Below are positions 1 through 58,632 of a DNA stretch of 58,632 bases, piece after piece. The notes beneath the pieces were generated by a model that saw only the letters and a list, made by a program, of their open reading frames with translations, made no database searches and was not told the origin of the DNA. Source of the stretch: Bacillota bacterium (GTDB taxonomy: Bacteria > Bacillota > Negativicutes > Sporomusales > CTSoil-080); the NCBI GenBank assembly GCA_017889635.1, contig JAGGAC010000012.1, forward strand, positions 1 through 58,632. The letters run 5' to 3'. Each line of letters starts with the position of its first letter. Within the stretch, counting starts at the first letter, position 1. Position numbers and translations under genes: made by a program.

Positions 1-158
1 CTATCGCTCCAAGACTCGCTACTAACTTCCCAGCCTGATTTGTTAGGTGGAGTTTCCATCCACTAAGATAAACGCAATTTCCTGTCCGCACCATATGTAC
101 TCATAAGCACCACCCCCTTTCAAAAAGGGTGTGGCTAACCGTTCCCAGACAACCTATA
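1..158 (-). ncRNA. Candidate structured RNA, cut by the window edge
   Basis: No gene fits the first 200 bases. Read on the minus strand, an extended -10 element (TGGTATAAT, 163-171) precedes a sequence that folds well. A hairpin pairs CCAC/GTGG and CCCTT/AAGGG around 107-134. TGTCTG (about 147-152) can pair with CGGACA (about 83-88) to enclose that hairpin. GTGGA/TCCAC forms another hairpin near 46-62. The RNA would run out of the window at base 1. It lies beside phage-like remnants, where large structured RNAs are sometimes found. I do not recognise the family. A leader of an unseen gene is the main alternative. Confidence 0.35.
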
Positions 159-162
159 TAAT

Positions 163-171
163 ATTATACCA
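163..171 (-). promoter_or_regulatory. Extended -10 promoter element
   Basis: The minus strand reads TGGTATAAT, an extended -10 (TGNTATAAT). No good -35 is seen at 16-18 bases, which is tolerable for extended -10 promoters. It would start the candidate RNA near base 155-158. Confidence 0.35.
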
Positions 172-206
172 TTTTTTTGCATTTTCATTTTTAGATTTGG
201 CAATTA

Positions 207-1364
207 TTAATTTTTACCCAACGCTTTTTTAGCAAGTTGTAATATTTTAGCGTTGTTAGTATCAATCTTTTGCCTTTTTTGCTCCGCTGATAAATCTGCA
301 TTACTCGTAATACCCTGATTTTCTTTATGCAAATCCTTTATGGTCTGTTCTGCGATCCGGAATTTCTTTAAGTCTGCTGGTACTATACCTTTTTTACCTG
401 TAGCAGCATGGTTCTTTTCTAATTCGTCAAGTTTTTCATAAAACTCATTAACAGAGTTAGAATTTTTAAACGGTGTATAAGTAAGCCCGCGAATCCCCGG
501 TAATTCTGCCGTGGCTTTCGCGGGCATTTCCTTTTTATCACCTATAAACGTATCGCCTAACCCAACAAAGAATTTACCTGCACTGCCTAAATAACCATTT
601 ATCGTATTATCGATTTTTTCAGGAGATAATCCAGTGGCTTTTCCTAATTTCTTAGCTGCTTCTGAGGTATAGTAATCGAATTGGTATTCATCAGGCAACC
701 GTTGTCCTTTTTTACTAACAATAGCTTTACCCGTAAAGAAGCTGTAATTTGTCATCCATTCAATAATTGGCCCAACAAGCGTAGGGATTACATTAGGTGC
801 AAAACCTTGTGCTGCATATAATACCCATTTCCCCACTGCTTTTGGGTCTTCGCCGTATGCTTTATCTAATGCCCTTTCTATAGCAGAACCAAAAAACTTC
901 CCCGGTTCGAACGGTTTCGGAACACGAATAATTGTCCCATTATGCTCAAATAGCCAGCATCCATTTTTTATATCGTCAGATAGTTCTTTATACCAATCCT
1001 TGTCATGATTCATAACCCAGGTAACCACACTTGGTAAAGTTATATACATCAACGCTAGTGGTATTGCTCGTTCAGGATTATTAATCATTACTCGTATAAA
1101 CCTATCTCCACCCTGTAATGCCGCATTGAAGAAAGGTATTACTTGATTAATCTGTCTTGTTAACGTGCCAGAACGACTAAAATCAAGAGTAACATCCTTC
1201 TGGTATATTCTCAATGCCAAGGCATTATTATTGTTAGGAGCTAAAGGAACAATTTCAAACTTTGTTACCGGCTTCCCCCAGATTGTTTTCGGTCTTGGCT
1301 GGCAGTTGTATCTAGCAATACGACATTCTTTGTTGTAATTGTCATATACAACATTCATATCCAT
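207..1364 (-). CDS. Phage-type LPD38-like protein, prophage remnant
   Basis: 385 residues. The middle and N-terminal part (FFNAALQGGDRFIR near residues 75-90, then hydrophobic segments and a Lys/Gln-rich tail) resembles the large polyvalent protein associated domain LPD38, usually the C-terminal part of very large phage or plasmid proteins thought to enter the host with the DNA. Here it stands alone, either a split gene or a fragment left by prophage decay. I chose ATG 1364; GTG 1367 directly before it is also open. The start overlaps the stop of a short preceding frame (TGATG), as in coupled phage genes. The family call is from memory of the domain and is tentative. No other phage structural genes are visible. 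Confidence 0.5.
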   Translation of the reverse strand: MDMNVVYDNYNKECRIARYNCQPRPKTIWGKPVTKFEIVPLAPNNNNALALRIYQKDVTLDFSRSGTLTRQINQVIPFFNAALQGGDRFIRVMINNPERAIPLALMYITLPSVVTWVMNHDKDWYKELSDDIKNGCWLFEHNGTIIRVPKPFEPGKFFGSAIERALDKAYGEDPKAVGKWVLYAAQGFAPNVIPTLVGPIIEWMTNYSFFTGKAIVSKKGQRLPDEYQFDYYTSEAAKKLGKATGLSPEKIDNTINGYLGSAGKFFVGLGDTFIGDKKEMPAKATAELPGIRGLTYTPFKNSNSVNEFYEKLDELEKNHAATGKKGIVPADLKKFRIAEQTIKDLHKENQGITSNADLSAEQKRQKIDTNNAKILQLAKKALGKN

Positions 1365-1450
1365 CACACAGCCACCGCCTTATCATATTGAGGCAGTACA
1401 ATCAAAACTTGAGCCTTTCCGCTACCGAAGATAGGCTTCTGCCCCTCCAT
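1364..1450 (-). pseudogene. C-terminal stub of a phage-like gene
   Basis: A 28-codon frame (starting MEGQKPIFGS and ending QYDKAVAV) stops at a TGA that overlaps the start of the LPD38-like gene. The frame stays open upstream to about 1485, where it meets the truncated recombinase on the other strand. I read it as the surviving 3' end of a larger gene cut by the deletion that joined the two remnants. It could also be chance coding potential. Confidence 0.25.
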
Positions 1451-2247
1451 TGACACAACCCAGCTATCACTACAGCAGTTGGTCGTCGTCGTGTAATCTA
1501 ATAAATTTATTACATAATCCTGTTTACTGCGGCTATGTTACTTTTAACGGCGAAAAATATAAAGGCAACCACAAGCCAATCATCACAGAAGAAATTTTTG
1601 ATAGAACTCAAGAATCGCTGGAGAACCGCACTCGTAATCAAGCTTTTAAGGCAAAAAATCCTTTCAGCCATTTGTTACGTTGTGGTGTATGCGGAAATAA
1701 AATGTTTTCACGAACAGATAGGCAAAGACCGCCTGTTTTTTGGTGTAACAATCGTTTTACACATCAAAACTGTAAAATGAAAATATGGAAAGCAAAAACC
1801 GTTGAAGAAAAAGTATTAAACGAAATATCTTGGATAACTAATAAAAATAAAAAGGTAGTATCAAACATATTCGGAACCCAGAAACCTAAAGAACAACGCA
1901 CAACAGGACTGGCTAAACGATTAGCTGATGTTGATAAGCAAATTAATAAACTACTGGAATTATACCAATACGATACAATTCCAGTAAATGAACTCAATGA
2001 ACGAATCCGCGTGTTATACGAAGAAAAAAACATTCTCTCAGATAAAATAAAAGATGCCCAACTGTCAAAAAAACACGAACAGTTGAGCATCAACGAAACA
2101 CAAAAAGCTGCCTTGATGATAAAAAATAATTGGGATAGTATGGAAATAAGAAAACAGATTGAGTACCTCGACGTACTGATTGATCAAATTATTTTACACC
2201 AAGAAAACATAGAGATTATCTGGAAGCTTGCCAACATTGCGCAGTGA
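1450..2247 (+). pseudogene. Large serine recombinase, 5'-truncated
   Basis: Only the C-terminal half of a large serine recombinase remains. The recombinase domain begins abruptly at HNPVYCGYV (about residue 22). It is followed by the zinc beta ribbon, with CGVCG near residue 77 and further Cys residues at about 98 and 108 (WCNN, NCKM), and then a long charged coiled coil (about residues 145-235) typical of these enzymes. The catalytic resolvase domain with the nucleophilic Ser, normally the first 150 or so residues, is missing and there is no ribosome binding site. It cannot be active. Family members integrate or excise phages and conjugative elements, which fits the neighbouring phage-like gene. 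Homology probably starts near base 1480. Confidence 0.8.
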
Positions 2248-2250
2248 CAA

Positions 2251-3807
2251 CTATACGATTTTAGTCGTCCAATCCTCCACATTCCAAATATCTGTCACCC
2301 AGTCCTCATAGAAATCCGGTTCATGAGACACTAACAGGACAGTACCCTTATACTCTTTTAACGCGCGTTTAAGTTCGACTTTGGCGTCGACGTCAAGATG
2401 GTTGGTCGGCTCATCCAGCACCAGCCAATTTATGTCCTTTTGCATTAGCTTGCACAATCGGACTTTTGCGTTCTCACCGCCGCTTAACACCATCATCTGA
2501 CTTGTAATATGCTCATTGGTCAGACCGCACCGGGCTAAAGCTGCCCGGACCTCGTAGTTTGACATACCAGGGTATTCGTTCCAGACTTCCTCTAACGCGG
2601 TATTGCTGTTACTTCGGCTTGACTCCTGCTCAAAATAGCCAGGAAATAGATAATCCCCTAATACAACCTTGCCCATTAAAGGTGGAATCACTCCCAGCAG
2701 CGTTTTTAGCAGTGTTGATTTACCCAAGCCATTTACGCCGCGAATAGCAACCTTCTGATTACGCTCCAAAACTATATCCACCGGCCTAGTCAGTGGTTCG
2801 TCATATCCCAAGACAAGCCCGGAGGCCTCTACAACAAACCGTCCCGGAGTTCTGGCCTCACGAAACTGAAAACTCGGTTTAGGCTTCTCCTTGGGTTTTT
2901 CCAGAACCTCCATCTTATCCAATCTCTTTTGCCGGCTATTAGCCATCCCTCTTGTAGCCACCCTGGCCTTATTACGGGCAATAAAATCCTCCAGCCGTTC
3001 CACTTCCTGCTTTTGCCGTTCATAAGCCCGCTGCTCCTGGCTCTTTCTTACAGCGTACAACTCTTGAAACTGCTCATAGTTACCAGTATACCTGGTAAGA
3101 ACAGTATTCTCCACGTGATAAATAACATTTACGACCTCATTAAGAAATGGAATATCATGCGATACTAATATAAAACTATTTTCGTAGTTCTTTAAAAACC
3201 GCTTCAGCCATTCGATATGCTCAAAATCCAGATAGTTCGTTGGCTCATCCAAAATTAGAATAGCAGGATTCTCTAAAAGCAGCTTTGTCAATAACACCTT
3301 AGTCCGCTGTCCTCCGCTTAACTCGGCAACATCACGATCAAGCCCGATATCTCCAAGCCCTAAGCCCTTGGCCACTTCCTCAATTTTGGCGTCAAGCATA
3401 TAGAAACCGCTCTCTTCCAAAACACTTTGAATCTCGCCGACATCCTCCATCAATTTATCCATTTCATCATGATCAGCCATACCCATTCTTTCGTACAGCT
3501 CCATTAACTCTGTTTCAAGATCATACATCTTTCTAAACGCTTCTCTTAAAATATCTCTAATGGTCTTTCCCCGCGCTAAAACAGCATGCTGATCCAAATA
3601 ACCAACCGTAACTCGGTTAGACCATTCTACCTTTCCTTCATCAGGTTGTAGTTGACCAGTGATAATGCTCAAAAAGGTCGACTTGCCTTCGCCGTTTGCG
3701 CCAATCAAGCCGACATGTTCCCCTTTAAGCAGCCGAAACGAAACCTCTTCTAATATTTTTCGGGCGCCAAACCCATGGGAAACATTTTCGACAGTCAAGA
3801 CACTCAT
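2251..3807 (-). CDS. ABC-F ATPase, YkpA/YbiT type
   Basis: 518 residues with two ABC domains and no membrane segments: Walker A GANGEGKS at 36-43, signature LSGGQRTKV near 163, Walker B with DEPTNYLD near 187; second Walker A GVNGLGKS near 350, signature LSGGENAKV near 435, DEPTNHLD near 465. A charged linker (about 240-320) lies between them. ABC-F proteins bind the ribosomal E site and tune translation; some give antibiotic resistance. Length and the end WTTKIV match the Bacillus YkpA group, with no clear sign of a resistance type. Start ATG 3807 has GGAG seven bases upstream. It stands alone, convergent with the recombinase remnant, whose stop is four bases from its own. Confidence 0.9.
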   Translation of the reverse strand: MSVLTVENVSHGFGARKILEEVSFRLLKGEHVGLIGANGEGKSTFLSIITGQLQPDEGKVEWSNRVTVGYLDQHAVLARGKTIRDILREAFRKMYDLETELMELYERMGMADHDEMDKLMEDVGEIQSVLEESGFYMLDAKIEEVAKGLGLGDIGLDRDVAELSGGQRTKVLLTKLLLENPAILILDEPTNYLDFEHIEWLKRFLKNYENSFILVSHDIPFLNEVVNVIYHVENTVLTRYTGNYEQFQELYAVRKSQEQRAYERQKQEVERLEDFIARNKARVATRGMANSRQKRLDKMEVLEKPKEKPKPSFQFREARTPGRFVVEASGLVLGYDEPLTRPVDIVLERNQKVAIRGVNGLGKSTLLKTLLGVIPPLMGKVVLGDYLFPGYFEQESSRSNSNTALEEVWNEYPGMSNYEVRAALARCGLTNEHITSQMMVLSGGENAKVRLCKLMQKDINWLVLDEPTNHLDVDAKVELKRALKEYKGTVLLVSHEPDFYEDWVTDIWNVEDWTTKIV

Positions 3808-3911
3808 TTTATTTCTCCTACATTATATTTTTGCACATACTTATTTATTTTATCGCAGATGTAGGCACGCTGTCAAAAATATCACCACCGAAAAAAAATT
3901 TTGAAATTCTC

Positions 3912-3940
3912 TTTACTTTTTCCTGATATTAGCGTATAGT
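3912..3940 (+). promoter_or_regulatory. SigA-type promoter of the zinc-ribbon gene
   Basis: TTTACT (3912-3917), a 17-base spacer and TATAGT (3935-3940). Transcription would start near 3947, giving a 5' UTR of about 127 bases. Its ends can pair (CCCAAA near 3951 with TTTGGG near 4043), so the leader may be folded. Confidence 0.55.
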
Positions 3941-4073
3941 AATAACTAGCCCAAAATAATAAGTCCAGTGGAGTTGTCAATTGTCCTTCTCAAACTAGTA
4001 CTTTGGTAGGGGAAGTCCCAACAGCGATTCCTGCATTCACTATTTGGGTAATAGATTTGAGGAGGCTATATAA

Positions 4074-4367
4074 ATGGCTCAAGACAAAACTTTAACATGT
4101 CGCGATTGCGGCGCAGATTTCGTATTCACTGCTTCAGAACAAGATTTCTTCGCAGAAAAAGGGTTCACCAACGAACCAGGTCGTTGCCCTTCCTGCAGAG
4201 CAGCTCGCAAACAAAACAGCGGTCGTGGCGGCTACCAACAGCAGCGTGAAATGCATCCTGCTACCTGTGCAGCTTGCGGTTGCGAAACCCAAGTTCCTTT
4301 CCGTCCAAGCAATGACCGTCCGGTATATTGCCGCGACTGCTTCAGCCAAAACAATCGTCGCTACTAG
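4074..4367 (+). CDS. Zinc-ribbon protein with two CxxC pairs of motifs
   Basis: 97 residues. The first half has CRDC near residue 9 and CPSC near 38, the pattern of the 'probable zinc-ribbon' family (zf-trcl). The second half has CAAC near 64 and CRDC near 85, the CxxC-x17-CxxC unit often found with it. The middle is basic and Gly/Gln-rich (residues 44-58), suggesting nucleic acid binding. Such proteins are common in Clostridia and Negativicutes; their role is not established. A GAGGAGG ribosome site precedes the ATG. The gene has its own promoter and terminator, so it is a single-gene unit. Confidence 0.85.
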   Translation: MAQDKTLTCRDCGADFVFTASEQDFFAEKGFTNEPGRCPSCRAARKQNSGRGGYQQQREMHPATCAACGCETQVPFRPSNDRPVYCRDCFSQNNRRY

Positions 4368-4374
4368 AAAAATG

Positions 4375-4408
4375 AAAGGCTGTCTCAGCAATGAGACAGC
4401 CTTTGTTT
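4375..4408 (+). terminator. Intrinsic terminator of the zinc-ribbon gene
   Basis: A perfect 10 bp stem (GGCTGTCTCA/TGAGACAGCC, loop GCAA) is flanked by AAA and followed by TTTGTTTAT. It begins seven bases after the stop codon. Confidence 0.85.
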
Positions 4409-4437
4409 ATTATGATTCAGTTTAAAGCGAAACGATT

Positions 4438-4482
4438 ACAGCGCAGGCTTTTACACCTAAGTAAGTGTAAAGCTTGCGCTGT
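4438..4482 (-). terminator. Terminator-like hairpin after the hydrogenase operon
   Basis: ACAGCGCA..GC..TTACAC pairs with GTGTAA..GC..TGCGCTGT with one mismatch and one bulge. It starts directly after the large-subunit stop codon. The T-tract on the minus side is weak. Confidence 0.6.
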
Positions 4483-4483
4483 T

Positions 4484-5869
4484 TCATTTAGCCTCAAAAA
4501 GGTGAACAGCGCAAGAAATACAGGGATCAAACGACCGAATTACCCGCCCAACCTCGATCAAGTTGTCAGCATCCATCACCGGTGTACCGATTAACGCTTC
4601 CTCCACCGGCCCACGTACTCCTTGAGTATCGCGGGGTGAAAAATTCCAGGTTGTCGGTGTAATAATCTGAAACTTCGTCACTTTGCCATCCTCATAAGTC
4701 AGCCAATGTCCAAGAGCACCGCGCATTGCATCCGTCAGCCCCATGCCTCGTCCCTTAGGCGGTGCCGAATACCGGCTCAGCGTTGGTGCCCCCGGCGTCA
4801 GTCCAGCCAACCACTCCTCCGCCAGTCCAGCTATTTTAAAAGCTTCCCTGGCTCTTGCCACTATCCTGTCCATCACTGAGATACCACGGCGATAATCGCC
4901 ATTAATCCACCCCCTGGCCAACGGCCCACATTCTAAAGCCATCCCCCGGTAACGCGGAGCCTTAACCCAGCTATAGGCATCTGGCTTGTCTATATCTGGC
5001 GTCGTTTTTCCCTCGTTCGGGTGACGACATCCAGCTTGATCATCATACCAACTCCAATTACTATCCTCGACTAACTCAGCAGCGTCCAACTCTTCCACCG
5101 GCCCCGACTTCAAAATAAGCCCCGGCGAAAAAGCCCGTTTCCCTGTAATCGGAGCCGGAAACATCCCAAATGAAAACAAATTGCTATAACCCCTGCCGAT
5201 AGCATAGTAGTCAGGGTAATACTCAGCAATAGTTAAGACATCACCAATATATACCTGTTCTACAAATTCCTTTAGCTCCCGAAGAATACTGCCATAAGCC
5301 ATAATCTTGTCACTACTGGCCGCTTCAGTTACTCCGGTAGGTACTATAGTCTGCTGCATCGGTGCTTTTGCGCCAAATATCGCCATCATTGAGTGAGCCC
5401 GTGCCGCCATCAACGTAGCAACTTTCGCATGCTCAAGGATCTCGTCGTTAATTGTATGCGGCAACCGGAAGTCACCTTTTTGCTGCGCAACAAATGGCAT
5501 TATTCCCTGCCCTGAAACAGCAACATAGTCGTATAACACCAGTAAATAGAAATGCCGCAGATGATTCTGCAGTACATCAGCCGCAAAAATTAAATTAGTT
5601 AGCAATTGCCCGTCAGGAGTAGCTTGAACACCAAAAGCCTCTTCTAACGCCATAGCCCCGGCAACCGCGTGCGCACCGGAACAAATGCCACAGATCCGTT
5701 GGGCTAAAAGCACAGCGTCTCGTGGATCACGCCCGTGCATGATAGCTTCAAATCCACGAAAAAGCAGTCCGCTGACCCAGGCATCAGTTACCCTGCCTGC
5801 CTCAACTTCAACCTCTGCCCTAAGCGGCTCATGCACACGAGTTACTGGGAAAATCACTTTTCTTGTCAT
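4484..5869 (-). CDS. [NiFe] hydrogenase large subunit, group 1-like
   Basis: 461 residues. It carries the NiFe(CN)2CO active site: N-terminal motif RICGIC (Cys60, Cys63) followed by His67, and C-terminal motif DPCISC (Cys450, Cys453) with His456. Normally 15 or more residues follow that His and are removed by a maturation protease; here only LFEAK follows, so processing may be absent or unusual. Size and partner point to a periplasmic, membrane-bound H2-uptake enzyme. The start overlaps the small-subunit stop by one base (TAATG), so translation is coupled. No hyp maturation genes or protease are in the window. With nitrogenase nearby, recycling of H2 from N2 fixation is a reasonable guess. 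Confidence 0.9.
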   Translation of the reverse strand: MTRKVIFPVTRVHEPLRAEVEVEAGRVTDAWVSGLLFRGFEAIMHGRDPRDAVLLAQRICGICSGAHAVAGAMALEEAFGVQATPDGQLLTNLIFAADVLQNHLRHFYLLVLYDYVAVSGQGIMPFVAQQKGDFRLPHTINDEILEHAKVATLMAARAHSMMAIFGAKAPMQQTIVPTGVTEAASSDKIMAYGSILRELKEFVEQVYIGDVLTIAEYYPDYYAIGRGYSNLFSFGMFPAPITGKRAFSPGLILKSGPVEELDAAELVEDSNWSWYDDQAGCRHPNEGKTTPDIDKPDAYSWVKAPRYRGMALECGPLARGWINGDYRRGISVMDRIVARAREAFKIAGLAEEWLAGLTPGAPTLSRYSAPPKGRGMGLTDAMRGALGHWLTYEDGKVTKFQIITPTTWNFSPRDTQGVRGPVEEALIGTPVMDADNLIEVGRVIRSFDPCISCAVHLFEAK

Positions 5870-7110
5870 TAATTATCCTTTCCCTCTTTGTCCTCAGTGC
5901 GCCAAAAATTTTTTATTCGCTGTAACAAAGCTTGCCGTCGGGGCCGAGCCTCATTTTCTTCCAACCTTTTTGTCTCACTTAATAACGCGTTTTGCCGCCT
6001 GATAATATCATCCAATTCTTGCTTTACCTCTGCCAGACTCTCTGGCGGCGCAGGATCGCTTGGTTTTGTGCCATCAATAAAATGTTTATGAATTCGTCGT
6101 GAGAACACGCCAGCCGCCAAATGAGTGCCGACCATGCCGGCCCCAATCGTTGCAACCGTCGCACCGATTTTCCTTACATTAACCCGCCCAACAGGAGTTA
6201 CTATGTCCGGCAAATGACTATAAAACGGCATACTCCCGTCAGGAAATTGGGGATTTGCGCAGCCAATACACGGCGCTCCCGCCTTAACTGGCCAGTTGAC
6301 ATGGTTGTTCCACAGGCGGAGCGGACAATCGGCGTGAGTAACCGGTCCCTTACAACCCACTTTGTATAAACAGCCTGCCTCACCTGGAAAAGCAGCAAAT
6401 ATCCCATCCTCAAACTGCTGCCTCCGCTGACACAATTCATGGATAGTCCGCCCGAAGAACAGCTTGGGACGGTTGTAGCGGTCCAATTCTGGTAAACCAT
6501 ATAACATGAGATGACTCATTGTTCCAGTTATCCAGTCAGAATTTGCCGGACAGCCGGGAATATTAATCACCGTTTTATTTCCTACTGCCTTCCATACTCC
6601 CAGCGCGCCGCCGGGATTTGGATAGGCTGCCGCAGGACCGCCAAAGGCAGCGCAAGAACCAACAGCGATAACATGCCGAGCCTTAACGGCAAATTCCCTG
6701 ATTGCCGCCAAGCCAGTCACCATTTCCTTGTCACGCGAAAAAACATAGTTGAACCTTCCATCCGCTGCAGCCATCACCGCGCCCTCCACAACCAGCCAAA
6801 AACGCCCGGCCTCCTTCTCCACCGTATCCAGAAGAACGCGCGTAGCCGCCTCACCTTGAACAACATTAAATAACCAATGATATCTTAGATCCACCACTTC
6901 GGTTAAAAACTGTTCCAGCCCTGGATCAAAACTATTTTGGAGTGAAATGGAATTACCGGTACACGAACCAAGTTCCAGCCAAACGACCGGCGGGCGTTCT
7001 ACCTGCTTTTGCGCCAATACCTCACGCATGATCGGCAATAACTGTTCACCAAGGCTTGCCGCAAACGTTGCCGTCATACACAATTTAATAAAATCTCGCC
7101 GCTTTAGCAT
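5869..7110 (-). CDS. [NiFe] hydrogenase small subunit, Tat-exported
   Basis: 413 residues. The Tat signal (RRDFIKL, residues 4-10) marks export of the folded heterodimer. Three proximal-cluster ligands are present (Cys50, Cys153, Cys187), but the position of the fourth, Cys in the usual CTGC, is Asn53 (CTGN). Distal-cluster ligands are His224, Cys227, Cys247 and Cys253; medial ones are Cys262, Cys281 and Cys284. A single membrane helix (about 314-335) is followed by an unusually long charged, coiled-coil tail to residue 413; most group 1 small subunits end soon after the helix. Asp at the same proximal position is known from group 1h enzymes; Asn is not something I recall. It lies between a membrane protein and the large subunit. 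Confidence 0.9.
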   Translation of the reverse strand: MLKRRDFIKLCMTATFAASLGEQLLPIMREVLAQKQVERPPVVWLELGSCTGNSISLQNSFDPGLEQFLTEVVDLRYHWLFNVVQGEAATRVLLDTVEKEAGRFWLVVEGAVMAAADGRFNYVFSRDKEMVTGLAAIREFAVKARHVIAVGSCAAFGGPAAAYPNPGGALGVWKAVGNKTVINIPGCPANSDWITGTMSHLMLYGLPELDRYNRPKLFFGRTIHELCQRRQQFEDGIFAAFPGEAGCLYKVGCKGPVTHADCPLRLWNNHVNWPVKAGAPCIGCANPQFPDGSMPFYSHLPDIVTPVGRVNVRKIGATVATIGAGMVGTHLAAGVFSRRIHKHFIDGTKPSDPAPPESLAEVKQELDDIIRRQNALLSETKRLEENEARPRRQALLQRIKNFWRTEDKEGKDN

Positions 7111-7113
7111 TCT

Positions 7114-7626
7114 TTAGCCCCGCTTGGCGTTAATGTCAGCATTTAGCCATACAAATAACACGGCATAAATAAAATAACCAAATCCCCCAACCAGCAGCCA
7201 GCCATAACCAGCCACAAAGAAGCAATACGCTACAGCTGCCCCCGTCAAGTTCCAAAGCAACCCGCCTGTCGCCAAGATCAAGCCGCCAAAGATAATAAAC
7301 AGCGCCATAATTCGTTTCATCCGTTCACTAAAACCAGACTTTGACGTTAGCCATAGCGGCATTAAAGTCATAACTCCTGCCAAGACCAGAACCGTCTGTA
7401 TTCGAGACTCGATATTGTTAACCTCACTTATAACCCCAAACTGTCTTATATATGTGCTGGCGAGTGCGCCTTCGCCCTTCGTAGCCATATCAGCCGCCAT
7501 CTCCAGATTGTACACCATTTCCTGATGGTACTCTTCCATTAGCAGGCAGTCATAGACTATGCCACTAAGTACACTCAACAAAAGCAACAACAGACCTCCT
7601 ACCAGAGAAATCCGCTGACTTGTCAT
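7114..7626 (-). CDS. Four-helix membrane protein of the hydrogenase operon
   Basis: 170 residues with predicted helices near 8-28, 80-100, 112-135 and 138-160. It ends three bases before the small subunit start and is the first gene of the operon, the place of a membrane partner. It does not look like the diheme cytochrome b (HyaC type): the expected pattern of conserved His heme ligands is absent. It may anchor the hydrogenase or link it to the quinone pool by another route. I chose ATG 7626, which has GTGGAGG eight bases upstream; a start at 7668 would extend the protein by 14 residues into the palindrome described next. No family recognised. Confidence 0.6.
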   Translation of the reverse strand: MTSQRISLVGGLLLLLLSVLSGIVYDCLLMEEYHQEMVYNLEMAADMATKGEGALASTYIRQFGVISEVNNIESRIQTVLVLAGVMTLMPLWLTSKSGFSERMKRIMALFIIFGGLILATGGLLWNLTGAAVAYCFFVAGYGWLLVGGFGYFIYAVLFVWLNADINAKRG

Positions 7627-7644
7627 GGCGGCAACCTCCACTTG

Positions 7645-7673
7645 ATTTATTGGGGTTAAATTCCCCAATAAAT
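7645..7673. promoter_or_regulatory. 29-base palindrome before the hydrogenase operon
   Basis: Perfect 11-base arms (ATTTATTGGGG and CCCCAATAAAT) flank a 7-base spacer. It sits just upstream of the ribosome binding site of the first operon gene. It could be a repressor operator or an RNA hairpin in the leader. It does not match the Fur, NikR or Fnr consensus. An AT-rich -10-like stretch (TACATAAAAT) lies just upstream on the minus strand. Confidence 0.5.
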
Positions 7674-7820
7674 TCTATTTTATGTATATATTTCATTGCC
7701 GCGCACATCATGTCCCTATAAACCACTTGGCATCCCGCACGCTTATGTTACGTAAATACCGTAACCATCCTGCGCCAAAGTTCATATAATATACCAGATT
7801 TAGCTATAGGAGGTATGTTA

Positions 7821-8042
7821 ATGTCCTTAAAAAGCGAAACCAAAACACAAAAAAAACGGTCAGCCTATGATAAAATAATCAAACAAGCTGTCCAAATATT
7901 ACGTGAGGAACTGGAACCGCTGAAATCAGCCGACGCCGAGCAACAGTCCCTCCTTGAAAAGAACACCAGAGCACTCCATCGGATCCAGGAACTACTTGAG
8001 TCGCGTGATAGCTCCCACACCAGTCCCCCTATCCAAGACTGA
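7821..8042 (+). CDS. Small charged coiled-coil protein, unknown
   Basis: 73 residues, Lys/Glu-rich, largely helical (about residues 10-60, with heptad-like Leu and Ile) and a Ser/Pro-rich end. No family recognised and no signal peptide. Two ATGs are near the ribosome site GGAGG; 7821 has a seven-base gap and is preferred over 7815. A TATAAT lies at 7785-7790 but without a good -35. It is divergent from the hydrogenase operon and ends in front of a shared terminator. A real gene is likely from the ribosome site and terminator, but unproven. Confidence 0.55.
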   Translation: MSLKSETKTQKKRSAYDKIIKQAVQILREELEPLKSADAEQQSLLEKNTRALHRIQELLESRDSSHTSPPIQD

Positions 8043-8118
8043 AAAGCGATATTTTTCTACCTTGCTACGATGCCTTATATCCAAATAAACACCTGCTAAG
8101 TTATTAAAAAAACATAAA

Positions 8119-8156
8119 AAAAAGGATTGACCTAACCACTTAGGTCAATCCTTTTT
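8119..8156. terminator. Bidirectional terminator
   Basis: A 16 bp stem (AAAAGGATTGACCTAA and its complement, loop CCAC) lies between convergent genes, with a T-run on the plus side and an A-run that gives a T-tract on the minus side. The decarboxylase stop codon lies inside the stem. Confidence 0.85.
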
Positions 8157-9290
8157 CAGTTCAGCTTCATACTCTTCCCACACCACTATCGAAGCTTTGG
8201 CAAATCCATTAAACACAGTCGCCGACGCCGATGTATAAGCGCCGCAGTTAGGCACCAGAATCAAATCGCCAACATTTAGCCGCTTGGTAGCCTTCTCCCG
8301 GAACATAACATCTAATGAGTCGCAACTTGGACCAGCAAAAGTAGCGGCAATTTGTTCGCCTGATTTAAAGGCCTCCAATTCAAAATCCCAGTGGTCGAAT
8401 ATCACTCCGGAAAAAGTTCCGTACAGCCCTTCATCAAGAAAATACCACTGCTGATGATTACGGATTTGCTCCCCAATTACCCGTGTTATTAGATTGACAG
8501 CAGTTCCACAGATAAACCGCCCTGGCTCAGCCCAAATTTCGGTATTAGGAAAATGCTCTTTAAGCGCACAACTGATTTCGTTGGTCATTGCCACAATATC
8601 GAATTCTTCCTGTAGTGTCGGTATGGGAAACCCACCACCAATATCAAGAATCCGAAGCTCAAAGCCTTCTGCTTTTGCCTCAGCAAACAAGCGCTCGCAC
8701 ATCTTAATAGCATCCAAATAAGCCTTAGCACTGGTAGACTGACTCCCCACATGAAAACAAAGACCCGCAACATCAAGCCCATGCTCACGGGCGTTTTTTA
8801 GTAATAATAAGGCGTCCTCAGACCGCGCCCCAAATTTTGTATTCAAATCAACCAGCGCCAGCGGGTTGTCCACCCTGACCCTAAGCAGCACCGTTCCGCC
8901 AGGAATAGCCTCACTAATACGGCTAATCTCAGCCTCACTGTCAAAAGTAAACTTTTTCACCCCAGTACGGCTTGCTACCGCTAAACCGTTAGCCGTCTTG
9001 ACAGGGTTAGCATAAATCATCCGTTCAGGCTTAATTCCCATAGCTGTCAGCTCAAGCATTTCGCCGTCGGAAGCAACATCAAAAAAGGAACCGCTCTCCG
9101 CCAACGCCTGCACCAACCGCCGATCCGGATTGGCCTTAACCGCATAATGTAGTTTAACACCAGGTAGCTGCTGCGCTAAAAATTGATAATTCTTTTTTAC
9201 CTGTTCCTCTGATAACACCAACAAAGGTGTCCCATACTTTTCAGCCAACAACTCAGTCGCTGTCTGACTTAATTTGAAGACTTCCTGCAT
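8145..9290 (-). CDS. Lysine/ornithine decarboxylase, PLP fold type III
   Basis: 381 residues. It has an alanine racemase-like barrel with the PLP lysine in HYAVKAN (Lys52), HVGSQ near 185, the glycine loop GGGFP near 220, EPGR near 265 and the Cys-containing GPSCDSLD near 325 that completes the dimer active site. Length and motifs match the bifunctional lysine/ornithine decarboxylase of Selenomonas ruminantium, which makes cadaverine and putrescine. In that group the diamines are linked to peptidoglycan and hold SLH outer-membrane proteins. I chose ATG 9290, with a G-rich ribosome site upstream; the frame stays open to 9386. Which substrate is preferred cannot be read from the sequence; arginine or diaminopimelate decarboxylase seem less likely. 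Confidence 0.8.
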   Translation of the reverse strand: MQEVFKLSQTATELLAEKYGTPLLVLSEEQVKKNYQFLAQQLPGVKLHYAVKANPDRRLVQALAESGSFFDVASDGEMLELTAMGIKPERMIYANPVKTANGLAVASRTGVKKFTFDSEAEISRISEAIPGGTVLLRVRVDNPLALVDLNTKFGARSEDALLLLKNAREHGLDVAGLCFHVGSQSTSAKAYLDAIKMCERLFAEAKAEGFELRILDIGGGFPIPTLQEEFDIVAMTNEISCALKEHFPNTEIWAEPGRFICGTAVNLITRVIGEQIRNHQQWYFLDEGLYGTFSGVIFDHWDFELEAFKSGEQIAATFAGPSCDSLDVMFREKATKRLNVGDLILVPNCGAYTSASATVFNGFAKASIVVWEEYEAELKKD

Positions 9291-9379
9291 ATCAACCCCC
9301 CCGCCTTTCTTCCCCTTAAAAATACACTTTATGATTCTATCACAATTGGCCAAAAGTGCAATAGAAAAAATTTTAACAA

Positions 9380-9428
9380 ATAACATTAAACTAAAGCCAG
9401 GAGCTTTTAATACGCGTCCTGGCTTTAG
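9380..9428 (-). terminator. Terminator of the flavodiiron gene
   Basis: A 12 bp stem (CTAAAGCCAGGA/TCCTGGCTTTAG) with a 14-base loop. On the minus strand it is followed by TTTAATGTTATTTG. It lies about 60 bases after the flavodiiron stop. Confidence 0.6.
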
Positions 9429-9486
9429 TACTTCCTATAAACTATCTTTACAAAAACAAGAAACTAGCCTATTGCCAGCCCTAATT

Positions 9487-10674
9487 TTACAACTTAGCGA
9501 TAAACTCCCGGCCGAAATCTTTGCATTCCTCCAGCGCCTGCTCATCTGGATTCCAAAGCATCTTCAAGCCGTCATTAACTACCGTAAAACCACTCTCTGT
9601 CAGTCTAGCAGCAATAATTTTAGGACTTTCCCCGCTCCAACCATAAGATCCAAAGGCCGCCGCCTTTTTATTTTTAAAACTCATACCATGGATTTCTTCC
9701 AAAATAGCTGCTATCGAAGACAGCACCCCTTTATTAATCGTCGACGAACCAACCAAAATCGCCTTGGACTTAAATACCTCGCCAATTACAGCAGTATTAT
9801 CCGCCTTGCCCATGTTATATAGCTTAACAACAACAGCCGGATCGGTTTGCCTAATACCCTCAGCAATAGATTCCGCCATTCGCCGCGTACCATTCCACAT
9901 TGTATCATAAATAATAGTAATCTGATTTTCTTGGTAATTATCCGCCCACTTACTATAAGTCTCAACAATCTGCAGCGGATTATCCCGCCAAATAATTCCG
10001 TGACTAGGGCAAATCATCTTAATCGGTAAATTCATCCGCGAAATTTCTTTGAGCTTATTATCCGCTAGCTTACTAAACGGCGCTAAAATATTAGCGTAAT
10101 ACTTTAGTGCCTCCTGATAAAGTTCAGCCTGATCAACCAGATCATTATACATCATTTCAGAAGCATAATGCTGGCCAAACGCATCATTACTAAATAATAT
10201 ATTATCGCCGGTCAAAAACGTAGCCATACTATCCGGCCAATGCAACATAGCCATTTCGATAAAAACTAGTTCTTTGCTGCCCAAACTCAGCTTATCGCCA
10301 GTTTTCACCGTCTTAAAATTCCAGTCCTGATGGTATTGGCCCTTAATTGACTTTACCGCATTCTGAGTGCAATAGATTGGTGTATCAGGAATTTCCCGTA
10401 AAAGCTCGGCTAGCGAGCCGCTATGATCGACCTCGCCATGATTAGCAACAATATAGTCAATCTCCTTCAAGTCTATCTCTTGTTTAAGCTTGCTGACAAA
10501 CTCCTGGTCATATGGTGCCCAAACCGTATCAATAAGCACAGTTTTCTCATCGCGTACCAAGTAAGCATTATAGCTAGACCCACGTTGAGTCGAATACTCT
10601 TCGCCATGGAACTTCCGCAGCTCCCAATCAATTTTGCCTACCCAAGTAACAGTATCATTTAACTTAACCCCCAT
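9487..10674 (-). CDS. Flavodiiron protein, O2 or NO reductase
   Basis: 395 residues. The metallo-beta-lactamase domain carries all diiron ligands: His79, Glu81, Asp83, His84 (HGEVDH), His145, Asp164 and His225. The C-terminal flavodoxin domain starts near residue 250 with the FMN loop TMWNGTRRM. There is no rubredoxin domain, so electrons come from a separate rubredoxin or similar carrier. Class A flavodiiron proteins reduce O2 to water or NO to N2O in the cytoplasm and protect anaerobes; this one may shield the nitrogenase and hydrogenase. ATG 10674 has GGGAGG nine bases upstream and is preferred over the longer frame to 10743. Gene symbol not assigned because naming varies (fprA, roo, norV). 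Confidence 0.92.
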   Translation of the reverse strand: MGVKLNDTVTWVGKIDWELRKFHGEEYSTQRGSSYNAYLVRDEKTVLIDTVWAPYDQEFVSKLKQEIDLKEIDYIVANHGEVDHSGSLAELLREIPDTPIYCTQNAVKSIKGQYHQDWNFKTVKTGDKLSLGSKELVFIEMAMLHWPDSMATFLTGDNILFSNDAFGQHYASEMMYNDLVDQAELYQEALKYYANILAPFSKLADNKLKEISRMNLPIKMICPSHGIIWRDNPLQIVETYSKWADNYQENQITIIYDTMWNGTRRMAESIAEGIRQTDPAVVVKLYNMGKADNTAVIGEVFKSKAILVGSSTINKGVLSSIAAILEEIHGMSFKNKKAAAFGSYGWSGESPKIIAARLTESGFTVVNDGLKMLWNPDEQALEECKDFGREFIAKL

Positions 10675-10760
10675 CTTAAACGCCTCCCAACACATTGTTA
10701 CAAAAATAACTTTCCATGAATATTCATTTTCGTCACTATCCACTAAACTCCTTTAACCCT

Positions 10761-11579
10761 TTACTTTAACTTATCTCCTACCTGCAAAATTATTTCGATT
10801 AATATCAAAATAATAATTGCCCATTCCAGCTTAGTGCCGCGTTTTGCATGCACCAAACCGCCGAAGACCTCAGTTATGCCCATCAAAGTATCAAGCTTGT
10901 GTCGCACACTGCTATAACGTTCACTCAACTCAAAAACAACACTCATCTTAGCATACAATTGATCTGCTTCATCACTGCCCCAAGTAATCCCAGGCTTATC
11001 AGCCAATCTAATATAAGAAAGAGTATCCAGCTTAAACCCCAATATTTTTGCCGACAACCTTGCCAAATGCTCGTCAGACACTGTCAAACTGCCACGGTGG
11101 AGATTATCCACAATTTCCTCCACATCATCCAGAAGTCTGTCAATCCTTGTCTCAATTCTGTCCAGCGCCACTGACTTTGCCAGCACAATCGCAACTATCT
11201 CGCTATGAAAAGTTTCTGCTCCGGGTACAATCATGCAATCGTTACCGATAAGCTGATTAGATCCAGTAACAACTTCAATTCGATAATCATCCGCATACTC
11301 GAATGGATTGACATCATTGACCGATCTGTCAATCCGCTTCAAAAAGCCAACCAGTTCTATAATTTCACCACTTGAACAATTTGAAAATACCAGACTGCCA
11401 AAATGAAACAGCCGTACATATTTGCCCTCTGATTCACGGACGCTTCCGCCAAGTACCGCCCCAGAAAGAACAAGGGTATCTTCCCATTTATATTTTCTGT
11501 TTATCCCTACTGCCCCGGCGATCTTCTCAAGATTAAACTCATTACTAACCACAATTGCTTTCAGCAGTTCATCAGTCAT
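10761..11579 (-). CDS. RMD1/DUF155 family membrane-anchored protein
   Basis: 272 residues from the chosen ATG (GGAGAGG nine bases upstream); a TTG start at 11633 would add 18 residues but has poor spacing. The motif FHFGSLVF near residue 60-67, a long acidic helical middle and a single C-terminal membrane helix (about 250-268, IIILILIEIIL) are typical of the DUF155 (COG1723) family related to yeast Rmd1. Bacterial members have no settled function. The gene precedes the flavodiiron gene by 86 bases in the same direction and may share its transcript. Confidence 0.75.
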   Translation of the reverse strand: MTDELLKAIVVSNEFNLEKIAGAVGINRKYKWEDTLVLSGAVLGGSVRESEGKYVRLFHFGSLVFSNCSSGEIIELVGFLKRIDRSVNDVNPFEYADDYRIEVVTGSNQLIGNDCMIVPGAETFHSEIVAIVLAKSVALDRIETRIDRLLDDVEEIVDNLHRGSLTVSDEHLARLSAKILGFKLDTLSYIRLADKPGITWGSDEADQLYAKMSVVFELSERYSSVRHKLDTLMGITEVFGGLVHAKRGTKLEWAIIILILIEIILQVGDKLK

Positions 11580-11680
11580 AGACCATTGCCTCTCCAAATC
11601 AGCCTCGGAATTATCAATATCTTTCCCTTTCAAAACCCCTGCCTATACCAATCTTTCTGCCTAAGCCGCCCCGCCTACCT

Positions 11681-11733
11681 AATAAATGAAAACATCCTGA
11701 CCGGTTTATCCGGTCAGGATGTTTTCATTTATT
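11681..11733. terminator. Long perfect-stem terminator
   Basis: Perfect 24 bp arms around a TTTAT loop; the core is ACATCCTGACCGG and its complement. The cfa stop codon (TGA, 11725-11727) lies inside the stem. A/T-rich arm ends act as U-tracts in both directions. Confidence 0.8.
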
Positions 11734-12909
11734 ATACATATATTCGCAAGTCATCGGCAGTTCATTATTAAGCCCTTTTGAAAATAAAAACTGATAAACA
11801 TTCAGGCCTGACACCCGAAAAGATGCGGCACATCCCTGCAAATAAAGACTCCACATTCTTACAAACCGCTCGTCGAACTTCTTGCGCACAACATCCAACT
11901 GCTTTGTAAAATTCTCATACCAACAGTCAAGCGTCTTTGCATAATGTAGTCGGAGACTTTCAGCATGGATAAGATGAAAATCATAATCCGGCAACAGGGA
12001 TATTGTCTCCCGCATAGACGGAGCATAGCCTCCCGGAAAAATGTATTTAAGCATCCACGTATTCCCCGGTATATCTTCCTTAGTCCCAGTTATTGTATGT
12101 AACATAGACAATCCACCCGGAACCAAAAGACTATTCACTTTAGCCATATATTTCGGCAAGTTTTCTTTGCCAACATGTTCAAACATCCCCACACTGACAA
12201 TCTTATCAAATTGATACTTTTGCTCATCTAAATCCAAATAATTAACAATTTCAACATCTACTTTATCTTCCAGCCCCAACTTGGCAATACGTTCTTTGAC
12301 GCCGCGGTACTGTTCATCACTAAGTGTAATACCAAGCGCTTTAGCGCCGTACTCCTTAGCGGCTTTTATAATCAGCCAGCCCCAGCCACACCCAATATCA
12401 AGCAGCCGCTCGCCGGGCTTCAAATTAAGCTTTTTCAATATATGATCAATCTTATTCAGCTGCGCCTGATTCAAGGAATCCTCTGGAGATTTAAAATATG
12501 CGCAAGAATAGCACATAGTTTCATCAAGCCACAACGAAAAAAAATCATTGCCTAAATCGTAGTGATGCTCAATATTACGCTTTTGCTGTAATTTATCAGC
12601 AACTCCGCTAAACATTTTTAAAACAGTCCCGCCGGAAGTTCCGGCCAATAAATAATCACGATTCTTTTCAAGTAAAATCATCATTGTATCAAGACTTCCC
12701 TGATAATCAATGACCCCATCCATATATGCCTCTCCAAGCCCCACCATCGGATCTTCAATATTAAAATTCAGCGGTGGCACCTTATTAAAAATCAGGTGAA
12801 ACTCTGGCGGCTGATCGCCATAAAGAACTTCTTCGCCGTCCCAATAAACTACTCGCAAGCCGCCATACTTAATTCTCTCAAAAATCGACTTAATCAGCGC
12901 CTTTTTCAC
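11725..12909 (-). CDS. cfa: Cyclopropane-fatty-acyl-phospholipid synthase
   Basis: 394 residues. It transfers a methylene group from S-adenosylmethionine to double bonds of membrane phospholipid acyl chains. SAM-binding motif LLDIGCGWGW (about 165-174), EHHYDLGNDFF (about 112-122) and the family motif MFEHVGKENL (about 245-254) are all present. I prefer GTG 12909, because AGGGGGG seven bases before it would otherwise lie inside the coding region of the ATG 12927 start. It has its own promoter (12949-12977) and terminator. Cyclopropanation typically protects membranes in stationary phase or acid. Confidence 0.9.
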   Translation of the reverse strand: MKKALIKSIFERIKYGGLRVVYWDGEEVLYGDQPPEFHLIFNKVPPLNFNIEDPMVGLGEAYMDGVIDYQGSLDTMMILLEKNRDYLLAGTSGGTVLKMFSGVADKLQQKRNIEHHYDLGNDFFSLWLDETMCYSCAYFKSPEDSLNQAQLNKIDHILKKLNLKPGERLLDIGCGWGWLIIKAAKEYGAKALGITLSDEQYRGVKERIAKLGLEDKVDVEIVNYLDLDEQKYQFDKIVSVGMFEHVGKENLPKYMAKVNSLLVPGGLSMLHTITGTKEDIPGNTWMLKYIFPGGYAPSMRETISLLPDYDFHLIHAESLRLHYAKTLDCWYENFTKQLDVVRKKFDERFVRMWSLYLQGCAASFRVSGLNVYQFLFSKGLNNELPMTCEYMYNK

Positions 12910-12948
12910 GCGCCACACCCCCCTCATAGGATAAGTATATTAGTACTA

Positions 12949-12977
12949 TTTTTAATCCATGCCCCATTATTTGTCAA
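12949..12977 (-). promoter_or_regulatory. Promoter of cfa
   Basis: On the minus strand: TTGACA (12972-12977), a 17-base spacer and TAAAAA (12949-12954). The -35 is perfect; the -10 is weak. Confidence 0.45.
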
Positions 12978-13143
12978 TGCGCTGTTTTATTCAAAATAGT
13001 TTTAATATCCTTAAAATTACCCTTTATAGCAAAATACACCATAATTCTCTTAAAAGTTAAAATTTGACATATTAATAAACTAGTTAATATTATGTTTTTT
13101 GTAAAAAGTAGTCGAACTATCACCAACGAATTTGCTTTCATCC

Positions 13144-13193
13144 TCAAAAAAAGTCACAAAACCCCTGCTTGGTCAAAACAAGGGTTTGTGACT
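13144..13193 (-). terminator. Terminator of the nif operon
   Basis: On the minus strand AGTCACAAACCC pairs with GGGGTTTTGTGACT (small bulges) and is followed by seven T. It lies about 50 bases after the anfO stop and ends the operon that begins at nifH. The 317 bases between cfa and anfO hold only this and the cfa promoter. Confidence 0.85.
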
Positions 13194-13244
13194 GATGTTC
13201 TGCAAAGGCAAGCGATCATAATTAACCGCTTAATTAGTGTATTG

Positions 13245-13868
13245 TTAGCATACTTTACTAATCTTTACCCTAACCTCATTTGGTGAAACTCGCTCGGTCG
13301 TATAGCTATAAGCCTCGCCGTTTAGTGCCATTTCCAGCCAGGGCGGAATATGATTGCAGCTTACTTCTAAAACCTTAAAATGCCCTCGGTTAATAAATGG
13401 TAAAAGCACTTGCTTCGACGTTACACCAGCATTCTTCTGCTGTATTTCTTTCAAAGAAATACTAAAATGCCCTGGCGCTATCTCGGTTGGCGATGCAAGC
13501 ACTGGCTTTACTGCTGGCTGTTTCTCTGCCAAGGTGTCTTTCTCCTCCCGTGCCCAAACCTGATCAAGATACCCTAGCGGCTCGCCACTATATTCCCAAA
13601 TACTAAAACCGGCCTTTTCCAACTCATAATAAGGCACCCCTGTAACTGCCGCTGCAACAAAAATACGACAGTCGCTTAAGAATACTACTGCTTCAGCCAT
13701 TTGCCGCCTAAGCTCCTTGAGGCCGCCCCTGGGGTCCAGGAAACACTCCTTTTCCCGCGCCGCTTTCCAGCTACCCTGCCAACGGCTAAAAACAGTTATT
13801 TTTCCTGGTTCCCCTAACGCGGCGGTCAAACCTCCAGCATCACAAAAAACCGCTATCTCCCGGACCAT
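13245..13868 (-). CDS. anfO: AnfO-like nitrogenase accessory protein
   Basis: 207 residues. The N-terminal half (MVREIAVFCD, then a segment with VTGVPYYELEKAGFSIWEY near 83-102) and the C-terminal half (GHFKVLEVSCNHIPPWLE near 160-180) match the Fe-only nitrogenase accessory protein AnfO family, known from anf operons and of unclear biochemical role. Here it is the last gene of a Mo-type nif operon with no anf or vnf structural genes in view. ATG 13868 has GGAG ten bases upstream; GTG 13877 is the alternative. It may help cofactor insertion, or serve alternative nitrogenases encoded elsewhere. The family call is fairly firm, the function is not. Confidence 0.7.
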   Translation of the reverse strand: MVREIAVFCDAGGLTAALGEPGKITVFSRWQGSWKAAREKECFLDPRGGLKELRRQMAEAVVFLSDCRIFVAAAVTGVPYYELEKAGFSIWEYSGEPLGYLDQVWAREEKDTLAEKQPAVKPVLASPTEIAPGHFSISLKEIQQKNAGVTSKQVLLPFINRGHFKVLEVSCNHIPPWLEMALNGEAYSYTTERVSPNEVRVKISKVC

Positions 13869-13907
13869 CAGGCTCACGCTCCTTCAGTCGCCAACTTTTC
13901 CCCAGTA

Positions 13908-14216
13908 TTACAGTTCCAACCGGGTTACAGGCATACCACCTTCAATATGCTTATCCATAATTTCTTCGACATCCTCAAGCGAAACCGAACCATACCAGAC
14001 ATTATCAGGATACACCACAACAATCGGGCCCTTCTCGCAAATGCCAAAACAACCGGTATTAGTCACAAACACCTCGCCGCCCAAATCACGTTCCTCGATC
14101 TCCTCCATAAACGCGGCCATAATATCCACAGCGCCTTTTGTGTGACAAAAGCCCTTTTGCTGCCCCCCAATCCGCGAGCTGGTACATACGAAAATGTGGT
14201 ATTTGGGTTTTTGCAC
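13908..14216 (-). CDS. Thioredoxin-like [2Fe-2S] ferredoxin
   Basis: 102 residues, closely like the nitrogenase-associated [2Fe-2S] ferredoxin of Clostridium pasteurianum in length and sequence (YHIFVCTS near the start, NTGCFGIC and PIVVVYP later). Four ligand Cys are present: one in VCTS, one in GFC, two in CFGIC. The extra Cys that C. pasteurianum has three residues after the first is Ser here; it is not a required ligand. The clostridial protein binds the MoFe protein, and the operon position supports the same partner here. GTG 14216 fits the homologue's start and has AAGGG upstream; GTG 14225 is also open. Confidence 0.88.
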   Translation of the reverse strand: MQKPKYHIFVCTSSRIGGQQKGFCHTKGAVDIMAAFMEEIEERDLGGEVFVTNTGCFGICEKGPIVVVYPDNVWYGSVSLEDVEEIMDKHIEGGMPVTRLEL

Positions 14217-14231
14217 ATTAAACACCCTTTC

Positions 14232-15491
14232 CTATGCAATCACTTGTTCCAGTTCTTTCACCGCTAATTTCAGACCATGCTCTACCGTATAACAGGATTC
14301 GACGCTCTTAATCCCTCGCTGCCTTAACCGTTCCTGGGCATGATGCCCTATGCGCATTGTCAGCACCGCATCACAATCGCCAAGAGCCTGAACCACAGCG
14401 TTTTTAGTGTCCTCGGTTGACTCACATTCTTGAGGTCCATCGCAATACTTTGCAACTACCCGTTTCTCCAGCAGCCGATAATTATCTCCTTCAACCAGGT
14501 AAATCATGAACGACTTGGTATGTCCGAAATGCAAATCAACCAACTTCCCATGTTTTGAAGCAACTGCAATCTTATATAATTTATGGGAGTCTTCTACAGC
14601 GCGCGGCAACGGTGTTTGAGCTGTTGCGCACATCCTGAACTCTGCCGACCGATCCTCACCCAAAAGCCCGACAGCATCAGCCCGACACTGACGGCAATGC
14701 CGCATCTGACGAATATCAAGCTGACAAAGATCACGCAACGCATTGACATCCTTCATACTGGTTTGCGGCAAATTTTCAAAAACACTGCCCGGCGCAGGAA
14801 TCATCGGCATAATATTAGTTACAAAAACCCCCAGATCTTTCACCGTTTTTACAACTTCCGGAATATGATTGGCGTTAATTCCCGGTACCATAACAATATT
14901 AATTTTGACCAGCACTCCAAGCTTAACTAAAATTCCAATTCCTTCCAGCTGATTACTTAAGAGTAGCTTGGCCCCTTCGCTCCCGGTATAAGACTTTTCC
15001 TTATAAATAACCTGCCGGTAAATTTTAGCCCCAAGCTCCGGATCAATCGAGTTCATAGTCACCGTTACATGGCGCACGCCAAGTTCAACAATTTCTTCAG
15101 CATATTCCGGCAAGAGGAGACCGTTAGTTGACAAACAAAATATAATCTCCTGATTTTCCCTGCGAATAAGTTCAATCGTTTTTTTCGTTTCTTCCCAATT
15201 GGCCAAAGCATCACCCGGACCGGCAATACCCACTACACTAAGATTTTCTACCTGGGCCTTGACCCAGTCAAATTTTTCCCTGGCCAGCTCCGGACTAAGC
15301 ACCTCACTGGTCACTCCAGGTCTACTTTCATTAACACAATCAAACTTACGATTGCAATAATTGCAGCTGATATTACACCGCGGCGCTACCGGCAAATGCA
15401 TCCTGGCAAATTTGTGCTGGGCATCAGCCGAATAACAAGGATGCCGATTGATATCAACAAGCATATTTTCAGGACATGCAGTGCAACCCAT
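14232..15491 (-). CDS. nifB: NifB, FeMo-cofactor precursor synthase
   Basis: 419 residues. Radical SAM domain (about 1-290) with the cluster motif CNISCNYC near residue 39-46, which with SAM fuses two [4Fe-4S] units and inserts carbide to form NifB-co. Further conserved Cys are present (CTACPEN near residue 3, CRQC near 265). A C-terminal NifX/dinitrogenase cofactor-type domain (about 305-419) is fused, as in many clostridial NifB proteins. ATG 15491 has GAGGTG seven bases upstream. Its start lies 23 bases inside the end of nifN, so the two are translationally coupled. It supplies NifEN with the precursor. Confidence 0.95.
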   Translation of the reverse strand: MGCTACPENMLVDINRHPCYSADAQHKFARMHLPVAPRCNISCNYCNRKFDCVNESRPGVTSEVLSPELAREKFDWVKAQVENLSVVGIAGPGDALANWEETKKTIELIRRENQEIIFCLSTNGLLLPEYAEEIVELGVRHVTVTMNSIDPELGAKIYRQVIYKEKSYTGSEGAKLLLSNQLEGIGILVKLGVLVKINIVMVPGINANHIPEVVKTVKDLGVFVTNIMPMIPAPGSVFENLPQTSMKDVNALRDLCQLDIRQMRHCRQCRADAVGLLGEDRSAEFRMCATAQTPLPRAVEDSHKLYKIAVASKHGKLVDLHFGHTKSFMIYLVEGDNYRLLEKRVVAKYCDGPQECESTEDTKNAVVQALGDCDAVLTMRIGHHAQERLRQRGIKSVESCYTVEHGLKLAVKELEQVIA

Positions 15492-16896
15492 CACTATTCA
15501 CCTCATCTTTCGTGGCAGAAAGCCCGCCGCTATCTTCCTTATAATATAAGTTATACATATCCTCGCGATATGTCCGATACTTACTTTCCAGCAAAGTATT
15601 AGTAATACGATCCAACAGTAGCGTTGTTCCTGTGTAACCTACTGACAAAATACGCTGGCCACCAACCCGGTCATGAACCGGAAACCCAATCCTCACCAAC
15701 GGTATGTTTTCATGTTCTGTAAGATACCGCCCCTCGGAATGGCCAATAGCGATATTAACTCCAGCGGAACTACTTTTTTCCCGGATTTCACTAAAGTCTG
15801 ACTCGGGAAGTACTTTTACAGGTTCGGGACACTCCTTTACCATCGGATGCAAAAGCTCCGCTAGTTTGCCTCCCGCTCCGCCAGTGGCCACCACCGCCGG
15901 ATATACCCCATTTTCAATACAAAGCTGGCTGACTGCATATACAAGCTCAGCTTCGCCAAAAATTACGCTGCGTCCGGCAAAGTTATATTTATGAGAATCA
16001 ACCATAGCATCTAAAAGCCGCCCGCGCTCTGTTCTCACGCTGTCTGGCAGAGCTTTGCCGGTAATCTCCTTTATTGCCCGAAAGAAAGTATCACAATTCT
16101 TAATCCCGATAGGAATCGGCACAGTATACAGCGGTACCCCGTATTTATCCAAAAGAAACTGCCCTGGCGAATACTCGTCGCCAATCGTAGCACCAAGCTC
16201 AATAGTAGCCAGTGCTCCGGGCATAGCCTTTATGTCCTCTAGTTTGGTCCCGCCCGGGGCCATTTTAGAATAGTGCTCAAGATAAGGCCGATCCAGCGTA
16301 TCAGAAAAATCGGGGCATAAAGTATATTCAACTCCCATGAGATCCAAAAGCCGCTTTATCTCCCGAATGTCAGCCGGACTAATATTGGGCACAATAACAT
16401 TGACCTTGTTATGTTTAGGAGTTGGTTGAGCCAAGCGTGCGACTATCTCCCGCACCGTCAGAAAATATCCTTCAGCCTGCGTTCCACCGTAGCCAGGAGT
16501 TGAAACCGGGACAATCGTCAAATCGCTAATTTGACGTTCCACCAAATACTCGTCAGCCATCCGGTTAATATCTTCCCCAATAGTTTCCGCCAGGCAAGTC
16601 GTCAGCACTCCGATTAGCTTCGGGTTATAGACTTTACGAATATTGTCCAGCGCCTGTTTAAGATTCTTTTCCCCACCATAAACAGTGCCCTTTTCATTAA
16701 GTGAACTTGATCCAACATCAATTGGTTCGCTGAAATGCTCCGAAATATAACGCCGCATATATGTGCTGCAGCCTTGCGATCCATGGATAACTACCATACC
16801 GCCTTCGACGCCCTTTATCGGCAGGATACCGCCCATTGGCATACACATATGGCAGGGATTCTCATTCACGTCACGATATAAAGCTTTATCACTCAT
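15469..16896 (-). CDS. nifN: NifN, cofactor scaffold beta subunit
   Basis: 475 residues, paralogous to NifK. N-terminal NPCHMCMPMGG (about 13-23), GSQGCSTYMRR (about 40-50) and TTCLAETIGEDI (about 100-111) mark it. With NifE it forms the scaffold on which the NifB product is matured with Mo and homocitrate. ATG 16896 has GGAGG nine bases upstream and overlaps the nifE end by eight bases; the frame stays open to 16983 but those codons lie within nifE. NifN rather than NifK because of the NPCHMC motif, position after nifE and lack of the catalytic partner pattern. Confidence 0.95.
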   Translation of the reverse strand: MSDKALYRDVNENPCHMCMPMGGILPIKGVEGGMVVIHGSQGCSTYMRRYISEHFSEPIDVGSSSLNEKGTVYGGEKNLKQALDNIRKVYNPKLIGVLTTCLAETIGEDINRMADEYLVERQISDLTIVPVSTPGYGGTQAEGYFLTVREIVARLAQPTPKHNKVNVIVPNISPADIREIKRLLDLMGVEYTLCPDFSDTLDRPYLEHYSKMAPGGTKLEDIKAMPGALATIELGATIGDEYSPGQFLLDKYGVPLYTVPIPIGIKNCDTFFRAIKEITGKALPDSVRTERGRLLDAMVDSHKYNFAGRSVIFGEAELVYAVSQLCIENGVYPAVVATGGAGGKLAELLHPMVKECPEPVKVLPESDFSEIREKSSSAGVNIAIGHSEGRYLTEHENIPLVRIGFPVHDRVGGQRILSVGYTGTTLLLDRITNTLLESKYRTYREDMYNLYYKEDSGGLSATKDEVNSDGLHCMS

Positions 16897-18247
16897 GACC
16901 CTCGCCTCCTGCCCGCACATATTTCCACACCGGAGAACAGACGGTAGTATATACCTCTTTAGCGAAATTAATTGCTCCCACATAACCGCTTAAGGGATGT
17001 TTTCGGTCATGATTATGATCAATAAACGCCTTGCCTAGCTTATAAGCAAGCGGTCGTTCCTTTACGCCGCCAACTAAAAGATCGGCCTCCTGATCGGTCA
17101 TAAACCTTTCCAACTCCGAAGGATTGGCATCGTCAAGAATTACCGTGCCATCACTTGCCAAATCGTTAATTGTATCATATTCCTCTTGACGACCAGTCTG
17201 AGTACCAATCATAACCACCTCAATACTCAGCTCCCGGAACTGCTTTATAAGCGATATAGCCTTAAAACCACCACCGACATATACCGCCGCCTTTTTACCA
17301 GCAAGCTTTTGTCGATACCCCTCAATAACCGGTGCTGTATGGGACATCTCTCTGGCAATAAGCGCTTCGGTCCTGGCAACCACTTCTGAGTCTCCGATAA
17401 CCGCAGCAATCCGCCGGAGAGATTCCGAGGTATCCTCTAACCCTAAAAAAGATACCTGCATATACGGAATGCCATAAGTTTCTTCCATACGTCCGGCCAA
17501 ATAATGCATTGATCCGGCACACTGTATAATGTTTACAGAAGCCCGAGTAGCTTTCTTCAAATCAGCGTAAGTGGCGTCGCCGGTTAACACCACATTTACA
17601 GTCACTCCCATCTGCCGCAGGTAGTCACGAATAATCCATGCCTCCCCAGCCAAATTGAAGTCCCCCAGATAATTAATACTTTTATCTTTACCCACCAGTT
17701 CCCGATTCTCCGGTTCGATCAACCTGAATAACGCGTCACAGGCTGCCCGATAACCGGCTGACTTATTGCCAATAAATCCGCTGGACTGGACAGGGATAAC
17801 CTCAATCCCATGACGCTTGGCTGCGGTCCTGCAGACCGCCTCCAAGTCGTCGCCAATTACCCCGACAATACAAGTCGAATATACAAAAATCAACTTGGGA
17901 TGATATTTCGCTGCCAATTGGTCAATAGCTGCCGTCAACTTCTTTTCCCCGCCGAAAATAACATCCTGCTCCCGAAGGTCGGTAGAAAAACTGTTGCGAA
18001 AAAGTTCCTCACCGCTGCTCAGACTTCCCCTGATATCCCAGGTATAGGCAGAACAACCGATAGGGCCGTGAACCAAATGAATGGCATCGGTGATCGGATT
18101 AAGCACAACACGAGCGCCGCAGTAAACACAGGCCCGCTGGCTGACGCATCCGGCAATACTATCCGCATCACACTTAAGATGCGCCTTTTGCTTTCCTTTA
18201 GTTATGATAAAGTCTTGGCGTCCGTCAATCGCCTGTGCTTGACTCAT
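16889..18247 (-). CDS. nifE: NifE, cofactor scaffold alpha subunit
   Basis: 452 residues, paralogous to NifD: CVYCGARVVLNPITDAIHLVHGPIGCSAYTW-type region at about 40-70 (key CxxC and GPIGC), STCIVGVIGDD near 124-134 and the C-terminal GYVGAINFAKE. It forms the NifEN scaffold with the following gene. It lacks the clostridial NifD insertion and the catalytic His pattern, so it is not a second NifD. A GGAT-type ribosome site overlaps a short 30-base gap after nifK. Confidence 0.95.
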   Translation of the reverse strand: MSQAQAIDGRQDFIITKGKQKAHLKCDADSIAGCVSQRACVYCGARVVLNPITDAIHLVHGPIGCSAYTWDIRGSLSSGEELFRNSFSTDLREQDVIFGGEKKLTAAIDQLAAKYHPKLIFVYSTCIVGVIGDDLEAVCRTAAKRHGIEVIPVQSSGFIGNKSAGYRAACDALFRLIEPENRELVGKDKSINYLGDFNLAGEAWIIRDYLRQMGVTVNVVLTGDATYADLKKATRASVNIIQCAGSMHYLAGRMEETYGIPYMQVSFLGLEDTSESLRRIAAVIGDSEVVARTEALIAREMSHTAPVIEGYRQKLAGKKAAVYVGGGFKAISLIKQFRELSIEVVMIGTQTGRQEEYDTINDLASDGTVILDDANPSELERFMTDQEADLLVGGVKERPLAYKLGKAFIDHNHDRKHPLSGYVGAINFAKEVYTTVCSPVWKYVRAGGEGHE

Positions 18248-18277
18248 ATCCTCACATCCTTAGCCATTTATAATTGA

Positions 18278-19666
18278 TTACATTACCAATTCAAAGTCTT
18301 CGTCAGCCGCATCCCGATCCTGACGGTCAAGAAGCGCCCCTGAAATCATTTCGATAAGCCGCATAGCACCACGATAACCAACAATCGGCATATAAGAATG
18401 AACACTCCGATCCATAACCGGGAACCCTACACGGACGAAAGGCAAATCCTCGGCCCGAGCGATATACTTGCCGTATGTGTTTCCGATCAGGAGGTCAACT
18501 GGTTCATTCTTGATCCATTGATGCAGTGTGAAAAGGTCTCCAGCTGCTTTGATGTTCGCCTTAAGGCCAGCCTGATCAACCAATTCCTTAATATCCTCCT
18601 CAAAACTGCCCACCACTGAACCAACCGCGCCGCCTGGAGTACCGGTAAGAACATGAACTGGAATCATCCCCAAACTCATTACAAATTCCGTAATACCGGT
18701 AACAATATCTGGATCACCAAAAATCGCAACTTTTTTCCCATGGAAGTGGAAATGCGTATCAGTCATTATATCCACTAACTGACCACGCTCCTCCTCCAGT
18801 TCATACGGCACATCACTTACAAAGGCCCGCCGCAACGTCATCAGTAAAGCATCAGTAGCCTTGATACCAATCGGAGCCTTCAGCGTCACAGCCGGTACTT
18901 TACATTTTTTGTCAAGCTGTTCAGCAGCGTCGCTTGATGCGAACCGCCCTAAAGCAATCGTCAGCTTGGAATTACCGGTATCTATCAGTTCGGGTTGAGT
19001 AGTTCCGCCCTTGGGATACATCTGGAACTCACCGGTCATCGGCGAATCCACAACCCCACTGGTATCAGGAAACATTATATACGGAGCGTTCATTAACCTG
19101 GTGAGCCGCTTAATTTCCCGCATATCGCCTGGATTAACGAACCCTGGTATAATATTTACCTGTTCTTTTTTCAGCGGCGTAGTAGCCTCCGCAAAATAAT
19201 TTACCATTGATTTTGTCATATTAGAAAACCCAGTAACATGTGACCCTACATAGCTGGGAGTATTGGTGTGAATAACCATCTTTCCTTCCGGAATTTCCGA
19301 TGTCTTGATAATATTGGGAATATCATCACCAATGGTCTCGGTTAGACAAGTAGTATGAACCGCTATAATATCCGGGTTATACACCTGAAAAATAGTTTTA
19401 ATCGCTGTTTTTAAATTAGCTCCGCCGCCAAATACCGACGCGCCTTCCGTAAAAGAACTAGTTGAAGCCATAATCGGATCACGGAAATGACGGGTCAAAT
19501 GCATTCGATGAAATGAGCAGCACCCCTGCGAACCATGGCTATGTGGCAAGCAGCCATGAATGCCCAGCGCGGCGTACATCGCACCGATAGGCTGGCAGGT
19601 TTTAGCCGGATTGATCACTCCGCCACTTGCCCGTTCTTTAATCTCTTTCGTTGTTGCGTCAAGCAT
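18278..19666 (-). CDS. nifK: NifK, MoFe protein beta subunit
   Basis: 462 residues, short like the clostridial NifK proteins, which lack the extra N-terminal 50 residues of the Azotobacter type. P-cluster ligand region: PAKTCQPIGA (about 20-29) and HGSQGCCSFHRMH (about 44-56), plus TTCLTETIGDDIP near 104-116. It forms the alpha2-beta2 MoFe protein with NifD. The start follows the nifD stop (TAG) directly, with GGAAGGAG just inside the end of nifD, so the subunits should be made in step. Confidence 0.97.
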   Translation of the reverse strand: MLDATTKEIKERASGGVINPAKTCQPIGAMYAALGIHGCLPHSHGSQGCCSFHRMHLTRHFRDPIMASTSSFTEGASVFGGGANLKTAIKTIFQVYNPDIIAVHTTCLTETIGDDIPNIIKTSEIPEGKMVIHTNTPSYVGSHVTGFSNMTKSMVNYFAEATTPLKKEQVNIIPGFVNPGDMREIKRLTRLMNAPYIMFPDTSGVVDSPMTGEFQMYPKGGTTQPELIDTGNSKLTIALGRFASSDAAEQLDKKCKVPAVTLKAPIGIKATDALLMTLRRAFVSDVPYELEEERGQLVDIMTDTHFHFHGKKVAIFGDPDIVTGITEFVMSLGMIPVHVLTGTPGGAVGSVVGSFEEDIKELVDQAGLKANIKAAGDLFTLHQWIKNEPVDLLIGNTYGKYIARAEDLPFVRVGFPVMDRSVHSYMPIVGYRGAMRLIEMISGALLDRQDRDAADEDFELVM

Positions 19667-21280
19667 CTAAGCCACTCCTTCCTCATTTACGGTCCCAGTT
19701 AAAAGCGGTTCCTCTTTCCACGGCGGTACAATAAAGTTCCATGTTGGAGAAGCAAAACCCATACTTACGTCGCGGGCAAAATTTACCGCGCCGTTGAAGC
19801 CGGCATAAGGACCACTATAGTCATAAGAATGGATTTGCTTAGCAGGTATCCCCATTTTTTGAACAACATACTTGTCTTTAATCCCTGAAGCGAAAATATC
19901 AGGTTTCAGAAGTTTGATAAACTCTTCGGTTTCATAATGGTTAAGGTCATCCACCATGATGGTTCCTTCCTTCATATCCACATGCATACCGGCATAATAA
20001 CTGAGAGGAATCTTCGCCTTTAGTTCAGCCATTTTTTCTGGCGACAGTTTCAGTTTAAACCGATTAGGATCTTGCTCCACATGCAGTTCCGGAATATTCT
20101 TCGAGTCGGCGTCAGTTTTAATATCAGGAATAACTTCCCGGCCCTCGTAATCGTCACGGTGGGCAAACTCATAACCTGCCAGTACCGTATCAATACCCAA
20201 CTCGCCAAACAAGCCCTGGTAATGATGCCCGCGGGAACCACCAACAAAACAGAACGCCGTCTTACCTTCGCAAACCTTTTTATACTGCCCCATCAGCGGC
20301 TCAATACGAGCAACCTCACGGGCAATAACTTCCTCGGTGCGTTGAATTAGCGCCGGATCGCCAAAATACTGAGCCATATTGCGCAGCGAATCACTAGTCC
20401 CCTTGACACCGATAAAATTAACCTTGAGCCACGGCGTACCATACTTGATTTCCAGCATTTCAGCAATATAGTTTATTGATCGATGACACTGCACCAGATT
20501 TAATTCGGCTACATGCGCATTTTTCAAAGCTTCATAAGAACCGTCACCAGTCATTACCGAAACAATTTGATAACCGATATCGCTAAGAATACGTTCAATT
20601 TCCCAGCTATCGCCGCCGATATTATATTCACCAAGAATATTGATAGGATATTTACCGGACGCTTGTTCCAAATCCCCGGCCCCGATAACCCGGTCCATTA
20701 AACCATTGTTTGCAATATGGTGCCCGGCCGACTGACTGACGCCTTTATAGCCTTCGCAGCTGAAAGCCAGAACCGGAATGCCATGACGCTCTTCCGCCGC
20801 TTTAGCTACTGCATTAATATCATCGCCAATCAGCCCTACTGGACATGTGGCAGAAACCGTGATCGCTTTCGGATGGAAATTTTCCATAACTTCATCGATA
20901 ACCTTCGCCAGCTTCTTTTCCCCGCCGAATACAATATCGCTTTCCTGCATATCAGTGGACACGCAGTAATTAATAAAATTTTGCGTTGGATCATCGGATT
21001 TGGCCTTATTACGCCTTGCGCCCCAGGTATAGAACGCACAGCCGATTGGTCCGTGAGTAATATGAATCATGTCTTTCAGTGGTCCAAGTACCACACCTTT
21101 ACAGCCCGCATACGCACAACCGCGATTGGTAATGATCCCCGGGGCGGTCCTTGTATTAGCTTCAATCGGCTGCGCCCCACAGTCCGCATTATTTATAACA
21201 ATATGTTTCTTCCGGTTTTTTTGCAGTTTCGAAGGATATTTTGCTAATATTTCCTCTAATTGCTCTTCAGTAATCGCCAT
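19667..21280 (-). CDS. nifD: NifD, MoFe protein alpha subunit
   Basis: 537 residues. P-cluster Cys are in the CAYAGCKG (about 55-62), GPIGCAFYTW (about 77-86) and SATCPVGLIGDD regions. The FeMo-cofactor ligands are Cys in VQCHRSINY (about 267) and His in QIHSYDYSGPY (about 478). GHHIAN near 185 carries the catalytic His environment. A roughly 50-residue insertion (about 385-435, Lys/Glu-rich) is the hallmark of the C. pasteurianum type. These residues fit a Mo enzyme rather than V or Fe-only types. There are 18 bases between this gene and nifI2. Confidence 0.97.
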   Translation of the reverse strand: MAITEEQLEEILAKYPSKLQKNRKKHIVINNADCGAQPIEANTRTAPGIITNRGCAYAGCKGVVLGPLKDMIHITHGPIGCAFYTWGARRNKAKSDDPTQNFINYCVSTDMQESDIVFGGEKKLAKVIDEVMENFHPKAITVSATCPVGLIGDDINAVAKAAEERHGIPVLAFSCEGYKGVSQSAGHHIANNGLMDRVIGAGDLEQASGKYPINILGEYNIGGDSWEIERILSDIGYQIVSVMTGDGSYEALKNAHVAELNLVQCHRSINYIAEMLEIKYGTPWLKVNFIGVKGTSDSLRNMAQYFGDPALIQRTEEVIAREVARIEPLMGQYKKVCEGKTAFCFVGGSRGHHYQGLFGELGIDTVLAGYEFAHRDDYEGREVIPDIKTDADSKNIPELHVEQDPNRFKLKLSPEKMAELKAKIPLSYYAGMHVDMKEGTIMVDDLNHYETEEFIKLLKPDIFASGIKDKYVVQKMGIPAKQIHSYDYSGPYAGFNGAVNFARDVSMGFASPTWNFIVPPWKEEPLLTGTVNEEGVA

Positions 21281-21298
21281 TTGTTCATACCTCCTTTT

Positions 21299-21715
21299 TT
21301 ACAACGCTGTTTCACCAAATTCGCCGGTGCGAACCCGTACCGCATCCAGTAGCGGCAAAACTAAAATTTTGCCATCACCAACCCGGTTGTCAGTTCGATT
21401 AGCCTGCATAATAGCCTCAACAATTTTCGGCACTTCGTCGTCCTGCGCCAATATGGTAAACATCCGTCTGGGGAATAGCCGGGAACCATCCAAAAAGCCG
21501 GTAACCAATTTTTCCGTTTCAACCGGTTCACTAATATCATCAACTGCCATATTCATCAATTTTGCTTTACGCTCGGCAATTGTTTCCGGACTATCCACCA
21601 ATTTTCCTCGCCCCAGCACTTTCGAAGCTGTAAAACCGGCAACCCCGACTTCAACCAGCGCTTTCTTGGTGACACCTGTTTTGTTCATACGGATAAAAGC
21701 AATTATCTCTTTCAT
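21299..21715 (-). CDS. nifI2: NifI2, PII-like nitrogenase regulator
   Basis: 138 residues, of the GlnB/PII superfamily, longer than NifI1. The N-terminal MKEIIAFIRMNKTGVTKKAL and the C-terminal GDGKILVLPLLDAVRVRTGE fit the family's ferredoxin-like fold and nucleotide site. Together NifI1 and NifI2 bind the MoFe protein and switch off activity when ammonium is present; 2-oxoglutarate and ATP relieve this, as shown in methanogens. Start ATG 21715 has GGGGGGG upstream; the frame open to 21817 overlaps nifI1. Position between nifH and nifD is canonical for this pair. Confidence 0.92.
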   Translation of the reverse strand: MKEIIAFIRMNKTGVTKKALVEVGVAGFTASKVLGRGKLVDSPETIAERKAKLMNMAVDDISEPVETEKLVTGFLDGSRLFPRRMFTILAQDDEVPKIVEAIMQANRTDNRVGDGKILVLPLLDAVRVRTGEFGETAL

Positions 21716-21728
21716 TAGTGCCCCCCCT

Positions 21729-22064
21729 TTACAAGCCTGTAGCGCCGCTGGAAATAGTGTAAGCCTCCTCAACCGGACCAACGAAAATCTTACCGTCGCC
21801 ATAAGCGCCTTTTTCACCAGTCTTGGCTGCCCTTAAAATAACATCAATAACATCCTTCTTATCTTCATCACGAACAGCAACCATAATCAGCGATTTGGGA
21901 ATCTCGTCGTAAACCACCCCGCCGATTTTAATCCCCTTCTGCTTGCCTCGCCCCACAACATCAACAACTGTAGCTGCATGAAAACCAGCTTTTGAGAGTT
22001 CCAATAATACATCATCTTTTTTTTCAGGCCTAACAACAGCTCTGACAAGTAACATACTCTTCAC
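21729..22064 (-). CDS. nifI1: NifI1, PII-like nitrogenase regulator
   Basis: 111 residues, GlnB/PII superfamily. MLLVRAVVRPEKKDDVL at the start and GDGKIFVGPVEEAYTISSG near the end (about 88-106) are PII-like; the T-loop region (about 35-55, GRGKQKGIKIGGVVYDEIPK) differs from classic GlnB and lacks the Tyr-uridylylation context. It acts with NifI2 on the MoFe protein. It starts 16 bases after nifH with a GGAG-type ribosome site and ends 13 bases before nifI2. Confidence 0.92.
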   Translation of the reverse strand: MKSMLLVRAVVRPEKKDDVLLELSKAGFHAATVVDVVGRGKQKGIKIGGVVYDEIPKSLIMVAVRDEDKKDVIDVILRAAKTGEKGAYGDGKIFVGPVEEAYTISSGATGL

Positions 22065-22080
22065 TCCTTACAAATTAAGT

Positions 22081-22929
<849 letters not shown>

Positions 22930-22933
22930 CTAA

Positions 22934-22962
22934 TTGAAAAACCAATGCCAGTAGGTTATAAT
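22934..22962 (+). promoter_or_regulatory. Strong promoter pointing away from nifH
   Basis: TTGAAA (22934-22939), 17-base spacer, TATAAT (22957-22962) on the plus strand. Starts would be near 22969. The next plus-strand gene begins 450 bases away, with its own promoter and after a terminator. Confidence 0.65.
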
Positions 22963-22968
22963 GAAATT

Positions 22969-23061
22969 TAGGCATTTCAAATAAACCCTGGTTGGTCTCT
23001 GGGGGAAAATTGGCCTTAGCTCTGTGGATATTGCCGTATCCATGGAGCTTTAATCTTTTTT
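22969..23061 (+). ncRNA. Candidate small RNA divergent from nifH
   Basis: About 93 bases bounded by the promoter at 22934-22962 and an intrinsic terminator: arms 23018-23030 and 23037-23049 (13 pairs, loop TTGCCG), then TTAATCTTTTTT. Two pairs of the stem are G-T on this strand but would be A-C mismatches on the other, which supports a plus-strand RNA. The middle is G/C-rich (CCCTGGTTGG, GGGGG). It holds no credible reading frame. If nifH has a long leader, this RNA would be antisense to it. Confidence 0.55.
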
Positions 23062-23111
23062 AGAGAAAAACAGTCCCTCACCACCTTTCAAATCAAAAAT
23101 CGTTATAAGCA

Positions 23112-23149
23112 CAATGGGGCTAATAAACAGTTGTTTATTAGCCCCATTG
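23112..23149. other. 18 bp perfect hairpin in the nif upstream region
   Basis: Inverted repeat with arms CAATGGGGCTAATAAACA and its exact complement, two bases apart (a four-base loop once folded). No T-tract follows on either strand, so it is not a simple terminator. It lies in the putative nif leader, between the two candidate small RNA units. It could be an operator, an RNA processing site or part of a leader switch. Confidence 0.55.
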
Positions 23150-23202
23150 CTCTCATACTGCGTGGTAAATATCCACATGCATATTAATTTGTCAGAAAAA
23201 CA

Positions 23203-23261
23203 CAAAAAACTTACAAGCGCCAAATGCACTTATAAGCTTCATTGCTTTCCATCTGTGATTT
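23203..23261 (-). ncRNA. Short terminated transcript or nif leader attenuator
   Basis: From the minus-strand promoter at 23268-23296, transcription should start near 23261 and meet a terminator: arms 23226-23237 and 23209-23220 (12 pairs, three of them G-T on the minus strand only), loop ATTTG, then TTTTT at 23204-23208. The product would be about 58 bases. It may be a small RNA. As it points at nifH, it may equally be a premature terminator that must be overcome for nif expression. Confidence 0.5.
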
Positions 23262-23267
23262 GTTTTA

Positions 23268-23296
23268 ACTATAACACAGGTGTTCTTACTTTGCAA
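23268..23296 (-). promoter_or_regulatory. SigA-type promoter pointing toward nifH
   Basis: On the minus strand TTGCAA (23291-23296), 17-base spacer, TATAGT (23268-23273). It is the best minus-strand promoter I see upstream of nifH, giving a leader of about 355 bases. Confidence 0.5.
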
Positions 23297-23345
23297 TAAC
23301 CCTATATATATTCGCAATATTAAAATTTATCAAACATAGTATTTA

Positions 23346-23374
23346 TTGACAGAACCTTTCATCCATGTTAGTAT
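23346..23374 (+). promoter_or_regulatory. Promoter of the TetR/exporter operon
   Basis: TTGACA (23346-23351), 17-base spacer, TAGTAT (23369-23374). The following palindrome overlaps the -10 element. Confidence 0.7.
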
Positions 23375-23407
23375 TTAAACAAATGTTTTAATCATTTGTT
23401 TAAATAC
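23371..23407. promoter_or_regulatory. TetR-type operator
   Basis: Perfect 15-base arms (GTATTTAAACAAATG and its complement) around a 7-base spacer. It overlaps the -10 and start site of the promoter and ends 15 bases before the tetR ATG, a typical autorepression layout. Confidence 0.75.
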
Positions 23408-23422
23408 TTAAGGAGACTAAAC

Positions 23423-24037
23423 ATGGACTTGGAAAAAGATTCACAAACCAAATTACTGGAAACAGCAACTACTCTTTTTGCCCAAAAAGGCTTTAATGGC
23501 GTTTCTGTCCGCCAACTAGCTGAGGCGGCAAATGTTAATATTGCTGCCATTTCCTACTATTTCCGTGGAAAGGAGGGTCTCTATCAGGCAGTGCTGGAAG
23601 AGCAGTTCGCCCCAATCGCAGCGGCGCTATCCCAAACCAAAACTGCCAACAAGCTTTCCGCGACCGAACAGTTGTCCATGTACGCCAAGCATATTGCCAT
23701 TATCCACCGCCAACGCCCGCTCTTTACCCGCTTTATATTCAACGAAGTAAGCAATCCAACCCCCTTCTTTGATCTGATCTTTAAAAAATATATTTCTAAG
23801 ATTTTTCAGTTTATTACTGGCGCATTGACCAAAGGCATTGCCGACGGCGACTTTGCTGCTGACCTCAATATCAATCATGCAGCATTGTCCCTGGCAGGTA
23901 TTATGAATTTCTACTTTATTGTTAACCCCTTGGCTAAGACTATCATGCCCCTTGACAACACAAGTGACGCAGAAGAATATACCGTCCAGGCCTATCGCAT
24001 CTATCTGGACGGAATTAGGAGGAAAAAGGATGAATAA
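23423..24037 (+). CDS. TetR-family regulator of the exporter operon
   Basis: 204 residues. The N-terminal helix-turn-helix (about 10-55: KLLETATTLFAQKGFNGVSVRQLA, then ISYYFRGKEGLY) is typical, with a ligand domain of the CecR/YbiH kind in the rest. It probably represses the operon through the palindrome at 23371-23407 until a drug or toxic compound binds. ATG 23423 has AGGAG seven bases upstream; the longer frame from 23396 lies inside the operator. It overlaps the next gene by eight bases. Confidence 0.88.
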   Translation: MDLEKDSQTKLLETATTLFAQKGFNGVSVRQLAEAANVNIAAISYYFRGKEGLYQAVLEEQFAPIAAALSQTKTANKLSATEQLSMYAKHIAIIHRQRPLFTRFIFNEVSNPTPFFDLIFKKYISKIFQFITGALTKGIADGDFAADLNINHAALSLAGIMNFYFIVNPLAKTIMPLDNTSDAEEYTVQAYRIYLDGIRRKKDE

Positions 24038-25001
24038 AAAAATTGTTGTCGGCATCATTATCCTATTGCTGCTGGCAGTTGGAACAGGCTACAAGCTTTA
24101 CGCCGGCCGCACCCACGGCATCACCGCCACCGGCACGGTTGAAATTACTCACGCCGACATTATGCCTAAAGTTAACGGCTATATCACCAACCTAACCGTT
24201 AAAGCCGGTGATCCAGTCACCGCAGGGCAAATAATCGCCAAAGTCGATAGGCCTGACCTTAGCGCCCAATTGCTGCGAGATGAAGCCGCTTTGGTAAAAG
24301 CTAAAGTCCAGCTAACCGATCTGGAAAAAGGCCCCCGACGCCAGGAAATAGGAGATGCCGATGCTGCTGTTTCCTCCGCGCAATCAGTATTCGAAAAAGC
24401 AAAAGCAGATTTCTATCGCTACCAATCTCTGCATGACAGTGGCTGCATATCTACTCAACAATTAGACGCAGCTAAGTCTGCCTATGACGTTGCCTACAAT
24501 TCGCTCTTTGCCGCTCAAGCAAAAAGAAGCTTAGTCAACGAAGGCAACCGTTCTGACGTTATCGAAGCCCAGCGTCTTGAAGTCGAGCGGTCAAAAGCCA
24601 TTGTTGACGCCAGTAAAACTCAGTTAACCGATACTGTTATTACCAGCCCGCTTAATGGGATTATCCTCAGCAAAAATTATGAAAATGGCGAATACATCGC
24701 CCCCGGCTCTGCCATAGCAACCATTGGCGACATGAGCGACGCTTGGGTGAAAGTCTACCTCTCGTCAACTCAGTTAGGGCTTATCAGTGTTGGTCAGTCA
24801 GTTGATGTTAAAATCGATTCCTTCCCTGACAAAGTTTTTGCCGGCATCATTAAAGAAATCAGTGATAAAGCCGAATACACTCCTCGGCAGAGTATCACCG
24901 ACCGCGAACGAGCCAACTTGGTTTTTGCCGTCAAAGTTAAGCTTGACAACTCCGAGGGAATCTTAAAACCTGGAATGCCCGCCGATGTGGTCATCAAATG
25001 A
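24030..25001 (+). CDS. HlyD-family membrane fusion protein, YbhG-like
   Basis: 323 residues. One N-terminal membrane helix (about 5-22), a lipoyl/barrel-sandwich half (about 35-75), a long coiled-coil hairpin (about 85-190) and the second lipoyl half (TVITSPLNGIILSKNYENGE, about 200-218) followed by a beta-barrel. It would span the periplasm and link the inner-membrane ABC transporter to an outer-membrane channel, which fits a diderm cell; no TolC-type gene is in the operon. GGAGG precedes the ATG within the end of tetR. Neighbour order resembles cecR-ybhG-ybhF-ybhS-ybhR of E. coli. Confidence 0.9.
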   Translation: MNKKIVVGIIILLLLAVGTGYKLYAGRTHGITATGTVEITHADIMPKVNGYITNLTVKAGDPVTAGQIIAKVDRPDLSAQLLRDEAALVKAKVQLTDLEKGPRRQEIGDADAAVSSAQSVFEKAKADFYRYQSLHDSGCISTQQLDAAKSAYDVAYNSLFAAQAKRSLVNEGNRSDVIEAQRLEVERSKAIVDASKTQLTDTVITSPLNGIILSKNYENGEYIAPGSAIATIGDMSDAWVKVYLSSTQLGLISVGQSVDVKIDSFPDKVFAGIIKEISDKAEYTPRQSITDRERANLVFAVKVKLDNSEGILKPGMPADVVIK

Positions 25002-25897
25002 TTACACTGGAGAACGTAACTAAAACCTTTGGCAAACAATCGGCCGTAAACGGTGTATCACTGGAAATTGCCTCAGGCGAAATCTTTGGTCTGGTAGGAC
25101 CTGACGGCGCAGGCAAAACCACCACCATCCGCATGCTTTGCGGCCTTCTCTCGCCAACTTCCGGAAACCTCTCAGTCCTAGGCGCAGCCAATCCTGAAGC
25201 GATCAAACACCACCTCGGTTATGTCCCGCAAAGATTCAGCCTGTACGGCGATCTCACCGTAATGGAAAATATCCGGTTTATTGGCTCGCTATATGGTCAG
25301 ACAACTGATAAAATCAACGCCCTGGCAGCAAATGTGCTGAATTTTACTAATCTATTACCCTTTAAAGATCGCTACGCCGATAATCTGTCCGGCGGCATGA
25401 AACAGAAACTGGCTCTGGCAGCCGGGCTAATGCATAAACCAACGCTCTTTTTTCTCGACGAACCAACTACCGGCGTCGACCCGGTATCCAGACGGGAGTT
25501 CTGGCAAATGCTTTACCAGTTAAACAAAGAAGGCACCAGCATTTTCGTCTCCACCCCCTACATGGATGAAGCAGAGCTTTGCACCCGCGTTGCCTTTATG
25601 AATGAAGGACGCATTATCTCCTCCGGCTCACCACAGGAACTTCGTCGTTCTTATAAATATCAAGTATTTGAACTCAGCACCCCGGACCGCAACCTAAAGG
25701 CTCGGCTAAAGTCTTCCGGCCTTCGGGACATCAATGCCTTCGGCGAAAAGTACCACCTTGTAACCGATTCTTCTCCTACAGCCATAACCACAGTCAAGGC
25801 TGCTCTCGCTGCAGCGAACATTTCAATTACAGACCTTAATGAAATATCGCCCAATCTTGAGGACGTTTTTGTCGCCCTGGCAAGTGAGGTAAACTAA
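24998..25897 (+). CDS. ABC transporter ATPase 1, YbhF-like
   Basis: 299 residues. Walker A GPDGAGKTT (about 34-42; Asp replaces the usual Asn), signature LSGGMKQKL (about 129-137), Walker B with FFLDEPTTGVDP (about 149-160). The C-terminal part (about 215-299) is the domain found in ABC-2 export ATPases. The start overlaps hlyD by four bases (ATGA). With the next gene it matches the two halves of E. coli YbhF, here as separate proteins. Substrate unknown, likely drugs or hydrophobic compounds. Confidence 0.9.
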   Translation: MITLENVTKTFGKQSAVNGVSLEIASGEIFGLVGPDGAGKTTTIRMLCGLLSPTSGNLSVLGAANPEAIKHHLGYVPQRFSLYGDLTVMENIRFIGSLYGQTTDKINALAANVLNFTNLLPFKDRYADNLSGGMKQKLALAAGLMHKPTLFFLDEPTTGVDPVSRREFWQMLYQLNKEGTSIFVSTPYMDEAELCTRVAFMNEGRIISSGSPQELRRSYKYQVFELSTPDRNLKARLKSSGLRDINAFGEKYHLVTDSSPTAITTVKAALAAANISITDLNEISPNLEDVFVALASEVN

Positions 25898-25898
25898 T

Positions 25899-26804
25899 AT
25901 GTATGCAGTGGAAATCACCAATCTGACCCGCCGTTTCGGCGAATTCACCGCAGTTAATGCCATCAGTCTGAAAATCAAAACCGGCTCAATATATGGCTTT
26001 CTTGGCCCCAACGGGTCAGGAAAATCCACTACCATTCGCATGCTTTGCGGCCTTCTGGCCCCTACCTCCGGCGATGCAACCATCCTGGGACTCGATATCG
26101 CCAAAGACAGCGAAGCAATAAAACACAAGATCGGTTACATGTCGCAAAAATTTAGTCTTTATGATGACCTGACAGTTATTGAGAACCTAAAATTCTATGC
26201 CGGCCTGTATAGCCTTTCTCAGCCTGAGGGCAAGCGCCGCATCGCCCAAATGCTTGCGCTTGCCGGACTGGAAAATCGCCAAAATGAACTTGCCGCCAAT
26301 TTATCCGGGGGGTGGAAACAGCGTTTGGCGCTGGGATGCTCCATCCTGCACAACCCGCCAATTTTGTTCCTTGATGAACCAACTGGCGGTGTTGACCCCA
26401 AATCACGCCGTATGTTCTGGGATATAATCTACACCCTGTCCCAGGCAGGAACCACAATAATGGTAACTACCCACTTTATGGATGAAGCCGAACACTGCGA
26501 TGAAATCGGCTTCATTTACAACGGCGGCCTCATCGCCAGCGGCCCACCCTCAGCCTTAAAAAGCAGCATTAATGGCCTGCTTCTGGAAATACCTACCCCC
26601 GAGCCAATGGAGCTTTTAGCCGCCATCACTAGTCGTCAGCTTCCGTATCTCGACATATATCCCTTTGGTGCCAACCTCCATGTCCTCATCGCCGAAGAAC
26701 ACGCCTCCCGCTATACCCCCTTTGCCGCCAACCTCATCTCGCCCTCGCTGGAAGACGTCTTTGTCCATCTGGTAAAATCACACCGTAAGGAGGTTCTGGC
26801 ATGA
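25899..26804 (+). CDS. ABC transporter ATPase 2, YbhF-like
   Basis: 301 residues. Walker A GPNGSGKST (about 34-42), signature LSGGWKQRL (about 130-138), Walker B LFLDEPTGGVDP (about 150-161), then TTHFMDEAEHCDEIGF with the switch His. It is a paralogue of the preceding ATPase and probably pairs with it as a heterodimer. The start follows the previous stop with no gap, and the end overlaps the permease by four bases. Confidence 0.9.
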   Translation: MYAVEITNLTRRFGEFTAVNAISLKIKTGSIYGFLGPNGSGKSTTIRMLCGLLAPTSGDATILGLDIAKDSEAIKHKIGYMSQKFSLYDDLTVIENLKFYAGLYSLSQPEGKRRIAQMLALAGLENRQNELAANLSGGWKQRLALGCSILHNPPILFLDEPTGGVDPKSRRMFWDIIYTLSQAGTTIMVTTHFMDEAEHCDEIGFIYNGGLIASGPPSALKSSINGLLLEIPTPEPMELLAAITSRQLPYLDIYPFGANLHVLIAEEHASRYTPFAANLISPSLEDVFVHLVKSHRKEVLA

Positions 26805-27925
26805 TCCGTCTTAAAGCCCTCTTAATAAAAGAATTTATTCAAATGCGGCGCGACCGCCTGACCTTTGTAATGATGATTGGCTTTCCGATAATTCAGCTAC
26901 TGGTATTTGGCTTTGCCATAAACACCGATGTTAAACATTTGCCCACCATCGTATTTGACCAATCGCTAAGTCAAGACAGCCGGGATTTTATCGCTTCACT
27001 TACCGCCAGCCAATACTTTGATATTACCGACGCCAGCACCAGCTACCAGGACGTTACTGACCATATTCAATCAGGCAAAACCAAAGTCGGCATCATCATT
27101 CCCCCTGATCTTTCGGCCAATCTCAAACACGGACAGAGCGCGGCCATCCAAGTCATTGTCGACGCCTCTGATTCGATGGCCGCCTCTTCAGCTATCAGCG
27201 CCGCCCAAATGGTCGGTCAGCTAAAATCTCAGGAAATTATCCTCAACCGTCTGCAAGGCTATACCGGTAAAACCTTTGCCCTGCCGGTGGATGTTCGCAT
27301 TCGCCCCTGGTATAATCCTGACTTTGTCTCGGCCTTCTATATGGTACCAGGCATTCTGGGCATTATCCTGACAATGACAATGGTCATGATTACCTCAATG
27401 GCCATTGTTCGCGAGCGTGAACGAGGCACCTTAGAACAACTTATTGTCACCCCGCTCAAAACCCATGAGCTAATCCTCGGCAAAATCATCCCCTATGTAT
27501 TTGTCGGCTATGCCCAAGCAACAGTTGCCCTCCTTGTCGGCATCCTGGTGTTTGATCTGCCAATCAGAGGCAGCCTTGGACTGCTTTACGGCTTAACCTC
27601 ATTATTCATTATCGCCTCCCTGGCGCTAGGCGTCCTCATATCCACACTATCCAAAACCCAAATGCAGGCTATGCAGATGTCGTTTTTTATCTTTCTGCCC
27701 AGCATCCTCCTCAGCGGCTTTATGTTCCCCAGAGAGGCCATGCCGCTATTCTTCAACTGGTTAGGCAATCTCCTGCCGCTAACCTTCTACCTCCAAATTC
27801 TGCGTGGCATTATCCTAAAAGGCGTCGGCCTGAGCGTCCTTTGGACGCAAATCCTGGCCTTGGTAGTATTTATCGCCATTGTCCTTACCATCAGCATTAA
27901 AAAATTTCAAAAGAAGCTTGCCTAA
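26801..27925 (+). CDS. ABC-2 type permease, YbhS/YbhR-like
   Basis: 374 residues. One N-terminal helix (about 20-40), a large extracytoplasmic loop (about 45-170) and a cluster of five helices (about 178-370) with the ABC-2 motif RERERGTLEQLIVTPL (about 200-215). Only one permease is encoded, whereas E. coli has YbhS and YbhR; two copies probably form the pore. It is the last gene of the operon and is followed by a strong terminator. Confidence 0.9.
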   Translation: MIRLKALLIKEFIQMRRDRLTFVMMIGFPIIQLLVFGFAINTDVKHLPTIVFDQSLSQDSRDFIASLTASQYFDITDASTSYQDVTDHIQSGKTKVGIIIPPDLSANLKHGQSAAIQVIVDASDSMAASSAISAAQMVGQLKSQEIILNRLQGYTGKTFALPVDVRIRPWYNPDFVSAFYMVPGILGIILTMTMVMITSMAIVRERERGTLEQLIVTPLKTHELILGKIIPYVFVGYAQATVALLVGILVFDLPIRGSLGLLYGLTSLFIIASLALGVLISTLSKTQMQAMQMSFFIFLPSILLSGFMFPREAMPLFFNWLGNLLPLTFYLQILRGIILKGVGLSVLWTQILALVVFIAIVLTISIKKFQKKLA

Positions 27926-27940
27926 CCATCCTATATGTAA

Positions 27941-27984
27941 AATAGACCGTCGTAAAAGCCAACTGACTTTTACGACGGTCTATT
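27941..27984 (+). terminator. Terminator of the exporter operon
   Basis: A perfect 18 bp stem (core GACCGTCGTAAAAG and complement) with an 8-base loop, followed by TATTAAATG. It may also serve the convergent chemoreceptor gene. Confidence 0.85.
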
Positions 27985-28006
27985 AAATGCCCACACCTAT
28001 CACAAC

Positions 28007-28822
28007 CTAAATTGTATCAGCAAGTTTTTCAATTTCACTTGCTGTCGAGGCCATTGAACTCATATTGGCAGCAATTTCCTCAGTAACAGCAGCTTGCCGT
28101 TCGCCAAGCACCGATGTATTGGTAATGGTTTTAACAACATCTATTGTCTCATTATTAATGTTTTGAAGAATTTTTTTAATTTCGTTAACCGAATCGGCGC
28201 TGTTAACCGCCATTTTTCTGATTTCCTCCGCAACAACCGCAAAGCCCCGTCCCTGTTCACCGGCCCTGGCTGCTTCAATTGCGGCATTGAGACCAAGCAA
28301 ATTCGAATTTGCCGCCACATCGCTAACAAACTTCAAAATATCATCCGTCTTTTTTATGTGCCCAAGTACGCTCTCACTCCCGGTCTTCACCCGGCTTAAC
28401 TCCCCGGCTAACTGGCCTGCCGTAGTTCCTAGCTCGTAAACAGTGGCCGTTAACTCTTGTACGGTTGATGCAAGTGTTGCCGCAACTGAGTGAAGAGCAT
28501 CTTGAGCTTCCAGCGTTATTCCAGTGGCGCAAGCCCCTAGAAGTGTGCCATCCTCACTAAAGATTGGCGTAGCAATTAGTTTCACCGGCACACCAAAATG
28601 ATCTTTGGGAATGATCCCTTTAATTACTTGTTTTTTTTGCAGACATTCCGCCATTAGCCCCTTTGGCTTTGTCCCCAGTACATCCTTGGGTGGATCTTTA
28701 AATGCTACTGCCGGCAAAACATAAATTATTTTTTCTGTATCACTTATTATTATCTCACAATCAAAAATACTTAATTTCTGCATAACTTCGGCTGAGGCAA
28801 TCACAGATTCTAACTTTGTCAC
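28007..28822 (-). CDS. Soluble chemoreceptor-like protein, short MCP domain
   Basis: 271 residues, no membrane segments. The N-terminal 110 or so residues look like a small PAS/CACHE-like sensor ([18 protein letters not shown], then [14 protein letters not shown]). A methyl-accepting signalling region follows; its conserved tip, from [17 protein letters not shown] through [12 protein letters not shown], is near 180-220. The domain is shorter than in classical receptors, ending soon after the tip region. Start GTG 28822 has GGAGGGG eight bases upstream. Such proteins signal to CheA or act in other contexts; no che genes are nearby. Confidence 0.8.
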
Positions 28823-28863
28823 TATTTAACCCCTCCATTTAACACTTTTATTAATTCCACCTA

Positions 28864-28920
28864 TGAAAAAATGATAAGCGACCGTCTAAAAATAGCCTGT
28901 CTTTTAAACGGTTTCTTATC
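28864..28920 (-). terminator. Terminator of the SLH porin gene
   Basis: On the minus strand GATAAG..ACCGT..TAAAA pairs imperfectly with TTTTTAGACGGT..CTTATC and is followed by ATTTTTTC. It lies about 60 bases after the porin stop. Confidence 0.65.
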
Positions 28921-28979
28921 ATTTTACTATTTGTTAAGATTTTGGTAAAGATGTCATCATTAGGAAAATATCGTATTGT

Positions 28980-30269
28980 TTAGAAAAAGTAGTCAATCTC
29001 AGCTTTTACAGTACGCAGTTTGCCGGTGCCTTCAGTTGCGCTCAGCGTACTAGCCCATACCTGGAAATCGATATTCTTATCCAGTACGTACTGAACATTC
29101 ATTTGCGGCCCCCTAATACCGTAGTTGACGGTTCCTACCCACCAGTCATTAGACGGTCCTACCGAAGCATTTTTTTCGCAATCAATATAACGGGCGGACA
29201 GACGATACGAACCAGGAACATTCAAATCCGCCCGTTTATAATTCACGCCGGCAATATACTCTGTATTTTGCGTATCAAAATTGGACTTAGCATAAGTGCC
29301 CCACAGCTGCACATCCTTGGTCAGCATCTTATCAGCACCGACCTCATATATTCTGGTTGTACTGCTGTTAGAAATATCATGATAGGCTGCTTTCATATTC
29401 GCGGTCTTCGAAAGCGGAAGATTTACTTCAGCGGCAGCATAGCGGTTTTCTTCAGTGCTGGAAATAATATTGGAATTGAGCGGTGCCCCGGTCCAGTTCT
29501 CACGCAGGAAACCATATGTTAATTTTGTTACAACCTTATTGCCAAAAGCGGCTTGAACACCATTCACCGCTCGATCAGACATGTTAAGCACGGCCCCATA
29601 TCCAGGTACATAGTCCCACTTACCAACCGTAACTGTTGTCTCGCCAACCTTGCCAACAGCAAACATCTGATCTAAATGCTGATTGCCTGCCGCAATGCCT
29701 TCAGTTGAAGAAGAAGCCCCATAGCCACCGGTACGCAGGCTTCTTATAGCCTCTTCCTCCAAAACAACCTTCCACGCATCATTAACTTTGTATGTTAAGA
29801 ATAAGTCAACACCGATCTCTGGCACATATCCATCGTTATCAAAAAAACTTTCGCCGCAATTATGAAACTTGCCGCTATTATTCCAGACTTGGTCACTCAC
29901 ATGAAGTACCCCAAAAAGATGGAACTTATCATCATGTTTCTCCGGAGCCGCCCCCCGCACGCCTAGATTGCTCAGTTCCGCCGAAAACTCGGCTGACAGC
30001 TTATTAATCAACGCTTTATCTTCAGCATTAGCCTTTTCAGCGTTCCATACCCCCCTGGCCACCAATTGCGCCATTTCATAGCGGGTAATGGTTTTGTCGC
30101 CATTAAAATTGCTGCTGTCAATAATTCCGTCTTTCACCAGTTTGCCTACTGCACTATACGACCAGTGGTTCGCCGGAACATCGCCAAACGGATTGGCGGC
30201 AGCAAATGCAGTGCCGGTAATACCCACAAGGAAAACCAGCATCAAGGTAACAATTAATTGCTTTCTCAT
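28980..30269 (-). CDS. SLH-domain outer-membrane porin
   Basis: 429 residues. Sec signal peptide (1-23, cleavage near AFA), one SLH domain (about 26-75: NPFGDVPANHWSYSAVGKL, then ITRYEMAQLV), a short helical linker (80-108) and a beta-barrel of alternating strands ending in Phe (EIDYFF), the outer-membrane insertion signature. Proteins of this design (Mep45 of Selenomonas, and Veillonella and Pelosinus homologues) are the main porins of Negativicutes and tether the outer membrane to peptidoglycan carrying diamines. The decarboxylase at 8145 could provide those diamines. AAAGGAG precedes the ATG. It is a single-gene unit with its own terminator. Confidence 0.9.
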   Translation of the reverse strand: MRKQLIVTLMLVFLVGITGTAFAAANPFGDVPANHWSYSAVGKLVKDGIIDSSNFNGDKTITRYEMAQLVARGVWNAEKANAEDKALINKLSAEFSAELSNLGVRGAAPEKHDDKFHLFGVLHVSDQVWNNSGKFHNCGESFFDNDGYVPEIGVDLFLTYKVNDAWKVVLEEEAIRSLRTGGYGASSSTEGIAAGNQHLDQMFAVGKVGETTVTVGKWDYVPGYGAVLNMSDRAVNGVQAAFGNKVVTKLTYGFLRENWTGAPLNSNIISSTEENRYAAAEVNLPLSKTANMKAAYHDISNSSTTRIYEVGADKMLTKDVQLWGTYAKSNFDTQNTEYIAGVNYKRADLNVPGSYRLSARYIDCEKNASVGPSNDWWVGTVNYGIRGPQMNVQYVLDKNIDFQVWASTLSATEGTGKLRTVKAEIDYFF

Positions 30270-30375
30270 CTTATTAGCTCCTTTTAATCAGTTTTCTTAC
30301 TGCGTTCTTGGCATACAATATCCTTTTTAAAAAGCTTAATCAGCACTACCTAATATTGTATTGGCAAATATTTTT

Positions 30376-31617
30376 TTAACAGGCAGTAATATTTTTTTTC
30401 AACAACTGTGACAAAATCATCCCCAACACACACACCCCGGCAAACATCGTAATTGTTAAGTGGAAGGTGCCGGTGCTATGCAAAGCCAATGCGCCTGCGA
30501 AAACCCCAAGGGCTCCGCCAAAGGCCCCGATACCCAGCCACAATCCAACAACCCGACCAATAATCTTTTCCGGATAAGCCTGAGAAATAAATACTGCTGC
30601 CGCCGGATTTAAAAACGCTACCGCTAACCCGGCTAAAAACAAAGCCCCCATAAGCAACGGCGAATTATTATACACCGCCGGAAACAGAATCGCATATATT
30701 GTAACCGCACAGATTATAAATCCGATCAATAGTACTGGTTTCGGATTGCTCTTGAAGACTTTATCCATAACAAAACCGCCAACTAAACCGCCTAATATTG
30801 TTCCAATTTGTACAATAAGCATCAACGAACCGGCCGCCATCCGTCCAAACCCAACCCCAACCGGAGCGTCAAGGGCAAAATATTGCGGCGTCAGATCGTT
30901 AAGTGCATTAAGCAGCCACGAAATACAAAGACAAAGGATAATTCCAATATAGGTCGTCGGTTGCTTGAAGGCTCCCTTCAAACTGTCCCAACTGCTAGTT
31001 TCCGCTTTACCCGACTCTTCTTTAGTCTGTGAAGGTTCATTAGCTTTATAGTTAAAGGCAATTATAACAATATACACAAGCAAAACAAGTTGACCAACCC
31101 CCAGCCAGGACAACGTAGATCTCCAATTTCCAACTGCTTCAAATACCAGCGGACTGAAAAATATCCCGGCTGCCATACCGGCATTCAACATCGTCATCCC
31201 AATGCCGATTATAAGGCCTCGCTGATGTTCGGAGAACCAGTGAGCAGCACATAAAGAAATCAACGAAAAAATCGCTCCGGCGGCAGCCCCTTGTAAAATG
31301 CGCATTAGAACCACCAATATAAAGGTCTCGCCTACAAACGGATATAACAAATTTGCAACAATTGACATAAATGCAGCAATCACCAAAACCGGCATCATCC
31401 CAAACCGGTCCGCTAAAGCCCCCGATATAAGCGTTGCAATCGAAACAACAAATACAAAAATTCCTAAAAAGCTTGCTTGAGCCGCCGGTATAGATATTCC
31501 CAAATCTTGGGCCATATCGCCAAGGATTGGTGCAACCGCTATCGTATTCATCCCGGCCACAAATGCTCCCAGGCTCACAGCTAATAGCACAAGCCATTTA
31601 AAATAAGCCTTCACCAC
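30376..31617 (-). CDS. MFS transporter, copy 1
   Basis: 413 residues, 12 predicted membrane helices. The loop between helices 2 and 3 has GALADRFGM (about 56-64), a major facilitator signature. It is a paralogue of the next transporter (31940-33235): both begin with a YFKWLVLLAV/YFRWLVLLAV-type segment and share LTPQYFALDAPVGVGFGRM-like text. I chose GTG 31617, which aligns with the start of copy 2 and has GGGTGG six bases upstream; the open frame to 31716 lacks support. Substrate unknown. A palindromic site lies 150 bases upstream. Confidence 0.85.
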   Translation of the reverse strand: MVKAYFKWLVLLAVSLGAFVAGMNTIAVAPILGDMAQDLGISIPAAQASFLGIFVFVVSIATLISGALADRFGMMPVLVIAAFMSIVANLLYPFVGETFILVVLMRILQGAAAGAIFSLISLCAAHWFSEHQRGLIIGIGMTMLNAGMAAGIFFSPLVFEAVGNWRSTLSWLGVGQLVLLVYIVIIAFNYKANEPSQTKEESGKAETSSWDSLKGAFKQPTTYIGIILCLCISWLLNALNDLTPQYFALDAPVGVGFGRMAAGSLMLIVQIGTILGGLVGGFVMDKVFKSNPKPVLLIGFIICAVTIYAILFPAVYNNSPLLMGALFLAGLAVAFLNPAAAVFISQAYPEKIIGRVVGLWLGIGAFGGALGVFAGALALHSTGTFHLTITMFAGVCVLGMILSQLLKKNITAC

Positions 31618-31767
31618 TAAATACCACCCTTCATAATATATTGTGCCACTCAAACAGTTAACAACGCTTTGCTCTCTCTCGACCTCCTGTAAGCCTTGTT
31701 TTTTAGATAACAACAAGTGTCATCTTCTTCAAATAATTTGAAAAATTATGTACATCCATTATTATAG

Positions 31768-31791
31768 ATGATAAATGATCGATCATCAATA
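31768..31791. promoter_or_regulatory. Shared palindromic site, copy 1
   Basis: Contains the 12-base palindrome ATGATCGATCAT (31775-31786). The surrounding 24 bases are identical to 33455-33478, upstream of MFS copy 2 and of the GntR gene. Candidate GntR operator controlling MFS copy 1. Confidence 0.6.
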
Positions 31792-31870
31792 ATAAATTGT
31801 AAATTCAGTAAAAATTTTAATTTTTATCGCGTCAACAGCCTGTAAGACTCACATAGCCCCTAAATAAGTA

Positions 31871-31905
31871 ATGAGTGCAAGCAAAAATTAACAGCCTGCA
31901 CTCAT
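31871..31905 (-). terminator. Terminator-like hairpin after MFS copy 2
   Basis: ATGAGTGCA..GC pairs with GC..TGCACTCAT (one mismatch each side) around an 11-base loop. The following minus-strand sequence is only moderately T-rich. Confidence 0.5.
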
Positions 31906-31939
31906 CATCTAAATTCGCCCGATGATCTTCTTTAACTTT

Positions 31940-33235
31940 CTACGCCTTAAAAAGGTTTTTTTTCATAATTTGCGATAAAACTAAACCAACAATCCCCACT
32001 ATGGCGAACAATTCAACTATAAGCTGATAAGTTCCGGTGGCATGTAAAGCTAATGCACTTACGAATATTCCAATCGCGCCACCAAAAGCCCCTATACCAA
32101 GCCACATCCCAACAATTCTGCCGACAATCCTTTCTGGATAAACCTGGGCAACAAATACCGCGGCAGCCGGATTGAGAAAAGCGACTCCCAGTCCCGCAAA
32201 AAACAAGTCAAGCATCAAAACAACAGCATCATTATAAATTCCCGGGATCATAATAACATATACTGCTACCATAGCAATAATAAAACCGGCAACCAATACT
32301 GGTTTTGGATTACCACGGAATATTTTATCCATGACAAACCCGCCAATCACACCGCCAAAAACCGTTCCTAACTGCACCAGTACCATCAGTTTACCGGCCA
32401 TCACCCGGCCAAAGCCTACACCGGTCGGCGCATCAAGAGCAAAATACTGTGGCGTTAAGTCGTTAAGTGCATTAATCAGCCACGAAATACAGATACAGAC
32501 AATAATTCCTATATAGGTCGTCGGACTGCCCAAAGCATGCTTAAGCTGGTCCAGTCCAGAGTCATCGGCAACCGTTGACTGATAAGCATTAGCCACCGGT
32601 TTTGGTTCATAAGCATCATCCTGAACCGTTTCATTAACTCTAACCTTAGCTTGTTCATTAGCTTTATAGTTGCATACTATGTAAAGAGTATATAAGAACA
32701 AAACGGCTTCAACGACGCCAATCCACCCCATCGTCGCCCGCCAATTTCCCACCTCTTGAAACACCAACGGTGAAGCCATTACTCCTGTCATCATTCCAGC
32801 ATTCAGCATCGTCATGCCTGTCCCAACAACCCGCCCCCGCTCGCCGTCTGTAAACCAATGTGCTGCCACAAGCGGTATCAAAGAAAACACCGCCCCAGCC
32901 CCAAAGCCTTGTACAATACGCAGCACTATTACGGCCCCAAAAATATCCCCGACAAAAGGAAACAGGAGATTCGGAACCACTCCCGCCAAATTGCCGACCA
33001 GAAGTACAGGTATAACACCAAACCGATCAGCCATAGCTCCCGATATAATGGTTGAAAGAGCAACGACAAATACGAATATTCCTAAAATACTGCTTTGAGC
33101 AGCTGGCAGCGAAACCCCCAATTCGCTGGCTACATCACCCAAAACAGGAGTAAAGTGTAACGAATTGACTCCTGTTACCGCTGCAACTAACCCGACAGCA
33201 AGTAAAACAAGCCACCTAAAGTAGTCCTTTGCCAT
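31940..33235 (-). CDS. MFS transporter, copy 2
   Basis: 431 residues, 12 predicted helices, with GAMADRFGVIPV (about 56-67) after helix 2. It has an extra hydrophilic stretch in the central loop (about 195-230) compared with copy 1. ATG 33235 has AAGGTGG eight bases upstream. It is divergent from the GntR regulator, with the shared palindrome between them, so the regulator likely controls it. Tandem duplication is evident. The family resembles anion or metabolite MFS carriers, but I cannot name the substrate. Confidence 0.85.
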   Translation of the reverse strand: MAKDYFRWLVLLAVGLVAAVTGVNSLHFTPVLGDVASELGVSLPAAQSSILGIFVFVVALSTIISGAMADRFGVIPVLLVGNLAGVVPNLLFPFVGDIFGAVIVLRIVQGFGAGAVFSLIPLVAAHWFTDGERGRVVGTGMTMLNAGMMTGVMASPLVFQEVGNWRATMGWIGVVEAVLFLYTLYIVCNYKANEQAKVRVNETVQDDAYEPKPVANAYQSTVADDSGLDQLKHALGSPTTYIGIIVCICISWLINALNDLTPQYFALDAPTGVGFGRVMAGKLMVLVQLGTVFGGVIGGFVMDKIFRGNPKPVLVAGFIIAMVAVYVIMIPGIYNDAVVLMLDLFFAGLGVAFLNPAAAVFVAQVYPERIVGRIVGMWLGIGAFGGAIGIFVSALALHATGTYQLIVELFAIVGIVGLVLSQIMKKNLFKA

Positions 33236-33454
33236 TATACATACCACCTTCATATCCAAAATCCGCTGCACAAAACTAATATTCTGCCGGAACCACATCT
33301 CATAAATGAGGATAAGCTGCCGCTATACTGGCGTTAGCTACATAATATAGTAAGGAATAACCATTACTTATTCTAACAAAATTTATGAAAACTGCCCTAA
33401 TCCTGCTGTAAATATATCGAAAAATCATTTATAATAAATATATATCCATTATAA

Positions 33455-33478
33455 ATGATAAATGATCGATCATCAATA
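33455..33478. promoter_or_regulatory. Shared palindromic site, copy 2
   Basis: Same 24 bases as 31768-31791, with ATGATCGATCAT at 33462-33473. It sits between the divergent MFS copy 2 and gntR genes, a usual place for an autoregulated operator. Confidence 0.6.
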
Positions 33479-33582
33479 TAACATTATGTTATTTATTTCT
33501 ATATTTTTTATCCTGAGTAGATAAACTACCGCCGGTAAAGTGCCGGAAAACTTGCATTTTACATCATCTCAAGGAGGAAATA

Positions 33583-34218
33583 ATGACTAAGCTGGTTAAG
33601 CAGGTTTTTACCGAGCAAATATACCACTTATTGCGTAATGACATTTTAAGCCAATCTATTGCCTGCAGTCAAAAACTTAACATCCGGGAACTTCAGGCAA
33701 AATACGGTGTCAGCGGCAGTCCGGTACGCGAGGCTATCAGCCGCCTTCACCAAGAGGGACTGGTCGAATATCTTCCTAATATCGGGACAAAAGTAATTGA
33801 CTTTAAAGTAACCGATATTGTCGAACTTCAAGAACTCCACTCATCGCTGGATTGCAGTGCCCTAAAACTGGCTATGAAAAAAAATAGTTATCAGGATATT
33901 GCCGCCGAGCTGCTGGTATTTCTTGAAGCGCAAAAACAGAATGATCCGTCAGCCGCCCATCAATTTCATAACACCTTTTACCGCTTTGCCAATAACAATC
34001 GCCTCCAAAAATCATGGGAGCATCTGACCGGGCAACTGGAAATTATTCATACCCTTTACGCTAACCAACTCAAAGCTCTAGCTTGGAATGACATAGAGCT
34101 TCACGATCATACCAAGATTTATGAGTCAGTCAGCACCAATGACTTAGAAACAGCCTTGGCGAGAATTGAAGAACATCACGATAAATCGCTCACATTGTTG
34201 CTTGACTGTATAAAATAA
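33583..34218 (+). CDS. GntR-family regulator, FCD type
   Basis: 211 residues. N-terminal winged helix (about 8-72: IYHLLRNDILS, then ELQAKYGVSGSPVREAISRLHQEGLVEYLPN) and an all-helical C-terminal ligand domain of the FadR/FCD type (about 80-205) with HNTFY near 128 and a late EEHH motif that could bind metal. Such proteins respond to organic acids. AAGGAGG precedes the ATG. It probably binds the two 24-base sites and so links the two MFS genes into one regulon. Confidence 0.88.
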   Translation: MTKLVKQVFTEQIYHLLRNDILSQSIACSQKLNIRELQAKYGVSGSPVREAISRLHQEGLVEYLPNIGTKVIDFKVTDIVELQELHSSLDCSALKLAMKKNSYQDIAAELLVFLEAQKQNDPSAAHQFHNTFYRFANNNRLQKSWEHLTGQLEIIHTLYANQLKALAWNDIELHDHTKIYESVSTNDLETALARIEEHHDKSLTLLLDCIK

Positions 34219-34225
34219 AGAAAAA

Positions 34226-34257
34226 ATCCCTGTAAGCTAGAACTGGCTTACAGGGAT
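34226..34257. terminator. Terminator between gntR and ridA
   Basis: Perfect 12 bp stem (ATCCCTGTAAGC and complement), 8-base loop, followed by CATTTCTTT on the plus side and preceded by AAAAA, giving T's on the minus side. Confidence 0.8.
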
Positions 34258-34264
34258 CATTTCT

Positions 34265-34645
34265 TTAAGCATATACTGCAATTGCCTCAATCTCCACACT
34301 AACGTCCCGCGGCAGTCTGGCTACCTGGACAGCCGACCGCGCTGGCGGTTCAACAGTGAAAAACTCACCATATACTTTATTAACCGCAGCAAAATCATTC
34401 ATATCCTGGAGAAAGACTGTAGCTTTCACCACATTGGCTAAATCAAGACCTTCCTTGTTTAAAATTGCTTTTAAATTGGTTAGCACCTGCCGGGTCTGCA
34501 TCTCAACCCCGCCATAAACGATTTGGCCAGTCACCGGATCTAAAGGTATCTGTCCGGAAACAAATAACATTCCATTTGCTTTAACAGCTTGCGAGTAAGG
34601 ACCAATAGCCTGTGGTGCCTTATCTGTATTAACAACAACTTTCAT
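34265..34645 (-). CDS. ridA: RidA-family enamine/imine deaminase
   Basis: 126 residues, the full family length. [23 protein letters not shown] at the start, then Arg in [13 protein letters not shown] (about 101-113) and the end VEIEAIAV, are hallmark. RidA hydrolyses reactive 2-aminoacrylate and related imines formed by PLP enzymes such as threonine dehydratase. AGGAGG precedes the ATG. It is a lone gene; two DnaA boxes lie 44 bases upstream. Confidence 0.93.
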
Positions 34646-34688
34646 CTTTCAAAACCCTCCTTTTTACTATTGCTCCAGCGTTATAAAC

Positions 34689-34709
34689 TTATCCACATTT
34701 TTATCCACA
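34689..34709 (+). promoter_or_regulatory. Two tandem DnaA boxes
   Basis: Two exact copies of TTATCCACA at 34689-34697 and 34701-34709, both fitting the TTATNCACA consensus, in the same orientation and 12 bases apart, in the divergent ridA-nudix region. There is no dnaA or origin gene set nearby, so this would be a regulatory or titration site. Confidence 0.55.
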
Positions 34710-34862
34710 TTTGTTCAATAAACGCCTTTTAAGAAACTTATTATCCTCTGATAGTATTATATTATACCAAAAAAATGCAAACTAAATATATCCGCTTTTG
34801 CCAGGTTACCAATAATATGCGGTATAATATAAGTGAATTAATTCCAACCAGAGAGGAGAACT

Positions 34863-35348
34863 ATGATAAATAAAATAAGCGCCGGTTTGTTAATGTACCG
34901 AACTAAAAACAGTCAACTTGAAATATTCTTAGCCCATCCGGGCGGCCCATATTGGGAAAATAAAGATGCTGGCAGCTGGGGTATCCCCAAAGGTGAAGTC
35001 GAAGGCCATGAAGCTTTCTTTGCCGCGGCTAAACGGGAATTCTTCGAAGAAACAGGCATTCAGCCGCAGGGAACTTTTCTTGAACTTGGCACAGTAACCC
35101 TAACAACAGGTAAAACGGTATATGCCTGGGCCTTTGAGAATGATTGGGATAACCCTCGCCCCATAACAAGTAACTTATTTGAACTAGAGTGGCCGCCTAA
35201 TTCTGGCACAAAGGAGTTTTTTCCTGAAATCGATCAAGCGGTATTTTTCCCCGAACCTATCGCCCGGCAAAAAATTAGTCCCGCCCAAGCCGAGTTTATT
35301 GATCGTTTAATTAATCTGCTTCAACAGGAAAAACCACTACATAGTTAG
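34863..35348 (+). CDS. Nudix hydrolase
   Basis: 161 residues. The Nudix box (GEVEGHEAFFAAAKREFFEETGI region, about 42-64) has all key residues: Gly, Glu, REF and EETG. SWGIPKGE before it and FPEIDQAVFFP near 120 resemble the Nudix proteins of the MutT/DR1168 kind. It hydrolyses a nucleoside diphosphate linked to another moiety; the substrate cannot be inferred. GAGAGGAG precedes the ATG. It lies ahead of panB with a 73-base gap and may be a separate unit. Confidence 0.88.
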   Translation: MINKISAGLLMYRTKNSQLEIFLAHPGGPYWENKDAGSWGIPKGEVEGHEAFFAAAKREFFEETGIQPQGTFLELGTVTLTTGKTVYAWAFENDWDNPRPITSNLFELEWPPNSGTKEFFPEIDQAVFFPEPIARQKISPAQAEFIDRLINLLQQEKPLHS

Positions 35349-35421
35349 CATACACATATATCCGCGCAAAAACTCCTTTCTGGCCAAATACTGTTATCAT
35401 CTAACTACGGAGGTATAAGCT

Positions 35422-36258
35422 ATGACCAAACAAAAAATTACTATCCCCAGTCTACGTACATTCAAAGAAAAAGGAACAAAAATCCGTGTTGTTACCGCCT
35501 ACGATTATCCAACAGCTCTTCTGGTTGATCAGAGCGACATTGAAATTATTCTTGTTGGCGACTCGCTGGGCATGGTGGTGCTGGGCTATGACTCTACTGT
35601 CCCTGTTACTATGGAAGACATGCTACATCACAGCAAGGCAGTAAATCGTGGTGCGAAAAAAACGCTCATAGTCGTAGACATGCCCTTCATGTCTTATAAT
35701 ATCAGCATTGAAGACGCCATTCGCAATGCCGGAAGGCTTGTTCAGGAAGGCGGCGCTGATGCCGTTAAAATTGAAGGCGGCGCAGTTGTCATCGACACCG
35801 TAACCGCTATCGTCAATGCCGGTATTCCGGTTATGGGGCATCTTGGTCTTACCCCTCAGACAGCAGCCCAGCTTGGCGGCTACAAAGTCCAAGGTAAAGA
35901 CGCGGCAGCAGCTGAACGAATGGTAACTGACGCCCAAAAACTCGAGGAGGCCGGTGCCTTCGCCGTTGTTCTTGAGGCTATTCCCGCGCCTTTAGCAGAA
36001 CTAATTACTAAAAAACTAACCATCCCCACCATCGGCATCGGCGCCGGAGTTCATTGTGATGGACAAGTACTTGTTACCCACGACATGGTTGGCTTTTTTG
36101 ACCGCTTCATCCCCAAATTTGCCAAACAATATACTAACATTAGTAATCCGATGCTAGCAGCCTTCCAGCAATATGCCAAAGAAGTAGCCGACAGCACCTT
36201 TCCCGGACCTGAGCACAGCTTCACCATGGACGCCGAATTACTTAAGCGGTTGTACTAA
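35422..36258 (+). CDS. panB: 3-methyl-2-oxobutanoate hydroxymethyltransferase
   Basis: 278 residues. First committed step of pantothenate synthesis: adds a hydroxymethyl group from 5,10-methylene-tetrahydrofolate to ketoisovalerate. VTAYDYPTALLVDQ near 24-37, VGDSLGMVVLGYDST near 46-60, DMPFMSY near 87 and GHLGLTPQ near 141 are family motifs, with metal ligands Asp47 and Asp86 by position. Its substrate is the valine precursor made by the ilv genes at the other end of the window. AGGAGG-type site (GGAGGT) precedes the ATG. It is followed after 11 bases by panE. Confidence 0.95.
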   Translation: MTKQKITIPSLRTFKEKGTKIRVVTAYDYPTALLVDQSDIEIILVGDSLGMVVLGYDSTVPVTMEDMLHHSKAVNRGAKKTLIVVDMPFMSYNISIEDAIRNAGRLVQEGGADAVKIEGGAVVIDTVTAIVNAGIPVMGHLGLTPQTAAQLGGYKVQGKDAAAAERMVTDAQKLEEAGAFAVVLEAIPAPLAELITKKLTIPTIGIGAGVHCDGQVLVTHDMVGFFDRFIPKFAKQYTNISNPMLAAFQQYAKEVADSTFPGPEHSFTMDAELLKRLY

Positions 36259-36269
36259 ACAAGCCAATT

Positions 36270-37190
36270 ATGAAAATCGCAATAATTGGCGCCGGGGCCA
36301 TGGGAAGTCTGTTTGGCGCTTTTCTGGCACGTGCAAACGAAGATGTCTGGCTTCTTGATGTCAGACCAGATCATATTAGCGCCATCCGCGCAAACGGCTT
36401 AAGGGTAGCCTCTTCGACAGACCAAATCATTGCCCACCCCCATGCCGTAACCGATCCTGACGAAATCGGCACAGCGGATTTAATAATAGTTTTTGTTAAA
36501 GCTGCCGATACCAGCGCTGCGGCAAGCGTTGCTTCAAAATTGCTTACTGCCGGCACAACGGTGCTAACCTTGCAAAACGGGTATGGCAATGCCGAGCAGC
36601 TTGCTAAGCTAATAGAACCCGCAAGAATTATCGCCGGAACTACCGCCCAAGGAGCAACATTCCTTGGCCCTGGGCAAATTAAGCATGGCGGAAACGGGGA
36701 AACCATAATCGGCGAACTTATCCCCAACCCAAGCACTCGCTTAAATGCCATTGCTGCTATCTTCAGTCGCGCTGGTATCCCGACCACTACAACGGTTAAT
36801 GTAACAAACCTGCTTTGGGGTAAATTGATTATCAACGTCGGAATTAACGCCCTTACCGGCATCACTGGTCTAAAAAACGGCGAAATAGCTGACTTTGCTG
36901 AAACTAGTGATATTCTGCGCCTAGCAGTACTAGAAGCCGCTCAGGTTGCAGCCGCCGCTGGTATCAGCTTACCTTATGACAACCCTGTAGACAAAGTATT
37001 GGCTGTTGCCAGAAAAACAGCGGAAAATCGCTCCTCAATGCTGCAAGACCTCGATAATAACCGGCTAACTGAAATAGACGCCATAAACGGCGTCATTATC
37101 TCAGAAGGAGCCAAACTAGGTATAGCTACTCCAGTTAATACCGTCCTAACCAACTTAATAAAAACACTATCCAAAAAAGCGCGCTTATAA
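36270..37190 (+). CDS. panE: 2-dehydropantoate 2-reductase
   Basis: 306 residues. NADPH-binding GAGAMGSLFG (7-16) at the N-terminus, KAADTSAAA near 77 and the catalytic Lys in LLWGKLIINVGINALTG (about 187-203). It reduces ketopantoate to pantoate, the step after PanB. Only a weak ribosome site is visible, so it may depend on coupling with panB. panC and panD are not in the window. A strong terminator follows. Confidence 0.95.
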   Translation: MKIAIIGAGAMGSLFGAFLARANEDVWLLDVRPDHISAIRANGLRVASSTDQIIAHPHAVTDPDEIGTADLIIVFVKAADTSAAASVASKLLTAGTTVLTLQNGYGNAEQLAKLIEPARIIAGTTAQGATFLGPGQIKHGGNGETIIGELIPNPSTRLNAIAAIFSRAGIPTTTTVNVTNLLWGKLIINVGINALTGITGLKNGEIADFAETSDILRLAVLEAAQVAAAAGISLPYDNPVDKVLAVARKTAENRSSMLQDLDNNRLTEIDAINGVIISEGAKLGIATPVNTVLTNLIKTLSKKARL

Positions 37191-37203
37191 CTTTTATAAT
37201 ACC

Positions 37204-37250
37204 AAGAAGCCTCCAGTCGTAGTTTATTATCCTACGACTGGAGGCTTCTT
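37204..37250. terminator. Terminator between panE and the SDR gene
   Basis: A perfect 19 bp stem (core AGCCTCCAGTCGTAG and complement) with a 9-base loop. T's follow on both sides. It ends the panB-panE unit and can serve the convergent SDR gene. Confidence 0.85.
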
Positions 37251-37273
37251 CTCAATGTCCTATAGCTTTTATA

Positions 37274-38038
37274 TTAAACTCCTACAACCGAACCGCCACC
37301 ATCAATAATCAGGATCTGTCCGGTAATCATACTTGCGGCCTCACTTGCAAGAAAACATACCCCTGATGCAATTTCCTCCGGCTTAGAAAGTCGCTTGAGC
37401 GGAATGGGCTCAGTGGCATTTTTCATCATTTCCGGCGGAGCATTTTTCATTCCTTCCGACAAAACGCCACCAGGTGCCACAGCATTTACCCGGATGCCAT
37501 ATTTAGCCCATTCAACAGCCCCCTGTTTGGTCAGCTGCACCGCTGCCCCCTTACTGGCGCTGTAATGTGCTGAACACATCGGTTCCTTCATTCCCCGTAC
37601 CCCGGCAATTGAGGCAAAATTAACAATCGAGCCAGTATTGCGCGGAATCATCGATTGGTTAGTAACGGCCTGCATCATAAAGAAAACACCCTTAGAATTA
37701 ACATTCATTACCTTATCCCATTCGGCCTCAGTAATTTTATCAGCTGGAGCGCCTGCCAGAATGCCGGCAGCCTGAATAAGTACGTCGATCTCTCCCATCT
37801 CTTCCCTAATTTTGCTGACAGTAGGAGCAATATCGCCTACCTTAGACAAATCCAGGCAGTAGCCTTTAACCTCACCTTTTTGCCCTAATTTTTTCACTGC
37901 TTCAGCAAGATTATCCGCAAGAATATCAACAATCGCCACTTTTGCTCCGCTCTCAACCATTGTTTGAGCGCAAACATAACCAATGCCTCTCGCGCCGCCT
38001 GTTACCACTGCAACTTTACCATCAAACCTAATATCCAT
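37274..38038 (-). CDS. Short-chain dehydrogenase/reductase (SDR)
   Basis: 254 residues. Classical SDR: cofactor loop TGGARGIG (about 13-20), Asp after the second strand (VDIL, about 37) suggesting NAD(H) preference, QAAGIL near 91, Ser in FASIAG near 143, Tyr and Lys in YSASK (about 160-164), and the C-terminal GQILIIDGGGSV. Substrate cannot be told; alcohols, sugars or hydroxyacids are all possible. GGAGG lies before the ATG. It is a single gene on the minus strand. Confidence 0.88.
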   Translation of the reverse strand: MDIRFDGKVAVVTGGARGIGYVCAQTMVESGAKVAIVDILADNLAEAVKKLGQKGEVKGYCLDLSKVGDIAPTVSKIREEMGEIDVLIQAAGILAGAPADKITEAEWDKVMNVNSKGVFFMMQAVTNQSMIPRNTGSIVNFASIAGVRGMKEPMCSAHYSASKGAAVQLTKQGAVEWAKYGIRVNAVAPGGVLSEGMKNAPPEMMKNATEPIPLKRLSKPEEIASGVCFLASEAASMITGQILIIDGGGSVVGV

Positions 38039-38256
38039 AAATCAACCTCCATTTATTATTACATTTCATGTTCATACTAAAAAACCGTAAGAAAATATTG
38101 CCTTATTCATTATAAACGATATGGACAATTCTGAAAAATCGGTATTTCATATTACGGTAATAGGATTATCTTATTCACACCGACAACCGCTCCATTCACC
38201 CCCTTATTACGGCTGGCATACTCTATAGCGATAAAGTAAAAAAGGAGTCACCTGCC

Positions 38257-38508
38257 ATGATAACCGCCATTCTAAAAATGCCATCTTTTTGCATCGGCGT
38301 CTTCACAGCCATCTTCGCCATTATCTGGTTTGCAGCCTGGATAGCTAACGCACTATATAATACACATTTTGATTTATACAGCCTGCGTGATATGTACCTA
38401 TGGTTGATGACCCAGCTAAATGCCACCCATGCTATAAACTCCATCTGGAACAGTCCACGTGGCTTTGCTCCAGGCGTTCCGCCCGACTCTTCCCAATCAA
38501 AACAATAA
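38257..38508 (+). CDS. Small membrane protein, unknown
   Basis: 83 residues, with one strong hydrophobic helix (about 10-33, rich in Ile, Phe, Ala, Trp), a polar middle and a Pro/Ser-rich tail. No family recognised. A ribosome site (AAGGAG) lies nine bases before the ATG and TATAGCG-like sequence sits upstream. It is isolated between genes on the other strand. It may be real, but nothing beyond the ribosome site and composition supports it. Confidence 0.45.
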   Translation: MITAILKMPSFCIGVFTAIFAIIWFAAWIANALYNTHFDLYSLRDMYLWLMTQLNATHAINSIWNSPRGFAPGVPPDSSQSKQ

Positions 38509-38588
38509 ATCCATACCTCTTTTACAAAGTACGGACTACATTAGTATAGCTTATAAACAATTAATTTTTCTAGGCAACTCCCCAGCGG

Positions 38589-39164
38589 TTATGCACTATC
38601 TTTCACCATATCGATGAAATACCTATGAATACGGTCATCCTGCGTTAACTCTGGGTGGAAAGCAGTAACCAGTATTTTCCCCTGCCTGGCAATTACAATA
38701 TGTCCGTCAACAGCCGCCAGTACCTTAACCGCCGCTCCAGCGCTTTCAATATACGGGGCCCGAATAAACACCGCCCGCAAGGGCTGCTCGCCAAACTCCG
38801 GCACATATAAATCTGCCTCAAAACTCTCGCGCTGACGGCCAAAGGCGTTGCGCCGCACGCTAACATCAAGCAATCCCAGCCGCGGCTGCTGGCTGCCAAC
38901 AATCTCCTTAGCCAGCAAAATCATTCCGGCGCAAGTACCGTAAATCGCCATGCCTTCCGTCGCCCGACTCTTAATCTTATCCATCAGCCCCCAGTCCACC
39001 AACATTTTACCAATGGTGGTACTTTCGCCGCCTGGAATAACTAACCCATCTACGCCGTCAACATCAACCGCTTTTCTTACCTCTGTCACTTCAACCCCAC
39101 AGCCCTCAAGCATCAACCGATGTTCCCGGAAAGCTCCCTGCAGAGCAAGTACACCTATTCTCAA
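38589..39164 (-). CDS. pdxT: Pyridoxal phosphate synthase glutaminase subunit
   Basis: 191 residues. Class I glutaminase: Gly-rich IPGGESTT (about 45-52), nucleophile in YGTCAGMI (Cys near 78), and His-Glu in AFHPELT near 170. It delivers ammonia to PdxS. Start is TTG 39164, two bases after the pdxS stop, with only a distant GGAG. ATG starts further in would remove conserved N-terminal residues (GVLALQGAF). Confidence 0.95.
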   Translation of the reverse strand: MRIGVLALQGAFREHRLMLEGCGVEVTEVRKAVDVDGVDGLVIPGGESTTIGKMLVDWGLMDKIKSRATEGMAIYGTCAGMILLAKEIVGSQQPRLGLLDVSVRRNAFGRQRESFEADLYVPEFGEQPLRAVFIRAPYIESAGAAVKVLAAVDGHIVIARQGKILVTAFHPELTQDDRIHRYFIDMVKDSA

Positions 39165-39166
39165 AA

Positions 39167-40048
39167 TTACCAGCCCCGCTCCTGCATACGCTCGTTGGCC
39201 GGTATGTTCGATATCTCAATTCCAACCATAGCTTCACCCAAGTCCTTTGAAACCTCAGCCAATACTTTAGGATCGTTATAATAAGTTGTTGCCGCCACAA
39301 TAGCTTTGGCCCTTTTTGCCGGGTCTCCTGATTTAAATATCCCGGAACCAACAAATATTCCATCACAGCCCAGCTGCATCATCAATGCGGCATCAGCCGG
39401 AGTAGCAATCCCGCCAGCAGCAAAATTGACTACCGGTAAACGACCTAACTTTTTCGTTTCTTTGACAAGCTCCAGCGGCGCGGCAATATTCTTGGCAAAC
39501 GCCGCCACTTCGTCGTCAGGCAGACTCGCCAGCACACGGATCTCTCCCATCACCATCCGGATATGTTTTACCGCTTCCACCACGTTTCCCGTCCCGGGCT
39601 CACCTTTGGTCCGAATCATTGCTGCCCCTTCACCGATACGGCGCAGAGCCTCTCCGAGATTTTTAGCCCCACAAACAAACGGAACCTTAAACTCGTTCTT
39701 ATTTATATGGAATTTATCGTCTGCAGGCGTAAGCACTTCACTCTCGTCGATATAATCTACACCTAGCGATTCTAATATTCGTGCCTCCACAAAATGACCA
39801 ATACGAGCCTTAGCCATTACAGGTATTGTCACTGCCCCCATAATCTTTTCCACAATTGTTGGGTCCGCCATCCTGGCTACACCGCCAGCCGCCCTGATAT
39901 CAGCAGGTACTCGCTCCAGCGCCATAACCGCGCACGCCCCTGCCTCCTCAGCAATCTTGGCCTGTTCAGGCGTAGTCACATCCATAATAACGCCGCCCTT
40001 AAGCATCTCAGCCAGGCCGGCCTTTACAAGAAAAGTGCCTTGTTCCAT
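39167..40048 (-). CDS. pdxS: Pyridoxal phosphate synthase, PdxS subunit
   Basis: 293 residues. It condenses ribose 5-phosphate, glyceraldehyde 3-phosphate and ammonia to pyridoxal 5'-phosphate. Catalytic lysines lie in [12 protein letters not shown] (about 79-90) and [15 protein letters not shown] near 205-220, and the [12 protein letters not shown] region near 41-52 is diagnostic. ATG 40048 has AGGAGG upstream. It forms a two-gene operon with pdxT; the product would serve the PLP decarboxylase and others. Confidence 0.97.
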
Positions 40049-40099
40049 ACTAGCATTACCTCCTGAATCTATACAATTAAAGTAAGATTAAAGCAACAG

Positions 40100-40798
40100 T
40101 CAATCTCCAGAATTATCTATTTTCATTTTTGCCCAAACACCGCGAACTATCTCCCTGGCAAAAGGCCCCAGTTCCTGATCAGCGTAGGCTCTTATCACTC
40201 CGGCTGCCACCTGGCGAATTGCGCCCCTAATAATTTCGTCGTCACGTATTCCCTGTCCGATTAGTGTTTCTTCAATATCGACAGCTGCCGCTAATGCTTT
40301 CTCGGCAGCCACCGTGTTAATCATTTGAACAACGTCGGCGTTGCCCTGCACAACCTGCCCAACAGGTGCAAATAGCTTTTTCGCCATAACAACTAGGTCC
40401 TGTGGTCGCTCATTAACAATTACTACCGGGTCCCCCCCTAGTGCCATCTCTCCAGCATTGCCAACAATTTTAACACTTATACACCGAACCGACTCTGACG
40501 CAACTTGTTCTAGTTCCTTCTGGGTAATATTCGTGGCAATATTAATAAGCACCATCTCAGTATCCAGCCGGTTAAAAGCTTTTATACACCCAACGACTTC
40601 TTTATCCGGCACTGCTAAAATCACCGCGGAGCAGTCCATCATCGCTTCCAGCGATTCTACCTCTGTTACCCTCCATTCTCGGGTAACCGCCTTTAAAATA
40701 GCCGGGTTACGATCATATACCACCATATTAACTTTTGTCGCCAGACGCCTTATTAATTCTTTTCCCATTCGGCCTGTGCCAATCAGCCCTATCCGCAT
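40100..40798 (-). CDS. ProC/F420-type NAD(P)-binding dehydrogenase
   Basis: 232 residues. An N-terminal Rossmann motif GLIGTGRMG (about 4-12) and a middle VILAVPDKEVVGC resemble pyrroline-5-carboxylate reductase or coenzyme F420-dependent oxidoreductase domains, followed by a helical part with a likely dimer interface. The ProC catalytic pattern near the C-terminus is not clear, so I do not call it proC. ATG 40798 has a G-rich site before it; the longer frame to 40843 is not favoured. It ends 51 bases before pdxS and may be unrelated. Confidence 0.65.
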   Translation of the reverse strand: MRIGLIGTGRMGKELIRRLATKVNMVVYDRNPAILKAVTREWRVTEVESLEAMMDCSAVILAVPDKEVVGCIKAFNRLDTEMVLINIATNITQKELEQVASESVRCISVKIVGNAGEMALGGDPVVIVNERPQDLVVMAKKLFAPVGQVVQGNADVVQMINTVAAEKALAAAVDIEETLIGQGIRDDEIIRGAIRQVAAGVIRAYADQELGPFAREIVRGVWAKMKIDNSGD

Positions 40799-40988
40799 AT
40801 TATACCCCCAGCTTTGTAAACTACACCCTGGTTTTAACCGCACATCTAAATATATGTAGCTTTTCGTTTTTGTGCCACATATGTTATGTTACCAATATGT
40901 TAAAATACCTAAAATATAGTGCTCCCAGTTATATTTTCCGATATAATATAATTGTAAGTAGTGTAATCATCGAAAAAGGGGGATTCAA

Positions 40989-42374
40989 TTGAACAAGTAT
41001 TATGTAGTTGATACCAACGTTTTACTGTACTCTCCCCAGTCGATTTTTGCCTTTAATGAACACACCGTAATTATCCCGGAAGTAGTATTAGAAGAACTGG
41101 ACCGTTTCAAATCGGAAGCCACCGAACGAGGTGCCCACAGCCGGGAAGTCAGCCGAATCATTGACGAGCTTAGAACCCAGGGCAATCTCCTTGACGGAGT
41201 GCCGTTAAATGACCATGGCGGAATCCTAAGAATTGAAACCAACTGCCTGGAAACATCGTTGCCACCCCATTGGAGCCGTGGCAAAGCAGACAACCGCATC
41301 CTACAAGTCTGCAAAGGCTTGGCCGAAACTAACCACCCCACTGTATTAGTAAGCCGCGATACTAATATGCGGGTTAAAGCTGTCATTCTTAATATTCAGG
41401 CCGAAGACTACCGCAATGATAAAGTAGCCTCCATTGAAGAACAATACACCGGCAGGGCTATAGTTTATACCTCTTCTGAAACAATTGACCACTTTCATCT
41501 TGACGACACCAACTGGATTGAATCAGACAAACTCAATATATATGATGAAACTAACCATAAACTATCACCAGCGTCTTTTGTCACCAATCAATTTCTACTT
41601 ATTCGTTCCACCGACAATGACCGTCACACCGCCCTTGGCCGCTTTGACGGCGAAAAAGTTGTTCAGCTAAAATACCGCAACCGCAACCCTTTCGGCGTTT
41701 CGCCGCGCAACATCGGACAGGTTTTTATGCAAGAATGCCTGATGATGAACGCGGAAGAAGCGCCGCTTGTTATTATCAAGGGCCCGGCCGGCACCGCAAA
41801 AACCTTTTATTCTCTTGCTGTAGGTCTTCACCGGCACCTTGACTGCCGGCCACGTGACTATAATCATATTCTGATCTGCCGTCCCTATATTCCCATGGAC
41901 GAAGACATTGGTTTTCTCCCTGGCTCTGAAAGTGAAAAAATTGGTCCGTTTATGCGCGGCGTCCGCGATAACCTTTTCACACTTATGTCCGGTCACACTA
42001 TGACCGAATCAAAAGAAATATCCCAGGTTGAGGACACTGTTCAAATGCTGTTTGAAAAACGAATTGTTCAGACGGAAGCTTTAGCCTATCAGCGAGGCCG
42101 ATCACTCTATAAATATTGGATGATTCTTGATGAAATGCAAAATGCCACTCCACGCCAAGCCAAAGGTGTGATTACCCGCCCCGGTCTAGGCACCAAAATC
42201 ATCCTCCTCGGCGACCCTGAGCAAATTGACAACCCTTTTCTGGATAGCCGCTCTAACGGACTCAGTTATGCCAGTGAAAAAATGCGCGGCTCCAAACTAT
42301 GCTTTCAAGTTACACTCCAGTATGACGAATGCGAACGCTCGCCATTAGCGGCTGAAGCAGCCCTCCGGCTGTAA
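40989..42374 (+). CDS. PIN-PhoH ATPase, YlaK-like
   Basis: 461 residues. An N-terminal PIN RNase domain (about 1-145) begins with VVDTNVLL (Asp8) and continues with acidic residues at ELD near 38. The C-terminal PhoH ATPase has Walker A GPAGTAKT (about 265-272) and Walker B ILDEMQN (about 379-385), with the arginine-rich ICRPYIPM between them. PhoH2-type fusions act as RNA helicase-nucleases in vitro. Start is TTG 40989, with AGGGGG seven bases upstream. It is a single gene, like Bacillus ylaK. Confidence 0.88.
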   Translation: MNKYYVVDTNVLLYSPQSIFAFNEHTVIIPEVVLEELDRFKSEATERGAHSREVSRIIDELRTQGNLLDGVPLNDHGGILRIETNCLETSLPPHWSRGKADNRILQVCKGLAETNHPTVLVSRDTNMRVKAVILNIQAEDYRNDKVASIEEQYTGRAIVYTSSETIDHFHLDDTNWIESDKLNIYDETNHKLSPASFVTNQFLLIRSTDNDRHTALGRFDGEKVVQLKYRNRNPFGVSPRNIGQVFMQECLMMNAEEAPLVIIKGPAGTAKTFYSLAVGLHRHLDCRPRDYNHILICRPYIPMDEDIGFLPGSESEKIGPFMRGVRDNLFTLMSGHTMTESKEISQVEDTVQMLFEKRIVQTEALAYQRGRSLYKYWMILDEMQNATPRQAKGVITRPGLGTKIILLGDPEQIDNPFLDSRSNGLSYASEKMRGSKLCFQVTLQYDECERSPLAAEAALRL

Positions 42375-42379
42375 CCGAG

Positions 42380-42388
42380 TTATACACA
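42380..42388 (+). promoter_or_regulatory. Single DnaA box
   Basis: TTATACACA, an exact TTATNCACA match, just after the phoH stop. Weak support as it stands alone. Confidence 0.3.
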
Positions 42389-42405
42389 ATAACAGAATTA
42401 GAACC

Positions 42406-42434
42406 TTGACTTATCTTGTTAAGCTAAGTATAAT
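42406..42434 (+). promoter_or_regulatory. SigA-type promoter after phoH
   Basis: TTGACT (42406-42411), 17-base spacer, TATAAT (42429-42434). Transcripts would begin near 42441. Confidence 0.65.
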
Positions 42435-42440
42435 TATTCA

Positions 42441-42515
42441 TAATATATAAACTTAATATTAGGCATTGGTATTAAATGGAGGAGTCTGTCATCAACAGGA
42501 CTCCTCTTTCTATTT
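42441..42515 (+). ncRNA. Candidate small RNA or attenuated leader
   Basis: About 75 bases lie between the strong promoter at 42406-42434 and a hairpin (GAGGAGTC..TGT/ACAGGACTCCTC, 42478-42506) followed by TTTCTATTTC. The second arm (ACTCCTC) is complementary to ribosome binding sites. No reading frame fits. It may be a stable small RNA, or a leader of the transporter gene 160 bases downstream that is normally cut short. The hairpin could also just end phoH transcription. Confidence 0.45.
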
Positions 42516-42516
42516 C
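42478..42516 (+). terminator. Intrinsic terminator after phoH
   Basis: GAGGAGTC(TGT) pairs with (ACA)GGACTCCTC, 11 pairs with one bulged base and a 5-base loop, then a T-rich tail. Confidence 0.7.
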
Positions 42517-42675
42517 TCAATTTAACTATGAATTAACCTTTACAATCTAATCCATTATAAGTAATGGCCAACTTCGATATTTACCGGCGTTATCTTATCT
42601 GAATTCTTTATTCGCAGGAATTATAGCAAAAAAATGTAATTAGTATATAAATCACCAATAGCAAAGGAGCACCTT

Positions 42676-43965
42676 ATGAGCACTCAAATTATCTTATCCA
42701 TAACCATCTTCCTTGTTGTATATGCTGTAATTATCTCCGAGAAAATTCATCGGACAATCATCGCCCTGTTTGGTGGCATACTAATGATTGTTCTTGGTGT
42801 TGTCTCTCAAGAACGAGCCATCCATTACATTGACTTCAACACCCTCGGTCTCTTAGTCGGAATGATGATCATTGTCGGCATCACTGCTGAAACCGGCCTG
42901 TTTCGCTATTTGGCCATCTGGTCAGCAAAAAAAGTTAACGGCAACCCTGTTAAGCTATTCTTTGTTCTCAGCATACTTACCGCCGTTCTGTCTGCCTTCC
43001 TTGATAACGTTACCACTGTACTGCTAACCGTTCCAGTCACAGTCAGCATTACCAAACAGCTAAAAGTCAAACCTACTCCATATTTGATCGCCCAAATTTT
43101 CGCCTCGAATATCGGTGGTACCGCCACCTTGATCGGTGACCCGCCAAATATTATGATTGGCAGCGCCGTTAAAGAACTCACCTTTCTTGCTTTCATAAAT
43201 AACCTTACAGCAATAACCGCGCTTATTCTGATTATTACATTATTGGTTATGGCACTCATTTACCGGTCAGAACTTACAACCACCAAAGAGCTTTGCCAAA
43301 AAATCAGCGAAATGGATGAAACAAAACAACTAAAAAATATCCCTCTTCTTAAAACCTGCCTGTTTGTATTAACTCTCACTATTTTACTGTTTATAACCCA
43401 CCAGTACTTTCATCTGGAATCCGCTACCGTAGCTCTATCCGGCGCTAGTCTGCTACTTCTTTTAACCGCCCGCAGCAGCGAACACAGCTTAGAACATATA
43501 TTCAGCAAAGTCGAATGGGTAGCGCTCTTTTTCTTTGTCGGCCTGTTCATCCTAGTCGGCGGATTAATAGAAACAGGAGTTATCTCTTATCTGGCGCAAA
43601 AATCAATTGAACTTACAGCCGGCAATCTCACTGCCGCGTCACTTTTAATCTTATGGGTTAGTGCCATTGCCTCGGCATTTGTTGATAATATTCCATTTGT
43701 CGCCACCATGATTCCCTTGATCAAAGACATGGGCTCATTAGGCATTACCAACCTTGATCCCTTATGGTGGAGCTTGTCTTTAGGAGCCTGCCTTGGCGGC
43801 AATGGTACCATCATCGGCGCTAGTGCCAACATCATTGTTGCCGGGTTAGCCGCCCAAGAGGGCTACAACATTTCTTTCGCCAGCTATTTTCGTATTGGCT
43901 TTCCGCTAATGCTATTATCCATCTTAATATCCAGCGTGTATATTTACCTCCGCTACCTCCTGTAG
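42676..43965 (+). CDS. ArsB/NhaD-type ion transporter
   Basis: 429 residues with about 11-12 helices. Family motifs of the ion transporter (IT) superfamily: [13 protein letters not shown] (about 112-124), [16 protein letters not shown] (about 150-165) and the repeated half with [13 protein letters not shown] (about 334-346) and [17 protein letters not shown] (about 374-390). Members are ArsB arsenite pumps, NhaD Na+/H+ antiporters and P-protein-like carriers. No ars genes are near, so the ion is unknown. GGAG lies before the ATG. Regulation may involve the terminated RNA upstream. Confidence 0.85.
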
Positions 43966-44065
43966 CACCACATACTCACCATCACATTATATCCAAAACT
44001 CACTTCTAAAATTGAGCGCAGCCCTCATTTATTGGTCATATTATATACCAATGAGGTGGTATAAT

Positions 44066-44398
44066 ATGGCCTACTCTATCAAAATTTCCTTATCCAACAA
44101 ACGTTTGTCATTATTCCAAGATAGCAGACTCATCAAAAATTACCCTATCGGCGTAGGAAAAACACTAACGCCCACACCAACAGGAGTTCTCACGATTGTC
44201 AATAAACGACCCAACCCGGGTGGTCCTTTCGGTGTAATGTGGCTTGGTCTAAGTGCAAAACACTATGGCATTCACGGAACTAACAACCCATCATCAATCG
44301 GCGGTTACGTTTCCCATGGATGTATTCGGATGCATAACCATGATGTCCTTGAATTAGCTAACCGTGTTCCTATTGGCACAATAGTAATAATTAGTTAA
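44066..44398 (+). CDS. L,D-transpeptidase (YkuD), no signal peptide
   Basis: 110 residues, just the catalytic domain. Conserved HYGIHGTN (His70) and SHGCIRM with the catalytic Cys86, His84 and Arg88. These enzymes make 3-3 peptidoglycan crosslinks or attach proteins. The chosen ATG 44066 has GAGGTGG six bases upstream. Neither this start nor the longer frame from 44012 gives a convincing signal peptide or LysM domain. B. subtilis YkuD is a spore protein, so a sporulation role is possible. Confidence 0.88.
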
Positions 44399-44399
44399 G

Positions 44400-44421
44400 A
44401 AGAGTGGCAAATGCCACTCTT
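44400..44421. terminator. Short bidirectional terminator
   Basis: AAGAGTGGCA and TGCCACTCTT, two bases apart, between the convergent L,D-transpeptidase and DUF445 genes. Tails are moderately T-rich. Confidence 0.55.
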
Positions 44422-44425
44422 AGTC

Positions 44426-45718
44426 TTAACTAAAAAAGGATTGAAGAGTCTTAACAACATATGGATCATAAACATAATTCAAAAACAGAAATAATATTAA
44501 GCCAACCATTCCGCCAATCAATGAACCATTAATCCTGATCCAGGCTAAATCTTCCCCTATCTTATCTTCAATAAACAAGTTTAGATCACTATCACTCATT
44601 CGTGATAATGCATCTGTAACCACCATTGCTACTAAACTATGATCCAAATCTATTAACTGCAACACCGCCGCTTTTAATCGCTCGTCAAGCCAATCCTTGG
44701 TATCGGCATCGCCAACCAAAGCCTCCCAGAATCGCTCCACTTGGGTTACCACCCACTCAACGGCGTTGTTGCTGCTCAAATCAGCTAAACAATATTCCCC
44801 CAAAGCTGCCAAGGTGTCCGTTAGTTCCAGTCGTGTAACCACATCACATTGCCAGGCAGCAAATGTTTTCGCCCAATGTTCATCATGCTCCAGCTTATCT
44901 GCAATTTCTTTGAGACTGTTATTAAGCCATCCCCTGAGCGGATGGCTCTCATCTTTTAGATCGACTAACAATTGCAATAATTCATAATGTAAAACCCGCG
45001 AAGCTTCTTCTATATTTAGAGTATTAGTCAACTCGGCAGCATCTAGCATTAACTTTTGCCACCACGCTTTTCGCTTACTTTGCTTATAGCTTTCCAAATA
45101 CTTTAAAATTTTTTGTTTGGTTTCTTCTCTCCTAACGGCCACTTCCGCCTCTGAAATAAAGTGCTGCAAAAGCTCACCTGTTTTCCCCTGTTCTATTCCC
45201 AACTTTAAGGCCCGTGAAAATTCAGGTGCCAAAGGCGTTTGACGTAAGTAATTTCGCAAGAGATACTGCCCGTATCTAGCCACGCCACGCGGTTCCAGCC
45301 GCTTCAAGATGTTCTCAGTATATTTCCTGACTGAACTCCGTATGGCCTTCTTTCTACCTGCCCCTTCAAGCCAATTGGTTGCGAAATCTACCAGCCGCAC
45401 TTCCGACAGCCGTTTTTTCAGCAAATCTTTACTGAATAATTCCCTTTCTACCGCACAAGCAATCGCCGCAATAATCTTACCACGGCTACGAGGAACTAAT
45501 CCGGTATGCCATGGAAAACCGAGTGGTTTGCGAAATAAAGCCGTCACAGCAAACCAATCAGCGATCCCGCCTACCAGCGCCGCCTCTGTCACCCAATGAG
45601 CCATTCTTACTAACACAGACTGTGGATAGTAAAACTTTAGAGCAGCAGCAGCAGTAAACAAAGTCGTTACGCCACCTAATACCAGGTTAGCCCGTCTGCT
45701 AAATTTATTAACCGCCAT
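44426..45718 (-). CDS. DUF445 membrane protein, copy 1
   Basis: 430 residues. Two N-terminal hydrophobic segments (about 8-45), the family motif GGIADWFAVTALFRKPLG with PWHTGLVPR (about 46-75), a long helical domain and a C-terminal helix in NGSLIGGMVGLILFLFLNYVY. DUF445 (YheB-like) proteins are inner-membrane proteins without known role. ATG 45718 follows the copy 2 stop with GGTGG upstream. It forms a tandem pair with the next gene. Confidence 0.85.
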   Translation of the reverse strand: MAVNKFSRRANLVLGGVTTLFTAAAALKFYYPQSVLVRMAHWVTEAALVGGIADWFAVTALFRKPLGFPWHTGLVPRSRGKIIAAIACAVERELFSKDLLKKRLSEVRLVDFATNWLEGAGRKKAIRSSVRKYTENILKRLEPRGVARYGQYLLRNYLRQTPLAPEFSRALKLGIEQGKTGELLQHFISEAEVAVRREETKQKILKYLESYKQSKRKAWWQKLMLDAAELTNTLNIEEASRVLHYELLQLLVDLKDESHPLRGWLNNSLKEIADKLEHDEHWAKTFAAWQCDVVTRLELTDTLAALGEYCLADLSSNNAVEWVVTQVERFWEALVGDADTKDWLDERLKAAVLQLIDLDHSLVAMVVTDALSRMSDSDLNLFIEDKIGEDLAWIRINGSLIGGMVGLILFLFLNYVYDPYVVKTLQSFFS

Positions 45719-45720
45719 AA

Positions 45721-46971
45721 CTACCACCAATACCCAGCCAAATAAATAACCATTCCTGCCACTCCCCCAACAATCGAACCGTTTATCCTTATTATATCCA
45801 GATCCTTTCTCACTCGTTCTTCAATAAACATAACCAACTCTTCGGTAGAAAATTGTTGCAAGCGCGCACGGACAATTACCCCAATATGATTATGCTTAGT
45901 TTCAACCAGTACCAAAAAAGCCTGTTTAAGTAACCCGCCAATGTGCTGCCACCTACCATCTTGCTGGTTTAAATCAGCAAGAATTTTATCCACCTCGCTG
46001 TCAATCCGCTTATTAATAAACCCACGACCACTTTCTGACATTAGCCCCGCCATTAAAGTCTTGAAAAAAGCGCTGATCTTAAGTGACAAGTCCGGAACTT
46101 GGGCAATCACCCTGTTTTTCCAGGCCTCAACTCTTTGGGCTAAATATTCATCATTCGCGAGCCGCTCAGCAAGTACAGTGGCATTCTGCCGTAAAAAAAT
46201 TCTTGTGGAATGCTGCTCAGATTTCATTTGACTAAGTACTATCGAAGCTTTTTCAACAATCAACGCCCCAACGGTATCTGCTGTTAAACCAAGCCCCTCC
46301 AGTACTTTTCCGGCAAATTGCCTTCGTTGTAAACCCCGCTCATATATTTTTTTCGCTTCGTCAAACAGGGTGCCTAAAAGTGTCTTTAGCTGTGGTTCAT
46401 TACTTAATCTAATAAGCTCATCAATAATAAAATCCACTAATTTATCAAAATATCCTTGATTTATCGACCAAATAAGCATCTCTGAAAGCAGCCCTGCCAA
46501 CTTAATCTGTTCAGCATTTCCCCTCACTACAAAGGCAAAAAAATTCGCCAATCTATCGGTATCTACCTTTTCCAGCATTTCGTTACTTAGTCTCTGCCCC
46601 AGCTCCTTAAGCTCGCTCCTACCACCATAATCATCAAGATAGCGGCTTAACATTTCCACAACATCATAACGTTCTAAAAACTCCCTAATATTATCATAAG
46701 TAAGCAACTCTTCCTCTACCATCTCGACAATAGCCTGTTCAAGCCGACGCCGGTTTTTAGGAATAATTTCTGTACGAAAAGGAATGCCCAGTGGCCTATG
46801 AAACAATGCTGAAACGGCAAACCAGTCCGCCAGCCCCCCCACCATTGCGGCACTTGAGCCACTAGCAGCAAGGCCGCCCCAAAAACTATGACTGAAGGGA
46901 TAGCTGACAAAAAAGCCTATCGATACCAACCCCAACATTAATGTTGCTTTGTAACTGTTGGATACCGCCAC
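45721..46971 (-). CDS. DUF445 membrane protein, copy 2
   Basis: 416 residues. Same plan as copy 1: GGLADWFAVSALFHRPLGIPF with RTEIIPKNR (about 40-68), a helical body and a C-terminal helix in INGSIVGGVAGMVIYLAG. I prefer GTG 46971 (GGCGGTG seven bases upstream) to TTG 46977. It ends two bases before copy 1, so the pair is an operon; it may continue from the second ilvB, with an 84-base gap and no visible terminator. Confidence 0.85.
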   Translation of the reverse strand: MAVSNSYKATLMLGLVSIGFFVSYPFSHSFWGGLAASGSSAAMVGGLADWFAVSALFHRPLGIPFRTEIIPKNRRRLEQAIVEMVEEELLTYDNIREFLERYDVVEMLSRYLDDYGGRSELKELGQRLSNEMLEKVDTDRLANFFAFVVRGNAEQIKLAGLLSEMLIWSINQGYFDKLVDFIIDELIRLSNEPQLKTLLGTLFDEAKKIYERGLQRRQFAGKVLEGLGLTADTVGALIVEKASIVLSQMKSEQHSTRIFLRQNATVLAERLANDEYLAQRVEAWKNRVIAQVPDLSLKISAFFKTLMAGLMSESGRGFINKRIDSEVDKILADLNQQDGRWQHIGGLLKQAFLVLVETKHNHIGVIVRARLQQFSTEELVMFIEERVRKDLDIIRINGSIVGGVAGMVIYLAGYWW

Positions 46972-47061
46972 AAGCAATCACCGCCTAAAAATAGTCCGTT
47001 ATATTATTATTGTTTGCCTTGCTAAAATTCCACCACCATTAGCTTATTTCACCAACAAAAA

Positions 47062-48726
47062 TTAACCAATATCCACATATTGATCCAAGGCCGCCCCAGG
47101 AACAATCATTGGTGAAACTAAATCATCGCCAGCTACATCGGCTATAATTACCCTGGGCTGACGCTTACCCCAAGCTTCAGCCCAAGCCTTGCTAAATTCG
47201 TCTGGAGTTGTAGTCCGGCAGGCCTCAACGCCTAAGGCTCTTGAATGGCCAACAAAATCTATTTCCCTAGGAAGGAGACTAGCCGAATATCTTTTGTTAA
47301 AAAATAGTTGCTGCCATTGGCGGACCAAGCCTAAACAACGATTATTAATAATAATTACGATAACCGGCAAATCATAGGTAGCAATTGTATAAAGTTCCAT
47401 TGCTGTCATCTTGAAACCTCCATCTCCGACAAACAATATAGCCCGACTATCAGGTCTGCCAGCCTGAGCTCCCATGGCCGCCGGCAAACCAAAACCCATC
47501 GCTCCCAATCCGCCGGAAGTAAGCCAACTTCCAGGATCATCTATCTTTAAGTGCTGAGCCGCCCACATTTGGTGTTGACCGACATCAGTAACGAACATCA
47601 CCGGCTGCCCAATAGTATTGTCCGCTATATGCCTTATCAGCCATGGTGCCGTTAACCTTTCGGCATTATAGTTCAAAGTAAAATTCTGTCGCCAAACCGC
47701 GATTTCTTGCCACCACTCTTTTGTTTCCCCTGGATTGCCCATTTCTATCAGCAGTTTAAAAAGCTGCTTAAACTCTCCTATAAGACCAATAGCGGCCTTT
47801 ACATTCTTTCCCACCTCAGAAGGATCAATATCAATATGAATAATCATTTTATTAGCCTGATACCTCTCCAGATCACCGGTCACCCGATCATTAAACCGGC
47901 TGCCTGCCGCTATAATTAAATCTGCGCCAGCTACCGCGTTATTTGCTGGCTTATGGCCATGCATCCCGGTCAGGCCCAAATACTGTGGATGAGACGCCGG
48001 GAACGCGCCCAATCCCATCAACGTACTCACCACCGGCAACCGGTATTTTTCCACTACCTGCCGTACCTCTTTGGAGGCGCCTCCCCGTACAACACCTCCG
48101 CCAATCACCATTACTGGCCTCTTGGCTGACCTAATAAGGCTTGCCGCCTTTTCCACTAAAGTTCTCATATTGTCTGCTAGCGGCCTGACATTATACCGCT
48201 GTGGCACCATCGGACAAAAATCCAGCAAATCGGTCTGAACATCCTTTGGTATATCCACCAGCACCGGCCCCGGCCGCCCCGAACGGGCGATAAGAAAGGC
48301 CTTACGCATAACCTCAGGTACCAGTGCCGGGCTCTTCACCAGAAAATTATGTTTTGTCACCGGCATACTAATCCCAACAATATCTACCTCTTGGAACGAA
48401 TCCCGCCCCAATAAAGTCGTTGACACTTGCCCGGTTATAGCTACAAGCGGCACCGAATCCATATAAGCTGCCGCTAGGCCGGTAACCAAATTGGTTGCCC
48501 CCGGCCCCGAAGTGGCAATACAGACCCCAACCCGGCCACTTGCCCTGGCGTACCCGTCGGCAGCGTGAACCGCCCCCTGTTCATGTACTGTTAAAATGTG
48601 CCTTATATTGGCGTCATACAGCACATCATACAGCGGCAAAACCTGACTGCCGGGATAACCGAAAACAGTATCTACGCCTTGTTCCAAAAGACACTCTACC
48701 ACCGCTCTAGCTCCCGAAATTTTCAT
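47062..48726 (-). CDS. ilvB: Acetolactate synthase large subunit, second copy
   Basis: 554 residues, a thiamine diphosphate enzyme. VFGYPGSQVLPLYD and HEQGAVHAADGYARA (about 22-35, 47-61, with the catalytic Glu), FQEVD near 120, and the ThDP motif GDGGFKMTAMELYTIATYDLPVIVIIINN-type region near 435-465 are present. It is a paralogue of the ilvB at 50700. It has no small subunit beside it, so it may share IlvN or work alone. ATG 48726 has GGAGGT seven bases upstream. It is placed behind its own leucine T-box. Confidence 0.93.
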   Translation of the reverse strand: MKISGARAVVECLLEQGVDTVFGYPGSQVLPLYDVLYDANIRHILTVHEQGAVHAADGYARASGRVGVCIATSGPGATNLVTGLAAAYMDSVPLVAITGQVSTTLLGRDSFQEVDIVGISMPVTKHNFLVKSPALVPEVMRKAFLIARSGRPGPVLVDIPKDVQTDLLDFCPMVPQRYNVRPLADNMRTLVEKAASLIRSAKRPVMVIGGGVVRGGASKEVRQVVEKYRLPVVSTLMGLGAFPASHPQYLGLTGMHGHKPANNAVAGADLIIAAGSRFNDRVTGDLERYQANKMIIHIDIDPSEVGKNVKAAIGLIGEFKQLFKLLIEMGNPGETKEWWQEIAVWRQNFTLNYNAERLTAPWLIRHIADNTIGQPVMFVTDVGQHQMWAAQHLKIDDPGSWLTSGGLGAMGFGLPAAMGAQAGRPDSRAILFVGDGGFKMTAMELYTIATYDLPVIVIIINNRCLGLVRQWQQLFFNKRYSASLLPREIDFVGHSRALGVEACRTTTPDEFSKAWAEAWGKRQPRVIIADVAGDDLVSPMIVPGAALDQYVDIG

Positions 48727-48769
48727 CAGTTTTACCTCCACAAAAATTTTGAAATCAAGAAAAAGATAA

Positions 48770-49030
48770 TAAAAAACCGCCCCTATTGGCTATGCGCCAA
48801 TAGGGGCGGGTATCCGCGGTACCACCCTACATATTACTTTGTTCAACACCGGCCCATCAGCCAGCTACGCTCTAACAGGCGTCCCCGCTATCGTCTCAGG
48901 TGAAAAATCACACCCTGGACAATAGAGTTCATAGGTGATTTAGTGCAAAAGCGCCGCGCCGGTTCACACCAACCACCGGCTCTCTGAAGCGGTTAAGCCC
49001 TTACACCCGTCCCAGTCATCACTTTTTTTA
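48770..49030 (-). promoter_or_regulatory. T-box leader, Leu specifier, before ilvB copy 2
   Basis: On the minus strand the T-box AGGGTGGTACCGCGG (48814-48828) is followed by a terminator (arms 48797-48809 and 48777-48789, then six T). Upstream lie AGAGAG and GGTGGTTGGTG stem I features, then GAACTC in the specifier region: codon CTC (48925-48927), Leu. Uncharged tRNA-Leu should stabilise the antiterminator and allow transcription. The element lies inside the ilv cluster, after ilvC. Confidence 0.85.
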
Positions 49031-49073
49031 CATCTATACAGCTATGTATAGCTTTTACTAACAGCTAGATAGC

Positions 49074-50066
49074 TTACTTTTTCACCCACGTCATCATGGT
49101 CCGTAACTTCTGGCCAACCTTTTCAATGGGATGCTCAGCTTCCTTGCGTCTAATTGCATTAAACTCTGGCCTGTTAGCTTGGTTTTCCAGAATCCATTTT
49201 TTTGCGAACTCGCCATTTTGGATTTCAGCCAATACTTTTTTCATTTCAGCCCTAGTCTGATCAGTTATAATCCGTTTACCAATCATATAATCACCGAATT
49301 CAGCGGTATCGCTGATCGAGTGACGCATTTTTGCTAAACCGCCTTCATAGATAAGGTCAACAATAAGCTTTACCTCATGCAAACACTCAAAATATGCCGA
49401 TTCAGGTTGATATCCAGCCTCAACCAAAGTATCGAAGCCAGCTTTAATCAATTCGGTTACGCCGCCACACAACACTGCTTGTTCACCAAACAGGTCGGTC
49501 TCAGTTTCCTCCTGAAAAGTAGTGGTCAGTACTCCGGCTCTAGTGCCGCCTATACCGCGAGCATACGCCAACCCTATTTCCTGGGCTTTACCAGTATAAT
49601 CCTGATGAACCGCTATCAAGCATGGAACACCCATCCCTTCGGTATATACCCGACGAACAAGGTGGCCAGGACCTTTAGGCGCTACCATAAATACGTCAAC
49701 ATTCTCCGGCGGCACAATTTGACTAAAATGAATATTAAACCCGTGAGCAAAAGCAAGCGCTGCCCCGGCTTTTAGATTAGGAGCAATATGGTCGCGATAA
49801 ACTTGACCTTGTTTTTCATCAGGCAAAAGAATCATTACAATATCAGCTCCAGCTACTGCCTCGCTGACTGTACCAACTTTAAGGCCTGCGGCTTCCGCCT
49901 TAACCCAAGATTTGCTGCCTTTATACAGACCTACAGTAACGTCAATTCCGCTGTCATGAAGATTAAGTGAATGGGCATGGCCCTGACTGCCATAACCAAT
50001 TACTGCCACCTTCTTATCCTTGATAACATCCCAATTAGCATCAACATCATAGTACAATTTGCTCAT
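49074..50066 (-). CDS. ilvC: Ketol-acid reductoisomerase
   Basis: 330 residues, the short class I form. N-terminal [17 protein letters not shown] (about 24-40) for NADPH, then the Mg-binding region with [12 protein letters not shown] near 190-201 and [16 protein letters not shown] near 212-227. It converts acetolactate and acetohydroxybutyrate to dihydroxyacids for Val, Leu and Ile. ATG 50066 overlaps the end of ilvN by 20 bases; GGAG lies upstream. The longer frame to 50123 is unsupported. Confidence 0.97.
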
Positions 50067-50571
50067 TAAAGTATCTCCTCTCGTATTGGTGAATGGTATT
50101 ATCACCCCGGGCCAAGCCAACAAGACCGGTCCGGACTAATTCCAGAATTCCATAAGGGGCTAAAACCTCGGAAAAAGCATTAATTTTATCTTCATCACCA
50201 GTGATTTCAAAAGTCACTGTATGTTCGGAAACATCAACTACACTTGCTCGGAATACGTCCGCAAGTTTAAGTACTTCGCTGCGCTTTTCCCCGGCAGCGA
50301 TTTTTATCATTGCCATGCCACGCCGCACCGCAGCATCAGACGGTAAAATCTGAATTGCCACAACTTCGACTAATTTCTCAAGTTGCTTTATTACTTGATC
50401 GAGAATACCGTCATCGCCGCATACAACTACCGTAATCCTTGAATACTCCGGATCATAAGTCGTGCCGACGGCTAAGCTGTGGATATTAAACCCCCGGCGA
50501 GAAAACATGCCAGCCACCCTCACTAAAACACCTGGCTGATTATGCACCAGAATGGACAGCACATGCTTCAC
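50047..50571 (-). CDS. ilvN: Acetolactate synthase small subunit
   Basis: 174 residues. ACT domain at the N-terminus ([31 protein letters not shown] region, about 2-32) binds valine for feedback inhibition; a C-terminal helper domain follows. It activates the catalytic subunit made by the upstream ilvB. Start GTG 50571 has GGAGGAGG upstream; the longer frame to 50601 contains that site. Confidence 0.93.
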
Positions 50572-50699
50572 GGTAATCCTCCTCCCTCTCTCATAAAACA
50601 TCCTTTACCTATACAACATATAAATATTGTATCCATTATCCTCGTACTTTTGTCATTTGTCAATATACAAATATAAAAAGCAAATAGTGCAATAACTTC

Positions 50700-52361
50700 T
50701 TACATATCAATAAAAGCGTTTATTGCCCCGCTAGGATGAGCCATTGGAATTACTAGTTCATCCTCTGAAATATTCACCACAATTACCTCCGGTGCTGCTG
50801 AGGCCATAGCCGCTGAAAAAGCCTGCATTAATTCAGCTTGACTATTAACCGTCACAGCATGCACCCCAAAAGCAGCGGCAAACACAGTGAAATCAATAAA
50901 CGGCGGCAAGACGCAAGAAGTATAATTTTTGTCAAAGAAAACATGCTGCAATTGGCGGATCATACCCAAACCATTATTGTTTATTATCACTGAAATGATT
51001 GGCAGTTTATGAACCGCAATAGTATAAAGCTCTACCCCGGTCATTTTAAAACCACCGTCGCCAGCAAAATGAACCACTCGTTTAGCTGGTTGGGCAAATT
51101 GAGCCCCCATCGCCGCCGGCAGTCCAAATCCCATAGCCCCTAACCCACCGGAAGTAATCCAACTACGCGGTTTTTCAATCTTTAAATATTGAGCAGCCCA
51201 CATCTGATGCTGTCCAACGTCGGTTACAAATATACATTCCTTTTCGGCAGTTTGTTCAGCTATGTGGCTAAACACCCAGGCAGGAGTTAGGTTTTCGTCA
51301 TTAACCTCCTGCTTTTCCTCTTGTTGCCACGCATTTATCTGTGCCCACCATTCGTTTAGCGTCCCACTAGTCAGTCGTCCATTAAGAAGTTCCACAATCA
51401 TTTTCAGATCGCCAGCAAGACCGATATGAGCCTCTACATTTTTATCAATTTCTGCTGGATCAATATCAATATGAATAACTGTTTTACCTTCAATATACTT
51501 TGCTCGGTCGCCAGTCAACCGATCGCTAAAGCGACTGCCCACAGCTATCATAACGTCCGCTTCCCATACAGCATTGTTAGCATGCTTTAGACCGTGCATC
51601 CCGGTAAGCCCTAAAAACAACGAATGTGATGCCGGAAAGGCCCCTAACCCCATCAGCGTACTAACCACCGGGGCCTGAACTTTCTCAGCTAATGCTTGTA
51701 TGTGCTCTGATGCGCTCGCAGTTATAACTCCTCCGCCAACCACAATCACTGGCCGTTTAGCCTTTTGAATAGCCTTAGCGGCCGCTTCAATCTTATTCAG
51801 TACTTCGCCTGCAACCGCCCAAGAATACTTTTCAGTCTTCCCTTCCTGTTCAAACTCCACTTGGCTTGTTTGAACATCGCGGGGTATATCGATCAGTACC
51901 GGTCCAGGTCGGCCGGATCGGGCAATGCGAAATGCGAATCTTATAGTATCAGCCAGTTTAGTAGGATCTTTAACAATAAAATTGTGCTTGGTAATTGCCA
52001 TCGTCATTCCGGTTATATCAATTTCCTGAAAGGTATCCCTACCAATCATCGTTGTTGGAACTTGACCGGTAATTGCTACCACTGGAATAGAGTCCATAAA
52101 TGCGGCTGCCAGCCCTGTGACCAAATTAGTCGCCCCTGGACCGGAAGTTGCGATGCAAACCCCGACCCGACCACTTGCCCGGGCGTAACCATCGGCAGCA
52201 TGTGCTGCCCCTTGTTCATGGACAGTAAGAATATGGCGCACTGACGAATCCTTTAGAGCATCATAAAATGGCAATATCGTCCCGCCCGGATAACCAAAAA
52301 CGGTGTCAACGCCTTGCTCGGTTAAACATTCCACAATGATTTCAGCACCGGACAACTTCAT
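50700..52361 (-). CDS. ilvB: Acetolactate synthase large subunit, first copy
   Basis: 553 residues. Same motifs as the second copy: VFGYPGGTILPFYD, HEQGAAHAADGYARA with the catalytic Glu near 48, FQEIDITGM near 120, and GDGGFKMTGVELYTIAV near 440-456. It forms the first step of branched-chain synthesis with IlvN, which follows after about 130 bases. AGGAGGTGG precedes the ATG. The two copies are clearly related by gene duplication, but differ in the helper subunit arrangement. Confidence 0.96.
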   Translation of the reverse strand: MKLSGAEIIVECLTEQGVDTVFGYPGGTILPFYDALKDSSVRHILTVHEQGAAHAADGYARASGRVGVCIATSGPGATNLVTGLAAAFMDSIPVVAITGQVPTTMIGRDTFQEIDITGMTMAITKHNFIVKDPTKLADTIRFAFRIARSGRPGPVLIDIPRDVQTSQVEFEQEGKTEKYSWAVAGEVLNKIEAAAKAIQKAKRPVIVVGGGVITASASEHIQALAEKVQAPVVSTLMGLGAFPASHSLFLGLTGMHGLKHANNAVWEADVMIAVGSRFSDRLTGDRAKYIEGKTVIHIDIDPAEIDKNVEAHIGLAGDLKMIVELLNGRLTSGTLNEWWAQINAWQQEEKQEVNDENLTPAWVFSHIAEQTAEKECIFVTDVGQHQMWAAQYLKIEKPRSWITSGGLGAMGFGLPAAMGAQFAQPAKRVVHFAGDGGFKMTGVELYTIAVHKLPIISVIINNNGLGMIRQLQHVFFDKNYTSCVLPPFIDFTVFAAAFGVHAVTVNSQAELMQAFSAAMASAAPEVIVVNISEDELVIPMAHPSGAINAFIDM

Positions 52362-52414
52362 AAAATTCCACCTCCTGTCATAATGTTACATTAAATATAT
52401 AAAAATCAAGCCAA

Positions 52415-53485
52415 TTACAGCTGATCAATAACCAACCGTCCCATTTCTTCAGTAGATACCTTAGTCAGTCCTGTTCGATAAAGATCCTGTGTCCGGTAAC
52501 CATTAGCCAATACTTTATCAACAGCCTGCTCAATCCTTTGAGCCGCCTCCTCTTCGTTCAGAGAGAATCTAAGCAGCATCGCTGCCGATAAAATAGTACC
52601 TATTGGATTAGCCAGACCCTTTCCGGCAATATCAGGTGCTGAGCCATGTATTGGTTCGTACAGACCAGGTCCGTCCCCAATACTGGCTGATGGCAGCATC
52701 CCAATTGATCCGGCAATTACAGCAGCCTCGTCACTTAATATATCGCCAAATAAATTGCTTGTTACAATAACGTCAAAATTCCTCGGTGCCAATACCATTT
52801 GCATAGCACAATTATCTACATACATATTGTTAAGCTCAATCCCATTATACTCCTTAGCAGTAGCACCAGCCACACGACGCCACAGCCTCGACGAGGCCAA
52901 AACATTCGCCTTATCCACTGATGTTACCCGGCCCTTTCGCTTTGCCGCTGCTTCACAAGCCATCCGGACAATCCGCGATATTTCGGGAACACTGTACAAC
53001 TCTTTATCCCAGGCTTGTTCGACGCCGTCAATCATTTCAGACTCGCACTTGTCGCCAAAATATATGCCACCAGTCAATTCCCGTACAATCAGTACATCCA
53101 CGCCAGCAACAATCTCGGTTTTAAGCGGCGAATAATCTGCCAGCATTTTTGAAACTCTAATTGGCCGCAAATTTGCGTATAACCCCAGTGCCTTGCGCAA
53201 CCCTAAAATCGCTTTCTCTGGTCGAATGGCCGGCTCTACGTCATCCCATTTCGGACCGCCGACAGCTCCTAAGAGTACCGCATCACACCCTTTAGCGACT
53301 AACAAAGTTTCCTCCGGCAATGGTTCTCCAAAACGGTCGATAGCCGCGCCGCCAGCATAAGCAGTAGTGAACTCTATCTTCAAGTTATTATGTATGGCCA
53401 CTTTCTTAATAACATTTTGGGCTACCTCTGTTATCTCAGTACCAATGCCATCACCTGGGATTACTACAACCTTTCTGACGCTCAT
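52415..53485 (-). CDS. leuB: 3-isopropylmalate dehydrogenase
   Basis: 356 residues. Start [15 protein letters not shown] (4-18), the substrate motif with Arg ([10 protein letters not shown], about 102-111), catalytic Tyr in ELTGGIYFG, and [17 protein letters not shown] near 280-296. It oxidatively decarboxylates 3-isopropylmalate for leucine. The ATG overlaps the leuD stop by one base (TAATG), with AAGGGGG eight bases upstream. It ends 50 bases before ilvB copy 1. Confidence 0.96.
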
Positions 53486-53973
53486 TAGCAATCCCCCTTA
53501 ACATAATTAATTAGTCCACCGGCGCTAGCAATTTTCTGAATAAACTCAGGCAAAGGCTGAACCTTATATTCCTTGCCTTTAGTAACATTCTCTACAATAC
53601 CTCTGTCTAAATCAATCTTAACAATGTTTCCATTATCAATCTCCGCCACTGCTGTTCCTAATTCAATAAGCGGCAACCCGATATTAATAGCATTACGGAA
53701 AAAAATCCGGGCAAAGCTATCAGCAATAACGCACGGCACACCACTAGCCTTAATTGCCACCGGAGCGTGCTCCCGTGACGACCCGCAGCCAAAATTGCGA
53801 CCAGCCACAATAATGTCTCCGCTATTAACATTGCCGGCAAAGGTAGGATCAATGTCTTCCATACAATGCGTTGCAAGATCTTTCGGATCAGCGCTATTCA
53901 AGTAACGTGCCGGAATAATTACGTCAGTATCAACATTATCCCCATAGCGCCACACTTTTCCTTCTAAAATCAT
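53485..53973 (-). CDS. leuD: 3-isopropylmalate dehydratase small subunit
   Basis: 162 residues, the short archaeal/clostridial type. [17 protein letters not shown] (about 11-27) and [19 protein letters not shown] (about 61-79, swivel domain) are typical. It closes the active site of LeuC. ATGA overlaps link it to leuC upstream (four bases) and to leuB downstream. Confidence 0.95.
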
Positions 53974-55232
53974 AAACTAACCTCCCAAGGCGCAGCAATC
54001 CGCCCCATAATCGCGCTGGCAGCAGCCACTGCCGGACCAGCCAAATACACCTCACTGTCAACATGCCCCATTCGGCCGCGGAAGTTACGATTAGTCGTAG
54101 CCACCGCACGCTCACCGGCCGCTAATATTCCCATATACCCCCCTAAACAAGGTCCGCATGTCGGGGTGCTTACAACCGCCCCAGCTTTAATAAATGACTC
54201 GATATATCCCTTGGCCATTGCTTCCATATATACTGCCTGGCTGCCAGGAATAACAATCGTTCGTACATCCGGATGAATCTGCCGTCCAGCAATAATCTCC
54301 GCCGCCTGAGCTAAGTCTTCAATCCGCCCATTGGTACAGGAGCCAATTACCACCTGATTAATCACCGTCTCGGCTACTTCGCCTACCGGCCGCACATTCT
54401 CCGGCAAATGAGGCAATGCTACTACAGGTGTTAGCTTATCAAGTTCAATATTTATTACCCGATCATAAATGGCATCACCATCAGCGCTCACACTAATATA
54501 GTCACGGTTTACACGGGAGCTAATATACTCTAGTGTCACCGCATCAACAGGGAAAATTCCGTTTTTGGCTCCGGCTTCAATTGCCATATTAGAAATCGTT
54601 AAACGGTCTGTCATTGTAAGTTCGGCTACACCTTCGCCTACAAACTCTAGTGCTTGGTAGCGGGCACCGTCAACTCCGATCATACCAATTAACGTCAATA
54701 TAACATCTTTACCGCTTACCCACCGCGGCATTTTCCCTGTCAGTACCACTTTAATGCTGCTTGGCACCTTAAACCATGTATCCCCAGTAGCCATAGCCGC
54801 ACCCATGTCAGTGGAACCAACGCCTGTAGCGAAAGCCCCAAGTGCTCCGTAAGTACAGGTATGAGAGTCAGCTCCAATAATCAGTTCCCCTGGAGCCACC
54901 AGTCCAACCTCCGGTAACAGCACATGCTCGATACCCATTCGGCCTACTTCGAAATAATTTTTAATATTGTGCTTTTTGGCAAACTCTCTCATGCTTTTAG
55001 CCATTTCCGCTGACTTAATGTCTTTATTAGGCGTAAAGTGATCCGGTACCAACGCGATCTTATCCTTGTCAAAGACCGGTTTGCCAATACGGTCAAACTC
55101 CTTAATTGCCGGTGGCGCCGTAATATCATTACCTAACACAAGATCAACCTTGCATCTAATAAGCTGACCAGGAACAACGTGATCCACTCCGGCGTGACGC
55201 GCAAAAATTTTCTCTGTCATTGTCATACCCAT
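53970..55232 (-). CDS. leuC: 3-isopropylmalate dehydratase large subunit
   Basis: 420 residues, the HacA-like short form. [4Fe-4S] ligands are Cys in VIGSCTNGR (about 300-308) and [10 protein letters not shown] (about 360-369); [17 protein letters not shown] (about 112-128) is also conserved. The enzyme isomerises 2-isopropylmalate. ATG 55232 follows AGGAGG; the longer frame to 55304 overlaps leuA. It starts four bases after the leuA stop. Confidence 0.96.
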
Positions 55233-55236
55233 AATA

Positions 55237-56784
55237 TCAATTTCCTCCTGCCACAGTATCGGAGTCTGATCGACTGCCAGTGGCCAACATCTTATTGATA
55301 GCACTTACATAAGCCTTAGCGCTAGCTTCCAGAATATCGGTGCTTAACCCCCGTCCGCTTACTGTTCGGCCGTCTTTCTCTAACCAAACAGTTGCCTCAC
55401 CCAGAGCATCCTCGCCAGAAGTCACAGCCTTAATCTGATAGTCTTTAAGTATCATTTCAAACCCTGTCGCAGTATCAATGGCCTTGAAAGTAGCATCAAT
55501 TGGACCATCACCACATGCCGCTTGCTCTACAACTTCCTGACTAGTTTCGATCTTCACCGATGCAGTTGCTGTTGTCTGACTGCCGCTCATAACCTGATGA
55601 TAAATCAACCGGTACCATTCTGCCTTCTCGGAAGCTTTCTCGGTAATTAGCGCCTCAATATCCTTGTCAAACACCATCTTCTTGCGATCAGCCAACTCTT
55701 TAAACTTAGTAAACAGCTCGCCGATCTTTTCACCACTTAAATCATAACCAAGCTCCTTCAGCCGATCCTCAAAAGCATGCTTGCCTGAATGCTTACCAAG
55801 AACGAGAGCATTATGACTTAACCCAATGTTCTCCGGCCGCATAATTTCATAAGTCAATGGATTATTTAACATACCATGCTGATGAATACCAGATTCATGG
55901 GCAAAAGCATTATCGCCAACAATAGCCTTATTAGGCTGCACATTAATCCCTGTCAGCACACTAACTAGCCGCGATACCTTATAAATATGCCGAGTATCTA
56001 TTCCAGCTGTAGCTTTATAATAGTCAGGCCGAGTATGAAGCGCCATAACCAATTCCTCCATGGCAGCATTTCCAGCCCGTTCACCCAATCCATTAATGGT
56101 ACATTCCACTTGTGTTGCGCCGTTTTGAACCGCGGCAAGCGAGTTTGCCACCGCCATCCCCAAATCATTGTGGCAATGAACACTTATTATTGCCTGTTCA
56201 ATATTGGGTACATTTTTGCGAATATAGCTAATTAACTGCCCAAACTCAGCAGGAGTAGTATAACCAACAGTATCTGGAATATTGACTGTTGAGGCACCAG
56301 CAGCAATTGCTCTCGCAATTACCTGGCAAAGAAAATCCTTATCAGAGCGGGAAGCATCCTCAGCCGAAAACTCCACATCGTCAACATACTTCCTGGAATA
56401 ACGAACCGCCTGTTCGGCTGCATCTAACACCTGTTCTCTAGTCATTTTCAGTTTATATTCGAGATGCAAATCGCTGGTGGCAATAAACGTGTGAATTCTA
56501 GCTCTATCCGCTTGTTTAAGAGCCTTATAGGCGGCGTCAATATCCGCAATGTTTGCTCTGGCCAAACCGGTAATTACCGGCCCCTTAACCTGAGCAGCAA
56601 TTTCACTAACTGCCGCAAAATCGCCGGGTGATGCAAATGGAAAACCGGCTTCAATAATATCCACTTTCATCTTGGCAAGGGCATGAGCGATTTCCAGCTT
56701 CTCACCCATATCCAGACATACGCCCGGAGTCTGCTCGCCATCTCTCAAGGTAGTATCAAATATCCTGATAACCCGTTGCTCCAT
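55237..56784 (-). CDS. leuA: 2-isopropylmalate synthase
   Basis: 515 residues. First step of leucine synthesis, from ketoisovalerate and acetyl-CoA. [13 protein letters not shown] (9-21) with the catalytic Arg and metal-binding Asp, HCHNDLGMA near 203-211 with metal His residues, and the HxHGM motif (ESGIHQHGM, about 291-299). The C-terminal LeuA allosteric domain (about 390-505) binds leucine. This domain and the leuCDB neighbours show it is LeuA, not the homocitrate synthase NifV. GGAGG-like site precedes the ATG. It is the first gene after a T-box. Confidence 0.96.
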
Positions 56785-56807
56785 TAAATAGCCTCCTTTT
56801 TGTCAAA

Positions 56808-57060
56808 TAAAAGACGCCCCTATTGATGTCTAAAGACATCAATAGGGGCGTTAGTCGCGGTACCACCCTACTGTTATACTTGTTACGCCGCTAACTTGCG
56901 ACTTCCGGTTAACGCCCGGCAACGGTTCCACCTAAAACATATTAATTATGCATTCAGTGGAAAAGTTCATGGGTGAGATTTCGCAATAACCTCCGCACCG
57001 GTTCGCAGCAACCACCGGCTCTCTGAAGCGGCCTATAGCTATTACTTTTTTGCCCAGTCA
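56808..57060 (-). promoter_or_regulatory. T-box leader, Leu specifier, before leuA
   Basis: T-box AGGGTGGTACCGCG at 56856-56869 (minus), terminator arms 56835-56851 and 56814-56830 (17 pairs, TTTA loop) followed by CTTTTATTT. Stem I shows AGAGAG and GGTGGTTGCTG, then GAACTT with the specifier CTT (56963-56965), Leu. It controls the leuACDB-ilvBNC operon by uncharged tRNA-Leu. A TATAAT on the minus strand near 57084 may be its promoter. Confidence 0.88.
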
Positions 57061-57098
57061 TTTCTTTTACTCATTTTTTTTAATTATAAATGAGACTT

Positions 57099-57130
57099 AA
57101 TTCAGATGGGGTTTTAACCCCATCTGAATT
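57099..57130. other. 15 bp hairpin in the leuA upstream region
   Basis: AATTCAGATGGGGTT and its complement, two bases apart. No strong T-tract follows on either strand. It lies just upstream of the T-box promoter. The following 420 bases (57131-57550) hold no gene I can support, only a loose repeat of GACCTGCACT at 57288 and 57315. Confidence 0.4.
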
Positions 57131-57553
57131 TTAGTCGAATTATCCAGGGAATTAGCCGTTCGCGTGCTCCAGCCTGTAGAGGATGGAGTATTAGAACGGG
57201 TTATTAAAATCTCCGCTAAAAATCTCCTACATTGCAATGCAAGAAACCTTCCGCAGAGTTTTTTATACCCACGGTGTAGTGCAAGCCGACCTGCACTTTG
57301 CATCGCTCGGTCCGGACCTGCACTCTGCAGCGGAACCCTAGATGCACTTTCTTACGATTAATTAATGATTAATATATCAGGCCACCAGACACTTGTCAAT
57401 AGACATTGCTATATTCTCAATTTTCAGGAAAAAATAGCTCACTCCACCAACACAACATCAACTACCGAACGCTCTTCAGTATCTCTTCTTTCTAAGAAGT
57501 TGAACTAACTTAAAACAATTGTATAATTTAAATCTCTCAAAATATAGCCATAT

Positions 57554-57590
57554 AATATTGACAAAATCTATATTAAATTTTGTCAATATT
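57554..57590. promoter_or_regulatory. 14 bp palindrome before the outer-membrane gene
   Basis: Arms AATATTGACAAAAT and the complement around a 9-base spacer. The right arm overlaps a possible plus-strand promoter: TTGTCA (57580-57585), 17 bases, TTAGAT (57603-57608). Typical size for a dimeric repressor site. Confidence 0.5.
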
Positions 57591-57673
57591 GTAACATAAC
57601 TGTTAGATAAATTTGATATTCTAGCGACGAAGTTAAGTGTTAATTATTACAAACTTGCCATAATCAAGGAACA

Positions 57674-57760
57674 ATGTTCACGGCGCTGAGAGGAGGTGAA
57701 ATAGGTCGCTCTAATCAAATGCGCCCTATCAATGAATCATATATTCACAACACTATATGA
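57674..57760 (+). CDS. Possible 28-residue leader peptide
   Basis: A small frame (begins MFTALRGGEIG, ends YIHNTI) lies in the leader of the outer-membrane gene, with AAGGA four bases before its ATG. No known leader peptide type. It may be chance, as the leader has a second GAGGAGG within it. Confidence 0.2.
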   Translation: MFTALRGGEIGRSNQMRPINESYIHNTI

Positions 57761-57793
57761 AGCAAATGTTATTAAATGTTAGGAGGAATAAAT

Positions 57794-58402
57794 ATGAAAA
57801 AGACTATTTTTTTAAGCCTTATAGGGCTGATATTCACTGCTAATGTCGGATTTGCTGCCCCTGCCGTTAATTTAGACGAAGAACAAGCAGCTATTGGATT
57901 TACATACTCCCAGCCTTCTGCTTCAATCAGTGGTAGCAGCTGGACGACATCTGATCCGGACTATAGTGCTAGCGGATTTATTGTTGACCGGCTAGATAGA
58001 AATTTATCAATCGTTGGTGAACGCCAAGAAGACCACTGGTCAAATTTATCTCTAAATACTAATGATGTTTATGGCAAATTTGACGTTACTAAAAATATTA
58101 AAGTAATGGCTGGCTATCGCTGGTGGAGCCAAGACTATGACGGTTACAGCAGCGATGATTCTTCTGATGGCAAATTTCTTTATGGGGTAGCTTTTGAGAG
58201 CAGATTGGGCCGAAACTTAACTGGCTATGTAAATTTGAAAAAAGCCGATAGTGATACTAATATTGACGTTGGCGTAACCTATGATATGAACGAAAACTTG
58301 GCGTTAAATCTTAGCCATCGAACCTACAAAGTTGACCTAGGTAGTTCAATGGGCGAATATAAATTAAAAGGCCTCAGCATGGGGCTTATCTGCAAACTAT
58401 AA
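57794..58402 (+). CDS. Small outer-membrane beta-barrel protein
   Basis: 202 residues. Sec signal peptide (1-20, cleavage after GFA near 19-20), then alternating amphipathic strands with many Asp, Ser and Tyr, likely an eight-stranded barrel; GYRWWSQDYDGYSSDD near 110-125 looks like an acidic surface loop. It ends in CKL rather than the usual terminal Phe. No family recognised. ATG 57794 has AGGAGG upstream and a terminator follows. It may be controlled by the palindrome at 57554-57590. Confidence 0.7.
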   Translation: MKKTIFLSLIGLIFTANVGFAAPAVNLDEEQAAIGFTYSQPSASISGSSWTTSDPDYSASGFIVDRLDRNLSIVGERQEDHWSNLSLNTNDVYGKFDVTKNIKVMAGYRWWSQDYDGYSSDDSSDGKFLYGVAFESRLGRNLTGYVNLKKADSDTNIDVGVTYDMNENLALNLSHRTYKVDLGSSMGEYKLKGLSMGLICKL

Positions 58403-58428
58403 TTTAATTAAATATAAATAATAACTCT

Positions 58429-58480
58429 AAAGAAGCACATGCTCCTGCCATTTACAACAGAAGCATGTGCTTCTTTAATT
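58429..58480 (+). terminator. Terminator of the outer-membrane gene
   Basis: AAAGAAGCACATGCT pairs perfectly with AGCATGTGCTTCTTT (15 bp, 18-base loop) and is followed by AATTTT. Confidence 0.8.
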
Positions 58481-58503
58481 TTACCAATCATACATATCAA
58501 ATA

Positions 58504-58559
58504 GCCGGTTAAATCAAAAGACCACTCATAAAAATGAGTGGTCTTTTGATTTAACCGGC
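58504..58559 (-). terminator. Terminator of the rRNA operon
   Basis: A perfect 26 bp inverted repeat (core AAAAGACCACTCAT and complement, AAAA loop). The outer arm GCCGG lies at the end of the 5S gene. On the minus strand the hairpin directly follows 5S and is followed by TATTTG. Confidence 0.8.
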
Positions 58560-58632
58560 AACTACCTATCCTCCCAGGCCGTTTCCAACCAAGTACTTTC
58601 GGCGTATACGGGCTTAACTACTGTGTTCGGTA
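58555..58632 (-). rRNA. rrf: 5S rRNA, 3' part
   Basis: The minus strand reads ACCGAACACAGTAGTTAAG, then GCCGAAAGTACTTGG and GGGAGGATAGG, the conserved 3' two-thirds of 5S rRNA (loop C, loop E and helix V regions). The gene's start lies beyond the right edge, so an rRNA operon is expected there. The exact 3' end is approximate. Confidence 0.9.

Follow-up and report, generated by a model that had tools for sequence, protein, structure and literature searches.

The 58,632-nucleotide stretch of DNA analysed here (the window) carries, upstream of nifH, a sequence that, judged by its predicted promoter, fold and terminator, encodes a folded small RNA about 92 nt long, ending in a terminator and pointing away from nifH. 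We propose, with a probability of about 0.5, that this small RNA is a cis-acting antisense RNA which, aided by convergent transcription, would suppress nif and anf messages leaking past their attenuators. By order and sequence, the operon that runs in the opposite direction consists of nifH, two P-II/NifI-like genes, nifD, nifK and nifE; NifH, NifD and NifE were named by profile scores. The features of the locus are:

22081-22905, minus strand: nifH, first gene of the divergent operon.
22934-22962, plus strand: small-RNA promoter TTGAAA-17-TATAAT, 11 of 12 consensus positions, kept in 67 of 82 copies.
22969-23060, plus strand: small RNA of about 92 nt, its start predicted from the position of the -10.
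22970-23016, plus strand: domain of P1, internal loop and P2, from predicted folds and a strand-biased folding z.
22979-22987, plus strand: unpaired conserved motif AAATAAACC in the internal loop, AATAA and CC being kept at 90-100% across 62 distinct copies.
23018-23061, plus strand: intrinsic terminator hairpin P3 and U-rich tail, from a terminator scan and covariation.
23076-23088, minus strand: Shine-Dalgarno-like AAAGGTGGTGAGG in the nif leader, without an evident start codon downstream.
23112-23151, minus strand: second hexaloop of the ANTAR type, AGC[AATGGG]GCT, which overlaps a palindromic hairpin of 30 nt.
23206-23247, minus strand: first hexaloop of the ANTAR type, AAGC[AATGAA]GCTT, which overlaps a hairpin resembling a terminator.
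23268-23296, minus strand: likely nif promoter TTGCAA-17-TATAGT, conserved in position but weak in individual score, with a presumed start near 23261.
23308-23321, minus strand: conserved box AATATTGCGAATAT upstream of the nif promoter, a possible activator site.

Elsewhere in the window, positions 23396-27925 (plus strand, divergent from nif) encode a TetR-type regulator scoring below the RefZ cut-off, a membrane-fusion-like protein, two ABC ATPases and a permease, a gene group that is probably an unrelated export operon. The window also holds a T-box leader (104 bits) at 56841-57070 and, at its edge, a partial 5S rRNA gene end at 58553-58632, both on the minus strand.

The predicted promoter of the small RNA is a near-consensus, sigma70-type one, flanked by the nifH ribosome-binding site on one side and the nif attenuators on the other, with its -35 TTGAAA at 22934-22939, a 17-nt spacer and its -10 TATAAT at 22957-22962. 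Between this promoter and the U-rich tail the plus strand holds about 55 nt of unique sequence and then a 14-pair hairpin, the stem of the terminator occupying 23018-23049 and being followed by TTTAATCTTTTTT. Single-sequence scans found numbers of sites only mildly above chance, both for promoter-like sites (16 against 9.7 +/- 2.9 expected) and for terminator-like sites (10 against 7.0 +/- 3.0 expected), the small-RNA promoter topping its list and the small-RNA terminator being the first entry of its own. We accept the gene as real because of conservation across copies and not because of these scans. Among 82 forward copies found with a covariance model (89 matches minus 7 on the reverse strand), 67 have a promoter with 9-11 of 12 matches that ends 2-6 nt, mostly 4-5, before the model start, and a score of at least 10/12 is reached by 66 of the 82, against 1.3% of shuffled upstream sequences. 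A first, sequence-only reading of this DNA had described a near-consensus promoter and an intrinsic terminator divergent from nifH, and both are borne out by the 11/12 consensus match and this conservation; it had put about 93 bases ahead of the terminator, a length that is about right but belongs to the whole RNA, terminator included. With its own promoter, an intrinsic terminator, conservation and no reading frame, the small RNA has the properties of a free-standing sRNA gene. A coding gene was considered and rejected: some anf-type copies, inspected by eye, give MGKLNKPSATG... from an ATG, but this ATG precedes the predicted RNA start, is absent from the window and from the f3-type copies, and its frame is not kept.

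The strict placement of the gene opposite nitrogenase leaders emerges from comparisons at several distances. A search of 60 relatives with the intergenic DNA of the locus gave matches in 12 genomes, the best after the window's own genome being nifH-upstream regions from the same family (G001, G002) and from another family of the order (G014, G004, G020, G011). A first covariance model, built from 11 sequences and used at an E value of 0.01 or better, found matches in 21 of 28 genomes of the order, the weakest of them barely passing (G015, E 0.0098). A NifH at least 87% identical to that of the window is encoded in 19 of the 28, and in all 19 the small RNA lies 54-138 bp upstream of nifH and divergent from it; in G013 the matches lie at alternative nifH genes. 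In the seven order genomes without a small-RNA match, a NifH search gives none above 52% identity.

A second model, built from 28 copies and applied with stricter filters under which the weak G015 match was lost, found matches in 50 of 380 genomes of the class. We retained 79 of its 103 match rows (E 3.5e-5 or better); the 24 omitted rows (E 3.5e-4 to 0.0098) comprise 17 reverse-strand images of a listed hairpin and seven others, two of which lie 80 and 101 bp upstream of an otherwise match-less nifH (G052:C19 and G035:C22). Within 4 kb of a nifH-like gene of the molybdenum or an alternative type, and divergent, are 77 of the 79 retained matches, and both exceptions are also divergent from a gene start. 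Counted by nifH gene, and leaving out five rows (G132, whose nifH is partial and lies at the edge of a contig, and four at 58-59% identity), a retained match accompanies 37 of 47 genes at 82% identity or more and 24 of 27 at 63-69%, but only 1 of 45 at 73-81%. The conservation expected by the sequence-only reading in relatives that keep the nif operon holds throughout the order (19/19) and is incomplete in the wider class, where 10 of the 47 close genes and 44 of the 45 at 73-81% are without a retained match. In a sample of 398 genomes of the phylum there were three matches: the own genome, one genome of the same class, and a weak one from outside the class (G541, E 1.9e-4). A pattern scan of named genomes returned 13 stretches, including Sporomusa silvacetica, S. 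ovata DSM 2662, S. malonica, Sporomusa sp. KB1, Propionispora sp. 2/2-37 and Pelosinus MAGs, and at blastn sensitivity no plasmid-borne relatives were found in PLSDB.

The small RNA had at first been tied to nifH specifically, a link that has to be widened, since alternative nitrogenase operons also carry it, often in tandem. The second cluster of the window's own genome is an iron-only nitrogenase (AnfD 1117 bits, cut-off 874; AnfG 184, cut-off 125); we typed this cluster as iron-only and name the other alternative clusters by class only. The 15 of 82 forward copies that lack a promoter each lie downstream of a promoter-bearing copy at the same locus, mostly in anf-type leaders; these 'second' copies were defined after the promoter result was known, and their missing promoter is descriptive. 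The two copies away from nitrogenase genes are divergent, one (G017, L035 4200-4288) from an MFS transporter scoring above the lactate-transporter cut-off, the other (G026, a genome 58% complete; L036 643-727) from a putative formate channel/transporter gene. At four loci (L034, which is G000:C75, and L066, L068 and L119) runs of AAAACNAAC/TAAAAC repeats stand upstream of the likely anf promoter and are perhaps sites of an anf activator.

The RNA is predicted to fold into P1, an internal loop whose 5' side holds AAUAAACC, P2 and then the terminator P3, two of the second, tandem copies having a different predicted fold. An alignment of the window with its relatives keeps the promoter, the 5' stretch AATAA.CC and a terminator whose two arms co-vary. 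In the covariation alignment, which is fitted to the model and so biased toward its structure, and which also includes 7 reverse-strand images of the palindromic hairpin, the terminator stem has standard pairs in 93.9% of cells and compensatory changes at 12 of 13 pairs, and in the whole structure 88.6% of cells pair and 20 of 21 pairs change on both sides (84 distinct rows). None of 500 shuffles matched any of five covariation measures, and slid controls paired at 35-45%.

The strand on which this structure works can be judged from its folding and its G-U pairs. Over 59 distinct promoter-bearing copies, the P1/P2 segment has a mean folding z of -1.98 on the small-RNA strand against -0.27 on the opposite strand, with z below -1.5 in 39 copies against 11. 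In the same kind of model-fitted alignment, G-U pairs outnumber A-C mismatches on the small-RNA strand by 48 to 8 (28 copies), in agreement with the earlier remark that G-T pairs favour this strand; the larger copy set shows it strongly in P1/P2 (62 to 12) and less so in the terminator (30 to 17), and the terminators of the 15 promoterless copies show no excess (6 to 6). This last count, together with a conserved Shine-Dalgarno-like site adjoining on the nif strand and inversions of the loop between genera, is what could be said for an element that functions solely within the nif-strand leader (a hairpin, a ribosome-binding-like site), the opposite promoter being incidental. Given a promoter at a fixed distance in 67 of 82 copies and P1/P2 folding specific to the small-RNA strand, we regard such an element as highly improbable. 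The loop of P3 reads ATTCGTGGT in some genera and ACCACGAAT in others (L034 against L120 and its relatives). These opposite orientations suggest that the hairpin has inverted during evolution.

An aptamer-like domain ahead of a terminator could also be read as an antisense-acting riboswitch, in which ligand binding by P1/P2 would determine how deep into the attenuator region antisense transcription extends. Riboswitches acting in antisense exist (excerpts of PMC9943018), and the tandem pair in anf leaders, with its second member promoterless, would fit. However, no conserved alternative pairing between P1/P2 and the terminator, of the kind that would break it, was found in the 59 distinct promoter-bearing copies (mean z 0.47 against the 5' arm, 0.06 against the 3' arm), and we give this explanation little credence. 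Rfam searches matched the small RNA to no known riboswitch or RNA family: over it no Rfam 15 family scores above its gathering cut-off, either in a scan of the window or in a permissive search of 541 bases, and the loci of 20 relatives give no match at E 0.05. The best Rfam match over the small RNA, ctRNA_pGA1 (RF00236), reaches 16.7 bits against a gathering threshold of 45 (E = 1) and is not a family match; the likeness to the plasmid copy-control antisense RNAs lies in being a short folded antisense RNA opposite a leader.

The sequence of P3 is highly variable, the internal-loop motif is kept, and AATAAACC together with the P2 region is conserved among nif, anf and transporter-linked copies. 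An RNA acting by antisense pairing alone would not require its sequence to be kept, and this conservation points to recognition by another partner, which may be a protein or a ligand. The small RNA may act through a bound protein, as a decoy or assembly RNA, its fixed site ensuring only co-inheritance and co-control. In favour of a bound protein are a loop and P2 conserved beyond the demands of self-complementarity, copies sharing this core beside two transporter loci, and a second AUAAACCCG near the nifH start in Sporomusa-type nif leaders. We keep this as a possible, if doubtful, reading because the loop is conserved in copies that do not need to pair with each other's leaders, but the analysis pointed to no candidate protein, and a factor acting in trans would not require anything like so strict a synteny. 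A version in which the RNA is a decoy for an ANTAR protein, as with EutX/Rli55, was rejected, hexaloops occurring in only 3 of 28 copies, at different places and in a chance-like manner. We note that AUAAACCCG, a motif also present in the small RNA, stands just upstream of nifH in the Sporomusa-type nif leaders (L067, L069, L072, L073, L076, L077 and L078).

The leader on the opposite strand is itself conserved. At 19 loci of the order, it reads toward nifH as a AATATTGCGAAT-like box, a TATAGT-like -10, two hexaloop hairpins AGC[AxxGxx]GCT, each hexaloop sitting within a hairpin or terminator, then the Shine-Dalgarno-like site, the stretch opposite the small RNA and, last, the ribosome-binding site of nifH. 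In 16 of 18 loci, 15-24 nt separate the end of the -10 from the first hexaloop (anchoring failed in the exceptions, L074 and L079), and the Shine-Dalgarno-like site is present in 16 of 18. Taken singly, nif promoter scores of 8-10/12 are not significant, as shuffled sequence reaches 9/12 in 17% of cases. The motif AGC(A/G)ANG(A/G)(A/G)GCT corresponds to the ANTAR target core; the 58.6-kb window has two instances of it, each in the nif leader, against about 0.15 expected. This core is AGCAANGRRGCUY, and nitrogenase subunits are among the ANTAR-linked genes, in excerpts of Ramesh et al. (2012; PMC3369931). Two strict hexaloops are found in 12 of the 19 loci and one strict plus one with G at position 1 in 6; in the remaining one (L003) one hexaloop is seen and the contig ends there. 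The statement of the sequence-only reading that no regulator of nif is visible has therefore to be withdrawn, with two ANTAR-type modules at 23247-23206 and 23151-23112 on the nif strand. One ANTAR protein, a response regulator encoded elsewhere than at nif, was found in the own genome, and 26 of 28 order genomes have such proteins; in G002, G001 and G005 (L083, L084, L088) genes for an ANTAR response regulator and a sensor kinase adjoin groES-groEL. Among 13 alternative-nitrogenase leaders examined, 9 have an A1/G4 hexaloop, 2 (L112, L142) by eye the variant with G at position 1, and 2 no hexaloop in the stretch read.

The nif leader thus shares with ANTAR leaders (targets of EutV, NasR and AmiR) hexaloops with A1 and G4 that overlap terminators, and nitrogenase operons as targets (PMC3369931, in part). 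It differs in having two single hexaloops 67-113 nt apart across the order loci (95 nt in the window), each on its own terminator, in place of one closely spaced pair. According to excerpts of PMC8934654, lengthening the linker by 20 nt abolished antitermination.

Two further elements of the leader were examined. The Shine-Dalgarno-like site at 23076-23088 (minus strand) is imperfectly complementary to 16S rRNA in the window and nearly fully complementary to its 3' end in several relatives (AAAGGAGGTGATC in L067). STAB-SD sites stabilise leaders, and this site may do the same or may be a ribosome standby site; a leader peptide was rejected, with no consistent start codon or frame following it on the nif strand by eye. 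A sigma54 nif promoter was likewise rejected, TGGCATTGGTTTTTCA on the nif strand resembling one without being kept in aligned relatives.

If nif transcription starts near 23261, as we infer from the conserved position of its promoter, the small RNA lies opposite the nif leader, and a message reading through both ANTAR-type attenuators would carry the full complement of the small RNA. In the cis-antisense brake that we favour, the small RNA would be made steadily under nitrogen sufficiency and would pair with leaked nif leader RNA, which would be condemned or silenced, and RNA polymerase traffic from the small-RNA promoter would oppose nif transcription. Under nitrogen limitation, ANTAR antitermination and nif initiation would rise, and converging nif transcription would outnumber and shut down the small RNA. 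A very costly enzyme would in this way be switched tightly and in a threshold-like manner, and tandem copies in anf leaders would lengthen the block. Transcription, pairing and the effect on nif are inferred from sequence. The strict placement, opposite the leader and past the attenuators, points to an RNA that acts in cis, and the lack of conserved trans pairing and of a decoy hexaloop agrees with it; we adopted the brake on these three grounds. Also counted in its favour is the conservation of the opposed leader, with hexaloop modules in 18 of 19 order loci and one cut by the contig end, and counted against it are, above all, the conserved loop sequence, and further the 15 promoterless tandem copies, the insignificant single nif-promoter score and the many nifH operons of the class without a match.

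The earlier alternative of antisense or trans control is narrowed: the RNA overlaps the predicted nif leader in antisense, and no conserved pairing in trans to nif start regions was found. NfiS, NfiR and sRNA154 act in trans, and a trans-acting RNA of this type with several mRNA targets could have a free-standing gene with its own promoter and terminator and a conserved unpaired stretch, as here. Yet across 12 genomes no nif start region stands out by conserved complementarity. In the own genome, a test with one 14-mer and up to one mismatch, with short or gapped seeds outside its scope, found the exact complement of the loop region only in the nif leader and one near-complement elsewhere, with one mismatch and within coding sequence, which speaks against base pairing in trans. 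We consider a trans-acting RNA unlikely.

Small RNAs of nitrogenase expression are known from other lineages. Excerpts of PMC9170634 list NfiS and NfiR of Pseudomonas stutzeri, sRNA154 of Methanosarcina mazei and ArrF, the first three targeting nifK, nifD and nifH/nrpA mRNA, mainly with stabilisation, and the target of ArrF being unknown; these excerpts do not place them opposite a nitrogenase leader. EutX/Rli55, a small RNA that sequesters an ANTAR protein (PMC8934654, in part), is similarly attached to an ANTAR-controlled operon, but the RNA described here is antisense, is not a sense decoy and has no hexaloop at a conserved place. With the antisense-acting riboswitches and cis-antisense switches of PMC9943018 and PMC4519249, as excerpted, it shares antisense transcription from inside the regulated region that yields a switch, and differs in that the pairing test found no ligand-responsive platform. 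The nifV motif of Geobacter is a leader element in the excerpted PMC11109978 and differs from it as well. A small RNA opposite the leader is absent from the excerpted description of ANTAR targets in PMC3369931, and open-access literature on nif/nifH small or antisense RNAs, Negativicutes, Sporomusa and structured RNAs holds no such RNA among the matches listed. What appears to be new is the coupling of ANTAR attenuators with an antisense RNA, and this at nitrogenase operons of two kinds. A more ambitious idea, and a rather unlikely one, is that a lineage-specific RNA of conserved sequence uses its internal loop to sense a signal related to nitrogenase, be it a metal, a metabolite or a protein, and that from a single antisense site it gates both molybdenum and iron-only operons downstream of their ANTAR attenuators.

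Nitrogenase control in anaerobic Negativicutes is little described in the literature consulted. A single RNA element is found here repeatedly opposite leaders of molybdenum and iron-only nitrogenases, stacked on ANTAR-type attenuators. The family can enter RNA libraries by way of the present alignment, and the brake can be tested in cultivable species such as Sporomusa ovata, whose genome shows the pattern. If true, it would constitute a second, RNA-level gate, which would explain how acetogens and fermenters keep a costly nitrogenase fully off.
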